A stretch of 64,000 nucleotides of DNA from Zingiber officinale (taxonomy: Eukaryota; Streptophyta; Magnoliopsida; Zingiberales; Zingiberaceae). The position numbers and the translations under genes were made by a program. The stretch is taken from contig NC_055987.1 in the NCBI RefSeq assembly GCF_018446385.1, forward strand, positions 33,739,202 through 33,803,201, in the 5' to 3' direction. The notes under the pieces are model-generated. The model had not been told where the DNA came from and did not search any database. It was given only the letters and a program-made list of their open reading frames with translations. Shown here piece after piece: positions 1-64,000 of this stretch (the stretch's first letter is position 1; each line of letters begins with the position of its first letter).

Positions 1-19
1 CATATTCTCAATTGCTAAG

Positions 20-200
20 GTGCCGTGTTTTTCAACCGTAACTGCACTGCTAAGGAAATCAACTTGTTCTCCGAGCAATCACATTCTCAATTGCTACAGT
101 TGCATGTTACTACATTACCACGTTTTCTTCAGCAATCACATTCTCAATTGCTACAGTATGACACTACTTCAGCATCGCGTCAATTACAGTGCCAAGGAAA
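20..200. repeat. Degenerate tandem repeat, about 60-bp unit
   Basis: The phrase cattctcaattgctac recurs at about 1, 80 and 138, each time with similar flanks (agcaatcacattctcaattg). This gives two to three decayed units of roughly 60 bp. Short open frames across it are by-products of the repeat. It touches the window edge, so its left limit is unknown. Confidence 0.55.
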
Positions 201-296
201 TCAGCTGGTATTCCCATGCACTCTGATTTCTCACAATGCTACTTAAAGCTACAGTAAAATAAAGTTACTATGCTTTCAAATCAATCTACTTCCCTG

Positions 297-420
297 AGCA
301 ATATCACCAAACTCCGCCGGACAATGTCACCAAGTTCTGCCGGACAATACCACCAAGGTCTGCCAAGCAATATCACCAAATTCCACCGAGCAATATAGCC
401 TAGTTCCACCAAGCATCAGG
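297..420. repeat. Minisatellite, about 30-bp unit
   Basis: Four to five consecutive variants of caatatcaccaaattccacc with alternating endings (gccggacaa, gccaagcaa, accgagcaa) follow one another. The open frame on the minus strand here (327-518) follows the repeat and has no recognisable product. Confidence 0.6.
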
Positions 421-429
421 AGTATCTTC

Positions 430-955
430 CACCAAACATCTAAGACACATTTTTGCCTAGCATCAAAAGCTCCGAAGTTTCTAGTTAAGAATGTGACAAT
501 CAATGAATGGATAGACAAGTAGTGGATGTCATATTTGGTTTCTTTAATTCCTTCATCCTAATACGTGGCAATTAGTGAATGGAGGAGGGCGTAACGAACT
601 GTGCTCGTCTTCACCAACTCATTGGACAAGTAGAGGGGTGCACAATACCTTTTATGATAACTATTATAAACATCACGGATGGTAAGTTCTAAGAAAATGT
701 TGGTTCTCTTATTCTGACAAGCGGAGGCAACTCCTTTCTATTAGCTTTCTTCATCTTCTTCTTTAGTGTTCTTCTTCGTCGACCTTCTATGATCGATGAT
801 TGACTTGAATATTAGAGGGACCATGCTGGCAAGTTGGTCCAAGTTGTACTCCATGTTACATTTCAGGGTGTTTGGATCTCGCCAGATGGGAAGCCGATTT
901 TAGATTCTGGAGGGGAGGAGCCCGAGTGAGCGGGGAAAAAAATCACATACCACCA
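430..955. other. Intergenic, nothing recognised
   Basis: AT-rich sequence without a supported gene, RNA or element. Some CT-rich stretches (about 735-775) look like plant untranslated or LTR sequence but no ends were found. Confidence 0.4.
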
Positions 956-960
956 ATTTG

Positions 961-1361
961 TAGGGGTGTCAATTCGGATGGATCGGGTTGAAAAAAAATT
1001 ATAAAAAATCCCAACCTGAACCCGAATACAACCTGAAATCCCTAAAACCCAAACTCAACAAACCATCCCGAATAACCCGATTAAAAATGATTCTTTTTTT
1101 TTTTTGTCATTTTCCCTATAATTGTTCATTTTTATCTAATACTTCATCATTATCATACTAATATTGACATTGATAAATATAAAAGTATCTTAATTTTCAA
1201 AATAAAATTTGATTTAACCCAAAAAAACTAGTAACCCCTAAATTTGGGTCAACCTGATCCGAAAATCTCCAACTTGAAAACATTTCAATCTGAACCCGAC
1301 CAGAATCCTGATATTTTTTGGGTCGACTCAGATCAGATTGGCGGATCTGGTTCATTTTTGG
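961..1361. mobile_element. MITE copy, same family as 36372-36873, right end lost
   Basis: It opens with aggggtgtcaattcgg and continues with runs of aacccgaa-type motifs and the block ccctataattgttcattttt, all shared with the complete copy at 36372-36873. The right terminal inverted repeat (gacacccct) is missing, and no target duplication is visible. It is probably an older, truncated member of the family. Confidence 0.65.
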
Positions 1362-1589
1362 AATACTTACTAAATTATCTAGAAGCAGAACCACATGCTA
1401 TTGAGATGGCACAGATGTGATGAAAGAGTTATAGCAAAACAATTTGCAAATAATACTCAAGCGCTATACAAATTAAGATTATAAGTTCAAAAATCTGAAT
1501 TACATTGGTCGTTGCGGTATTTTATTTTATTTTTTTTTTTTTTTGTAATCCAGGTATCCAACTATTTGAATCAATTAATCTTGGAGGTG

Positions 1590-1782
1590 ACCAACCCGGC
1601 CCACCGGTAGGGTAAATCGAGAAACGCTCATGGAGGCCTATACAGATGACCAGTGTTCTTAGGCCCATTTCTCATTGGAGGGAAAAGTCCTTTGCAGTGC
1701 GTCGCAGCTAAGACTCGAACCTTAAATCCCTTGGTTATCCATTGAAGGGCCTAACTATTGCGCCATTGTCCTGGGGCAAACT
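1590..1782 (-). mobile_element. tRNA-derived SINE (family 1)
   Basis: Read on the minus strand, it begins near gccccaggacaatggcgc with an A-box-like stretch (atggcgcaatagttagg), then a B box ggttcgagtc some 45 bases later. A tRNA-unrelated body follows and ends near accggtgggccgggttgg. This is the internal RNA polymerase III promoter arrangement of a tRNA-derived SINE. No target duplication was found, so the ends are approximate. It is too long and unstructured after the B box to be a real tRNA gene. Confidence 0.6.
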
Positions 1783-2980
1783 TCTATATGATCCAAAAAA
1801 ATTTAACTCTGATAAGAAATTTAAGAGTTCTGATAGTGACAATGTCATCTAGATTGTGGTCCCATTCATTAGCCTATTCATGTCTCAGTAAAAAAAACTG
1901 GAATTTTATATCCTTGGATTCTCAAGGATGATGTGCCATGATTAGTTACCCTGGCATGAAATTTGGACTGAATTTCAAGTCCTTGGAAAAAAGAACTTAC
2001 AGATTTGCATTTTCATAAAATAAGTGAAATTACTTGCACTCTCCTTTACCAAAGCCTCTATCTCTTATTCCAACACTTCTTATGAAACTCTTACTTGCCT
2101 CCTAGAAGCAAGGGTCATCATCAGATAGATTTTAGGTGGCAATGTAACATAAATGCATTCACAAGACCAAATTTTACTTCGTGGTAATATTCTGAAGATA
2201 CATCAGACTTCGTCAAGACTAGTCATAGACACTAATAGCTCAAAAAAAGACAGTGCATCTACCAATCTACTACTATAAGCCTCCACTCATTTTCCATTTC
2301 ATAAATATAGTGGAAATTTTGTAGTTCAAACAAGGTATTATATTCAAAAACACATCAAACCACAATGACCTTTAACCTCTATCCCTAACATGCTACCTAA
2401 CTAGCCTATTCTTGGTAGAAAGTAACTACGAATTCCTGTTTCAATTGGATTCTAATGAAGCTGAAACCAAGATAGTGCCAAACCACTCCTATGAGAAAAA
2501 TAGTGCTCAAAGGGATGGTATTTATACAAGCGCAAGAACAAGAAAAAAGTAGATGCATCTACAATGCAGTAGTTGCAACAAAATACTTGTATAATTATCT
2601 TTGAAGAACATTCTGTTTTGTCATCCAACGATAAGGCAAGATATGAAACCCATAGGTTTTAAATGATTATACAACGTGAGAAACAAGGAATTTTAGTTGT
2701 TTAAAAACAGTTTCACATTATGATGCCTTGTCAACATATATCAATCCCAATTACTAGCATGTATGCTTCAAAGTGTAATCAACTAGCCATTGACCTTCTC
2801 AAACAAGAAACTTGTATAAAAATGGGGACATTGTACTCAATTGCAGTTAATGATGCAGTCAAAATAAAATAAATAAACCGTACTCAATTGCATAATCATA
2901 TTTTCACATGAACGGATGAAAAGGAAGAGTCTGTCTATACACAAATTATATGCATCCAAAGAGGAGGAGACCTTAATCCG
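1783..2980. other. Intergenic, nothing recognised
   Basis: AT-rich DNA downstream (in minus-strand sense) of the gene at 3009-3500. It must contain that gene's 3' untranslated region, but no polyadenylation site can be placed with confidence. Confidence 0.4.
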
Positions 2981-3008
2981 TGAGTTGCATTATCCGGGAA
3001 CAGTTCGA

Positions 3009-3500
3009 TCAGCACACCGAGGGCCCCCTCGGCGCCAGAAGCCGGCCCATCCTCTTAAAGGCGAAGTGGGCGCAGCTGGAGAAGGCGATCCAGCAGACAA
3101 CCTCATAAATAAAATCGAACGCCGGATCCGACGAAGACGAATCGCCCGATCCGTCCCAGCCAGGGTCGGAATCTCCCGAATTCCAACCTCTTCCTCCGTC
3201 TCCTCCACCGCCGAAAGGCCCATCGTGGCCGTCCCCGAAGAAGCCGTCGTCCTCGCCGCCACCCTCTGTGTGAGTCCTCCGCCTGATTCGGCGCATGCTG
3301 CGGCGGGCGAGGGCGGCCGGGGCGGAGGCATGGCGAAATATGTCGGTTCGGACTACGGCAGGCGGAGCGACGGAGTCGAGGGCGGAGAGGGAGAGGGAGA
3401 GGGAGAGGGAGTAGCGGGCGACCGCCTTGGCGGAGACGGAGAGGCCATAAGCGTTGGTGATGGAGAAGGCGTCAACGACGACGGGGGAGGAAGTCTCCAT
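3009..3500 (-). CDS. Uncharacterised conserved plant protein, 163 aa, intronless
   Basis: A minus-strand frame of 163 codons lies in a GC-rich island (about 2980-3640) inside AT-rich DNA, as expected for a monocot exon. The start ATG at 3500 is the first in frame. The N-terminal third is Ser/Ala-rich and could be an organelle-targeting sequence (inference), with a SLSLSLSLSA run encoded by a CTCTCC microsatellite. The middle is rich in Gly and Asp (about residues 75-115). The C-terminal part reads DPAFDFIYEVVCWIAFSSC followed by AHFAFKRM, a short hydrophobic segment with two Cys. I recall similar C-terminal motifs in unnamed plant glycine-rich proteins but cannot name a family. The plus-strand frame 2916-3605 covers the same island and is more basic and less protein-like. 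No domain of known function is seen, so no role is proposed. Confidence 0.6.
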   Translation of the reverse strand: METSSPVVVDAFSITNAYGLSVSAKAVARYSLSLSLSLSALDSVAPPAVVRTDIFRHASAPAALARRSMRRIRRRTHTEGGGEDDGFFGDGHDGPFGGGGDGGRGWNSGDSDPGWDGSGDSSSSDPAFDFIYEVVCWIAFSSCAHFAFKRMGRLLAPRGPSVC

Positions 3501-3669
3501 GCGCGGCGCGACCCGGCGGTGGCGAAGAAGGAGAGGAAAGGCGACTGGAAAAAAACGGCGGGGCGTGACTCGCGAGGATTGAGGATGGAAATCAGGGCAC
3601 GGTGATCCGAGTCACGTGTTCGGCACTAACCGCAGGCTGACCAGCCGAAGCCTCAATTTTGGATTATAT

Positions 3670-6600
3670 AAGAATTTTCCTGCACTTATTTATTTCGCAT
3701 GAAAATATTTTTTATAAATTTCTTTGGACATTTTTGAGTACTTTGTTAAAAAAAACACGGTCGACAAAGAAAAAATGATAATTTATCAAAAAATATATAT
3801 GCTATTTGATATTTGTCAAAATAAATAAATAAATAAATAAATAAAAATAATACATCTTTTTAAATATATTTTCTATTTTATCCTTCTGGCAAATCTGATT
3901 TTTTTTCACTGTTATTTCTTACTCTCTCTCTTTTATTTATTATATATAAATCATATCAAGTTCACAACCTAAATCTCTCTTTCTTTTTTTTTCTTTTTTT
4001 TTTATTAGGCCTGATATTTCCTATATCAAGTCCATGTTAGGCCTGATATGGAAAGATATCAGGCCTAATAACAAAAAATATGAGAGATTTAGGTTTTTCA
4101 AAACATCTGGTCCACCACTAGGAATGCTGAAAATAATAATGAATAGCATATTTGGACTCCTTGCAATTTTAGAAATTCACAAGAACTAAAATAGGTGTAA
4201 TCGGAGCTCTTTAGGTCTATAAGTGGGTTTCGATTAAAATCCACTGATAGACCTAGAGAGCTCCAATTGCACCCATTTCAATTTCTGTGAATTGCTAATA
4301 TTGCAAGGAGTTCAAATATACTCTCCATTGTTATTTTTTGGCATTTCTAGTGATGGACCAGAGGTTTTGAAAACCTAAAACATATGGGGAATATTTTGCT
4401 GATTCTTTCTTATTGCATTTTAACATCTTTTAGAAGTTAAAATAAATAATAGATAGCATATTTTAACTCCTTGCAACATTAGAATTCCACAGAAACTAAA
4501 ATAGATGCAATCGGAGCTCTCTAGGTCCATCAGTGGGTTTTGATCGAAACTCACTGATCGACCTAGAGACCTCAGATTGTAGTTATTTCAGATCCTATGA
4601 ATTTCTAAAATTGAAAGGAGTCCAAATATGCTCTCCATTGTTATTTTTGGCAATCCTAGCGGTGGACCAGAGATTTTGAAAAACCTAAATCTCTCTCTTT
4701 TTTTATTTTTTTATTTTTTTTTCTTATTAGACCTAATATCTCCCATATCAGGTCCACGTTGGGCCTGATATGGGGAGATATCATGCCTACATTGGGCCTG
4801 ATATGAAGAGATATCGGGCATAATAACAAAAAAAAGACAAAAAATAAAGAAAGGGAGATTTAGACCTAGAGAACTCCGATTGTACCCATTTCAGTTTCGG
4901 TGAATTTCTAATGTTGTAAGGAGTTCAAATATGCTCTCCATTGTTATTTTTGGCATTCTTAGTGGTGGACCAGAGGTTTTGAAAACCCCTAAAACGTATG
5001 GAAAATGTTTTGCTGATTCTTTCTTATTATATTTTAACATCTATTAGAAGTTAAAATAAATAATACATGGTATATTTTAACTCCTTACAACATTAGAATT
5101 CCATATAAACTGAAATGAGTACAATCGGAGCTCTCTAGGTCCATCAGTGGGTTTGATCGAAACTCACTGATCGGCTTAGAGACCTCAGATTGCAGCCATT
5201 TCAGGTCCTATAGATTTCTAAAATTGAAAAAAGTCCAAATATGTTCTCCATTGTTATTTTTGGCATTCCTAGTGGTGGACCAGAGGTTTTGAAAAACCTA
5301 AATCTCTCTTTCTTTCTTTTTTTATTTTTTTTTGTTATTAGGCCTGATATCTCCCATATCAGGTCCACGTTGGGCCTGATATGGGGAGATATCAGGCCCA
5401 CATTGGGCCTAATATGAAGAGATATAGGGCATAATAACAAAAAAAAAAAAGAGAGATTTAAACCTAGATAGCTCCGATTGCACCTATTTCAGTTTCTGTG
5501 AATTTCTAATGTTGTAAGGAGTTCAAATATGCTCTCCATTGTTATTTTTGACATTCCTAGTGGTGGACCAGAGGTTTTAAAAAATCTAAAACGTATGGAG
5601 AATATTTTGCTGATTCTTTCTTATTATATTTTAACATCTTTTAGAAGTTAAAATAAATAATAGATAGTATATTTTAACTCCTTGCAACATTAGAATTCCA
5701 CATAAACTGAAATGAGTGCAATCGGAGCTCTCTAGGTCCATAAGTGGGTTTTGATCGAAACTCACTGATCTACCTAGAGACCTCAGATTGCAACCATTTC
5801 AGGTCCTATGGATTTCTAAAATTGAAAAGAGTCCAAATATGCTCTCCATTGTTATTTTTGGCATTCCTAGTGGTGGACCAGAGGTTTTGAAAAACCTAAA
5901 TCTCTCTTTCTTTCTTTTTTTTTATTTTTTTTTATTATTAGGCCTGATATCTCCCATATCATGTCCACATTGGGCCTGATATGGGGAGATATCATGCTCA
6001 CATTGGGCCTGATATGAAGAGATATCAGGCCCAACATAGGCTTGATATCTCTTCATATCAGGCCTAATAACAAAAATAAGAAGAAAAAAAAGAGATTTAG
6101 ACCTAGAGAACTCTGATTGCACCCATTTCAGTTTCTGTAGATTTCTAATGTTGCAAGGAGTTCAAATATGCTCTCCATTGTTATTTTTGGCATTACTAGT
6201 GGTGGACCAGAGGTTTTGAAAAACCTAAAACGTATGGAGAATGTTTTGCTGATTCTTTCTTATTATATTTTAACATATTTTAGAAGTTAAAATAAATAAT
6301 AGATAGTATATTTTAACTCCTTGCAACATTAGAATTCCACAAAAACTGAAATGAGTGCAATCGGAGCTCTCTATGTCCATCAGTGAGTTTTGATCGAAAC
6401 TCACTGATCGACCTAGAGACCTCAGATTGTAGTCATTTCAGATCCTATGGATTTCTAAAATTGAAAGGAGTCTAAATATGCTCTCCATTGTTATTTTTGG
6501 CATTCCTAGCGATGGACCAGAGGTTTTGAAAAAACTAAATCTCTCTTTTTTTTCTTTTTTTTTTGTTATTAGACCTGATATCTCCCATATCAAGTCCACA

Positions 6601-8065
6601 TTAGGCCTGATATGGGGAGATATTAGGCCCACATTGGGCCTGATATGAAGAGATATCAGACCCAACATGGGCATGATATCTCTTCATATCAGGCCTAATA
6701 ACAAAAAAAAAAAAGAAAAAAAAAAGAGAGAGATTTAGACCTAGAAAGTTCCGATTGTACTCATTTCAGTTTCTGTGGATTTCTAATGTTGCAAGGATAT
6801 CCATTGTTATTTTTGGCATTCCTAGTGGTGGACCATAAGTTTTGAAAAATCTAAAATATATAGAGATTGTTTTGCTGATTCTTTCTTATTATATTTTAAC
6901 ATCTTTTAGAAGTTGAAATAAATAATAGAAAACATATTTTGACTCCTTGCAATATTAGAAATCCATATAAACTGAAATGGGTGCAATCGGAGCTCTCTAG
7001 GTCCATTTGCACCCATTTCAGTTCTTGTGAATTTCTAAAATTGCAAGGAGTCCAAATATGCTCTTTATATTATTTTCGACATTCCTAGTGGTGGACCAGA
7101 GGTTTTGAAAAATCTAAATCTCTCTTTCTTTCTTTCTTTATTTTTTTTTTTTTTTTTTTTGTTATTAGGCCTGATATCTCCCATATCAGGCCCACGTTGG
7201 GCCTGATATGGGGAGATATCAGGCCCACATTGGGCATGATATGAAGAGATATCAATCCCAGTGTGGGCATGATATCTCTTCATATCAGGCCTAATAACAA
7301 AAAAAGAGAGATTTGAGTTTTTCAAAACCTCTGGTCCACCACAAGGAATGTCAAAAATAATAATGGAGAGCATATTTGGACTCCTTGCAATTTTAGAAAT
7401 CCATAGGAACTGAAATGGGTACAATCGGAGCTCTCTAGGTCTATCAGTGAGTTTCGGTCAAAACTCACTGATCGATTTAGAGACCTCAGATTGCAATCAT
7501 TTCATGTCCTGTAGATTTCTAAAATTATAAGGAGTGTAAATATGATCTCCATTATTATTTTCGGCATTTCTAGTAGTGGACCAGAAGTGTTGAAAAATCT
7601 AAATCTCTCCTTTTTTCTTCTTCTTTTTTTCCCCTGTTGTTAGGCCTGATATCTCTTCATATCAGGTCCACATTGGGCCAGATATGGAGAGATATCAGAC
7701 CCAACGTGGGTTTGATCTCTTGTAATATATTTGAGAAAAAAATTGAAAAAAAAAAAGAAAAACAAAGAGAAGATAAAAAAGAAGAAGGAAAGAGAAGATA
7801 CGTTGCATGCATAATAGGAAAGAGAAGAGTGAGAAATGACAAAGAAAAGAAAAAGAAAATCAGTTAAATTTGTCACGAGGATAGAATAGGAAGATCATTG
7901 TAAAAAAGTGTGTCATTTGGTAAATGCTAAAGTAATATATATCTTTTAGTAAATTCAAAAACTTAAGTACGTCTTTTGATAAATTATTGAAAAATAAGAA
8001 AAAAAAATCCGATAGTAGAAAACATGTATATTATTTTTTTTCCAAAAAAAAAAAAATCTGATTAT
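3670..8065. mobile_element. Probable inverted-repeat element enclosing a tandem array
   Basis: The outer parts match in opposite orientation. Near 3770-3905 there are aatttatcaaaa and ttctattttatccttctggc; near 7870-8000 the reverse complement shows aatttatcaaaa and cctattctatcctcgtgac. The match is imperfect and the outermost ends and target duplication could not be fixed. I infer one element with decayed terminal inverted repeats whose interior has been expanded by tandem duplication (see 3960-7720). No transposase is present. Confidence 0.45.
3960..7720. repeat. Tandem array of about 600-bp units with internal hairpins
   Basis: The block gatatctcccatatcaggtc recurs near 4736, 5348, 5948, 6578 and 7173, with partial units at both ends (about 4010 and 7650), a period of 595-630 bp. 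Each unit contains the palindrome-like ggcctgatatggggagatat...aggcc, a second imperfect hairpin built on atcggagctctctaggtcc and its complement, and two copies of the phrase gtggtggaccagaggttttg next to T-rich or A-rich tracts. Units differ by many substitutions and by small length changes, so the array is not very young. Frames of 60-120 codons repeat the same peptide theme (LISLHIRPNVGLI) and are repeat shadows, not genes. Confidence 0.8.
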
Positions 8066-8069
8066 TTTT

Positions 8070-9440
8070 CAGAGGGCACAAAGAAGCTTCATTCTCTCCG
8101 TCTTAACTTTCAGTAGTCCTGTCCACTATAGAATTATGGGTATCTTTTATATTGTCTTCTATTTAATGTAGATATATCCAAGTTTATTAGCACAATCATA
8201 ATTTTCTTTTTATAATCCAGTATCCAACTAAATCTCATCTCAGATGACTGATCCGACTTTATAAAATTTTTTTTACTGATCATTAGTATAAATAAGAAAG
8301 TGCTCGTGGAGATTAGTTATCATCCCACTTAAAAAAAAAATTCCTCAACTACATTACAATTGGAATTCGACCTTTAAATACACGATTAAACACTTAAAAA
8401 GTCTTAAATCCCTGCACTACAAGTTAAGATTCATCCCTACCTGATTAAGCCCTTAAAAAAATCTAACCGCTGCAGAGTTAACTAGCCGCTACAGAATTGT
8501 CTCGGGAACAACTACAACCTTTTTTTAATAAAATCGTTTAGTTTATTCAAGTGTGAATTGTGACCGCTGGTTGAAGTACAATCATTAGAAAAAAAATAGG
8601 TTGCCTCCACGAGTGATAAAGTTGCTTCATTAGAAAAAGTAGCTCTCTGCTAATTTTTTTTTTAAAAAATTGCAAAAGATAAGTGTAAAAATGCATCCCA
8701 TCCTATTAAAAGATAAGTATAAAAAGTGAAACAAATAATTCAAGTATAGTCAAATTGGTACTTGAAGGATAAATTATCACATGAGAATAGATTGACTCTC
8801 CAAGAAAATAATCATTCGAAAAATAAAATCCCTCTCACTTCAAAAGATGATGTGATCATCATAATTTACTCTATCTCAACGATGAACGTTTGAAATGAGT
8901 GAGTCTCCTTTTACTCACCGCATAAAGAGAAACAAGAAGGGAATATTTTTATCACATCTCACGCACACATCCCATGCAGGTAAAAACTAAAGAAACACGC
9001 GAGTCCAATTAAGGCTTATTGGCTGGCTGAAACAAAACCACCACGAAAATTTAGGTCCACAAAGGTTAGCATGTAGCTGGGAAGCTTGTACAAAGTTAAG
9101 AAAATTTACTCCTTCCCAAGCTAATTTGTATCCTAAACAAATACAAATCAAAATATACACGATCAACTTGGAACAAAGATTCAAGAAACGGGCAAGAAAA
9201 GGAATGCTCTGGGGTGGTTAATTTTCATACTGAGAGTGTATAAGAAGATAAGAAGACACAGCAAGAGTCACACTATATCTTTGGAGCTAAGCACTTGAGC
9301 TCATCGAGATTGCTTGCAGCCGGCAAAAAGAATCATGGCAAACTCATTAGCTGCAAGTCTGGTTAGACCATTACTATCTGCACATGTGCTCGAAGCCTCC
9401 TGATGAAAGGCAACATGAAAATTGAATATTTTCAACATCT
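8070..9440. other. Intergenic; probable 3' flank of the O-fucosyltransferase gene
   Basis: AT-rich sequence with no supported gene. The part nearest 9458 should hold the 3' untranslated region of the gene on the minus strand. No terminator or polyadenylation signal can be assigned from sequence alone. Confidence 0.4.
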
Positions 9441-9457
9441 ACATACTGTTTACGAAC

Positions 9458-12400
9458 TTAATCATCTGGATCCATCTCTTCATCTTGCTCGATGGATCTA
9501 TTCACATCACTTCTATTCCCAGTATCAGATTCAGCCTCAGTCACTGCCTCATCATCTTCTTGAAACTCATCCTCCTCAACATCATCATCTTTGGATGCAG
9601 GAGCATTAGAGAAGGCCATCGCTAGGCCACGAGCCATCCATTCAGGGCATTCATCCTCACTTATGTATTGCGACTTGAGACTGTTGCTCATGGCATGGTC
9701 AGGGATAACAGAAGATTTGGAAGTTCTACAAAAACATTCTGGGAAAGGTTGTGAAAGAAAAGATACAGATTTTGATGATTCAAACTCTGCAATCAATCCA
9801 TTCACACCCAAGCTCCTGTTAAGATGATCCCGCACCAATGCTGTCCAATTATGTGGTGGATGATATAGATTATCATGTACAGAGCTGAACCACTCAGCAA
9901 GTATTTGTCTGGTGAAAGCAAAACTTCATTATGTTCATACAGAAACAAATGCAGTTCCAAGTCTTTTAAATATAAATTTTCTATAGAGAGAATTTGCACA
10001 TCTCAATATACAGCTGCAAGCAGTACCAGACAACCATTAATATTGAGAAATCATTCAAGTGATTCCATAGCATGTACAGACTAAAGTGTCCGTCAGTTTT
10101 ACTTTTTTGGGGAAAAAAAACACTTCCAACCTTTTACCTGTTCAGATTTGGGGGCACAGATCTGAAAATGAGACAGGAGGGAAAGGAAGGAAAAGATACA
10201 GGGTGTTCTAGCATTTATAATGTTTCCAAAGATGGTAATCTTCATATCAGTTCAATTATGCACTAAATTAAAAGCTCTGGTAAAAAGATAATAGTAATCA
10301 CTATTTGGAATGGAATTTGAACCATATGAGAATGCATAGAATCCCAAATCTGTGGAATTCTTTCCTGGAGTAGCTTGGCCATAAACAATAGTGATAATGC
10401 AAAGGAAGGAGAATCCTTGCAGCTCTTTAAATACCAAAGTAACTTCTGCAGCATACCAATCTAGTTTAATCTTTTCTGTTCCATATAAGATCGTGTAGAT
10501 GTCCAAATTGTGGGATTCTTTCCTCATGTAGCTTGTGCGTAAATAAAATGCTGCTACAGAGGAAAAGAAAATTCCTGCAGCCCTTTAAATATCAAAGTAA
10601 TTTCTGCTGAAAATTATGGTCATTGGATACAAGATGCTAGATTCATCCATTAATTCATAGGGATATTGTCTAGGAATACAACACATCAAGCCTTGTTAAT
10701 CTGTGCAATTCTATATCGCAAGCATGTTTTATACAACAACAACAATAACAACCAAGCCTTTTCCCACTAGGTGAGGTCGGCTATATAAATCATTTTACGT
10801 CATTGAGTTCTATCTCCTACTATATCATCATCTATATTTAAAAAAAACAAAATGTTGTTTTATTGTTGCTAACCAAGTCTTTTTTGATTTTCCTCTTCCT
10901 CTTCCTCTTCCTCGTTTAATATGCATATTTATCATAGTTTCATATCATCTAACTGGAGCATTTATTGGTCATCTAAGTACATGCCCGTACCATCTTAAAC
11001 GTGTCTCTCGGAGTTTTTCCTCAATAGATGCAACTCTGACTTTCTCTCTAATGCTTTCATTTCTTATTTTGTTCATCCTCGTATGTCCACACATCTACTT
11101 TAACATCCTCATTTCTGCAACTCTTATCTTCTGCTCATATCCTCGAATCATAGCCCAACATTCAGCTCCATATAACATAGCAGGTCTAACTGCGATTTTA
11201 TAGAACTTACCTTTAAATTTAAGAGGTATTTTACGGTCACATAAAACACTCGATGTTCCTCTCCATTTCAACCATCCTGCTTATATTTTATATAAGACAT
11301 CTCTCTTAATCCCTCCACCATTTTGCAAAAATGATCCTAAATATTTAAATCTCTCGGTTCCGAGCAACTCGTCCTCTCATTTTTTTAACAATTGTTCCAT
11401 TACTTCTAATATTGCTAAACTTAAATTCCATATATTTTGTCTTTAATCTATTAAGCTTAAAATCTTTCCCTTCTAGTGTTTTCCGCCAAGATTCTAATTT
11501 AGCATTTACTCCTTCACGTGTTTCATCTACCAAAATAATATTATCTACAAACAGCATGTACCACGATACTGTGTCTTGAATGTGCGCAGTGAGTTCGTTC
11601 ATAATTAGTGTAAAAAAATAGGGATTTAGAACTGATCCTTGATGTAACCCGAAATGCTTCAATTACTCTGTCTGAAATCTTACTCTGGTCATTACATCGT
11701 CGTACATATCCTTAATTAGTTCAATATATGTTACGCTAACACCTCTCTTTTCTAGAATTCTCCATATAATTTCTCTTGAGACTCTATCATAAGCTTTTTC
11801 TAAGTCAATGAATATCATGTATAGATCTTGTTTTTGCTCCCGATATTTTTCAATTAATTGTCTAAGAAGATATATAACTTCTATTGGCGACCTTCCAGAC
11901 ATGAACCCAAATTGATTTTCAGTCACTGTGGTCTCTTTCCTTAATCTTTTTTCTATTACATTTTCCAAAAGTTTCATAGATAACTAATTAATTTAATACC
12001 CCTATAGTTTGCACAATTTTGTACAGCTTCCTTGTTTTTATATAAGGGAACTAGAGTACTTATCCTCTATTGATCAGACTTTTTTTCGTTTTCAATATCA
12101 TGTTAAATAATTTTGTAAGCTATTCAATACCTTGTTTCCCTAGGCACTTCCATACCTCTATCGGAATATCATCTGGTCCAACGTTTTTTCCATTGTGCAT
12201 CTCATTTAAAGTTTGTTTTACTTCTGAAGTTTGAATTCTACGATAAAAATTAAAATTTCTATGCTCATTTGACTTACTTAAATTATCTAAGTTAATTATC
12301 TAAACCTTCATTAAAAAGTTGATGAAAATACCTCTTCTATCGCTCTTTTATTTCTCCATCGCTTACTAATACCCTATTACATTCATCTTTAATACATTTT

Positions 12401-15400
12401 ATTTGACTAAAATCTTTTGTTTTCCTTTCTCTCACTTTAGCTATTCTATAAATATCTCTTTCCCCTTCTTTTGTATCTAATTTTTGATATAATCATTCAA
12501 AAGTTTCATTTTTTATTTTACTCACTACTTTCTTAACTTCTTTCTTGGCTATTGTATATTTTTTTAAGTTTTCCTCGTTCTTACAAATATATAATTCCTT
12601 ATAAACTATTCGTTTTTCCTTCACTTTCTCTTGTACTTTCTCATTCCACCACCAAAATTCCTTACTTAGTGGTGCATGTCCCTTTGACTTATCGAGTACA
12701 TTCTTCGCTACTATTTTCACTTCGATACCATCTTATCCCATGTTGTATTAGAGTCATCGTATATTTCACCTAATGTTTGTACTTCTACCTTCTCCTTAAA
12801 TATATTTTGCTTCCCATCCTTTAACTTCCACCACTTAATTCTAGGAATCGTATATATTTTCTTTCTATTGATACTATGTTTGAGACGTATATCCAACACT
12901 ACTAACCTATGTTGGGATGACTTTGCAATCTTTACAAATCTTTCTATCCTTCTTCCTAGCCATAAGAAAATCAATTTGCAATTTATTATTCCCACTTTTG
13001 AATGTGACTAAGTGTTCTTCTCTTTTCTTAAAAAACGTATTAGCTAATATAAGGTCATATGCTATCGCAAAATCTAATATAATTTTCCCTTCCTCATTTC
13101 TCGTTCCAAACCTATAACTCCTATGTACCCTCTCATATTCCTCATTTTTCACTTCGACATGCCCATTTAGATCACCTCCTATTAAAATCATTTCATTTAG
13201 TGGAATATTTTGTAATATTTCATCTAAATCATCCTAAAACTTTGATTTGGTAGCTTTATCTAATCCTACTTGTGGTGTATATACGCTAATTATGTTAATA
13301 GTTTCTTTCGCCACTATTATCTTAAGGGCTATAATTCTATCCCCTTTTTTAACTACTCCTACAACTTCATCCTTTAACAAACTATCTACAATGATACCCA
13401 CTCCATTTCTTATTTTACTCTTTCTAGTGTACCATAACTTAAAACCCGAGTTCTCTATCATCTTTGCCTTCTCGCCTACCTATTTTGTCTCTTGTACACA
13501 CAAAATACTAATTCTTCTTCTAATCATCATGTCTACTATCTCCATTGATTTACCAGTGAGTTCCTATGTTCCATGTTCCATGTTCCAAATCTTAGATTAT
13601 TAGTTTTCCTATCATATTTGTTCTTATTTAACCTATGGTGTGAGAACTCTTGCCTATTTAACACTACACTCAAGTTCTCATGAAGATGTATCAGTCCTTG
13701 CTGAGACGTTACAGTAGGACCCTGTAACGTGAATTCTTGTATATTTAGCACTACACCCGAGTTCTGGAGATATAGCGATCCTTGCCGAGACGTTACAGTC
13801 GGATCCTGTAACACGTTCCTTCAAGGGAAGGACCTAGCATTAGCACAATAGTTTAATGGATCCATTCATTGAATATTTGTCATAGTTTTAACGTTGGCTG
13901 ACAACCTAACGCAACCCTCCTTCTTTATCTGGGTTTGGGACCAGCCATGGCTGGTTGTCATTGGCGGAGTTGCAAGCATCTTTTATCATCTAACATTTAA
14001 TTTTTCTAATAATATTTTTATTTTTTAGTAATAATTCCACACATCTAACTTATCATTTTCTTCACTGCTACATTAACTTCTGGTAAATATTTGCTAACCG
14101 TTCAATGCTCACTTTCTATCTCATAAAGTATTGTCAATTTCAGTAGTTTCATGAAGTTTTATATCTGCATAATAGAAACACAATAATGCAAGATTCCAAA
14201 AATTCCTTTCAAAATATTTAACTACTCTTGCATAGACTTCCTATCTATCAATTATTAACTATTCCTTCACTTGTTTTCAATACTAAACCTACATATATTC
14301 AATATTAGTTCTACATAATCTAAAAACTATATTATTTTAAAAAAATTCTCTCCACATTGAAGATTCGTGTTTATTTTATTTGCAATCACATTAATTATCA
14401 CATTAATATGGTTTGCATAGCAGTGTTGAAGAGAAATATATTTTGCAAAACTAGGCATGCTTTATTGTGTGGTGAATTCTACTAATGAAATCTTGACTGA
14501 TATTTGTTAATCAAGATGTTTTTTTAATATGTTTTTGCAATTAGTTTCTCTAAATTTAAATTTAATTAATATCTCAACGGTGCAGTTTGATTTTTAAAAG
14601 TAAACAACATAAATGGAAGGATCTTAAAGAGTAAAACTCATGTGAACTTTGAACCTCAGTCCTACTAAAAAGTTCATTAGTAGTAATGTAAAATAAATAA
14701 ATAAATAAGTAAGAGCTTCACAACAGCACTAAACTATCATGCATGTCCTTGTTTTCCAATTCACACAAGTAACAAATCAGTATCGAAGAAATTACCTATT
14801 AGGACGATAGGTTACTCCGGATGCTGTTTGGTATACTCGGTGACCCATCACTAAACTTGAAAAATCAGGCCAACCACTACCATCATTGTTAAACCCAGGA
14901 AAAAATGCATCGGCTTCAACAGAAACATAATAATCAAGTGCATCCCAGATTAACCTGTGTGCTTGGTTCCTCAAATCCATAGGTAAAGGATCTGGCTCTG
15001 TATCAGTCTCTGCAACCCAACCATACCAACCCTCCTTTTCATGCTGATAAAAGGGCCTTGCGGGAGGTGGAGGGAGAGGTCGTGGCCAGGGCCCAACCTT
15101 TTTCCACTCCTCAATAAGTTGTTTCTCACTCTTCACAAGAGGAAGCTGAGGAATATTTGAAGGGAGAGGATATTCAGGACCAATCAAGTTTGACAACTCT
15201 TTCTTACTACACAAGAAAGTACGATCTACTAAGTTCATATACATAGCTCGTAAAGGAACTAAAATCCTCTGCCCTCCAAATATCTCAGAACCAGCCAAGT
15301 AGATTATAGTATTTGCAGGATAACCCATTGCACGAAGAATAAGTCCAACCTGCAGAAAAGCAACCTAAAATTTAAATGAAGAAATATAAAAGAAATCATC

Positions 15401-18400
15401 ACTCACAAGTAGACAGAATATATAGAAATTAAACAAAACAACATCTACATATAGTAGAGTTATTCATAGTTCAAAGTAAAACTTAAAGCATCTTCATTGA
15501 AACCAACCGAGAGTAAGAAAATCAATATAAGATATTAGTAGGGGAAATTTTTATTTTTTTATTAAGTGCCCTAAACATACAACTGACTAATAGATAGTAC
15601 TTTTTTTTTACCTCAGTAAAGGAAATATCCAAAATTGTGTCACTTGGAATAAAGTCTAGGTAATAGCAATTCATGATAGTCCAAATAAAACCACCACACG
15701 AAATGAAATAAATCAAATGCACTAGGAAGGTTTATTGTGCTGGTCCAAATCTGTGGCATACAAAGTTATATCATTCAAAGTGAGAAAGTGTACCATCTTA
15801 TTGCAAATGGAGGATAACAATGCCCATCGAGAATGACAGGTCCACAAGAGAGACCAAGCTAAAGATGCGCAATTTGTGCATGTATTTACATTGTTGCAAA
15901 GGTAATTACGCTAACCCCAAGCGCCCCTCACGGCTCGTCTCCAAATTATGTGAAGGGAGGTAAATCACGGAATCGGCTTATAACCGACCGCCAAGTGACT
16001 AAGGGTGGCAAGAGTTTTTCCTATGCATGTATTTACATGGTGGCAAAAGACGAGTACGCTCGCCCCCAGCGCCCCCGCCAACCCGTCCCAAGGCCAACAT
16101 GGAGGAGGTAAATCACGGACGGCTACTAGCCTTTGAAATAGTGACTAGCACATAAAGGAGGCATTTATCTCGGCTTTGCCGAAATTCAAACCCCATACCT
16201 CATTGTGGCAACACCTCATGTGTTAGCCACTAGACCGTCCCGTGGGGACATGTATTTACATGTGTGCATGCATGTGAGAGATAGAGAGAGGAAACAACTT
16301 GTTGTTATTGTACTTTCTGAGAGAACCTCTTACATTCTCTAGCTATTGCACTTTGAAATATTCTTAGAAAAAAAAATCTTTAAGGCAATTGAGTGGGAAA
16401 TTTAAATTTCATAAGTGAGCAGAAATGCAACCAATATGTGAATAACAAAATATTAAATCTTCTTTTGGAAGCTGGAAGACCTTGGTCAGCCATGATTTAT
16501 TAATGTAGAAACATTAGACTCTTGAACTTTGACATAAAGGCAATGAAACTTAAGTAGGCATGCTAAAGATGACCTTGAACTTTTTGTAGGGAGGTAGAGA
16601 ACCATAAAGTACTTCTCAAAACACTTTCAAAATGAGATATATTTCGGTTTTCTAACCCTTTCAAAATGAGATACACTTCAAATGATTGAGTACGGTTACC
16701 TCTTTGGGCATGAGAGGACATGAACCATTTCGTTTTTGAGCAAATGAATCAGCAACAAGATCATTAACAATCACTCCTTGATTTATCAACTGCTTCCTAG
16801 TATACTGGATAAGTTCAGTATGAACATCCTGGCCAAAGAGTGTTAAAACGCAGCATGTTAAATAACCGAGAAATTAGGTAAATGGTGAATGATATTTGAA
16901 AACAGAAAAACAAAATTTTACTATATCACTATTCCAAACCTGGAAAAGTTCAGCGCAGCCATGGAATGCTAGAACATCCCTCATAAGTCCTGGGTGATAA
17001 GATAGATAAGGACTGCCAGTTGCTCGTAACCTGCAGTTGAATTCAATTTCATATCAACTGTATTTAAATGCACTCAAATACTAACAGCTGGCATTTCAAA
17101 CTGTAAAATGTTCAGCAAAAGACAAATCCACTTCAAAAGTTTTGATGAAGAATAGACATTATCTCATAAGCTCAAACATATTGAAGTTCAGTAGATTCTC
17201 ATGAACATCAACAAAATTTTATTAAGAATAAATGTTCAACTATTTAATGCACGTCAGGATTTTGCTAAAGTGATACCTCTCTACTATCCTGTTACCAAGT
17301 GCCTGAATTTCTGAGCGTAATTGAAGAGCATGGAAAGCAACTCTGCATCTAAGTCTCTGATATTCATCCATGCTTGAGGGAAGGATTGCCTACAGAAAGG
17401 AGAATGGACAAGAGGTGAAAATATTCAGGATTTCACATCAACACCAAAATATTGGACTAAAAAGGCAATATCAGTTTCATAGATGACTTAGCTATATACC
17501 TATAAAGTTGCATTAGTTGCAAGATATAAGAAGTCTTTTCATCAGAGTAATATGCTACAACTAATAACAGTCTGTGATGATCTATGAGAAGCATTCAAAG
17601 ATTGGAATGGTTGCAAAATCTTCTCAATGAACACTTTAAGACTTCAAAGAAATTACTGTGCATGTGATGTCTTAAGCAACTGTCGCTATTCACTAGAGCA
17701 CAGGCACTATTCACTAGATCTAACATAACTTTCATATGCTAGTTCTCAGAGAAGACATTGCTCCTATTTAAGAGACTATATCCAAAGGGCATTTCAAATT
17801 TATTTCTACTTATATATATATATATATATATATAGGTCAAAAGAAAATGTTTTAAGTTTAATAGCTTAAATGGACCGTTGTATCATACCTGAAGGCATCC
17901 TCCATCAGAAATTAATATCCTAATAACCTTAGATTTTTTAAATTTAGGCAACACATCTCTGATATAAAAGTTTGGGGAAGCTGAGGGTTTGGGTGATACT
18001 GAAGGAAATTTTGCCTTTTTCCTAGCCTCCTTCAAGTCTGCTGGCAAACTTTTCACAATGACAACATCCTCTGAAAGTGCTGATATGAACTGCTCTTCAT
18101 CGTAAAGATAAGAAAAACTCTTAAATCTTGGACTGGTATGCAAAAACTGATGATCAGAAGAAGAATGTAAAGCATTAACAATAAGTGTAAACAAAAGCAT
18201 CTCAGGTAGACCTGATGCCTTTCGATCGGACACTTTGTTGGATCTCTGGAAGGACAAGTGTTGCATTTAAGAGCTTTGCAATAGCAGCAAGGTCACAGAT
18301 CTGCAAAAATAATATTTTATGAGTAATGCTAATTGTAAAATACTGGCAAGCTCGATTTGTCAACAAGAAACCAAAACAGCGATGAAGTTAGACTGAATAT

Positions 18401-19446
18401 ATGCCCACACAATAATGGAAATATAAAAGTCTCGAAGATTACTAAGCAATGTTCCATGAAAAAGAAATACATCTAATTTTGGAAGCGTGTAGACTTTAGG
18501 GGAAAGTCTGACATACCGAAGATCTTATCTTCTCGAATCCACCAAAGATCTTTGCATATATGAAACCACTCTGCTGATTTGGAACTGCAATATAGTAACA
18601 ACTTGAAAAGGGAGAAAATTAACCAAAAAAAAAGACTAGTGAAGTAAAAAAGAACCCAAAAACTTTGGATTTAAATAAACTCATCCTAGCAAGTTTAGAA
18701 GGTAGAAGTTTTTCAGTCATACAAGTACCTTATTCCTGTTCAGAGATGCACAAATACAGCTAGAAGAATGGACGTCAATGAATCTTCTTAGCAATAAAAT
18801 AGTTACCCCAAGATATATCAATTAAAATTGATGTTTTCCTAACTATTACACTGATGCTTGCTTTGCCTATTTTACCAGCATTATAAAACACACACAAAAA
18901 CATCTACAAACCTACTGTTTCTGACTTGTGCCTATCAATTAAGTGAAATACTGATCATCCAATGACAATTTGATATAAAGACACATGAGAAATATGTTGT
19001 TATCAAATGAAAACCAAAAGAACATGAATACCATGGGGGTATGAACTTCTCGGCTTGGCATATGAATGCAAGACCTCCAAAGAGGCCACGGGACCCCATA
19101 ACCTTCGAGGCCGAGGTTTCTGTAAGAATAACAGTACAATTAAATTACTGTAATTGAAAACGCATTGGCAGATCTTAAGGTGGAGAATGAGTTTAAAATT
19201 TGGCTACCCAAGAAAAGTCCTCAATTTACATCATTATTAGAAACAACAGCATAAGAAAAGCATGCAGATAAGTACAGATATACAATGACATACATGTCCC
19301 AATGGATATGGATAGTCATCTTGTAACTTGTACTGTCTAAATCCCCCCACCGTGTAATTTGCAACAAAGAGATGCACAAGCAAAGAAAATACAGAAAATG
19401 TGATCCCCACTAGTGCAGCTAACTTGATCTTGCTCTTGTGTAACAT
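9458..19446 (-). CDS. O-fucosyltransferase family protein, 659 aa, 10 coding exons
   Basis: Exons in coding order: 19446-19294, 19119-19032, 18584-18517, 18300-18212, 18132-17889, 17389-17277, 17030-16940, 16828-16700, 15349-14796, 9908-9458. All have GT-AG borders and compatible phases, giving 660 codons with the stop. The product looks like a type II Golgi membrane enzyme: short basic N-terminus, one membrane anchor at about residues 8-30, then the plant O-fucosyltransferase (GDP-fucose, DUF246-type) domain. Motifs seen include [19 protein letters not shown] (about 84-103), [12 protein letters not shown] (about 228-239), [15 protein letters not shown], and near the C-terminus [18 protein letters not shown]. 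The last exon adds [20 protein letters not shown], a Pro/Cys segment (PFPECFCR), ECPEWM and a very acidic tail. The acceptor sugar-chain or protein is unknown. The last intron (9909-14795) carries a LINE, and intron 5 to 6 sizes are ordinary. Family assignment is strong; the individual member is not identified. Confidence 0.93.
10733..13971 (-). mobile_element. RTE-type LINE, near full length, decayed
   Basis: It is bounded by a 15-bp target duplication with one mismatch: gcaagcatgttttat at 10718-10732 and gcaagcatcttttat at 13972-13986. On the minus strand it starts with a conserved 5' region (ccagccatggctggtccc), continues with an apurinic endonuclease domain (about 13461-12907; [19 protein letters not shown]) and a reverse transcriptase domain (about 11977-11345; [31 protein letters not shown], and [10 protein letters not shown] at the position of the usual F-x-DD box). 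The 3' end is the CAACAA-type simple repeat (10733-10752) typical of plant RTE elements. The reading frame is interrupted in several places (separate open stretches at 13814, 13461, 13191, 12995, 12720, 11977 and 11662), and the second Asp of the catalytic DD reads Asn, so it is dead. It lies in the host gene's last intron in the same orientation. Confidence 0.9.
13650..13815 (-). repeat. Tandem duplication in the LINE 5' region
   Basis: Two successive units share cctgtaacgtgaattcttg-type and gagacgttacagt motifs (about 13660-13735 and 13736-13812), so the predicted N-terminal peptide repeats a theme ending in [11 protein letters not shown] and [11 protein letters not shown]. Such duplicated leaders fit the 5' part of the RTE element. 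Confidence 0.6.
15892..16024 (-). mobile_element. 5'-truncated SINE (family 2), left of a SINE pair
   Basis: This 133-bp segment shares gggaggtaaatcacgga and acgctcgcccccagcgcccc-like blocks with the longer copy at 16040-16248 but lacks the tRNA-like head. It is flanked by gcatgtatttacat at 15878-15891 and again at 16025-16038. A 5'-truncated copy is normal for LINE-driven retroposition. Confidence 0.7.
16040..16248 (-). mobile_element. tRNA-derived SINE (family 2), complete copy
   Basis: On the minus strand it starts with ccccacgggacggtctag and shows A-box-like tctagtggctaacac and B-box-like ggtttgaatttc, then a GC-rich body. It is bounded by catgtatttacatg at 16026-16039 and 16249-16262 (14-bp target duplication). 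It sits in an intron of the O-fucosyltransferase gene, between exons at 16700 and 15349. Confidence 0.8.
17810..17836. repeat. (TA)n microsatellite
   Basis: About 12 consecutive TA units in an intron. Other AT microsatellites of similar size lie near 22470, 34420-34445, 35683, 42086 and 60463. Confidence 0.9.
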
Positions 19447-19447
19447 C

Positions 19448-19468
19448 TTAAATCATGGCTTGCATCAT
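19448..19468 (-). promoter_or_regulatory. Short upstream ORF before the O-fucosyltransferase start
   Basis: If the acceptor at about 19470 is used, the spliced leader carries ATGATGCAAGCCATGATTTAA, with the long sequence kept in parts here: two adjacent ATGs, six sense codons in all, then TAA. One base separates its stop from the main ATG at 19446. Such a minimal upstream frame could lower initiation at the main start. This depends on the inferred splice site. Confidence 0.4.
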
Positions 19469-19585
19469 ACTGTCAAATGACAACATATTGTCAGAACAAG
19501 CGCCAAGGATGATTGAATAGAAGTACTAAATATTTGATGAAAATAGCAAACATAACACAATAACTCTACGCTTATCAAATAAATG

Positions 19586-21183
19586 TGTTACAATCCTACA
19601 TGGAATAAGTCTCCATGAGATCGGGATAAGGTCAATGAGATAGGCATGGAACAATCCTTCAAGGGATTACTCTTGGGAGAATAAATCAAATGGCAAGTCA
19701 TTGAATGAAGAGTCTATAAAAAGGAGAATCCTCGCACATTATTATGACATCAGAGTAATAATGCAATTCTCTTGCCCTCCTGTGCCTTTCTCTCTCTAGA
19801 ATGCTTTATTTCTCTCCGACATTGTTCCACCATCTCACCATTGTCCACCATCTCTGTGATGCTTTATTTCTCTCTGACGTTCCAATATCTCACCATTGTC
19901 TTCCCTTCACTCTTGGTTCAACAGGTCCAGCTTGTAGAAGAGCACTCGGAGAGACACAATCTCATAAGTTATTCCTTCTTGGAGCTCCTCTCAATGGTGC
20001 AAATGATAGACTGGGGGACCATTGCGAGCTTTGAAGAGATCCATGTTGATTTTCACCAATTCATTAGAAACCATTCAAGCAACTCTCAAGATGATAAAAG
20101 ATGGTAGGACACCTAGCCGTAATCCCCATACAACTGAAGCAATTGGAGAGACAAGATCTCATAAGTTATCCCTTCTTGGAGCTCTTCTCTATGGTGCAAA
20201 CGATGCAGAGGATTACCTTTGAAGAGATCCATGTTGATTTTTGCCAATTCATTAGCAATCTACTTAAATGCATCAAGCAAGTGTTGCAGGACGTTGTCGC
20301 CCATAGTCAGCTATGATACAAATTTGTTATAGTTATGTGCGAGAGATCGAGTTCATGATGAGACATATTCAGGTCTAGCTTGGAGTTGGTAGCAAGACCC
20401 TCTTTTTACCTCTAAGAGACACCATTTACAGGGGAAAAGCAATTTAACCAAGAGAAAAGGGAAGAGTCAAGAATAGGCAATGGTACAATAGTGGAGCAAT
20501 GTCGGAGAGAACAACAGCATCAGAGAGAGATAGAGCCCAACACATGAGATGGGAAGAAACTTTATTACTACTTTGATGCCATTATAGTGTGCAATTGCAA
20601 CTCTTTTATGAACTCCTAATTTGACAGAGGATTACCTTTGAAGAGATCCATGTTGATTTTTGCCAATTCGTTAGTAATCTACTTAAATGCATCAAGCAAG
20701 TGTTGTAGGACGTTGTCGCCCATAGTCAGCTATGATACAAATTTGTTATAGGTATGTGCGAGAGATTGAGTTCATGATGAGACATATTCAGGTCTAGCTT
20801 GGAGTTGGTAGCAAGACCCTCTTTTTACCTCTAAGAGTCATCATTTACAGGGGAAAAGCAATTTAACCAAGAGAAAAGGGAAGAGCCAAGAATAGGCAAT
20901 GGTACAATAGTGGAGCAATGTCGGAGAGAACAACAGCATCAGAGAGAGATAGAGCCCAACACATGAGATGGGAAGAAACTTTATTACTACTTTGATGCCA
21001 TTATAGTGTGCAATTGCTCTTCTTTTATGAACTCCTAATTTGACCTACTCTAATGACTTAATTTGTTTATTAACATCTGGTTTGATTTATACCTTGAAGA
21101 TTGATCCCTTAAGGCTTGCTTCACATCTATCTTATTAAGTCTATCTATATTCCATGGAGACTTATTCCATGTGAGATCGTAAC
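19586..21183. mobile_element. 1.6-kb repeat-ended insertion in the 5'UTR intron
   Basis: The left end tgttacaatcctacatgg matches the inverted right end (ccatgtgagatcgtaac) over about 33 bp including the shared core acatggaataagtctccatg. The direct duplication aaatg flanks it (19581-19585 and 21184-21188). The interior has three copies of a gagacacaatctcataag-like segment (about 19955, 20148 and a weaker one) and a 419-bp tandem duplication. No coding capacity is seen. It is a non-autonomous element of unknown class. Confidence 0.6.
20206..21043. repeat. 419-bp tandem duplication, two units
   Basis: Unit 1 (20206-20624) and unit 2 (20625-21043) align base for base at an offset of 419, with about ten differences noticed by eye (about 97-98% identity). 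The duplication is more recent than the element that holds it. It contains no gene. Confidence 0.88.
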
Positions 21184-21798
21184 AAATGGCAGTGACAAAA
21201 TACCTTCCCCAAACCTATGAATATTAGATTATTAAAATGTAGTAGATAAAAAGATTGCGAACTTAGAAAACAAATCAAAGGTTACTCAAGCAATCACAAA
21301 GAAACACGAAAAGTTCAGGAAGTTCAATGCATTGATGAGCCTCAGGCTAACTCTAAATAAACACTAAACTCACTTCCCGTGGTAACCATCATACAATGTG
21401 AGATCTACATGGACGGAAGCTTCAACAAACAGAAGAAGCAATAGTGATTTCAGCACAGTGAGGTGTTAAATTCTTCCTTTCTAAAGCATAGTTTAATGCG
21501 TTGATGAGCCTCAGGTTAACTCTAAATTAGCACTAAACTCGCTTCCCATGATCGCCATCATACAATGTGAGATCTACACGAACCAGAAACTTCACCGAAC
21601 AGAAAAATCCATAGTGCTTTCCGCACAGCGTGGCGTTAAGATTCTTCCTTTCATAAAGCATAGTGCGTCCAGATTCTTTATTCTCAACCGATCCGTCTAA
21701 GTTCTAATACTGACACACGAAAACGGCGGGCGAAACAAGGGAAAGGAAAAAAAAACCAAAAAAAATGACTGGAAACTAGAAAGCAGTCAAAAGATAAC

Positions 21799-21960
21799 CT
21801 CGGTGAAGCCTTTATTGTCTCCCAGGAGCTGAGATCTCCGAACAGAACCGGAATCGGCGTCGCCACCGTCCGGGAACAAGAATTGAATCGTCACCGCAGA
21901 ATTTGCTCCGATCTCCGTCAAATACCGAAGCGGACAGCGGAGAACCCTAGTCTAGTGAGT
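21799..21960 (-). other. Probable noncoding first exon of the O-fucosyltransferase gene
   Basis: A GC-richer patch 2.3 kb upstream of the start codon has a good donor (ccgag then gttatc at 21798) in the minus sense. A matching acceptor (ttgacag) lies at 19470. The transcription start is a guess, near the edge of the GC-rich patch (about 21960-22020). An open frame crossing the donor (21684-21866) is not a gene. Confidence 0.5.
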
Positions 21961-22029
21961 AGTGACGCCGGGAAGATGATGGAGTGAGAAGATCAAACAC
22001 GAAGGGGAAGAGAAATCGTCAATGGAGTG

Positions 22030-22690
22030 CTTTTCTTAATTAGGGAATTTTCAAATCACCCTCGACTTTTTCAAGATTTTCTAAAACACACTGATCATCA
22101 AAATACTCCGGATCAAACTATCTATTTTACCTTTTAAAATCATCACAAAATATAAATATTTCAACAATAAAATAAATTTTTTAAAGGGTTTTTACTGTTA
22201 ATTAATTTTAAAGAACGTTCAAATATTCAATAGATATTAGAGCCCACTGTTCATAATCAACTTTCTTTATTAGTACTTTAGTCTTTATTTGAGATTTATT
22301 TCTCCCACCCCTTAACACTTTTTCTCCCTGGTCCCACCTTAAAATTTACTCTTATATTCTTTTATCAGTTTTATTTTTTTATCCGATAGCATTAAAAAAA
22401 AAGTAAAAAACAAAAGATTATTTTTTATCAGTTTTATTTTTTAAATATTTTTTATTATATATTTGTATTTATATATATATATATATATGTGAAATTAATA
22501 AAAATAATATAAAATTTAAAATTAAATCAAAATAAAAACAAAATTGATTAAATCTAAAATAAAAAAATTATATATATAAAAATTTGATGAAAAAACTCAT
22601 AAATAAAATTGTTTAAAAAGTTAAATTAAAAAAAGTATAAAGGACATTTGAAAGGTGGGGTACAGTCAAATAGGGAGAGAAGCAATTAGT
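22030..22690. repeat. AT-rich intergenic DNA with a dispersed repeat
   Basis: The stretch 22345-22575 (ttttatcagttttatttttt repeated, then an AT microsatellite and gaaattaataaaaataatat) has a direct counterpart at about 35540-35775. No gene is seen. It is probably part of an unclassified element, a second copy of which lies beyond the Copia fossil. Confidence 0.5.
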
Positions 22691-22985
22691 GTCGGATCCT
22701 CTGTCCCTAATTTTTTCTATCCCCGTGTCCCACTCGTTACCATCAATCCACTACCAACGGCCTCCAGCCCACGCCCCAATCATAACTATATCCTAGGGGG
22801 AAGGTGAACCCAAGGGGTTGTCACCCGCACGATCGACGTTAGAATCTGGCCGAATCTAAACAGGGACTCAGATCGATGGCAAAGGAAAATTTGTTCGGAT
22901 TCGGTCGAATTTCGACGCCGATCATTCTGGTAGTGACCCCCTGCGTTCACCTTCCCCCAATGGCGTAGCTAGGATTTTCACTCAG
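22690..22985. repeat. Repeat with inverted counterpart at 34735-34900
   Basis: The blocks ccaatcataactatatccta and gcgtagctaggat here match, in opposite orientation, taggatatagtttttgattgg and tatagctacgcccctgcc near 34760-34810. The two arms enclose the Copia fossil. The left arm is itself interrupted by a hairpin MITE (22796-22958). Confidence 0.55.
22796..22958. mobile_element. Small hairpin MITE, 163 bp
   Basis: The ends are inverted repeats: gggggaaggtgaacccaagg...gtcac on the left and gtgaccccctgcgttcacc...ccccc on the right. It interrupts a sequence whose uninterrupted inverted counterpart (ccttcccctaggatat) is present near 34785, which supports its being an insertion. Confidence 0.55.
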
Positions 22986-23405
22986 GAGGGGCAAAGTGAT
23001 GGAGTCGACGAACGATGACGGTAATGCTGGTAGCAAACAACGGTGTCGGCTAAGCGAAAGAAATTCAGTAAGTAAATTTCACCTCAATTAAAAGGAGTTT
23101 TTTTTATGGAGCGTCGGTGAAGCGACAACTTTAATTAGCCAAATAAAGACAACGACCATGCAACAAATAACAGTGACGATGGTAGCAATCGGTGTCCGGC
23201 GATAGCGACTTGGGCTATAATGGCAGCGACATGTCGCAAAAAAATTTGTGGGTAAAATTACAGTTAAAAAAAATATGAAAGAAATTATAGGAAGAAAAAA
23301 AATGAAAAGAGGAAAATAAAAGTTCGGGATTAGAAGAGGAAGAAGAAAAACACAAAGAAAAAAAAAATTGACTTGGGAAAAGAGGAAAATAGATTAGGTT
23401 GAAAG

Positions 23406-23615
23406 TATTGACGATAGAATTCACACATATTATTAATGATAGCATATGGTATATATATAAATACCATTACAAGTGAAAATAGGAAAATATATAAACTAAG
23501 AAAATAATAAGTATTTTCTAATAACTAGGAAACAAATAACTATTTTTTAATAATAATTATTCCCTAATAACTAGGAAATAAATAACTATTTACTTATAAT
23601 AATTATTTTCTAATA
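23406..23615 (-). repeat. 3' LTR of the Copia fossil
   Basis: It matches 34377-34630 through acgatagaattcacacat, an AT microsatellite and repeated ataactaggaaataaataa blocks. It is shorter mainly because it has fewer of the internal short repeats. A purine-rich tract lies just upstream in the minus sense (about 23616-23630). Confidence 0.9.
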
Positions 23616-23839
23616 TGTCCTCTCAAGATGGTGTCCCAGAAATGACATTAATCTTGCTGCAAATAGCAAACAATCGAGGTCGAGAAAGCGACTTTGTAAG
23701 TGCATTAGCCAATTGATCCTCAGCAAAAATATCAATAATTTGTAGTTCGGAGGCTTGCACCAGATCATGAACAAAGTGATAGTCAATAGCCAAAATGTTT
23801 CATCCGAGAGTGAAAAATAGGATTAGCTGAAAGATACGT

Positions 23840-24528
23840 GACACCCAAATTATCAATAAAAAACACAGCAGACGTGGTAACCGGAAGAAGCAGATCTGTC
23901 AAAAATGACTTAATCCATTGGATCTCAGTTGCTATAGAGGCAATGTCACGATATTTGGCCTCAATCGAAGAGCATGCAACCGTGCACTGTTTGGTAGATT
24001 TTCAGGAAACCAAATTAGCACCTAGAAAAATAATAAATGCACCCGTAGAACACCGATCATCTGGATCTCCTACCCAGTCTGCATCGGAGAAACCATGAAG
24101 AGTAAAAGGTGTATCCGCACGAAGACGAATCTACCAAGATCCCTAGTATCATTGAGATACCGAAGTAGACGCTTCACAGCACCCCAATGCGTCTCTAAAG
24201 GAGCATGCATAAACTATGAAAGCTTGTTGACCACAAAGGAAATATCAGGACGAGTCATACGAAGATGTTGTAATCCTCCAACCACTTGTCAGAACTTAGT
24301 CGTATCAAAAGATGAAGACTCATCATGCAAAGTAAGACGAGAGCTAACAACAATAGGAGTGAAGACCAGCTTGGAATCAAGCATGTTGTGTTTGGAGAGA
24401 AGATTAGTGACATACTTTTGCTAAGACAAGAGAAGACCATTTGAAGTTGGACGAACTTCAATACTACAGAAGAGGGAAAGAGCCCAAAGATCCTTAATCG
24501 CAAATTTTGCATGAAGTTTACATACTAT
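23840..24528 (-). pseudogene. Copia fossil: RNase H region
   Basis: Minus-strand coding remnants include HGFSDADWVGDPDD and RCSTGAFIIFLGANLVS, characteristic of Ty1/Copia RNase H. It is the downstream end of the same element's pol, separated from the reverse transcriptase part by the CACTA insertion. Confidence 0.85.
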
Positions 24529-25479
24529 GATCACTATGTGAAAATCGATAATAGACTTCGGATATTATCCGAAGTAATAGGTAGATAATTACCGAAGTAG
24601 ACGCATGTGAAGTAAAAGGGTTAATTTTTTACTTCACCACACGTTTACTGAAGTCTATCACCGGTCCAAAACCGGTTCAAAATCGGACCGTTTTCGAAGT
24701 AAAAAAACTCTATTACTTCATCGAGACCAGTAAAATGACCAAAGTAGTTGATGGTTTATTACTTCATAGATTTCATTTTTGTCGGAGTAAAATAGGTATA
24801 CAACTTCACAATTTTTGAATTCTGGTGCAGGAAATGTTTAATTTTACTTCTGCATAATTTGTCTTGGTTGAAGTATTTATTATTGTATTGCTTCATCGTA
24901 GTATAGAAGTAATAGAGTATATTTTACTACAACAAAAAATTCAATATAACGAAATAATTTATACAAACTACTTCATAAATTTGATCAGTAGTGAAGTAAA
25001 TAGTTTCTTTAACTACACCACTATTTAAATTTAGTGAAGTCTTTTTGTTGTATTACTTCATCATTTATTTATAATATCAAAGTAATTGACCATATTTTAC
25101 TGCAATAAAATTTTAATTGACAAAAATTTATATTATAATATTTTACTAAAACATAATATTTTTTACCACCAAAATTAAACAAATATATCACAAATATGTA
25201 TCAAATACAATCCAAAAGTGTATTCATAAAAGACATGTTTAACCATAACCTAAAAACTTTTGTATCCATAAATCCCTAAATACATGTCTAAAATTTATAT
25301 CATAGCCTACACTTAGGCACCCACATAAAAGTAGATGAATTCGTTCCATTCACTTCTGACTTCATCATACTGAGATTGATTGTAATACTGTTTATTTTTT
25401 GATGCTGCAAACTGAAACATTAACAAAAGTTTAAGGATCAATAAAAAATGACTCAATATTTTATAAAGAAAATATTTCA

Positions 25480-26140
25480 TAAAGAAGAAATTCACCTTTC
25501 TCTCCAATTGTGGATCTTCATCCAAGACTATCTCTTTCATGTACTGCATCACACAATATCCATATTCAACACCACCATTTTGTTTAAAATTACCCTAATA
25601 AAATTAAAAATGTCATGCAAGAAGTCACAATCAAAATAATAAAAATTATTAATTGTTGTCTAAATACATGGTCACAATACATACTGTCAATTGTTTAACA
25701 CCTGGTCCTTTTGAAATACCCCTTGATGCATTGTTTAATAGAGCATTATTTTTATAACCTATAATGAATTGAATGCATTCAAAATCAGTATAATCTACTA
25801 CTTACTTGGTCACAATAGTTTGTCAAGCATAGTCTCGGTTCCTGTTACTCAAAGAGTCCAATAAATATATCATATTCTTATCTTCATTAATTATAGTCAA
25901 GATCCAGTAGTACCTCTACAAATGAAAATATAACATTGACTAACATGTAGGAAGAATTGATAAATAATTAAAATCTTACCCAGTGTTATATGGGATGAAG
26001 CAAATGTTATCTCCGTTCGATACTCTCAACTGAGCAGCAATATGTTGTGATAATTTACTGCCTTCTTTACCCACATCGCATGTAAGTATGTGACCAGGAT
26101 CCACAAATGACACATACTCAGCTTTTTTTCCTTTCTTCAA
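25480..26140 (-). pseudogene. Ulp1-like (C48) cysteine protease relic inside the CACTA element
   Basis: Three minus-strand pieces separated by intron-like gaps resemble plant transposon Ulp1 proteases: FVDPGHILTCDVGKEGSKLS with NGDNICFIPYNTG (about 26140-25982), YYWILTIINEDKNMIYLLDS (about 25920-25850), and GGVEYGYCVMQYMKEI (about 25590-25530). In the family the catalytic His lies in an HW motif and the Cys in a CG motif; here the matching positions read YYW and YGY, so both catalytic residues appear lost, while the Asp of LLDS remains. There is also a stop soon after the second piece. SUMO-type protease domains are common passengers of CACTA and Mutator-like elements. It is a relic, not an active enzyme. 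Confidence 0.7.
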
Positions 26141-27429
26141 GTATGTGTAAAGGTAACTGTAAAGTAATTACAAGGTAATGACAAAGTAATGAAAAATATA
26201 TGATCTAAGAAACTAACTAATAGACGGATGTTATATATAAACATTATGTGAGGTTTCATCAATAAATTGAACAGGTCAAAATATTTGTTTGTTCCTATTT
26301 TGTTTTTTTTTTTTAAATGTGCTCCATACAAAGAATGAAGACAAACTTGCCTGAACCTGATGGTCGATATTAGATATATGTGCATTTCTTCTGATATTGA
26401 CACTTGAAGGGGATGAACTTGGATACAACAAAAATTACCATGAAAATAGTGATGTTAACTTTTTGGGGAACTGCAAGAATAAGAAATTGTCAGAACATAA
26501 TCGACAGTAAGAAATGAAAGATAATAACAAAGATGAAGTAGATAATCTTATGTTTCTCATACTTTGTCTATCCTTGATCCTTGACTATATCTATTCAACA
26601 AATGCTTAAATTCCCTTTAATATTAATATTTTTTTTCTCTAAATCATGATACCATAGTTGCCACCATAATGAATATTTATTATATTCAAATATGCTTGCC
26701 TGGTTCATTGCATTGTACCCGCAACAAGTTCACCACTCATTGATTTTTCTTTTCCCAAACGGTAATTTGTTGTATTCATGTGCAAAAAGAAATCTGCACG
26801 TAATCAAATCCTTCGTTCACATACAAGTATAAAGAACCTCCAATAAAGAATCTCACACACCCACGCCCTCCCACAAAGGATACCTGGCAACCCAGGGATG
26901 AATCATTGATTTCTTTCAAACTGATAAATTTTATTATCAGCCTTTTGTTTGTTGTGCATGCAAAAACCATAAGACAGTTCCTGAACAAAAGAACAGTTTC
27001 TTAATTCTATGTATGTGAACTTTTAGTGATAGTTTCATAAACTAATGTAATGGCAGGAAAATGAACTTAATTTAACAAACATAAATAGCTCATATATTTG
27101 AGAAAAAAATACAGAAACTAATGTAATGGCAGTAAAAGAAGCTTAATGTTCACACATGGTCCCATAAGTGAAAGTGGATCAACATTAGCAAATTCAAATT
27201 GAAAATTGTGATAACCTTAAGCTTTCAGATGCAAATAGATTGGTTCGGAAAACAAAACCAGCAAGAAGACCACTTATGACTGGTATAAATGACTTCCAGG
27301 TAGATAAACCATCCTTGCCTATGTGTTCACTGCTGGAAGACATAGCTGTTGGACTACTTCACCAACTGGATCAAGAAGGGAAATCAAGAAATCAACAAGG
27401 CATCCACCTAACAACCTAATTCCAGTGAT

Positions 27430-28230
27430 AGTTCATTCCCATAGCCTCTTCCTCTCCGGTTGCTGATGACGATCAATGATTCTGGCGGAGAAAACTTCCA
27501 GCTACTAGTGATGTGGTGGCTGAAACCAGTAGATCATGAAACCAGAAATCCAGAATCAACCCTCTTAAAGATCAGATATCCAAAACAGAGGTTAGGGCCG
27601 AGTACTACCTCAAAGATCACTGCTAGGGAACCAAGTCGGAAAAGAAGAAGACTCGATCGCCGACCCTTGGAGTCCTGATAGCCCTTCCACTTCGGCGATC
27701 AGTGGTGGCTTCGGCTTGATCCAATGGCGACTGGTGTGGCGCAGCGAGACTACGCTGCTAGGGCACAGCTCGGAGGGGGTATTCCCAGAAGCCTCTCGTC
27801 GCGACTAGGGTTCAGATAAGGGGTCGGTGTGGAGAGGCTAGGCTCAGAGAGGCTGGAACAGCCCGATCCGGCGGTCGGCAGTGGCGCGCAGGGACAAGTC
27901 TAGGGCACAGCGTCACGAGAGAGAATGGGAGGTGAGGATCGGGAGGCAGAGGAGGGCGGCCGGCGATCGGATTTACACCGAATCAATCCAATGGCGTCGA
28001 CGTTGGGGAGGAGACGAAAGGTGGAGGCTCGGCACCAAAAACCTCTCTCCTTGGCCGAAGATAACTTCGAGGGAGGACGAAGCTTGGCCAGCGGTAGAGG
28101 AGAGAAAAGGGAGAGGACAGTAGGGTTTAGGGAGAGTGACTTCGGCTGAGGCTCGGGAGAGAAGACGAGGAGAGGAGGAGAACCGTCTCATGCCGTTAGG
28201 GCACGGATCGGAAGAAGGAGGCTCGACGCG
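27430..28230. other. GC-rich block inside the CACTA element
   Basis: The composition changes sharply from AT-rich to GC-rich. Open frames of 70-80 codons exist on both strands but none resembles a known protein. In the orientation of the protease relic (minus) this is the upstream part, so it may be the element's promoter and leader, or captured host DNA. Confidence 0.4.
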
Positions 28231-28612
28231 AGGAAATGGCGTCGGGAAGAAAGAAAAAAAAACAAATAGAAGGGAAAAAAAAAAGGTTAAGAGGGCATAG
28301 GGTTTGGTTCAAGCGTGGAAAAAATTAACCGGTTCAACAAGGAAAATTTTTTAAACCGGTTCAAAGTTATTACTTCAACACTTAGATATATTAGTTTGAT
28401 ATTATGACTTATTACTTCATCAAATTTATAGTACGAAGTAAAATGTTAGATAAAATTAGAAGTGAGAGCCGTATTTTTTAATTTATGAAGTCTAAAATAG
28501 TATTTACTACACCAAATTTATTATCGAAGTTGATTGTAATATATTACTTCACAAATACTAATTGCCGAAGTAAACAGTTGCGAAGTCTATTCCAAATTTT
28601 CACATAGTGGAT

Positions 28613-29250
28613 GTCAACAGAAGAAGCATCACTTCCTGTAATGATTAGATCATCAACATATACAAGGAAATAGATAACTGTATCATTCTGAGAATAAACA
28701 AATAAGGAGGTGTTAGCTCGGGATGCGATGAAGCTAAGAGAGACCAAGAAAGCGCAAAGCTCCAAATACCAGGCGCGCAGAGCCTGCTTCAGGCCATAAA
28801 GCGCCTTATGCAAACGACACACATGTTCCGGAAACTCAGCACTGCGCATACCCGAAGATTGCGCCATATAAACCTCCTCTGCAAGATGGTCATTAAGAAA
28901 CGCACTGTTTACATCAAGTTGGCGAAGATACCACCTTCGATTCACAGCTAAACTAAGAACAATGCGCATTGTTACTGGATTAATAACAAAGCTGAATGTA
29001 TCATGAAAGTCAACATCAGGGCACTGATGAAAATCCTTGGCAATAAGGCGAGCCTTATACCGATCAATTGAGCCATCAGAATTACGCTTAATGCGAAACA
29101 CCCACTTATTACCCACAAGATTTTGATCTGATGAAGGTGGGACAAGAGTCCAAGTTTGATTACGGAGAAGAGCATCATAGTCTTCATGCATGGCTTGTAC
29201 CCAATTTGGATCTTTGAGTGCCTGTGTGAGAGAGGAGGGTTCATAAGGTT
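28613..29250 (-). pseudogene. Copia fossil: reverse transcriptase region
   Basis: The minus-strand frame shows NKWVFRIKRNSDGSIDRYKA, QLDVNSAFLNDHL, LYGLKQALRAWY and the catalytic YVDDLIITGSD box, diagnostic of Ty1/Copia reverse transcriptase. The 5' and 3' context fits the same element. Confidence 0.93.
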
Positions 29251-29366
29251 GTGGAAGACTAGTATGAAAAAGATACTTTGGATTGGGTTTGTAGATGACA
29301 TTTTTGGATCGAGTTTACATGGGATGTTGGTTTAGAGAAGCAAGAGAGGGAGAAAGAGTCGATGGG

Positions 29367-30340
29367 CTAGAGGGTCGGTTGCCACCAGGCAACGTGGACG
29401 ACCCAACAACAAGAGGTGATGATGGGGGAGATGATGGCGGCGATGATGATAGCAGTGAAGTGCGGACGGCTACAGTTAGTGGCAGGTTGCTGCATCGGTG
29501 CTGGAGAGTCCCACGAGAGAACTGGTGCAGTAGAGAGCTCAGAGTCAGTGTCTATTATTGTGGAATCTAAGGAGGTGATGGCAAATGGAAAAACATGCTC
29601 CATAAACTTAACATGACGAGATACAAAGACTCTTTTGAGAGATACATCATAGCACAGGAAGGTACTATGGGTGAGAGAATAGCCAAAGAAGACACAAGAG
29701 GTTGACTTGGGATCAAGCTTGTGGTGAGAGTAGGGGTGCAACCACGGAAAGCTTAGACACCCGAAAACTCAAAGCTTAGAAAGATTAGGAATGGCGGTGA
29801 ACAATTTTTCAAAAGAGGAAATATGGGAGAGACCGACCTTAGGCATGCAGTTAATCAAATAGACTGCTACAGCAAAGGCATAAGGCCAGAAAGTGAGTGG
29901 AATATATGCTTTGTGCAAGAAAGTGAGACCAATTTTGACTATATGGTGATGATGACGTTCGAAGTATCCATTGTGTTCAGGAGTGTGTGGAGGAGTGGTA
30001 AGATGACTAATATCATGAGTAGTAAGAAAAGAGCAAAGGGCTAAGAATTCACCTCCATTATCAGTTAATACTGTTTTAATAGTCATCAAGAACCGATTTT
30101 CAACAAGAGTTTTGAATGCAATAAAGGTAGAGTATACATCTGATTTATTGCGTAAAGGATAAAGCCATATATATACTTTGTAAAATGATCAACAAAGATA
30201 ATATAATATTTGAGCCTATCAAATGATGATATAGGAGATGTCCAAACATCAGAAAAGATAATATCCAAAGGAGCACGAGACGAAATACTAGATTTATGAA
30301 AGGATAATTTATTACTATTATTAATATTGAGCGAAGTGCA
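29367..30340 (-). pseudogene. Copia fossil: integrase region
   Basis: Minus-strand frames contain the integrase core blocks VLTDNGGEFLALCSF and PEHNGYFERHHHHIV, preceded by an upstream zinc-binding-side segment and followed by HKLDPKSTSCVFFGY, the usual C-terminal integrase motif of Copia elements. Parts only; the element is broken. Confidence 0.9.
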
Positions 30341-30345
30341 TGAAC

Positions 30346-32693
30346 TGTAATGCCCGAAAATTCTCAAAAGACTTTTATAAATATCCTACTATTTTTTCTG
30401 AAATTTTAGGATATTTTTATGGAATTTTTAGAGTAGTGGAAGTAGCAAAAATAAATAGAAACGTAAAATAGCTTAAGCGGGAATTGATCCCGAGACCTAT
30501 AAGACTCTAAGTCTTATAGATAACTCTAGTAATCAAGTGAACCCAGTAGGGCCGTGCTGAAAGAAAAGGGAATCAATTATATTTATATTTAAGTTGGGTG
30601 AATTAACCACTTAATATAAATAGGAAAATTATTAAGTGAAGAATTGTTTTAACGCAACTTCCTCTCCCTCAAACCCTTACACACGCCGCCCCTCTCCTTT
30701 CTCTTCTTCTCTCGGCGCACCAAGCCAAAGGGGGCTAGGGTTCCGTCCCAAGGGCTATAGGAGCACTTTCCGGCGACAACTCCGGTACGAGGACGCTCCC
30801 CTCGGTGAGAAGAACACAAAGACGTAGGAGGATCGTCGAGAAGATCGTCTTTTCGGAAAACCTAACGATTGGATTGTAAGGAAATCTAGCGCAGGAGGTA
30901 AGAAACCCCTCACCTGCAGTATAAGTAGCTTTTCGTACGTTTTATGCATTAGTTTAGTCATTTACAGAATTTCAGCATATCGGGTGTAAATTAGCACACA
31001 CCAAGTGTTTGCTTTAATGCTTAGCTCAGTAGAATGCCACCATAGGCATTTCAATAGTTAGATAAATGTAGTAGAAGCATTTTATAGCACATTTAGTCTT
31101 GCTACAACTTTTATGGGACTACGGTCCAATGGGTAGGCTCCCACAGTCGCCTCTAGGTTCAGATAACCTAGTAAGAGCAAGATAAGGTATATTAGCTACA
31201 AAACAGTATTTTACTTTTCAGTGGCACTGTACTGGACTTCAGTTGTCCTTGGGTTGGGCTCCCATAGTCGTCCCTAGGTTTAGATAACCTAGTAATTCTA
31301 CTAAATTCGGGACTTGCAACCCCGAGTCTAGTTAGAGATGCGCGCACAACAAGTACAGTTGTCGGGCCCATCAGCAGCATGATTATGTATTTTCATCTAT
31401 TTATGATAAATAGCTTTTAAAACTTCACAATATGGTTTATGAGAATACAGAGTAGTTTAGCATCAGCTAGCAGTAATGTAGCTTAGTTTTTATTTCGGTT
31501 TAGTTCTTATGGATCCACATGATGGTTTTATGCTTAGCTACGATTGTCATGTATTGTATGTGATTATACCATGTTTTAGAATCCATGTTTAGCAATGCTC
31601 AGCACATATTTCAAATAGCATGTTTTAAAAGCATGAATCGCATCGTATGCATGTTTTGTGAGGTAGATGGTTTCTTAATAAGCTCCCAAGCTTACAGATA
31701 CTTTTTTTCCTTATACTGCAGATAAAGGTAAAGGAAAGATGGACTAGCGGAGGCTGGAGGTCAATGCTACAAAGATGTGTGTGGGCAGGAACTTGGAATG
31801 AAGACTCTTGGGAATTAGCAAATTTAAAGAATTAGAACCTTTGTTCTTTTTAATGTTTATGCACCTTTGGAATGTTTAAGAATTTTGAATTGTGAAACCA
31901 TACTTATGTCATGCCTAGGACACTAGCTAGCTTATTGATGAGTAGTAGATCATGCATAATGTTAGTGTAGACCTATTACAATGTTCTCTAGGTATTTTAG
32001 GTTTATTATATTGAGTTGTGTATGATCGAGCTCTGAAATCATAGTTCTGCAGCGAAATCAGAAACTCCAATCGATCGACCGATCGATTGGAGGGACCTCA
32101 ATCGATCGGTTGATCGATTGAGAGCTGATTTCCGCGAACAGTAAGCTTTTGGATCGACCAGCCGATCGATTGGACTAAGTTCAATCGATTAGCCGATCGA
32201 TCGGAGCTATTGTCGCGAACAGTAAGCTCTGGAATCGATCACTGGATCGATCGGGGAATTAGCCTCGCGAACAGAGAGCTTTGGAATCGATCACTGGATC
32301 GATTGACAAGCCTGGATCGATCAGCCGATCGATCCAGACTGTACCCCGTGCACAGTAGCGAGCTGAATCGATCACTGGATCGATGAGGCCACTCCAATCG
32401 ATCGACCGATCAATTGGGAGGCTTGATAACAGTTGGAAACCCCTCATTTCAGCCCTTGATCATATGTGAGTTCTAGATTACCTCCTTTAGCATAGGAGTA
32501 GTATTCAAGGTGTTGTATTGGCTCCTTTGTTTAAACATGAATTTCAGATCTAATAGAAAGTAGCAGAAGAAATTGTATTGGCTAGCAAAATTTTTAATCA
32601 ACTCAGTTTTCCGCACCTTAAAATATAGCTTAGCACAGCAGAATGTAACCCCCGGCCTTACAGCCTAGCCAGTACAGAAGGTGGGGCGTTACA
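30346..32693. mobile_element. Solo LTR, 2.35 kb, probably Ty3/Gypsy, nested in the Copia fossil
   Basis: It starts TGTAATGCCC and ends GGGCGTTACA and is flanked by the 5-bp direct duplication tgaac (30341-30345, 32694-32698). TG...CA ends, 5-bp duplication, no coding region and a large size fit a solo LTR; the TGTAA-GCCC type of end and the length recall Tekay/Del Gypsy LTRs (family inference). A TATA-like ataaataggaaa lies near 30617 in the plus sense. The last part carries an array of CGATCG-type palindromes. With clean ends and target duplication it is younger than the Copia element around it. Confidence 0.85.
32065..32420. repeat. Array of CGATCG-type imperfect palindromes
   Basis: About nine variants of aatcgatcgnncgatcgatt lie within 360 bp, separated by short spacers, several of which contain cgcgaacagtaagct or similar. 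It lies inside the solo LTR. A shorter array of the same design is at 40385-40605 in a different LTR. Confidence 0.85.
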
Positions 32694-33035
32694 TGAACAA
32701 TTAGACAAAGTATTCACAAGAAACGAAAGACCCAAGGATAAAAAAAACGTTACAAAACATCTAATGACGGATGACTTAAATGACTACGCCATAAGGAAAT
32801 AGATGACGAGACAGACAGAAAAGGCGGAAGGCAATGATAGCATAAACATAAATTTTGGCCAGTAATAAACACCATCTCTATGGATCCCAACGACCAGTGT
32901 CGCTCCCGTACAATGATCCAATACCTGAAAATAGGAATCAAAGAAAAAGAAATGTAACATGATTAGTAGCACAAAGTACTACGATAGAAATCAAATTTTT
33001 AGACATAGATGACACAAATAAAACATTGGAGAAAA

Positions 33036-34310
33036 CTAAAGGGAAATATGGAATAGATAAAGAGAAAGAACAGTGTGTGTAATAGGTAGTATAGAACCAT
33101 CACCAATGACGACGCTATCATTCCCAGAGTAAGGCTCATGCAACGAGAGAGTAGCAAGATCAGTGGTGACATGATGAGAGGAGCCAGAGTCAACAACCCA
33201 TTCCCGAAAATCAAACGAAGGTGTATAATGAACGACAGTATGTGCAAACGACACACTATAAGTGGGATGCAGAGCACGCGGAGGAGCCGGCGGAAGCAGA
33301 ACAAGTATCGAGGCAGTCATATGACCGCACTGGCGAGCAGAGTGACCTTTGACACCACAAATCTGACAATTCCCAAGATAACAATTGGGATTGGACACAG
33401 CTGGATGTGCAGGAGGATACGTAGATAACCCAGGAGTAGATATGCGTGGCTGATGGGATATAGGCGGAACCTGCTGGCAACCACCACGATAGTTTGAATA
33501 CCGATTACGAGAATTCCCTGTTGGAGCCACAAGAGCAGTCATTGACATCGAAGATGGAGATGGTGTTGAGACTTTTAACTGGGCTTCATAGTTGAGGAGC
33601 TGCTCGAATAGCTCATCAAAGGTAATAGGGACGTCATGAACTTGCAGAGCATGTGAGATATTGTAGTAATATTGGCTAAGACCATTCAGGACACGAATAG
33701 AGAGCTCATCAAAGTTAACTTTGACATTCATAAACGCAAGAGCGTCAATATTTCTTTTGATGTCCTACATATAATCAGTGATAGACATGTTACCCTGTTG
33801 AGGGTTGACAAGATTTTGACGATGAGTCATAATCCTGCCACGTAAGGGAGCGACGTAGGTTATCTCCAGCGTCTACCATGCGTCTCTAGATGAAGTTGAT
33901 GAAGAAATAAATTGCACAAGAGTAGGAGACATCGAACCTATAATAGCGTTGAGGAGAAGTTTATCCTGGCAGAGCCAGAGAATATGATCAGGATTCGTCT
34001 GAGGGAGTGTGACATCTGTAAGCGTTATCTGCGCAGGGGGGGACGTAAACCATCAACATAATCCAGTAAGTCATATCCAAATAGAAGAGACATGAATTGC
34101 AAGCACCAGGTAGAATAATTGGAGGTGGTGAGTTTCAACGATGCTTGAGCATCGACGTTGAGAACCACAAGAGAGGCAGGAGAATCAGGAGTATTTGTGA
34201 GAGATAGCCGGCGGGTGATGTCGTCGGGTGCAGCCATTATAGAAGGCGGCTGGAGCCGACGGTTGATGTCGTCGATGGCAGCCATTGTAGAAGGCGGTTG
34301 ATAGGTATTG
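33036..34310 (-). pseudogene. Copia fossil: gag region
   Basis: The minus-strand coding remnants contain a CQICGVKGHSARQC zinc knuckle (about 33327-33368) and an upstream part beginning near the primer binding site with KLTTSNYSTWCLQFMSLL, the typical N-terminal motif of Copia gag. Parts only; the element is broken. Confidence 0.88.
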
Positions 34311-34376
34311 TGGAGAAAAAAAAGAAAGAAAAAGACGGAAAAAAAAATTGTTGTTAAGCTTAGAGCTCTGATACCA

Positions 34377-34630
34377 TATTAACGATAGAATTCACACATA
34401 TTATTAATGATAGCATATGATATATATATATATATATATATATACCATTACAAGTGAAAATAGGAAAATACATAAATTAGGAAAATAGTAAGTATTTCTT
34501 AATAATAATTATTTTCTAATAACTAGGAAATAAATAACTATTTTCTAATAATAATTATTTTCTAATAATAATTATTTTCTAATAACTAGGAAATAAATAA
34601 CTATTTACTTATAATAATTATTTCCTAATA
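34377..34630 (-). repeat. 5' LTR of the Copia fossil
   Basis: It is the partner of 23406-23615. It is adjacent to the primer binding site at 34365-34376. It has more copies of the internal taataattattttc repeat than the other LTR. Confidence 0.9.
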
Positions 34631-34734
34631 GAAAAGATTTTAATTGAAATTTTTTTGCTAAAAAGACAAAAAAGCTTCAAAATTTATGACTATACTTTTT
34701 TTCCCACCGTATTAATATTTATCTTGAATTTCAA

Positions 34735-34900
34735 GGGGTGCGACCGCACCCCCTAGCCTTATATAGCTACGCCCCTGCCTTCCCCTAGGATATAGTTTTT
34801 GATTGGGACGACGGTCGTAGACTGCTGGAGATGGGTTGGAGCGACGAGTGGAACACAAAAATAGGTGATATTGGGGACAAAGGATTCAATCTCTTGTAAT
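34735..34900. repeat. Inverted counterpart of 22690-22985
   Basis: See the entry at 22690-22985. Here the sequence runs caccccctagccttatatagc then tacgcccctgccttcccc, without the MITE that splits the left arm. Confidence 0.5.
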
Positions 34901-35101
34901 TTTTTGTTTTTCTTTAATAGTAGATTTTAGGAATTATTTTTAAAAATTTTAAAAGTCTAAAAATAAAAATATTATAAAAGATAAAAAAATGATGAAAAAT
35001 TAAAAAAAAATTTGATTAAAACAAATAAACTAAAGAAAAAAGTAAATAAAATTAAAACTTGTTATTTAAAAAAAAAAGGGATAAAAACATCATTTAAAAG
35101 G

Positions 35102-35146
<45 letters not shown>
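35102..35146. repeat. (GA)n microsatellite
   Basis: About 21 uninterrupted GA units. Confidence 0.95.
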
Positions 35147-35149
<3 letters not shown>

Positions 35150-35159
35150 GTGGGAAAAG

Positions 35160-36360
35160 CAATTTAAGACATGCTTTTCTCACCCTTTTACATTTTTTCC
35201 TCTCGATTTCACTTCCCTTGAAATTTTGTTTTCCTCAATTTCATCTTAAAATATACTCATTCACACCAGTTTTCTTATCCAAAATATATAATTTAGGGTA
35301 AAAAAGTTACTTTATTAAATTTGGATATCCACTTTTCAATACATCATATATCAACTTTCCTATTTCTTTTCTTTCCTCTATAATATTTAAGAAATAGAAT
35401 CCATTCTCTAAATTTAGAGAAGTACTGTTCATAAATGCATCATTTAGGGAATCGATAGGATAGCTGATGTAAAGATTTTTTAACTACCCTATCCAAAATT
35501 TAAGGTAAAATGTTTAAATATGGTATCTGACGTGGATGCTCATATATCCTTTTATCAGTTTTATTTTTTTATATCAGCTAGCATTAAAAACAATATTAAA
35601 AAAAATAAAAGATTATTTTTTTATCAGTTTTATTTTTTAAAATATTTTTTATTGTATATTTGTATTTTTTTAAAATAGTAGATTATATATATATATATAT
35701 ATGAAATTAATAAAAATAATATAAAATTTAAAATTTAAAATTAAATAAAAAAACTAAAATAATTAAATCTAAAAAAAAATTTAGGACCGATGCTAACGAG
35801 CAGTATCATTTTTTTTTTCTGCAATAAAACATCCTTCGGCCCTCAAATTAATTTTGATCCGGGTTTGATCAAAGCTTACTTTTATACTAACTTTCGTTAC
35901 AATTATTCAAATTATAAAAATTTTAAGTTATTAAAATAGTTTAATCAAAATGATTTATAATAATTTTAAGTAAATAGTATTAGTTTTTTATTAAAGTTGT
36001 AGAAAATATTTTTTAAAAGAGTAAAATATTAAAAGTGTGCTTTTATTAAAATTTCTTTTTGTCAACATATAATTCCATATCATTTTTATTATTCAATGCT
36101 TTTATCTCAATGAATCTTATAACAATTTTAGGATGAAAAACCTGGAATATTAATAAAAATATGGAATGGTCATATCAACGACCCGATTCAGTCCCACGAA
36201 TATGGAAGGAGATAAAAAAATTTGAAATATTATTAGTTGGATGCACGGTCACTTACATTTTTAAATTTATTTGATAGTCGATTTGTCCAATCCTAAGTAC
36301 TTAAATTATCAAAATAATAATAATTTTGCATTGAAGTTACTATATGTAGGGATTAATGGA
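35160..36360. other. AT-rich intergenic DNA
   Basis: It includes the direct counterpart (about 35540-35775) of the repeat at 22345-22575. Apart from that, no gene, RNA or element was recognised. Confidence 0.4.
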
Positions 36361-36371
36361 TTATGATAGTT

Positions 36372-36873
36372 AGGGGTGTCAATTCGGGTGGATCGGATCG
36401 GGTTGGATCGGATTAAATTTTTTTTTTAAAACCCAACCCGAACCCGATCCGAACCCAAGTTCAACCCAAAACACCTCAACCCGAACCCGAACCTGACTAA
36501 CCCGATCAACCCGAACCCAACCCATATAACCCGAAAATCCTATTCAAAACGATTTTTTTGAACTATTTTCCCTATAATTCATCACTTTTATCTCAATACT
36601 CCATCATTATCATATAAACATGATATTAATATACATAAAAATATCTAAATTTTTAAAATAAAACTTGATTTAACCCCAAAAAAACTCGCAAAATCCTATA
36701 TTTAAGTCAACCCGGGTCAACCCGAACCCAACCCGACCCAACCCGAAACTTTTTTACTCTCCAACCCTCCAACCCGAACCCGACCCGAACCCAAAAATGC
36801 CCAACCCTAACTTGATTGTTTTCGGGTCGACTCGAGTTGGGTCATCGGGTCGGATCCATTTTTGACACCCCTA
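36372..36873. mobile_element. Complete MITE, 502 bp, 9-bp target duplication
   Basis: The ends aggggtgtcaattcggg and atttttgacacccct are inverted repeats. A perfect 9-bp duplication atgatagtt flanks them (36363-36371 and 36874-36882), which fits a Mutator-like MITE. The interior is dominated by cccgaacccaaccc-type strings. A truncated relative is at 961-1361. Confidence 0.88.
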
Positions 36874-36889
36874 ATGATAGTTAGGGGCT

Positions 36890-38160
36890 ATAATATATAT
36901 ATAAAGGTAAATATTTATTTACCTCAAGTCAATATTAATTAATAATATATCATAACAACAATTAAATATTAAGTATTGCAATATATGATCCGTTCAACTC
37001 AAATGAACATCGATGAATATAATATTATAGTAATTATGAATCATAATATATAATAGATACAATATATGTACCATGAAATCTTATTAAATTCAAGTTAATA
37101 CTAATTAGTAATTATGATTTATAATTGATAGAATATAGAGGAATGATTTGTTGCACATCTTATGTTACACAACTCATGAGGATCATTAGTTTAAATATTA
37201 TACTCTAAATTCTAAATTCTAAACATTAAACCTTAAACTCTAACAAAAAATTACTCAAAAATGTACCGCATATCAAAATATATACACAAGTGTCAATAAA
37301 TAACATGTAATAGTACTTACTATTCTTTGTAGACGCTTATAATATATGACAGCTAATTTAGTTTTTATCGAAATCAGCTATGCATATATTATAAGCATAT
37401 CTAGGAAGAATAGCATATCAAAATATAAACACAAGTTTAAACTTGGCATGTAAAGTACTTCGCATAGTAAAGTTAAAATAACAATCAAAATCAAACTTAT
37501 CCATTAAGATGATTAAACAGATAATTTATTGATAATCTCAAATTGTCAAAGATAATTTGAATTGATAATCTCAAATTGTCAAAGAAAGGATGAATTGCCA
37601 AGTAATAAGCAGATAATTTGAATTGATAATCTCAAACGGTCAAAGAAGAATGAAGAATTGATAATCTCAAAATCAAACTGTCACAAAAGGATGAACTGCC
37701 GAGGATGAATACTGAGCAAAAGTGAAAGACTAAGGAGATACTTGAGATCAAGTGATCTCAACGGCTAGCTTGCAAGAGCTTGGAAATATTATTTAATATT
37801 TTTTTTAAAAAAGAATACCCTTATAATTTTTGCCCAATATACTTTAATTATGCATTTCTTAAGCTTTAAGGAATTTCTCCAAATAGGAACCATAATTTGG
37901 TGTTTTTATGTAACGCGTCATATCCTGCATATACATAATTAAGCTAATTCATAATAGAATGAACCAAACAAGTGAAAATATGAGAAATATTGCCAGAAAA
38001 AAGACAGTTAAAACTCTGCCTCAACAGAAAATATTGGTTTGAGTAACTTTATGTAAATCCATCCAATGAGTTGACTATGAGAAGAATAATAACCGTCACA
38101 GGAACACTATGCGGTGCAAGAATTAACTGCCCATTATCATTGGGGAAGAATCATAGGAAA
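36890..38160. other. Intergenic DNA downstream of the HIG1-domain gene
   Basis: AT-rich. A short imperfect tandem repeat built on gataatttgaattgataatc (about three units) lies at 37515-37670. No gene is seen. The part near 38170 should contain the 3' untranslated region of the minus-strand gene. Confidence 0.45.
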
Positions 38161-38170
38161 TCCTTAATCT

Positions 38171-41100
38171 TTATGCGGGCACGTTTGATTCTGATTTTGA
38201 TTGATGATCATAGTTGTCGACCACCGCAGCTACAGTTACGGCAGCTAATGATAACGCCTGAGCGTGCAACCTGCAAGTTTTAGGAACAAAACGGCAACAA
38301 GAAAAGATGACATAGAATTCCATGGTTAACAGTTCGCAAGTTACAGAAACAAATATAGATTCAGCCAAGTTTAGACTTGATGTAATCCAACATTTAGGGG
38401 TTAGTTAACTTAGACGGATAAATACCAGACTAATGTATGAAGTAAAAAACATAATCATCACCAATCACCAATTGTTGACCAATAAGGGTTAAGAAACTTG
38501 AAAGGTTTACTAAACCTTCTTGATACAAACTTCAAGATATATAGCATATGACCTAGAGCATAAGACTTCCAAATGTTTAGCACTTTGTCCCAAGCAGACT
38601 ACTGCTTCTTTCTTGCAAATGGACACCAAATTAAGTATTTGACACACTTATCAGATATTTAGGACAAATTTGCAGTGTGTATAAGCAAAATGATGAAGGG
38701 TAAGGCAAGATTCTGGATTATCTAGAAACAAAGTTAACAGGGCTGGATGTTGTAGCCATGACCTATTCCAATTACTTAAAGAAAGTCATGCGTTGAGATG
38801 AGTAAGAAAAATGATAAGCCTGAAAGTAGGGAGGCAGAAGTTTGAAGGATAATTCTCTGACAAAATCATGTAGGAATATATAGCAAAATTGCCTTTTCCC
38901 CTCTGCTTCAATTGGTTGGTAATTTATATAAAACTGTTGGCTTGAATTCTAATAAGTATCAAGTTATAAGTTAAGAGTCCCATCCAGAGCTGCAACCTCT
39001 ATCTATTTTGAACTGGACTATTTCAAGGTAAGTTTTCCATATATTTCATAAATTGTCTCATTATCTTCTTAGATACTTTCCTCCATGAGGTACTTTTCCA
39101 TCTTTAGAATAATACATCCTGAGGATGAAATTGTAGATTACATTTTTCTTTGCATGTGAACACAAAGAAGTAGTAGTCGAAGACAGTAGTAAATTGAAGC
39201 ATTTTGACTTTTACACCACTTGAACATGTGACTGATATTTATCACATATTCTGGTGTCTGGACCTATAATTGGCATCAATGACTAAAATTTAGATGAAAA
39301 GAACCAAACTCATGATCTAGCTTGGCTTAAGGAAAACAATGCATATAATTTTATTGGCTTCAAAATTAACACTTCAGAATCCGTTCTACAACCTAAAATA
39401 TCTTACCGAAACTCTCACAACTATATATACTCAAGGTATTTTCATCACTCCAGAAATATGATTTTACAGAAAACTTTTTAAGAAAAGCCTCGTAAGCACA
39501 TTTCTCTTTACACTAATCTTCGACTTATTTTACAAAATTTTATTATTCAAGAAAGAGAGAAAATGTTTGTTGGTGCAATATCTCCTAAGTCAGGTTGACC
39601 AGGTTGACTAAGCTTGAGTTGGCTCAAGCTTGAGTCTTGATGTTTGACTTTCGATGTTTGACAATATAGAGAGATTGCAGATGCGATTGTCCGATTGGGA
39701 AGATTGTTGGAGCAATTCTCCTCTAGTCAAGGTTTGACCAATCTGATGTAAAGAAGAGTCAACTAGATCAAAGGGTTGACCGGATACTTGACTGAGAAAG
39801 TCATAACTGGAGGTTAGGCAAGGAGAAATCCTGGTAAGTCAAGCCAGGTGAAAGACCTAGTGAGTGAAGCTAGGCAAGGAGAAATCCTGGTAAGTCAAGC
39901 CAGGTGAAAGACCTAGTGAGTGAAGCTAGGCAGTTGGAAAATCCTGGTGAGTGAAGCTAGGCAGTTGGAAAATCCTAGTGAGTGAAGTCAGATGAAAAAC
40001 CTAGTAAGTGAAGCTAGGTGAAAGTCCTAGTAAGTGAAGCTAGGCATATGAAAAGTCCTAGTGAGTGAAACTAGACAGATAGAAAAATCTGGTGAGTGAA
40101 GTCGGGCACGTGGAGATCCAGGTGAGTCAAGGTTGACCGGACACCTGGTGTTGGAAAGCCCAAGTAGGTCAAAGGATTGACCGGAAACTTGGCACGAGGA
40201 AATTCAGATAGGTCAAGGGTGACCGGACATCTGGTGAAAGTCTAAGTGAGTCAAAAGATTAACCGGACATCTTCACCAGCAGGTCAAAATTGACCGGATG
40301 CTAGGCATGAGGAATTCCAACATGTCACGGTTGACTGGATGTTGAATTTGGGGATCTTAAACTTGGTTTAAACAAGTCAAAGGGAAGCCAATCGATCAAC
40401 ATTGAGAGCCTGAATCACGGGCACAGAAGCCTTCCTAATCGATCGGTCGATCGATTGGGGAGCTGGAAATCACGCAAGTCGCGATAAAGGCTGAATCGAT
40501 CAGCTGATCGATTCAGGCCTTTTCCAACAGAGCACAGAGTCGCTCTGAATCGATCATTCGATCGATTCAAGTCTCCCCAATCGATTGATCAATCGATTGG
40601 GATGTGACCATTGCGAAGGAAGCATCAAGTTTAAAGTCGTCTTCCTCGCAGCGCCTCAATATCTCTCTATGCTCTCCTCTCTCACGATTCTCACATGTTC
40701 TCGCCAGTTCTTGAAGCTTATTGGAAAAAAATGTTGCTGCACTTCCAAGGTCAAGAGACGTTCCACACAAGCAAGAAAAAAAGCAAGCTAGGGTTTCTTC
40801 ATTGTAAATCTTGTAAGATTTGATATTGTATTAGCTTGTATTTATTTCTTCTTGTATATCTTTGTGTGTGAGTTTATACGAGGCTTCTCCGCCTCCGGTA
40901 GTTACTGAGAAAGAGTTATTTCATAGTAGATGAGTGAATGAGGGTTGGATCCTTGGATTAGTCACTTCTTCTTGAGGTGGATACCAAGTAAATTCCCTGT
41001 GTTAGCATTGTGAGAGTTGCTTGAGTGTTTTCCGCTGCAACAACATCATCAAAGCAAGCAACTGAAGTGCGACGAGCTATTCAAACCACCCCGATTCTTT

Positions 41101-41595
41101 AACAAGAATCAAAACCAAAAAGGTAAACATTATTTCTTTTCGGCAATTAAACCATAGACATTATTTAATGTTTTTCCAACTAAAAAATCCTAATTCTCAA
41201 AAAGTAAACCCTTGAAACAATCGATTACAATCAGAAGCCGCAATTCCTAGATACAACTCTTTGCGAATAAATAAATTTCAGAATATATAAGCCGAGGGAA
41301 GAAGAAGAAGAAGAGATCAGAGATAACAAACCTCGCGTGGATGAGCTTAACGCTGGTTTTCATGTTAGGGCGAGACCAGTTGTAGGCGATGGAGCCCGCG
41401 ATCCCGCTGAGCCAAAGGCAACCTTTTCGCCACAAACAAAACACGATATAAAAAATCATGTCAGATCCAAACCAATCAGATCCCCCTCGCACACACAATC
41501 GACAGAAAGAAGGGGAGAGAAGTACCGACTGCTCGAAGCTTGTGCTCCACCACCCATTTCCTCAAAGATTCGAACGAGTTCGGACCTTCCGCCAT
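38171..41595 (-). CDS. HIG1-domain (hypoxia-responsive family) mitochondrial protein, 86 aa, 3 exons
   Basis: Exons in coding order: 41595-41526, 41422-41332, 38270-38171. GT-AG borders and phases agree, giving 87 codons with the stop. The product begins MAEGPNSFESLRKWVVEHKL, then two membrane segments: about residues 24-40 (CLWLSGIAGSIAYNW) and about 55-72 (HAQALSLAAVTVAAVV), joined by KTSVKLIHAR. HxRx3Q (HARLHAQ), part of the HIG1 signature, is visible across the exon 2/3 junction. Plant homologues of HIGD/Rcf1 proteins sit in the inner mitochondrial membrane and associate with respiratory complexes III/IV; that role is from family knowledge. The C-terminus after VVDNYDHQSK is short. Intron 2 is 3.06 kb, about half of it an LTR (39568-41104). 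The start is the first ATG matching the family N-terminus; a longer open frame upstream (to 41739) is not supported. Confidence 0.9.
39796..40130. repeat. Tandem repeats inside the LTR
   Basis: First two near-identical units of about 57 bp (gaagctaggcaaggagaaat ... cctagtgagt), then six or more shorter variants on the theme cctagtgagtgaagctaggc. The repeat continues in weaker form with bursts of aggtcaaggttgaccggac to about 40350. Confidence 0.85.
40385..40605. repeat. Second array of CGATCG-type palindromes
   Basis: Four imperfect palindromes (for example aatcgatcggtcgatcgatt and ccaatcgattgatcaatcg) plus one half-site, spaced 40-55 bp, in the LTR at 39568-41104. Confidence 0.8.
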
Positions 41596-41599
41596 CCTC

Positions 41600-43720
41600 C
41601 TCGGACGATCGCTCCTCCGCTCTGTCTTGGTCTCTTTCGCTTTTCGTCGAAGAGAGTTGGAAACGGCACGCAGGGGGGTGGCGGAGAAAAGTTGGCAATT
41701 TAAAGATGGAAAGGGGGGATGCCCCTTGACAACTTCCACCGTAGCTTTTTGTTCAAGCTAGGGTTGGTCCCTCAGTTTTTTCGAATGCCCAAATAAGAAG
41801 TTTTAAAACATGGGCCCTTTAAAACCTTCCTAATTGTCAAATTAGAACGCGCTTAATTTTTGGAAATACTTTAAAACTTTTTTTTAAAAAAAAAAAATTG
41901 AGCTTGAATCAGTACAAAATTCAACAAATAAAAATGGAAAGCAAATGTGTATTTAATTACATAAAAAAAGTATTTTTTTAACATTTGGAAAATAAATAAA
42001 TAAAATCTCTTGGGAATTAAATTTAGCCATTTTGATAAAGTATTTTTTAAAGCAAAGCAAACCTTTTTTTTAAAAAAAAATAAGCTATATATATATATAT
42101 ATATATATATACTGTATTAAGTAAAATATTTTCTATAATTTATCTATTTATATTTTACTATGGGGCGGATGATATTAGAACATTTGAAATTAGTAATATC
42201 ACCTTATTACTTCAATGATAAAATATCATATGCCCTCACGAGTTGATGCAATTGATGTCTATATGGATATTTGATACAATAAGTCTTAAAGTTATTGTTC
42301 AGTGGATGTAAACTCGTTGATTGTTTGACTTCTCTCATATAGAAGACTGCTACGCTATAACAAATGCCCCCTTTGATTTATCTTTTTCAAAATGTGTGGG
42401 GTCATCCTAGAAGTATCGCTAAGATGACTAACTTCATTTTTTATGCAATGATAAAACATCATATGCTCTCATGGGTTTGGTGTTGCGCTCAGACACCTAA
42501 GTTTTAAATTTCAACAATGATGTATTACAGGATATTTTGCTTTCCATAGGATGACAAACCTAAGGACGTTGGTAGCTTTGGACGGACCATCGCGAATATT
42601 GATCATCGCGAATACTTTCTGATTTACTTTGTGGGTGAAATGTGAAATCAAACCGTCTATTTCAAAATTAATCAAGCTATAAGATCTAAATATCTGATAT
42701 ACAAATGATAAAGCATCATATGCCCCAGCGCTTAGTGTGGTGAGTAAGAAGCATAGTATTTTTCCGAAACAATCAGAGTTCAATTCTCACGTAGAACGTA
42801 CTTACGATAATTAAACTATAGGTGAAATTGGACATCACGTCAAGAACTACTATACTTTTTAGATTTACTTTGTGGATGAAATGTGAGATTGAACCGTTTT
42901 CCCCATAATTATTCAAATTATAAGATATACCTGGTATAAAAAAATAATAAACACTATATATATTACTCCCAAACTATGAATTATGAAAAATATCACTTAG
43001 GGTATATTAAATTTAGGGAGTTTAAACATACTATGATATTAGACCATCAATTATGATCTATTTGTGCTTTTTAATTTAACTGATAATCGATAAAAAAATT
43101 CCCTAAAGCCGAACGGATCACTTTCAAGATTAATCAGATATTATTAGCAGTATATCAAACATCATAGGGAACGAATTTCTTGACACTCGACTTTTAGATT
43201 TAAATAAATTATATTTTAAATTTAATCAAACCATGCGAGAAGGCAAAACCCAAAACATTTAAATAATCAAATACATAAACACGCCCACCAGTGTTGACGC
43301 GTGTACTAATGTGCATCATTCAGCCATGCAGTCAAAATGCGACTAAAAAGAGAAGTAAAGCATCTGCTTTTCGAATGTACAGATGGTCTTCGTTTCACTG
43401 AAGACTCGGGAAAATAGCTTATAATTTGACGATACATTTTCCCACAAAGAAAATGTGCAGGCTTTTAAACTTATGAGGGTCTTCCCATCACTAAGAGTTT
43501 AAAAACAGATTGTTTCAATCATGCCATTTCTGGTCATTCATCTTATCCATGAGAATAGACATGTCCGCGATGTTTATAAACGATGGATGCAGTCCAAACA
43601 GAACTACTTCGAAGCTTTGCGACCAAGGGCAGCCAATCATAGTTTATGGAGAGACTTGAGGAAGTCGACTATTTGTATATCCCGAAATGAAATATAGATC
43701 AGTGTCTAGAAATGGCAGAT
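41600..43720. other. Intergenic, AT-rich
   Basis: It holds the promoter side of the HIG1-domain gene (near 41600-41800) and the 3' side of the RFI2-like gene (near 43700). A phrase like gataaaacatcatatgctct recurs near 42225, 42448 and 42706, suggesting an old duplicated segment. No gene is seen. A (TA)n tract lies near 42086. Confidence 0.45.
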
Positions 43721-43725
43721 TTGCA

Positions 43726-46700
43726 TCACATCAGGGACAGCATGCAAGCTGGAGGTATTGTTTGGTTGTATCCAGCTTGCACTGATAACCTCTCGGGGCC
43801 ATTCGGCAGCAGCAAGTAGTTCATCGGAGAGTTGGAATCTGATGCACCATTTGGCTGAGGGTAAGGGCCCCCGGCAATGAATTCCCTGCCAACAGGTGAA
43901 AACAGATGTGTCGATGCATCATCAGGCTCCCATGGATGGCGACCGATATTTTGAATTGCCCCGGCATTGAAAGAAACGGTTGAAGATATCAAGAAAGGCC
44001 ATGCCTGTTCTCCTGAATTGACACCCCTCCAGTTTGCTGGCTGTGGCATGTTTGTTCCGTGCACATTTTGAGAATTTTGACGCTGGTAGACTTCAGGAAA
44101 ATTGGCAAGGGTTCTAGGGTGCGGTGGAACCATGGGGGGAACAGAGGAACTGGTAGCTCCAGGTCTCGAGCCATTTCTGCAAGGAAACAGAAACAGAGAC
44201 GTTAGAATCATCACACAGTGAGTGTACATCAAGCAAAGTTGAACTATGTGGGGGGCATGAATAATAACCGAGTAAAGTTAAACACGCGAACATATTAATC
44301 AGGGATTGTAGATACGACAATTGCCAGTCATATTATTTGAATGAATGCACAAGTTGGCATATCATAAATAGATAGATGAACATAACTCACCTGTGGCTGA
44401 AAACAAATGGAGGGAAAACAGAATCGGCACTAGGAAAACCATCTGTTTCAGACCTTGAAAAGTGAGATGCTAGATCAGCACTGTTAATGTGGGCATTAGG
44501 AGGGTAATATGGATGATGGTGATGTCCCCAAGCATGATTTCGCAAATTATTTAGTGCCGCAATTCGAGTGTGAGTATCTCTTGGTCTCGAGAAATAACTC
44601 CATTGTTGGTGATATCCAAGACCATCAGGCTGTAAATCAAATGTTGAATGATTGGGAGGAGGTTGGAGCCATTGTGTGTGAGCTATGAAAGGGCAGGGAT
44701 GAGTTGATGACATGGTAGCCTGGTGCTCAGTCATAATACCATGATATCCAAAAAGATCACGAACTGTGAAAACAAAATTATCCTTGATTATTCCAATTTA
44801 GTTCACATTGTGTCTATTTAATATTTCCGAAGCATCAACTTACAAGCAACAGCTGAAGAAGATTCACCTTCCCTAGAAAATAGAAAAGATAAGTTAGGTC
44901 ACTAATGTACTATAAAGATTGCGGCTTTTAGCAAGGAATATGGTCACCACCAACAATAAGGGAGTGCGTTAGAAAAGAATTATGCGAACTGTGCTCCATT
45001 TATGAACAAAAGTTCAATAATTAACTAACCCAATGCAATTCCCGTGCAACATGAGTTTACAAAAAAACACACAAGAGAAAGTCATTCAAACATGCAGTTA
45101 GATTTACAGTATTATGTATATCTACCTCAAGGTTTACTTCTAGCAGTTACCGATAAACCTTTGACACCCAAATTCATCAGAAAGGAAACAGACCATAAAT
45201 GCAACTTTTGTTAGTTACGAGGCAGAAAGGAAGAACACAATTTATAAATTTATAAATTGAGATGTTTCATAATTTGAACAAGAAGCTCTGTATCTTACAC
45301 AAGATTTGATAATCAAATTCTAAGAACCATGACATGTGAAATAATTGGAATGATCAAAGCTTATAATCTTTGATCAATCATATTTCTGCTTCATTGGGTT
45401 TGATTTCCCCTAAAAAGGGGGATGGTTATAAAATAAGCAAATTGTAGCTTTGAAAAACAATAAAATTTATACCGTATAGAGCAAATTTTAACTATAAACA
45501 CTAGTGTGATCGTGCACACGCGTTGCGTGTATAATATAATAATATATAAATTATTTGGGTCTTTGAAAATCTGAATTTTTTGGATTTTCTAGTACCACCC
45601 TTATAAACTAAGAATTAATTATTTGGGTAAGATTCGTCAGACCCATATAATAATGACGCTAGAGAATCCCAGCAACAAACTACTTTAACAGGTTTCTCTA
45701 TGCAAAAAATTATTTTAATTTAATATTATACTTGTCTTAGTAAAAAAAACTAAGAAAAGTATATTTTTTAACATTGTCGGTCTAAAATATTTATAGAACC
45801 TTCTTTGATCATAGTATTATCAATTCTAAGATATGAGACTAAAGAGAACTATATTTTTTATATAAAACAACCAAAGAAAATTAATAATGAGAAAAATTCA
45901 TAATAATACGCTATAGCTGAGTCTCGAACTCTAGATCACTGATTGTTTCGCTTGTGGAATTACTAATAAACCTTGGAATTATTTTTAGTATAAATAGAAA
46001 AAAGGACATTAACGTAAATACATTTTAGGCTTCACCAAAAGTTAGTTAGAAAAGGGGGGAGATTTTTAATAAAATAGTAAGATATTGTACATTATGAATA
46101 TCCTATAAGCATTCTATTGATAGCAATAGATAAAACTATCACCTCGACAACTCCTCCAAGGTGGCCCCCACTATCTAGAAGGGAGGTAAATCACGATGGC
46201 TTCACCCAGCAACAGCAGCACATGCAAAAAGAGATTGAAGCAACAGGCCTTTCGCACTCCCGGGAATCGACCCGGGCAGCAACACCCTTGCATGAACCAA
46301 CTACATCAGCTCATGGGAGTATACTATAAGCATTCTAGCGTGTAAAGCAAATTGTAGGTTTGAAAAATAATTAAAATTTTAATATAAATCATATAGTAAT
46401 AATTTTAAAATAAAATAAAAATACTGATAATTTAATCACATATAAAAATAAGAATCAAGATTAAATATACAATTTATAAGTAACTCTTAAATTCAATTAA
46501 AAATAATTATTTTAAATATATTTTTTATATCATCATTGTTTTACTTAAGCAAGAGTACTTCTAAGTACACTTTTACTGAACACTATAAGTTGCAAGAGTA
46601 TTTCTCCGGTCAAACTGAGTGCATGTCCAATTCTCCAACTAGGCCGAACGGGTGTTCGGTTCTCTGGTCAGGCCAAAATATGATCCTTAAAATTTATAAA

Positions 46701-49700
46701 TTTTGGTTGTGATATCATATAGGTCCTTTCCTCCAAAACTTAGTTAACCTCATTAGATCTAATGTTGTGGTGGGAATGGGGGGCTGCTTCCAAGCTTACC
46801 GTAGTTTTCAATCTCCAACTCTTAATTTTCAACATAAAAAACAAAAAACAATGGCATTTATTTCTGAAAAATAAGGATGGTTACAAATCTTGTCAAAGCA
46901 CAAATAGTAAAAAGTGGTTGCCATTATACAATATAGAAAGATCATATAATGTCTAACTTACTCAAACAGTGATTGAATTCTTGCCAAGCCACTGAAAGGG
47001 CACCAATGACCTCCATCTGACTGTAGAAACAAATAGAAAAGTGTGATGAGAAAAAAAATTCAATTGAAACAAAAGATCTGACAAATAATAAGAGACAACA
47101 GGAGAAATGGAATCACAGAAACCATTATACTCAAGAAGTCATGCATAGTCAGGTATGAATTTTTTTTTCTTAGTGAGATTTATAAATGTTCAATATCTAA
47201 ATGGGATGGGTTATTGAAAGTTTAAACAAATACAAATGTGCATAATGAGGAGTAATAATTCATCATTATCAACATACAGGTTCAGTGTAACTATGATTGT
47301 GAAGGTCTTCATTGTGCATCCACTCATCGACAACAAGATCTGGAGTTGGATGGCAGCCATTTGAGTAGAGCCAATTTCCTCCCTCTTCAACTTTTCGACA
47401 ATTCGGGCATTGCATCACTCCTTTAGCATTAAAGGCAGAACCAATGCAATCTGAAACAAATAATTTGGCAATGACAATTAGTAAGTCCGCTAAAGTTCTA
47501 GCTGGAAAAGCCAATTTATCATGGCAGGTAATCATCATATTTAGCATAAGAATAATTGTTTGAAAAAAAAAATTAGATGATTCACCTGTGAGCATAAGTT
47601 AACTTCGTCTTTAGTTTAACTTTAAACAGCATGTAATGAGAAAAACTAAGCACACTAAACAGGTTCACGTTATGAAGAGCTAAGGTAGCTGACCTTTAAA
47701 CTCTGAAACTCAGAAAATATTGTAGTCAAAAAGGTATGTTCCGAAGAGTGTGAACATCAGGAATTCAGAGTTGAATGATCAATGGTGGATGTCAACCAAA
47801 ACTTAAGAAATTCCAATCGTAGTTAATAAAACCATAGGGTTGGCAATCTGTATTGTCATGATAGGTGTAGACATCTGAATCAGAACTTAAAGGGAGAGTG
47901 ACAATTCAATTAAATGTGATTCTACATTTTTATATTATGAGAGAAAAAAAAAGAGAAAGAATCCTCGTTAAAGATCAAATAGCACTCATCAAAATTAAAT
48001 CCAATAAATTAAATAAACCCAACCGAAGGGGAGCCTTGGCGCAACGGTAAAATTGTTGTTTTGTGACCAAAAGATCACGAATTCAAATCCTGGAAACAGT
48101 CACTTGCAAAAAAGTAGGATAAGGCTGTGTACAATGGATTCTTCCCTGGGACCCCATATAGCGGGAGTTTCGTGCACCGAGTTGCCCTTTTTAATTTAAA
48201 TAAACCCAACCCATCAAAAAGTAAGCCAGCCTATCACATAAATAAATAAATATGAATGTTATAAAAGGATACAAATGCAGAGGCTAGGAAGGATGAAGTT
48301 TGAAGTAGAAAAAAAAAATGTTGGCCCAAAGAATCAATGGTGAGTGTTCCATTGCTAAAGATAGTCAATGTGAAATGTACTATTGTCATTTCATTTTTTA
48401 ATTGAAAGACAATATTTTGAAATTTTTTTATAAGTGAAATATGAACCATATTTTATCGTCGTTAATCAAGATCAATGATACGGGTTATAAGGAGTGGATC
48501 CCGTGTAATAATGTGAAAGGGAATATAAGCAGTGTTGTAGATTTCGGCCTAGGCAGCCACCTAGGCGCTAGGCGGCCCCTAGCCGAACCGAAAACCTCAT
48601 ATTCGGCCAAACTAGGCGGTACTATTTATATGCGGTCCTAGGCGCCAAATAGGCGGTCTGTTCGGCCTAGGCGCCGCCTAGACCAAACAGATTTTTTTTT
48701 TGTTTTGGACCAAACCCTTTTTTCTATAATTATTTATAGCCCAAAAGCCCAAAACTACTATGTTTCTTTCCACAGCTCCAACCCTAATCTCGCTGCACAT
48801 CTCTTTGTCACCCGCCCTAATCTCGCTGCACATCTCTCTGCCACCCACCCTAATCTTGCTGCACATCTCTCTGCCGCCAGCGTCGCTGCGTTCATTCTGG
48901 TCCACCCTTCCACCGTTCTCTGCCACGCCTCGCTAGAATCTCTCCGGCGCCCTAATATCTCTGCATCAAACTCGAAGAAGCAAGAATCTGCACCACTGGT
49001 GAATTCTGATTCTTCCATGCTTTTTGCTTGCCTTCTTGCTTCCTCTTTGATCCTTCTTGGTTCTTCAATGCTTCTTGGTGCTTCTGCCTTCTTGCTTCTT
49101 AGTTCTTCACTTCTTCTTTGCTGCTTCTTTGATGCTTCTTGGTTCTTCTTGGTGCTTCTACCTTCTTGGTTCTTCGATGTTTCTTGGTTCTTCGATGATT
49201 CTTAGTGCTTCTTCCTTCTTGCTTCTTCTTTGATGTTTCTTGGTTCTTCGATGCTTCTTGGTGCTTCTTCCTTCTTGCTTCTTCTTTTATGCTTCTTGGT
49301 TCTTCGATGCTTCTTGGTGCTTCTTCCTTCTTGCTTCTTCTTTTATGCTTCTTGGTTCTTCGATGCTTCTCGGTGCTTCTGCCATCTTGCATCTTGGTTC
49401 TTCTTTGATGCTTCTTGGTCGATTAAAGAGATTTGACATGCTAAATTGCTAATACAGTAATACTTACTGAATTAATGAGGTTTACCGGTTACAATTTTTC
49501 ATTGGAAGCTTTTGTTAGTGTTACAATTCTTCAATTTTTCATTAGAAGCTTTTTCATTGGCCTGCTACTATTATGCAATTATGGCATCTTCAACTGCTCC
49601 CGAGGGTTCGGGCTCGGTTAGTGTTTCTCAAGCTTCTCAAGATTGTAAAGTACTAAAACGAAAATCGAATGATGTTGGATGGGTGTATGGGATGTTAATT

Positions 49701-52700
49701 GATGCAAAGAACTTGGACAAAGTCAAATGTATTTTATGTGGGAAAGTTATGTCCGGAGGAGTTTACAGAATAAAAGAACACGTAGCACACATAATGGGAA
49801 ATGTGTCTGCATGTCCAAAGTCTTCAAAAGATGATCAAGCTAAGTGTAGGAATGCAATTAATGAGGGAAAGATGAAGAAGAGAAACAAGAAAATTGAAGA
49901 GGAATCTTTAAGATTGGATGTGAATATTCGAAAAGACATTGATGTGGATGAATTTCAAGAATCTTTTGGGACCATGAAACCATCACGTACCCTTGGTCCT
50001 ATGGATAAGTTTTCAAGTGTCATTAACCCCGAGACTCCTTTGAACTTAGCAAAGAGCAAGCGGGAACAAAACATCAATGATGCTCTTTTCAAAGAAAGAA
50101 CAAGTTTGGTTAAAGAATGTCTGTAGATGGGCATATGAAGCTGGTGTTTCTTTTAATGTTGTTGATAGAGATAGCTTTAAGGTGATGATGGAGGCGGTTG
50201 GTCAATTTGGGCCAGGGTTTAAACCTCCTACTAGATATGAAATGAGCGAGCCGTATTTGAAGAAAAAGGTTGACAGGATCAAAGGCTCACTGAAGACAAA
50301 TGAAGAAGAATGGAAATTGAATGGGTGCTCAATTATTACAGATGCTTGGAGTGACAGAAAAAGGAGGTCAATTATGAACTTGTGTGTCAATTCTAGATTA
50401 GGCACCGTTTTTCTTTCCTCTAAAGAATCTTCAGATGAAACTCATACAAGTCAACTAATTTATGAGTATGTAGAGCAATGCATTCAATAGGTTGGTCCAG
50501 AAAATGTTGTTCAAATAGTAACTGATAATGCCTCAAATAACATGGGAGCTGCAAAGTTGTTGAAGGAGAAGAGGCCAACAATCTTTTGGACCTCATGTGC
50601 TACTCATTCTATAAATCTTATGCTTGAAAGTATTGCAAGTATACCAAGGTTCAAGAAAGTCATTGATCAAGCCAAGGCATTAACTATATTTATTTATGCT
50701 CACCATAAGACCTTGACATTGATGAGATCATATACAAAGAAGAGAGATATTGTGAGACCAGGGGTGACTAGATTTGCTTCAGCATTTCTAACTTTGCAAA
50801 GTTTATCTGAGAAAAAAAGTCAATTAAGGACAATGTTTACTAGCACTGATTGAGAAGAATGCAAATTTTCCAAGAGTGTTAAAGGGAAAACATCTTACAC
50901 AACAGTGTTGAGTATTGGATTTTGGACTGGTGTGTCATTGTGCTTGAAGGTTTTTGCACCTTTGGTGAAGGTGCTTCGAATTGTTGATGCTGATAAGAAA
51001 CCATCTATGGGTTTTGTGTATGGTGAGCTTCTGCAAGCTAAGAAAGATATTAAGAATGCTCTAAGTAATGTTCCAAAAAACTATCAGCATATTATTGATA
51101 TTATTGATGCAAAGATGAAAGATAGGCTAGATAGTCCACTGCATCTGATGGCTTATTTGTTGAATCCTTTTTATCATTATAAGGATCCGCTTCTTTATTT
51201 GGATCAAACTGTCTCAATTGGGGTCATTGATTGTATGGATGTTATCTTTTTTGGGGATATTGATATGCAAAATATCATTTTGAGTGAGGAGTTACCCATG
51301 TATAAGAAAAAGGAGTCTATCTTTGGAAAACCCATTGCAGTAAAAGTATGTTCATTGAATGATGACAAGTTTGATCCAAGTAATTAAATAAATATTCATA
51401 ATATTATTATTGTTTGAGGTTATTAATATTATTCATGTTATTGACTTATTTTTTTATAATTACGCAGCAAATTGGTGGTCGACTTTTGGTGCATTGACTC
51501 CTAACTTGCAGAAAATTGCTATGAAGATCCTCTCTTTAACTACTAGTTCATCGGGGTGTGAAAGAAATTGGAGTACATTTGAAGGGGTTAGTAGCTTAAA
51601 GTCTTAAACTATTTTAATACTAATAGACTAATAGTTCATTATGTTCTCATAAATATTAATTGTATTTGTAGGTGCATACAAAGAAAAGGAATAGACTAGA
51701 TACACGTCGATTAAATAATCTAGTCTTTGTTCAATTCAATGCAAAACTGATGAACAAGAAAAATAGGGAAAAAGAGAGGAATATTGAGGTTCTTCTAGCA
51801 AGTGATGCAAATTCTACACAAGATTGGATTGTTGATGGGCTTGATGATGAAGTTGAACACGACACAGGCATGACTTGGAAAGTTGTTAGTGATGCTATGG
51901 GAGCAGATGAAGCGCTTAGGCTTAGAAGAAGTAGTAGACTTAGAGAACTTGATGAGGATGACTTTCAATCCGAGAGTGAGGAGGAAGTGAGTGTGTATGA
52001 GTTTGATTTTGAATCAGATGAAGAGCATATCATAGAAGAATATGGAGAAGGAGAGGAATTTTCCTAAGGATTTGTAGTACAAACTGATGTTATGATTGTT
52101 ATCTTTGTAGTGTGTACTTTGTAGTTTGTAGTTTGTACTAGACTACTAGTTTGTTTCCATGTTTTTTTTCCTTTGAAGTTGGAACTTTGAATAGCTTGAT
52201 GCTATTTGCTATTTAGCTTAGGCTACTTGATGTTCATTTTGGTATCACTTGCTAGTTGTTACTTGTTTTGAATTTTGGTATTTCATTGAGATCAATGTGT
52301 ATTTCACATTTTCACTAAAAGACCACATGGTATCTAGAGCGCCTAGGCACCGCCTAGGCGCTAGGCGCCAGTCGAGCGCCCGACTGGCGCCTAGCAAAAT
52401 CTGCAACACTGAATATAAGGAGAAGAAGGAAGACATAGGTGTTGGGGTTGCAAGGTTGCAAACATAGTCCCACATTGAAAACACATGGGAAAGATCATGA
52501 GTTTATAAGAGAAAGATATCTCCATTGGCATGAGGCCTTTTGGATAGAGCCCAAGAGCAAAACCATGAGGGCTTAGGCCCAAAGTAGACAATATCATACA
52601 ATTGTGGAGATATCTAAATTCTTTTCGATCCTACAATTGGTATCAGAGCCCGGACTGCCAGAAGGTTTAACCGCCGACTGTGCACAAGAGCTATGGTTGA

Positions 52701-55700
52701 CCCATGTGGGTACAATATTGACCTTTAACAAAGAAAGTGGGGGCTCCAATATTCGGATCAAAAGGACCAGACACCAGGCAGGAAGTCCTAGTTGCGGCTA
52801 GGCAAGGAAATCCTAGTAGGTCAGGTGAACCGAGGGGTACGAAGACCTGGTGGATCAAGGATCGGACATGGGAAATATGTGGTCCTTTGTTTAAGGGGGG
52901 ATTGTTGGGGTTGCAAACATAGTCCCACATTGAAAACACATGGGAAAGATCATGGGTTTATAAGAGAAAGATATCTCCATTGGCATGAGGCCTTTTGGGT
53001 AGAGCCCAAGAGCAAAACCATGAGGACTTAAGCCCAAAGTGGACAATAACATGCAATTGTGGAGATATCTAAATTCTTTTCGATCCTACAATAGGGAGGC
53101 TCAGATAAGATAAATGCGCTCAATAAACAAATCCCAGTCGGAAATATAGGTCCAGGATAAAACTAACGGAGCACACAATGTAAGTAGGTATATTCGGCAG
53201 ACAAAGCTCGGCCAAGCATATAGTGTCGGACGAACCCAAATGGATGAAGTATTAGCAAACACACCTACACCCAGCAAGGGAGCTTCGATCAAGCATGAAA
53301 TACCGACCGAGAATATAAGTCCGATCGAGTATATAAGCTCGACTGAACTAAAACAGACAAAGGATTAGTGCGTTCAGATACGCCCAGCAGTAGAGGTTCG
53401 ACCAAGCATAAAGTACCGACCGAATTAAAATAACAGAGGGTCAATGAACCTAGGAACGCTTAGCAAGCAAAGCTCCGCTAAACTTAAAGGCGTATATCCC
53501 TAATCAATTTCTGTAATCGGTCAAGCGAAGATCGATTGCATATCATAAGGCCCAATATGACTCAATAGGCAAAGCCCGAGCGGGCATCAACACAATGTAG
53601 GCACAATATGCTCCGTAGTAGAAGCCCGGTCGAGCATACACATAACTCGTTCGGTAATATAATCTCGAGCGATCGAGCAAGCATACGAACCAAGGTTGTC
53701 AGAAGGGGCTCAACTCAATATGCTCGATAATAGAAGCCCGGTCGAGCATACACATAACTCGTTCGATAATGTAATCTCGGGCGATCGAGCCGACATACAA
53801 ACCAAGGTTGTCAGAGGGGGCTCGGCTTGAAAGTATCCGGTCGGACATAGGCACAATACGCTCGATAGTAGAATCCCGGTCGAGCATACACATAACTTGT
53901 TCGGTAATGTAATCTCGGATGATCGAGCCGAAATACAAACCAAGGTTGTCAGAGGGGACTCAGCTTGGAAGTATCCGGTCGGACATAGGTACAATACGCT
54001 CGGTAACACAATCCCGGGCGGGTATATCAACACGCACCTTTATGAGGCTATTAGTATGAGATCGGCCTGGTAAAATTTGGCCGGGCATAAAGACACTCAC
54101 GATTATTAAACCTCATGAACATAGCCAGTAAGGAGTATTATAATTAAATATGAGTGGGGTATGAGAATAATATATGATCATATGACATTTTGGTTAATTT
54201 AGCGGAAAACAGTTTCTAGAAACTTCTGTAAGTGCGCTAGACGACAAAGAAGGTACATATGGGGTATAAAAAGATTCCTTAAACTATTATTGCAGGTACT
54301 TACGTCATCTCATAACAAACTCTAACAAACCGGGGTCCACCTCATGATCGCGGAGGTTATATGAGGTGATATAAAAAGGGGAATCCTCTCCGTTGGCAAG
54401 GTACGCAAAACACCATCGTTGAAACCCTAGTTCCACTTCGATTTTTACTGTACTTCTTCCCACTTGGAACAGCGGGGACTGACTTGAGCGTGGGAGGGCA
54501 TAGCTAGGGATTCCCACCCCGGTCTTAGGTCACTGACGCTTTGTTGGTTGGTTCCGTAGTACGCAGGAGGCGACAACAACTGCCGGAACATCGAGCTGTG
54601 TTTTCTTCATCACGGTGCTTCAATTCGCCGGAGTCTTCACTAGATCTGCTTTAGGTTTCTCAGATCTAGCTTCAACCTATTATTTCACAGACGACGCCAA
54701 ATTTGATCATGTCTGAAAGCGTAACGGGATGAAAAGCTGGGGACGACAAACGATGACTCTGGAGGAGAGATAGGCGACGACCCCGAGGAAAGCGAATAAT
54801 AATGGATCTAAGAAAACCAAAGAAGATCCCGAAGAAATCCAGTCAAAAGTACCTTTCAGCGATGAGAATAGCAGGTTGAAGCTAGATCTGAGAAACCCAA
54901 AGCAGATCTAGGAAAGACTCCGACGAATTGGAGCACCGTGATGAAGAAAACCACAACTCAATATTACGACAGATGCTGTCGCCTCGTGCGCACTACGGAA
55001 CCAACCAACAAAGCGCTAGTGACCCAAGATCGGGGTGGGAATCCCTGGCTAGGCCCTCCGACGCTCAAGTCAGTCCCCTCTGTTTCAAGTGGGAAGAAGA
55101 TGAAATATAGTAAAAATCGAAGTGGAACTAGGGTTTCAGCGGTGGCGTTTTGCGTACTTTGCCAACGGAGAGGATTCCCCTTTTTATACCACCTCATATA
55201 ACCTCCGCGATCATGAAGTGGACCCCGGTTTGTTATGAGATGACGTAAGTACCTACAATAATAGTTTAAGGAATCTTTTTATACCCCATATGTACCTTCT
55301 TTGTCGTCTAGCGCACTTACAGAAGTTTCTAGAAACTGTTTTCCGCTAAATTAACCAAAATGTCATATGATCATATATTATTCTCATACCCCACTCATAT
55401 TTAATTATAATACTCCTTACTGGCTATGTTCATGAGGTTTAATAAACGTGAGTGTCTTTATGCCCGACCAAATTTTACCAGGCCGATCTCATACTAATAG
55501 CCTCATAAAGGTGCGTGTTGATATACCTGCTCGGGATTGTATTACCGAGCGTATTGTACCTATGTCCGACCGGATACTTTCAAGCTGAGTCCCCACAACC
55601 TTGGTTTATATGTCGGCTCGATCGCCCAAGATTACATTACCGAATGAGTTATGTGTATGCTCGACCAGGATTCTACTATCGAGTGTATTGTCCCTATGTC

Positions 55701-58700
55701 CGACCGGATACTTCCAAGCCGAGTCCCCTCTGACAACCTTGGTTTGTATGTCGGCTCGATCGCCCGAGATTACATTACCGAATGAGTTATGTGTATGCTC
55801 AACCGGGCTTCTACTATCGAGCGTATTGAGTCGAACCCCTTCTGACAACCTTGGTTCATATGCCTGCTCGATCGCCCGAGATTATATTACCGAACGAGTT
55901 ATGTGTATGCTCGACCAGGCTTCTACTACGGAGTGTATTGTGCCTACATTGTGTTGATGCCCGCTCAGGCTTTGCCTATTGAGTCATGTTGGGCCTTATG
56001 ATATGCAATCGATCTTCGCTTGACCAATTACAGAGATTGCTTAGGGATACACGCCTTTAAGCTTAGTGGAGCTTTTCTTGCTAAGTGTTCCTAGGTTCAG
56101 TGACCCTTTGTTATTTTAACTCGGCCGGTACTTTATGCTTGGTCGAACCTCTACTACCGGGCATATCTGAACGCGCCAATTTTTTGTCTGTTTTAGTTCA
56201 GTCGGGCTTATATACACGACCGGACTTATATTCTCGGTCGGTATTTCATGCTCGATCGAAGCTCCCCTATTGGGCGTAGGTGTGCTTGCTAATACTTCAC
56301 CCATTTGGGTTCGTTCGCACTATATGCTTGGCCGAGCTTTGTCTACCGAATATACCTACTTACATTGTGCGCTCCGTTAGTTTTATCCCAATCGGCCCTA
56401 TATTTCCGATCGGGATTTTCTTATTGAGTGCATTCATCTTATCCGAGCCTCCCTATTTCTTCCCTCTTCTCCTTATATTCCCTTTCACATTATTACACGA
56501 GATCCACTCCTTATAACCCGTATCAATCAACATGCCCCATTAATCATGTTGCGATACAAAATAGAATTGCCTTATTGTAGATATCATATAGAATATTAGA
56601 ATGTAAAACTTATTCCAGGTAGAAAACTTTTTAAATTATATTACAATTTGTAATTGAATTTAAGATTTGATAGGATTTGCAATTCCACAATAGGAACCAT
56701 TATTTGGCAACCTTTTATCACACCAGTTTGTGTCTCTTTACAAACTGTGAAAAAAGAAGGGAGAACAGTCATAAAGTGAAAGATAAAAGAAACCTTGGAG
56801 AGAATAAGATTGTAGTTATTGAGCTCTAATTGGGAAATGAAAATCTGGAAGTTTGATATGGTGAGCCATGGTCTGGAAATGACCAAAAACAACAAGTTTC
56901 TGAAGAGAAAATGCAACATTTAATCATCATCATGTTAAAGTCATCATAAATAAACAAAGGCCCAACACACTCTCAAGTTTTAGCAGTTGCACCAGCACCC
57001 GTCTGCTATTTTGGAATAGCTTAACAAGATATTTAACAGAATATATCATCACCACAGATACTAGGAGATAGGCAAAGTGAAGAGTGACTATAGTGCTGAC
57101 AAGAACATTTTTTAGTGCAACAAATATAAAATTATAATTGTTTGTATGTATCAGATTACTAATTTTTGGAAAATAACAAAAATGAGAACTACAATTCTAC
57201 TATCACAAAGTGAGGATACAGAAGACTCCAGTAAAAAGAATTATATCATCACAGTCTTATAAAAAAAAAAGGGTAGCTCGGTGCACGAAGCTCCCGCCAT
57301 GCGGGGTCCCGGGGAAGGATCCATTGTACGCAGGCTTACCCTGCTTTGTGCAAGAGGTTGTTTCCAGGATTCGAACCCGTGACCTTTTGGTCACATGGCA
57401 ACAACTTTACCATTGCGCCAAGGCTCCCCTTCTTATCACAGTCTTATGATTTTTGAAAATTTCTAAAAAACATGGCACTAAAGAATTCTATAACATATAT
57501 AATATATAGTATCAAATATGGTATCCTTTAATTCCAAACATAAGAAATGGAGTTTCAATTCTCATTTCCTCATGCAAAAACAAATATAAAAGTTGGAACT
57601 CAGAAAATTAAGAATTATTTACTAACATAGAGTTGGAATTCTTTTGTAGCAGTAAATTAAATCAAAGAAAACTCAACATGTGCAACCTAGTCTGCACTTT
57701 ACAATATGGATGTCCAGCTTATTTGCTTTTGAAGGACAATAAAACAGAAAAATTGGATATAACTTGGAGGTAAATGCAGTAAAAAAATCCTATTATAATG
57801 TCCTTAAAGTGTAAGGGCCCTCCCATGAAAAAAGGGTGCCCGATCATAAATTATGAGAGAGAGGTGGTTGCAAAAAGTAGAATTTATGGTCCCCCGTGAA
57901 GCCCTCTCCATAGAACTGAACCCACAATAATGCAAGTACAACCTCTTGTGCTTTCTAACATGACCATCCTCATCCTCCTCTCAGACATTGGACCAGGAGT
58001 CGTTCCTCCCCGCAAGATTGCTACCACACTCCTTTTTCCCAGTTTCGCCCTCAACTCCTCCAATCATCCATTTTGAGCAATCAAGAAACCCAACTCTCAT
58101 GAGGCTTGGTTTCAGCGAGAGAACACATCCCTTCCAGCAGACGCAGCTAATCTTGCTTTACCATCTCGACCCTCTCCCTCCTCCTCCCTGCTGGCACAGC
58201 CTCCTCAAGAAGCATTGATAGTAGTAGAGCAACCAAATTCCAGGACTTATTGATGAGGTAAACAACCCAGGCACTAGCACAGCAAGTGCAGTTGCTTTTT
58301 TCTGATTGTACCTAGTAAGAATATTTAGATCAGTTTTATTGGATATCTTAGCATCATAATCTCAAAGTCTTTTACTATGATCATCTTACTTCAACTGGCA
58401 TGTTCAATGCACAGACTCACCTTATTGATCATTTCATTGTATATCTTGCTTGGTCAAAGGACGGAGCAGTCTAACCTTGGATACCTTTTTCTTATTTATC
58501 TGCCAGAATTATCTCCAACATCCATTTGCATTATATCGTACAATCTTCTATGATTAGCACCACATGTCCATCTGAACGCCATTTCAGTAGATATTGAGGG
58601 GTTTTGCTTCACATTTCTTTGATATTTTTGTTCACAGAGTTCATCTGATCTAAACAACTTATTATTATTCCTGCTGTTTAGAATATCATCTAGCATTCAG

Positions 58701-59956
58701 ATGCCGCTATCGCTTATTTTGCTATCTTTCAATAGATTCAAGATTTACAAATTAACTTTTTTGAATCTCCCCTAGCTCTTTACTGTTTATGTTGTTTAAC
58801 TTTGTCCCTTTTATATCTTGTCTAATAAATCAAAATTCAAAACATGACTCTTACTTCTAAAGAGAATAATCAAAGCTTGTTACCGAATTACCAAAGTGCA
58901 CGCATTTTTTTTTCTCCTGGTGGAATATAGTTTATATCATTTTTTTTACCTGTTGGTCAAGATTGATTGAAGCGGTATATTAATTGTAGTAATTTTGAAT
59001 ATACGGCGCAACATGATTCTTTTTGGTTTAAATTTTTTTCCCATTGTAACTTGAGAACATGAATCTTAAGAAGTAAGTAAAATCTCAATTGCGGCATTGG
59101 TCTGTCAAAGAGAGAACAGGGCAGTGGTAGTGGTCAAGTGAAGCTAAAACCTGTCTGTTGGAATATGATTTTCTAATAGAAAAATAGCATACCAAACTAT
59201 GGAGAGAGTTTTCTCTGGAACAAATCGCGCCCACTTTCTCAGTAAGGTGTTACCGGAAACTAAGGAAGAAGTATATATGTTGCTTTGAAATTTTTTTGTG
59301 ACTGCCCTTCCCTATCTTTCCTTCCTTTTCCTCTCCCTTACTCCTAATTCCAGAGAATGAACAAACTTAGTGTAAAGAATCAGCAGGAATTCTCACAAAC
59401 GCAAGCAGCTCATGTAGGATGGAAGTAGTTGTACTTGTCTCTAATTCATAATAATTTGCCAGATTTGACAGAATCAAAAAATATACATCATAAGAAAAGA
59501 GGGGAAAATACAGAAGTAATTACTTCTCTTTAGAAATTGTATTGCAAACCAAAAATTAACCTTAAGTAGATCACCTAAAAGGCATCTTTCCATCATTAGA
59601 AAAGAGGGGAAAATACAGAAGTAATTACTTCTCTTTAGAAATTTTGTGTTGCAAACCAGAAATTATCCTAAATAGACCACCAAAAAGGCATCTTTCCATC
59701 AAATCTCACTGCCTACCATGTAGAAACACCAGATACCAACGGGAAAAAAACATATATAAGGAGCAGAAACAAAGAAAAAATGAAAGAAGAAAATCATCCA
59801 GAGAAACTAACCTAGATGGAATTCGTGCCCGCATTGCAGCCGAGCAGTGGCTCGGCCCCCTCTGCTCTTCACGGCCTCAAGGCAGATCGAGCAGGCAACG
59901 TCGTGCACGACCTCCTCGCCTTCTTTTCCTTCCTTAACCAGCTCCTCGAGTTCCAT
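43726..59956 (-). CDS. RFI2: RING-H2 E3 ubiquitin ligase, RFI2-like, 409 aa, 6 exons
   Basis: Exons in coding order: 59956-59812, 47450-47278, 47020-46962, 44872-44844, 44763-44391, 44176-43726; all junctions are GT-AG with compatible phases (410 codons with the stop). The RING-H2 domain spans about residues 22-66 (CSICLEAV, then LQCGHEFHLDCIGSAFN, then MQCPNC) and is split by the 12,361-bp intron 1 between HL and D. Then come the family blocks WLYSNG, VVDEWMHNEDL, HWCPFSG and RDLFGYHG, a His/Pro/Asn-rich low-complexity middle, PFVFSHR, and a Pro-rich tail. Arabidopsis RFI2 acts in red/far-red light signalling and flowering time; that function is family knowledge, not shown here. The start at 59956 gives the compact N-terminus MELEELVKEG usual for the family; an in-frame ATG at 60028 is less likely. 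Intron 1 holds the SINEs, foldback, hAT and TRIM described separately. Confidence 0.9.
45480..46100. other. Intronic AT-rich stretch
   Basis: Part of the intron between exons ending at 46962 and starting at 44872. Nothing recognisable besides the SINE that follows at 46117. Confidence 0.4.
46117..46323 (-). mobile_element. SINE (family 2) with 14-bp target duplication
   Basis: It is flanked by ctataagcattcta at 46103-46116 and 46324-46337. On the minus strand it starts ctcccatgagctgatgtag with A-box-like and B-box-like segments (ggttcatgcaagg; gtcgattcccggg) and ends with the gtgatttacctcccttc block shared with the SINEs at 15892-16248. It is in an intron of the RFI2-like gene. Confidence 0.8.
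48025..48195 (+). mobile_element. Au-like SINE with 16-bp target duplication
   Basis: It is flanked by ttaaataaacccaacc at 48009-48024 and 48196-48211. It has an A box (cttggcgcaacggtaaa), a B box (gaattcaaatcc), the conserved body aatggattcttccctggg, and ends gttgcccttttt, all Au-SINE features. It lies in intron 1 of the RFI2-like gene, opposite to the gene's orientation. Confidence 0.9.
49010..49425 (+). repeat. Minisatellite in the hAT leader
   Basis: Repeated blocks of cttcttggttcttcgatgct with variants (ggtgcttcttccttcttg) run for about 400 bp between the hAT left end and the transposase start. The minus strand gives a Lys/Glu/Ser-rich repetitive frame, the plus strand Leu/Phe/Ser-rich ones; none is a real gene. 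Confidence 0.85.
49581..52067 (+). pseudogene. hAT transposase, degenerate
   Basis: The frame from ATG 49581 (MASSTAPEGS) has a BED-type zinc finger (KCILCGKVMSGG ... RIKEHVAH). Then DUF659-like blocks follow (WKLNGCSIITDAWSDRKRR; VQIVTDNASNNMGAAKLL; IFWTSCATHSINLML), and the C-terminal hAT dimerisation domain (NWWSTFGALTPNLQ; TTSSSGCERNWSTFEG). Two introns are likely: 51380-51467 and 51587-51671, with GT-AG borders. Damage: a frameshift near 50112-50124 (KERTSLVKE to RWAYEAGVSF), a TAG at 50488 and a TGA at 50851. The C-terminal tail is acidic (to 52067). Only a few lesions, so it was probably active not very long ago. Confidence 0.9.
52440..53090. mobile_element. TRIM (terminal-repeat retrotransposon in miniature), looks whole
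   Basis: Direct repeats of about 190 bp (52440-52635 and 52903-53090) start tgttggggttgcaa and end cgatcctaca. The short interior has a tRNA-Met-type primer binding site (tggtatcagagc, 52638-52649) and a polypurine tract (aaggggggat, about 52893-52902), with no coding sequence. The 5-bp duplication atagg flanks it (52435-52439, 53091-53095). The repeats differ at roughly 7 positions in 188 apart from one length difference, about 96% alike, so on usual plant rates perhaps one to two million years old. It lies in the foldback's left arm; the empty site is kept in the right arm (cctat at 56452-56456). Confidence 0.93.
53580..54030. repeat. Tandem units in the foldback left arm
   Basis: Three to four copies of gcccggtcgagcatacacat ... 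ccaaggttgtcagaggggg, spaced about 110-150 bp. They are mirrored in inverse orientation in the right arm at about 55545-55945. Confidence 0.8.
55545..55945. repeat. Tandem units in the foldback right arm
   Basis: The inverse of 53580-54030: repeated ctgacaaccttggttt ... cgagttatgtgtatgctcg units. Short frames in it (for example 55601-55957) repeat a peptide theme and are not genes. Confidence 0.8.
57261..57434 (-). mobile_element. Au-like SINE with 13-bp target duplication
   Basis: It is flanked by atcacagtcttat at 57248-57260 and 57435-57447. On the minus strand it reads gggagccttggcgcaatgg ... ggttcgaatcctgg ... gggtagctcggtgcacg inverse, then a T/A tail (aaaaaaaaaa on the plus strand). Same family as 48025-48195, opposite orientation; it lies in intron 1 of the RFI2-like gene. 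Confidence 0.9.
57450..59490. other. Intron 1 of the RFI2-like gene, remaining part
   Basis: No element, RNA or exon was recognised. An open frame at 57988-58218 (plus) is Pro-rich and resembles nothing known. Confidence 0.4.
59494..59703. repeat. 105-bp tandem duplication near the intron 1 donor
   Basis: The unit gaaaagaggggaaaatacag ... ggcatctttccatca occurs at 59494-59598 and again at 59599-59703 with about ten differences. It lies 110 bp from the donor of exon 1 in the RFI2-like gene. Confidence 0.85.
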
Positions 59957-60039
59957 CCCTGCATGCCCTAACCCTCGAGCAACGAAGGACGACGAGAGGA
60001 GCAGCGTCCGCCGTAATCCAATCCACAAACTCCTTCGTT

Positions 60040-60457
60040 GCGCCTGCGCCCTAGATTTCCACCTCGAAGAAATGCCCGATCTCCTCCCCTACACTCTCCT
60101 TTGCTACAAAAGCGATTCAGAACGCATCGGTTTATTATCGTGGCCTGAACAGTCCGCATACGGTGCTTCATGCGCTAACATACGACTAAACCGTCCGTTT
60201 CCGTCCACGTCATCATTTGTGCCCAGAAGGACGGCGATCGTTGAGGGATCTTAGGATAGAATAGGCGGATCCATAATTCGGGTTTCGGATCCGCTTCTTG
60301 TAGCATCCTTGCAATCCGTGTTGAATCTAGTTGTGGCTGTACAAAGCAACGTTGGTGTTAAGTTCAACAACTCATTAAAGAAGGTAGAAATTTATATAAT
60401 TTTTTTTTTGAAAAAATCAAAATGATACCTCAAATTAATAGAAATGTCATATTAAAT

Positions 60458-60488
<31 letters not shown>

Positions 60489-60920
60489 CGAAGTTGTTAT
60501 CCTGCGTGTGCACGTCGCGCAGGATATCAATCGTTTTTTTTATTTATGAATTAAAAAATAATTAAAATATTTTTTAAAAATTTTATTTTTAGGGTTCAGA
60601 CTTTGGGTTATAGTATTAAAGTTATTTTCTTTTTTAGATTTTACCTCTAGGGTTCAGACTTCCCAATTAGGTTATAGTGTTTAGTTTTAAAAAATAAAAT
60701 AAAATAAAATTAATTTAAGTAGTTATTGAGTATTATAATATGTTGAGAGGATATATTAATGTATTAGAAATTTATATAAGGAAATATTAATTTTTTTAAT
60801 TTAAAATATTAAAAAAATAAAAAAAACCGAGCGATCTCCTGCGCGCCAGGAGATCACACCTCTCTCTCTATATATATATATTTTCATGATTTTATTCCAA
60901 AAATACTCTTACATTTTACC
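60040..60920. other. Upstream region of the RFI2-like gene
   Basis: GC-richer to about 60320 (probable 5' untranslated region and promoter of the minus-strand gene), then AT-rich with a (TA)n tract at 60463-60488. No TATA box can be assigned with confidence. Confidence 0.4.
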
Positions 60921-60922
60921 TT

Positions 60923-62823
60923 CAGAGCATCCATAGTCACCAGTAAAAAAAAAATAATAAATAAATAAATAAAGCGCTCAACAAATTCTCGGTGGTCCCA
61001 TATATATATATTTTAATTATATATATATTTCTTATCTCTTCCTCCTATTTTACCTTATATGTATTTAAAATTTTATAAAATTTAAATCCATAAATTACTA
61101 ACCCCTAAATAACATTAATAATTAAAAAATACATAAATATTACCATATATCAAATAAAAATATAACATTATCATAATTAATAAATTATTTTTTTTACTGA
61201 TTACATCTTAGTGTGTGCAAATATATTGGCTCGAAGTGATAATGCATTTGATTATCACGTAGTTCGCAATTCCTCCGGAAGTATTCTTAGAATTTTTGGG
61301 TGGAGCCTTGAAATATTTGTGATGAAGGATCTCCTTCATCATCCGCCCAATTGACTACTGCATCGTCCTCATTCTCATTAATCATGTTGTATAAAATAAT
61401 ACATGTATACATGATATCCTTCAAATTATCCTGGTACCAAAATCATATTGAACCCCTTATCATTGCCCATCGAAATTGGAGCACTCCAAATGCCCATTCG
61501 ACATTCTTTCTCATGACCTCCTGTCGTTCCTTAAATATTTTTCTCTTGGGATTCTCGGGGCACGGAAAGCTCTTGACGAAAGTAGCTAATTCCAGATAGA
61601 TCTCATCGATTATATAGTATCCTTTTGTATATTGTGTATTGTTAATTGTAAAATTAACCTTAGATGCATTTCCTTATAAAACGTTGTTGAATAAAGGTAA
61701 TTCATTAGACACATTGATATCATTACGCGACCTTGCGATCTCAAAAAGACATGTCATATCCACAAGTCTGTAAATGTGATTGTTTTAAGCACAATTGTTG
61801 GAATGTTATGATCTCTCCAAGTAAACTGGCATTTCCAAGTGATGGGGCGATTTTTTCCATTGCCAATGCATGCAATCAAGACTACCGAACATGTCAGGAA
61901 AGTCGTGTCTCTGCTCATGCATGTTAATCAAGTGTTGGATATCAACAACATTAGGTCTTCTCAAATATTAAGCCGCTAACACTTCAATTACACATCGACA
62001 TAAGTTAAATAAGCATTGGATGACAGTTGTTTCAACAATTCGTAGGTACTCATCATAATTATCAGCAAGGACTCCATATGCCAATTGGCGGATAGTTGCT
62101 ATACATTTATGAAGTGACAATAAACCTTTTTTTCCTGTCGCATCGATCTTTCATTAAAAATATTCTAAATGATTTTCAAGGCATTTACTATACAAAGGAA
62201 TAACCCTCTTTGCATTTGAAATCAATGTCGAAATATATAATCAAGATATATTGGCTCATCAGAGAAATAATCGTTAAAAAGACGAGCATATCTGACTTCA
62301 CGATCCAGATTTAAATATCTTCTCATATATGTTTTGTCAAAAGAACTTTGAACTCTTTGATGTACAATTTGTTGTTACTCATATAGCCAGAGCATTATTT
62401 GTTCATATATATCCTCCGCATTTTCTTCAATCATTTATTTAGAGTTCACGGAGCATAAATCGATGTAGTTTTTTTAGACATCAAGTCTTCTCATATATTT
62501 TCATGATTGAAAGAAATAAAGAATTAAGAAAATGATAAAAATAATGAAATATTGAGAGTATATTTATAGACAAATTTTTAAATAAAAGTAAATTAACTGT
62601 TGAATAGCCGTTGTTCAACAGTTCAATTTTAACGTTCACTAACCCTTTGTTGTTCAACGTTGACTAGCCCTTTGTTTTTTTTAAATATTTTAATATTTTT
62701 ATTTTTTAAGAAAAAATAAACATTGAACATTTATTGTTCAACGTGGTGTGTGTAAGCTTTTTTTAATAACAAATATTGAAAACAAAATTAATTAAAAAAA
62801 TTCACTGACAACGGAGTAGCTCC
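60923..62823 (-). mobile_element. PIF/Harbinger-type transposon, decayed (ends tentative)
   Basis: It surrounds the transposase remnant at 61205-62434. Candidate ends are gagcatccatagtcaccag on the left (about 60924) and the inverse gagctactccgttgtcag on the right (about 62822), only partly matching. A 3-bp TAA/TTA duplication cannot be shown. The class rests on the transposase. Confidence 0.5.
61205..62434 (-). pseudogene. PIF/Harbinger-type transposase (plant DDE nuclease), degenerate
   Basis: Minus-strand pieces in order: MIEENAEDIYEQIMLWLYE from ATG 62434; RRYLNLDREVRYARLFNDYF; FGSLDCMHWQWKKSP (first catalytic Asp in the DCMHW block); YYIIDEIYLELATFVKSFP (second Asp); RKNVEWAFGVLQFRWAM (Glu of the ExAFGVLQ block); NLKDIMYTCIILYNMI. 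The three acidic residues of the DDE site are therefore still recognisable. The frame is broken by several stops (for example right after LWLYE, and within the block after RWAMIRGSI) and at least one shift. Full family members have about 400 residues, so the length is close to complete. Confidence 0.82.
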
Positions 62824-62829
62824 GTAAAC

Positions 62830-64000
62830 ATGGAGACGCTCCGTCATTTGAGGGACGGACCTAAGGTGGGAGGTTCGCCCCCTCTAATTTCTAATTAGTT
62901 ATTATTGATTAGTTTTTATTCGTTATAGAAATTATATTTATTGCCTACTCACTTGATTATGATTAAATTATATTAATTTGAAATACAATAAATATCTAGA
63001 GTTTCTATCATTTATTTTAATCCTATTATCACTCAAATAAGTAAAACAAAAATAATATAAAATCATTGTTATAGAAGCTAGTTGCTAACTTTTATCCTCG
63101 AGGCTATGGTGCAGTTGAAGAACGTTAAGTTGTCATCTAGACGCTCATGACTTAATCCCTAGTTATGATATATTTGTAGGGATTTTTCCTCTAAATGGTG
63201 TGCGCAACCATAAGATGTTAGACTTCTAGGCCGCATACCGTAAACACTTTCTAATTTATCCTAGTTATCGATGGAAAATTTCTATAGAGCCGGATCACTC
63301 ACCTCAAGTTCAGTGTCATCTTCTATAGAACCGGATTACTCTCTTCAGGTTCAGTGTCATCTGATTCATTATTTTTTTAATTACTAGTTTATACACGGCC
63401 AAATAACCAGATAATATAAAAATATCTTGGACGGATCGTTTTAAATGGACTGTTCATGTGATTTTAATCAGAAATGGAATGTCCATTCTGATTTTTTCCT
63501 ATTTTTCTAGTTTATTTTAATTTCATTATTTCTATTACATATAATTTCTGAATTTACTTAGTGGGGACGGAATGAACCGTCTATTCAAAAATTAGTAAAA
63601 TCGGGATACTTGTATAAAACAAATTATAGTTATAATTATTTCAAACAAAAACCGCCGTAATCACTAATTAATATTATAGTGTAACAATTATAATTTATTT
63701 ATAGCAAGCAGTCAGTAATAGTTACAATTTATTTATTAATTTTTTTTTGCCCAAACTCTATTTCGGTTGTTGGACACTAGAGAATTTTTTATGTAAATAG
63801 TTGTTGGAATTGTTGATCCGCTGGTGCATCTACTCCAGATTCCAGACTGCAGAGTTCGTTTATCTAGACTAATAATTCCATGTACAGATCAACATCTGAT
63901 TCAAATATTTCAACTATATCATAACAAACACACACAAATTGAGACATAATGTGAGATGCAAATTCTAAGGTAGCTAAAACTGCAGACTAACTGAATCTAA
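62830..64000. other. Intergenic, mostly unrecognised
   Basis: AT-rich. A possible SINE relic lies at 63095-63270 (A-box-like tggtgcagttg, no clear B box). A 39-bp direct repeat (ttctatagagccggatcact and continuation) lies at 63280-63360. No gene is seen. Confidence 0.4.

Follow-up and report, generated by a model that had tools for sequence, protein, structure and literature searches.

A Ty3/gypsy LTR palindrome in Zingiber officinale as a probable product of aberrant reverse transcription

The foldback within the 64,000-nucleotide window of Zingiber officinale DNA analysed here is an LTR palindrome of a Ty3/gypsy family, not a self-standing inverted-repeat transposon. It is most likely (probability roughly 0.8) an aberrant, palindromic reverse-transcription product of a Ty3/gypsy LTR element that integrase inserted as one piece. 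An earlier note on this DNA had described an inverted-repeat element. Its inverted arms are real, with ~92% identity overall, but their identity is that of an LTR palindrome rather than of a foldback transposon. The features of the locus are as follows.

48471..48475, + strand: outer target-site duplication ATCAA, left copy; the copy on C1 is flanked likewise
48476..54684, + strand: left arm, an LTR from its U3 start (TGATACGGG) into U5, with about the last 163 bp absent and the hAT and TRIM inside
48522..48529, + strand: hAT target duplication aatataag, left copy
48530..52411, + strand: hAT, ends CAGTGTTG..., with a degraded transposase whose stop-free segments hold DUF659 (in two pieces) and the hAT dimerisation domain
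52412..52419, + strand: hAT target duplication aatataag, right copy
52435..52439, + strand: TRIM target duplication atagg, left copy
52440..53090, + strand: TRIM, 651 bp, with LTRs at ~52440-52635 and ~52903-53090, a TGGTATCAGAGC primer site from 52638 and a purine tract before the 3' LTR
53091..53095, + strand: TRIM target duplication atagg, right copy
54370..54376, + strand: left-LTR TATA box, inward-facing, read directly from the sequence
54682..54699, - strand: primer-binding site, the complement of the tRNA-Lys(UUU) 3' end, mutated; the palindrome junction lies at its far end
54704..56525, - strand: right arm plus spacer, a complete 1822-bp LTR (TGATACGGG...CATGATCA)
55182..55188, - strand: right-LTR TATA box, inward-facing and convergent with the left one, computed
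56526..56530, + strand: outer target-site duplication ATCAA, right copy

BLAST joins the arms (48476-54684 and 54867-56525) through a long piece of 1606 columns at 91.7% and an outer piece of 57 bp at 96.5%. As the earlier note had predicted of such an alignment, it is broken, small indels of 1-10 bp aside, only at the two insertions (48530-52411 and 52440-53090), each with an extra copy of its target site. Divergence between the two arms amounts to 110 of 1648 positions (K 0.071). A single 5-bp duplication, ATCAA, which the earlier note had missed, brackets both outer U3 ends and aids in identifying the element type. Integration of the palindrome was apparently a single event that used two U3 ends.

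The LTR family behind the arms was defined from genome copies, which give an LTR of 1822 bp with the ends TGATA...GATCA. Its U3 start has 432 genome matches at ≤3 mismatches, 100 of them listed; further, overlapping sets comprise 75 of 75, 43 of 43 and 100 of 152 listed matches. With the window and its C1 counterpart excluded, genome matches to the spacer begin in two clusters, at 54683-54687 (the primer-site end) and 54699-54704 (the LTR end). Solo LTRs of the family end identically and are flanked by a 5-bp duplication; its two copies agree in L018 (CCATA/CCATA) and differ by one base in L019 (GACAT/GGCAT) and L020 (GGCAT/GACAT). Downstream of such LTRs lie Retrotrans_gag (L014) and, in order, RVT_1, RVT_3 and rve (L027); the rve match is above the Pfam cut-off, and the RVT_1 and RVT_3 matches are under the curated cut-offs. 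Defined LTR ends, a fixed 5-bp duplication, a tRNA primer site and the order gag-RT-RNase H-integrase identify a Ty3/gypsy element. A weak RVT_3 match lies between RT and integrase, and the primer is tRNA-Lys; the source element is described here as Tat-like, its place in the Tat lineage being tentative.

The palindrome shares with such an element its LTR sequence, its TG...CA ends, the 5-bp duplication and the primer site, but it departs from the normal LTR-retrotransposon layout: the second LTR is inverted rather than direct, and truncated, there is no internal region, and both ends are U3. It also differs from a solo LTR, likewise an LTR-only insertion with a 5-bp duplication, in that a primer-binding site is kept and another LTR, inverted, is present. 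Among 15 LTRs, the four arms from the two chromosomes form one near-star clade with support of 1.000, and the arms are sisters.

The right LTR is followed by the tRNA-Lys primer-binding site, and the left LTR, inverted, is joined at the end of the copied tRNA sequence; the inner LTR end has a primer-binding site and no ATCAA duplication. Over its 18 nt the site is complementary to tRNA-Lys(TTT) at the 3' end, CCA included. This tRNA gene is present in the genome, and ARAGORN finds no tRNA genes in the window. The full 18-nt site occurs in 18 of 20 copies (L040-L059, preselected for an exact match to its first 14 nt), and older family copies and the window itself have the site with changes; from loci L029-L035, L029 alone entered this comparison and L030-L035 were unused. 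A literature search with the primer-site sequence string returned no match.

Because the window junction is mutated, the exact switch point rests on the better preserved C1 copy, in which the tRNA copy is matched to nt 19, with one base changed, before the inverted U5 begins. The join coincides with the end of the 18-nt copy of tRNA-Lys, with the switch point at nt 15-19; the shared letters GAAT leave this range open and make a pairing test partly dependent on the junction. With an assumed 3' end at nt 18, the junction offers 7 consecutive pairs (Watson-Crick or GU), a best score that it shares with 3 further sites of the C1 LTR, and with one at nt 19 it offers 8, a best score shared with 2 others. 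If the 3' end is instead placed at nt 15, 16 or 17, the six best pairing sites shown do not include the junction. Copies of the tRNA past nt 18 occur in two other elements, reaching 37 nt in L039 (rejoined at ACGTG) and 26 nt, as printed, in L038.

A second chromosome carries a counterpart of this foldback (C1:29058862-29062358): its outer flanks are shared, the inner junction is matched over its full length, and neither the hAT nor the TRIM is present. Full-length junction matches number 2 among 40 scored matches (from 83 first-look candidates), namely the window and this counterpart. The C1 copy sits in collinear sequence, flanked by the same ATCAA duplication; the palindrome was therefore rejected as a mobile family, and the C1 copy represents that one event, passed on by descent or by duplication. 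No further integration event of this type was found beyond this one. LTR-primer-site junctions number 7329 in the genome, of which 100 were listed; the top 20 of the list, each of them matching exactly and located on C1, were fetched. None of the 20 is inverted, which makes the palindrome event a rare one.

The proposed origin starts from plus-strand strong-stop DNA, which would comprise U3-R-U5 and a further 18-19 nt of tRNA copy. Its 3' end would mispair with U5 in a second molecule of this kind within the same particle. Each strand would then be extended along the other as far as the U3 5' end, giving a linear duplex that has U3 at both ends and that integrase could insert as a single piece. 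This dimerisation route is one that we infer. Passages of PMC5371799 describe dead-end plus-strand strong-stop DNA accumulating in Ty3 particles, likewise U3-R-U5 plus a tRNA-copied piece in Ty3 and Ty1. In these passages Ty3 itself stops after 12 tRNA nucleotides, so that an 18-nt stop is not universal, whereas the DNA in the window carries ~18 and is apparently dimerised and integrated.

Other routes from the same strong-stop DNA are unlikely. The 3' end might have served as a primer on genomic RNA, in the manner of a second tRNA; alternatively, one strand might have snapped back and later been copied to a duplex. Such routes would use mostly standard reverse-transcription steps and would leave an identical final DNA, but priming on RNA would be expected to add a tail beyond the polypurine tract, and a snap-back hairpin would have one end only. 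Folding speaks against this intramolecular version as well: when the last 204 nt are folded as single-stranded DNA, snap-back is not favoured (z +1.04; 170 of 200 shuffles fold as well or better). Slightly less probable still is the arrival of two separate LTRs, or the rearrangement of a normal element after integration by inversion, recombination or break repair. Opposite-orientation neighbours do occur, as at C16:80069917/80076028, which resembles two adjacent elements. In the window, however, one ATCAA duplication exactly brackets both U3 ends, a primer-binding site rather than ATCAA stands at the inner LTR end, the arms are sisters, and a second U3 end occupies the left duplication, where a rearranged normal element should show a U5 end. 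The C16 pair, facing outward, was considered as a second palindrome and rejected: it has no common duplication, and a purine-rich stretch precedes its left member, as it precedes several LTR starts read as 3' LTRs. The survey for outward-facing pairs was made by eye among the listed U3 starts and covered pairs within ~20 kb; a wider one, C15:94895595/94923011, spans ~27 kb.

It is very improbable that the arms merely resemble LTRs and belong to a genuine DNA transposon of the foldback or TIR type (Mutator-like or FB-like), even though long inverted arms, terminal inverted repeats and a target duplication are all present. The arm ends are those of the LTR family, with its many U3-start matches, and primer-binding sites and gag/pol domains adjoin such LTRs. 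FB, FARE and long-TIR Mutator-like transposons have ends and duplication lengths that differ from those of this palindrome. They resemble it in their long inverted arms, but the palindrome is not found at other sites among the 40 scored matches, and the Mutator/FB-type reading was set aside on the LTR ends, the 5-bp duplication and the one locus. Least credible of all is a false palindrome made by the assembler. Palindromes are a recognised type of assembly artefact, but the arms here are divergent, and the same junction stands on a second chromosome with independent mutations. The sequence suggests no assembly join, and foldback, flanks and inner junction recur on that chromosome.

Two further systems invite comparison. 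DIRS elements are retroelements with inverted terminal repeats that use a tyrosine recombinase and are not known to make a target duplication; relatives of the palindrome encode an rve integrase, and the palindrome has its 5-bp duplication. In 2-LTR circles, the U5 end is joined to the U3 end of direct LTRs, whereas here the LTRs are inverted, with U5 parts face to face, and chromosomal. The likeness lies in the LTR-LTR junction of the circles, reportedly termed palindromic (PMC1905944, PMC1180852). Titles and abstract openings of the literature matches listed include no inverted or palindromic LTR integrant. The passages of PMC11899658 contain no palindrome, foldback, strong-stop or template-switch terms, and in the passage seen "inverted" occurs solely among the references.

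The order of insertions given by the earlier note is confirmed. Both the hAT and the TRIM lie in the left arm, with their duplications placed exactly at the insertion ends. The coordinates agree that the target sites are 15 bp apart, and the continuous right arm holds single copies, aatataag at 56472-56479 and atagg at 56452-56456. The hAT shows an 8-bp duplication, a short TIR and hAT transposase domains; the + strand of the window contains aatataag 5 times, and such exact placing at both ends is thus unlikely to be chance. The TRIM, repeated in the genome, has short LTRs, a primer-binding site, a purine tract, a 5-bp duplication and no long coding region, and none of the listed ORFs of at least 150 aa lies inside it. 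Its LTRs differ at 7 of 182 aligned positions, less than the window arms differ from each other. The right-arm empty sites and the independent C1 empty site place the foldback before both insertions: the palindrome formed, the two chromosomes then diverged, and the hAT and TRIM followed. The locus thus offers a clear insertion chronology, with empty sites both within the molecule and on the other chromosome.

The two TATA boxes suggest convergent promoters, and the palindrome, if transcribed, would be expected to give a long hairpin RNA; any effect of such an RNA is a prediction from this arrangement. A broader proposal, tentative and at less than even odds, is that strong-stop DNAs dimerise through their tRNA-copied 3' ends into U3-ended palindromes that integrase accepts, a side pathway that might seed hairpin-RNA loci against the parent family. 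If the proposed origin is correct, the palindrome would be a fossilised error of reverse transcription, resolved almost to the base. It would suggest that two U3 ends, in the absence of any U5 end, can suffice for an integrase, and that strong-stop DNA bearing its tRNA copy has a way into the chromosome rather than being a dead end. It would also provide a simple origin for some plant "foldback" elements that annotation might file as DNA transposons.

The palindrome consists of an inverted LTR pair (left arm, 48476-54684; right arm, 54867-56525) with a spacer between the arms. Its outer ends read TGATACGGG...CCCGTATCA, with ATCAA on each side. A genome search with the spacer returned 41 rows from 40 scored candidates, the last being the second fragment of one match. 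The window and its counterpart on a second chromosome, C1, match end to end; the other matches begin at query positions 24-28 (window 54683-54687, the end of the tRNA primer site) or 40-45 (window 54699-54704, at the LTR end or just before it). Solo LTRs of the family have the same ends as the foldback and are flanked by 5-bp duplications.

Features of the palindrome and solo LTRs of its family
54704-56525: complete LTR (right arm plus spacer), 1822 bp, from the spacer matches and LTR alignments
48530-52411: hAT element in the left arm, target aatataag duplicated
52440-53090: TRIM element in the left arm, target atagg duplicated
54370 and 55188: inward TATA boxes, in the left and right arm respectively
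Locus L018: solo LTR, duplication CCATA on both sides
Locus L019: solo LTR, duplication GACAT/GGCAT, one base changed
Locus L020: solo LTR, duplication GGCAT/GACAT, one base changed

Elsewhere in the genome, Retrotrans_gag adjoins such an LTR (locus L014), RVT_1, RVT_3 and rve lie in order near another (L027; RVT_1 and RVT_3 below Pfam's own cut-off), and a zinc knuckle lies ~6 kb inward of a third (L017). Five of the ten LTR-adjoining pieces searched for protein families gave none. The LTR ends, the 5-bp duplications and the adjoining domains thus identify both foldback arms as Ty3/gypsy LTRs of one family. This family may be Tat-like, given its tRNA-Lys primer and slight signs that a second RNase H is present; a passage of PMC6317226 names tRNA-Lys among non-chromovirus primers.

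The earlier note had proposed that the arm alignment is interrupted at two nested insertions, each adding one target copy, and BLAST of the left arm against the reverse-complemented right arm bears this out: the main piece has 91.7% identity over 1606 columns, an outer piece 96.5% over 57 bp, and the two large breaks in the left arm each add one extra target copy. As also proposed, aatataag and atagg occur singly in the uninterrupted right arm, 15 bp apart. The hAT, with ends CAGTGTTG, retains a decayed transposase in pieces (DUF659 in two stop-free pieces, the hAT dimerisation domain in a third), while three of the six hAT pieces searched gave no protein family. The LTRs of the TRIM differ at 7 of 182 aligned bp; the element also has a primer site (TGGTATCAGAGC) and a purine tract, and is repeated in the genome (best 40 scored of 2549 first-look candidates).

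The window (C2:33739202-33803201) belongs to a 3.09-Gb genome whose elements point to a plant, and C1:29047600-29073016 is collinear with window 37882-64000, with pieces 92.7-98.1% identical outside the foldback and one short piece at 86%. Relative to C2, C1 is either a homoeologue, a duplicate or another haplotype. Its foldback (C1:29058862-29062358) shares the outer flanks and the ATCAA duplication and contains neither hAT nor TRIM, which confirms from outside the molecule the proposed order of foldback, then insertions; hAT and TRIM are later than the palindrome and on C2 only.

Several other differences and repeats were observed. C1 alone carries a ~3.9-kb insertion at 29062382-29066291 (partner of window 56538), ~19 bp to the right of the palindrome. 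The ends of this insertion are TG...CA, and its duplication is apparently TTAAT. Conversely, ~580 bp of C2 (window 45500-46079) is missing from C1 between collinear stretches. The palindrome is flanked by opposite-strand repeats, 84% alike, at 48025-48198 (+) and 57260-57432 (-), which by eye look tRNA-derived (SINE-like); ARAGORN called no tRNA in them. The latter is missing from C1, where flanking alignments overlap by ~15 bp, as expected of a target duplication. Farther off, 3966-7782 is dense in direct and inverted repeats on both strands (direct copies offset by ~600-640 bp, mostly 70-90% alike), and 20206-21044 is a 420-bp tandem duplication with 97% identity. LTRs of paired chromosomes (L012/L013 vs L015/L017, L019/L020, L027/L028) differ by ~0.5% in one case and ~5-8% in others, as branch lengths, so that divergence seems to vary widely from stretch to stretch in the chromosome pairs.

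The left and right arms on C1 and C2 group together in a 15-LTR tree as one clade (support 1.000), with pairwise K of 0.064-0.080 among the four. Single-arm changes predominate (163 sites); two-against-two patterns unite arms within a locus at 14 sites, same-side arms at 4 and crossed arms at 5. We read this as a palindrome that arose shortly before the C1/C2 split, perhaps with some gene conversion.

Normal copies run from the LTR end through AATT and the 18-nt site TGGCGCCGTCTGTGGGAA into the leader. It is perfectly complementary to the 3'-terminal 18 nt of tRNA-Lys(TTT) with CCA added; ARAGORN calls the gene for this tRNA in two of four loci (L036 and L037) fetched from 38 pattern matches. 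Among 36 LTR/primer-site junctions found by script in fetched loci (at most 3 mismatches), one turns into an inverted LTR, the C1 palindrome; the window, tested separately, also turns. At 20 junction loci (the first 20 exact matches listed, all on C1 and not a random draw), the leader follows in 20 and an inverted LTR in 0, with the full primer site in 18. The C1 junction matches the tRNA copy to nt 19, with one base changed, then enters the inverted LTR at LTR position ~1650; the window's copy is mutated further. A junction query matches over its whole length at the window and C1 only, among the best 40 of 83 first-look candidates.

In Ty3, a passage of PMC5371799 describes displacement of plus-strand strong-stop DNA with a partial tRNA copy, dead-end products building up in particles. 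Two such DNAs could prime on each other's U5; extension of both strands to the U3 5' ends would yield a linear duplex, asymmetric at its centre and bounded by U3 at both ends, which integrase could insert with the family's 5-bp duplication. The predicted duplex has the observed structure, one complete and one truncated LTR. We infer strong-stop dimerisation and integrase use of two U3 ends. When the best pairing sites in the C1 right-hand LTR were sought for the strong-stop 3' end, the real junction site was joint best with three others if the end lay at nt 18 (7 pairs in a row, WC or GU) and joint best with two at nt 19 (8 pairs); with the end placed at nt 15, 16 or 17 it fell outside the best six. 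The test depends partly on the junction, since four letters (GAAT) are common to junction and pairing; pairing extends beyond them. Single-strand DNA folding of the final 204 nt lends no support to intramolecular snap-back (z +1.04).

Among genome U3 starts with at most 3 mismatches (432, 100 among the matches listed; further overlapping lists covered 75 of 75, 100 of 152 and 43 of 43), three outward pairs within ~20 kb were picked out by eye: the palindrome described here, the corresponding one on C1, and a pair on C16. The C16 pair, considered as a second palindrome, looks like two neighbouring elements. The palindrome is so one event among the U3 starts listed, and is rated an aberrant LTR-retrotransposon integrant. 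Among the open-licence PMC papers listed, none describes an integrated U3-U3 LTR palindrome; to our knowledge, none is on record. RNA from 54400-55150, between the TATA boxes, is predicted to fold at -491.8 kcal/mol (mean of 20 shuffles, -216.0) and would be a hairpin.

The two other tRNA-pattern loci, in which ARAGORN called no tRNA gene, are LTR elements. At L039 (C3:77839981) the primer site is extended as a 37-nt tRNA-Lys copy; set against L044, the sequence returns to the leader at ACGTG. The copy in L038 (C2:124773449) is 26 nt as printed, also beyond 18 nt. Both are genome-preserved read-through of the usual tRNA stop. Plus strands in this lineage thus do copy the tRNA, sometimes beyond that stop, and a short match brought the L039 end, at least, to its partner.
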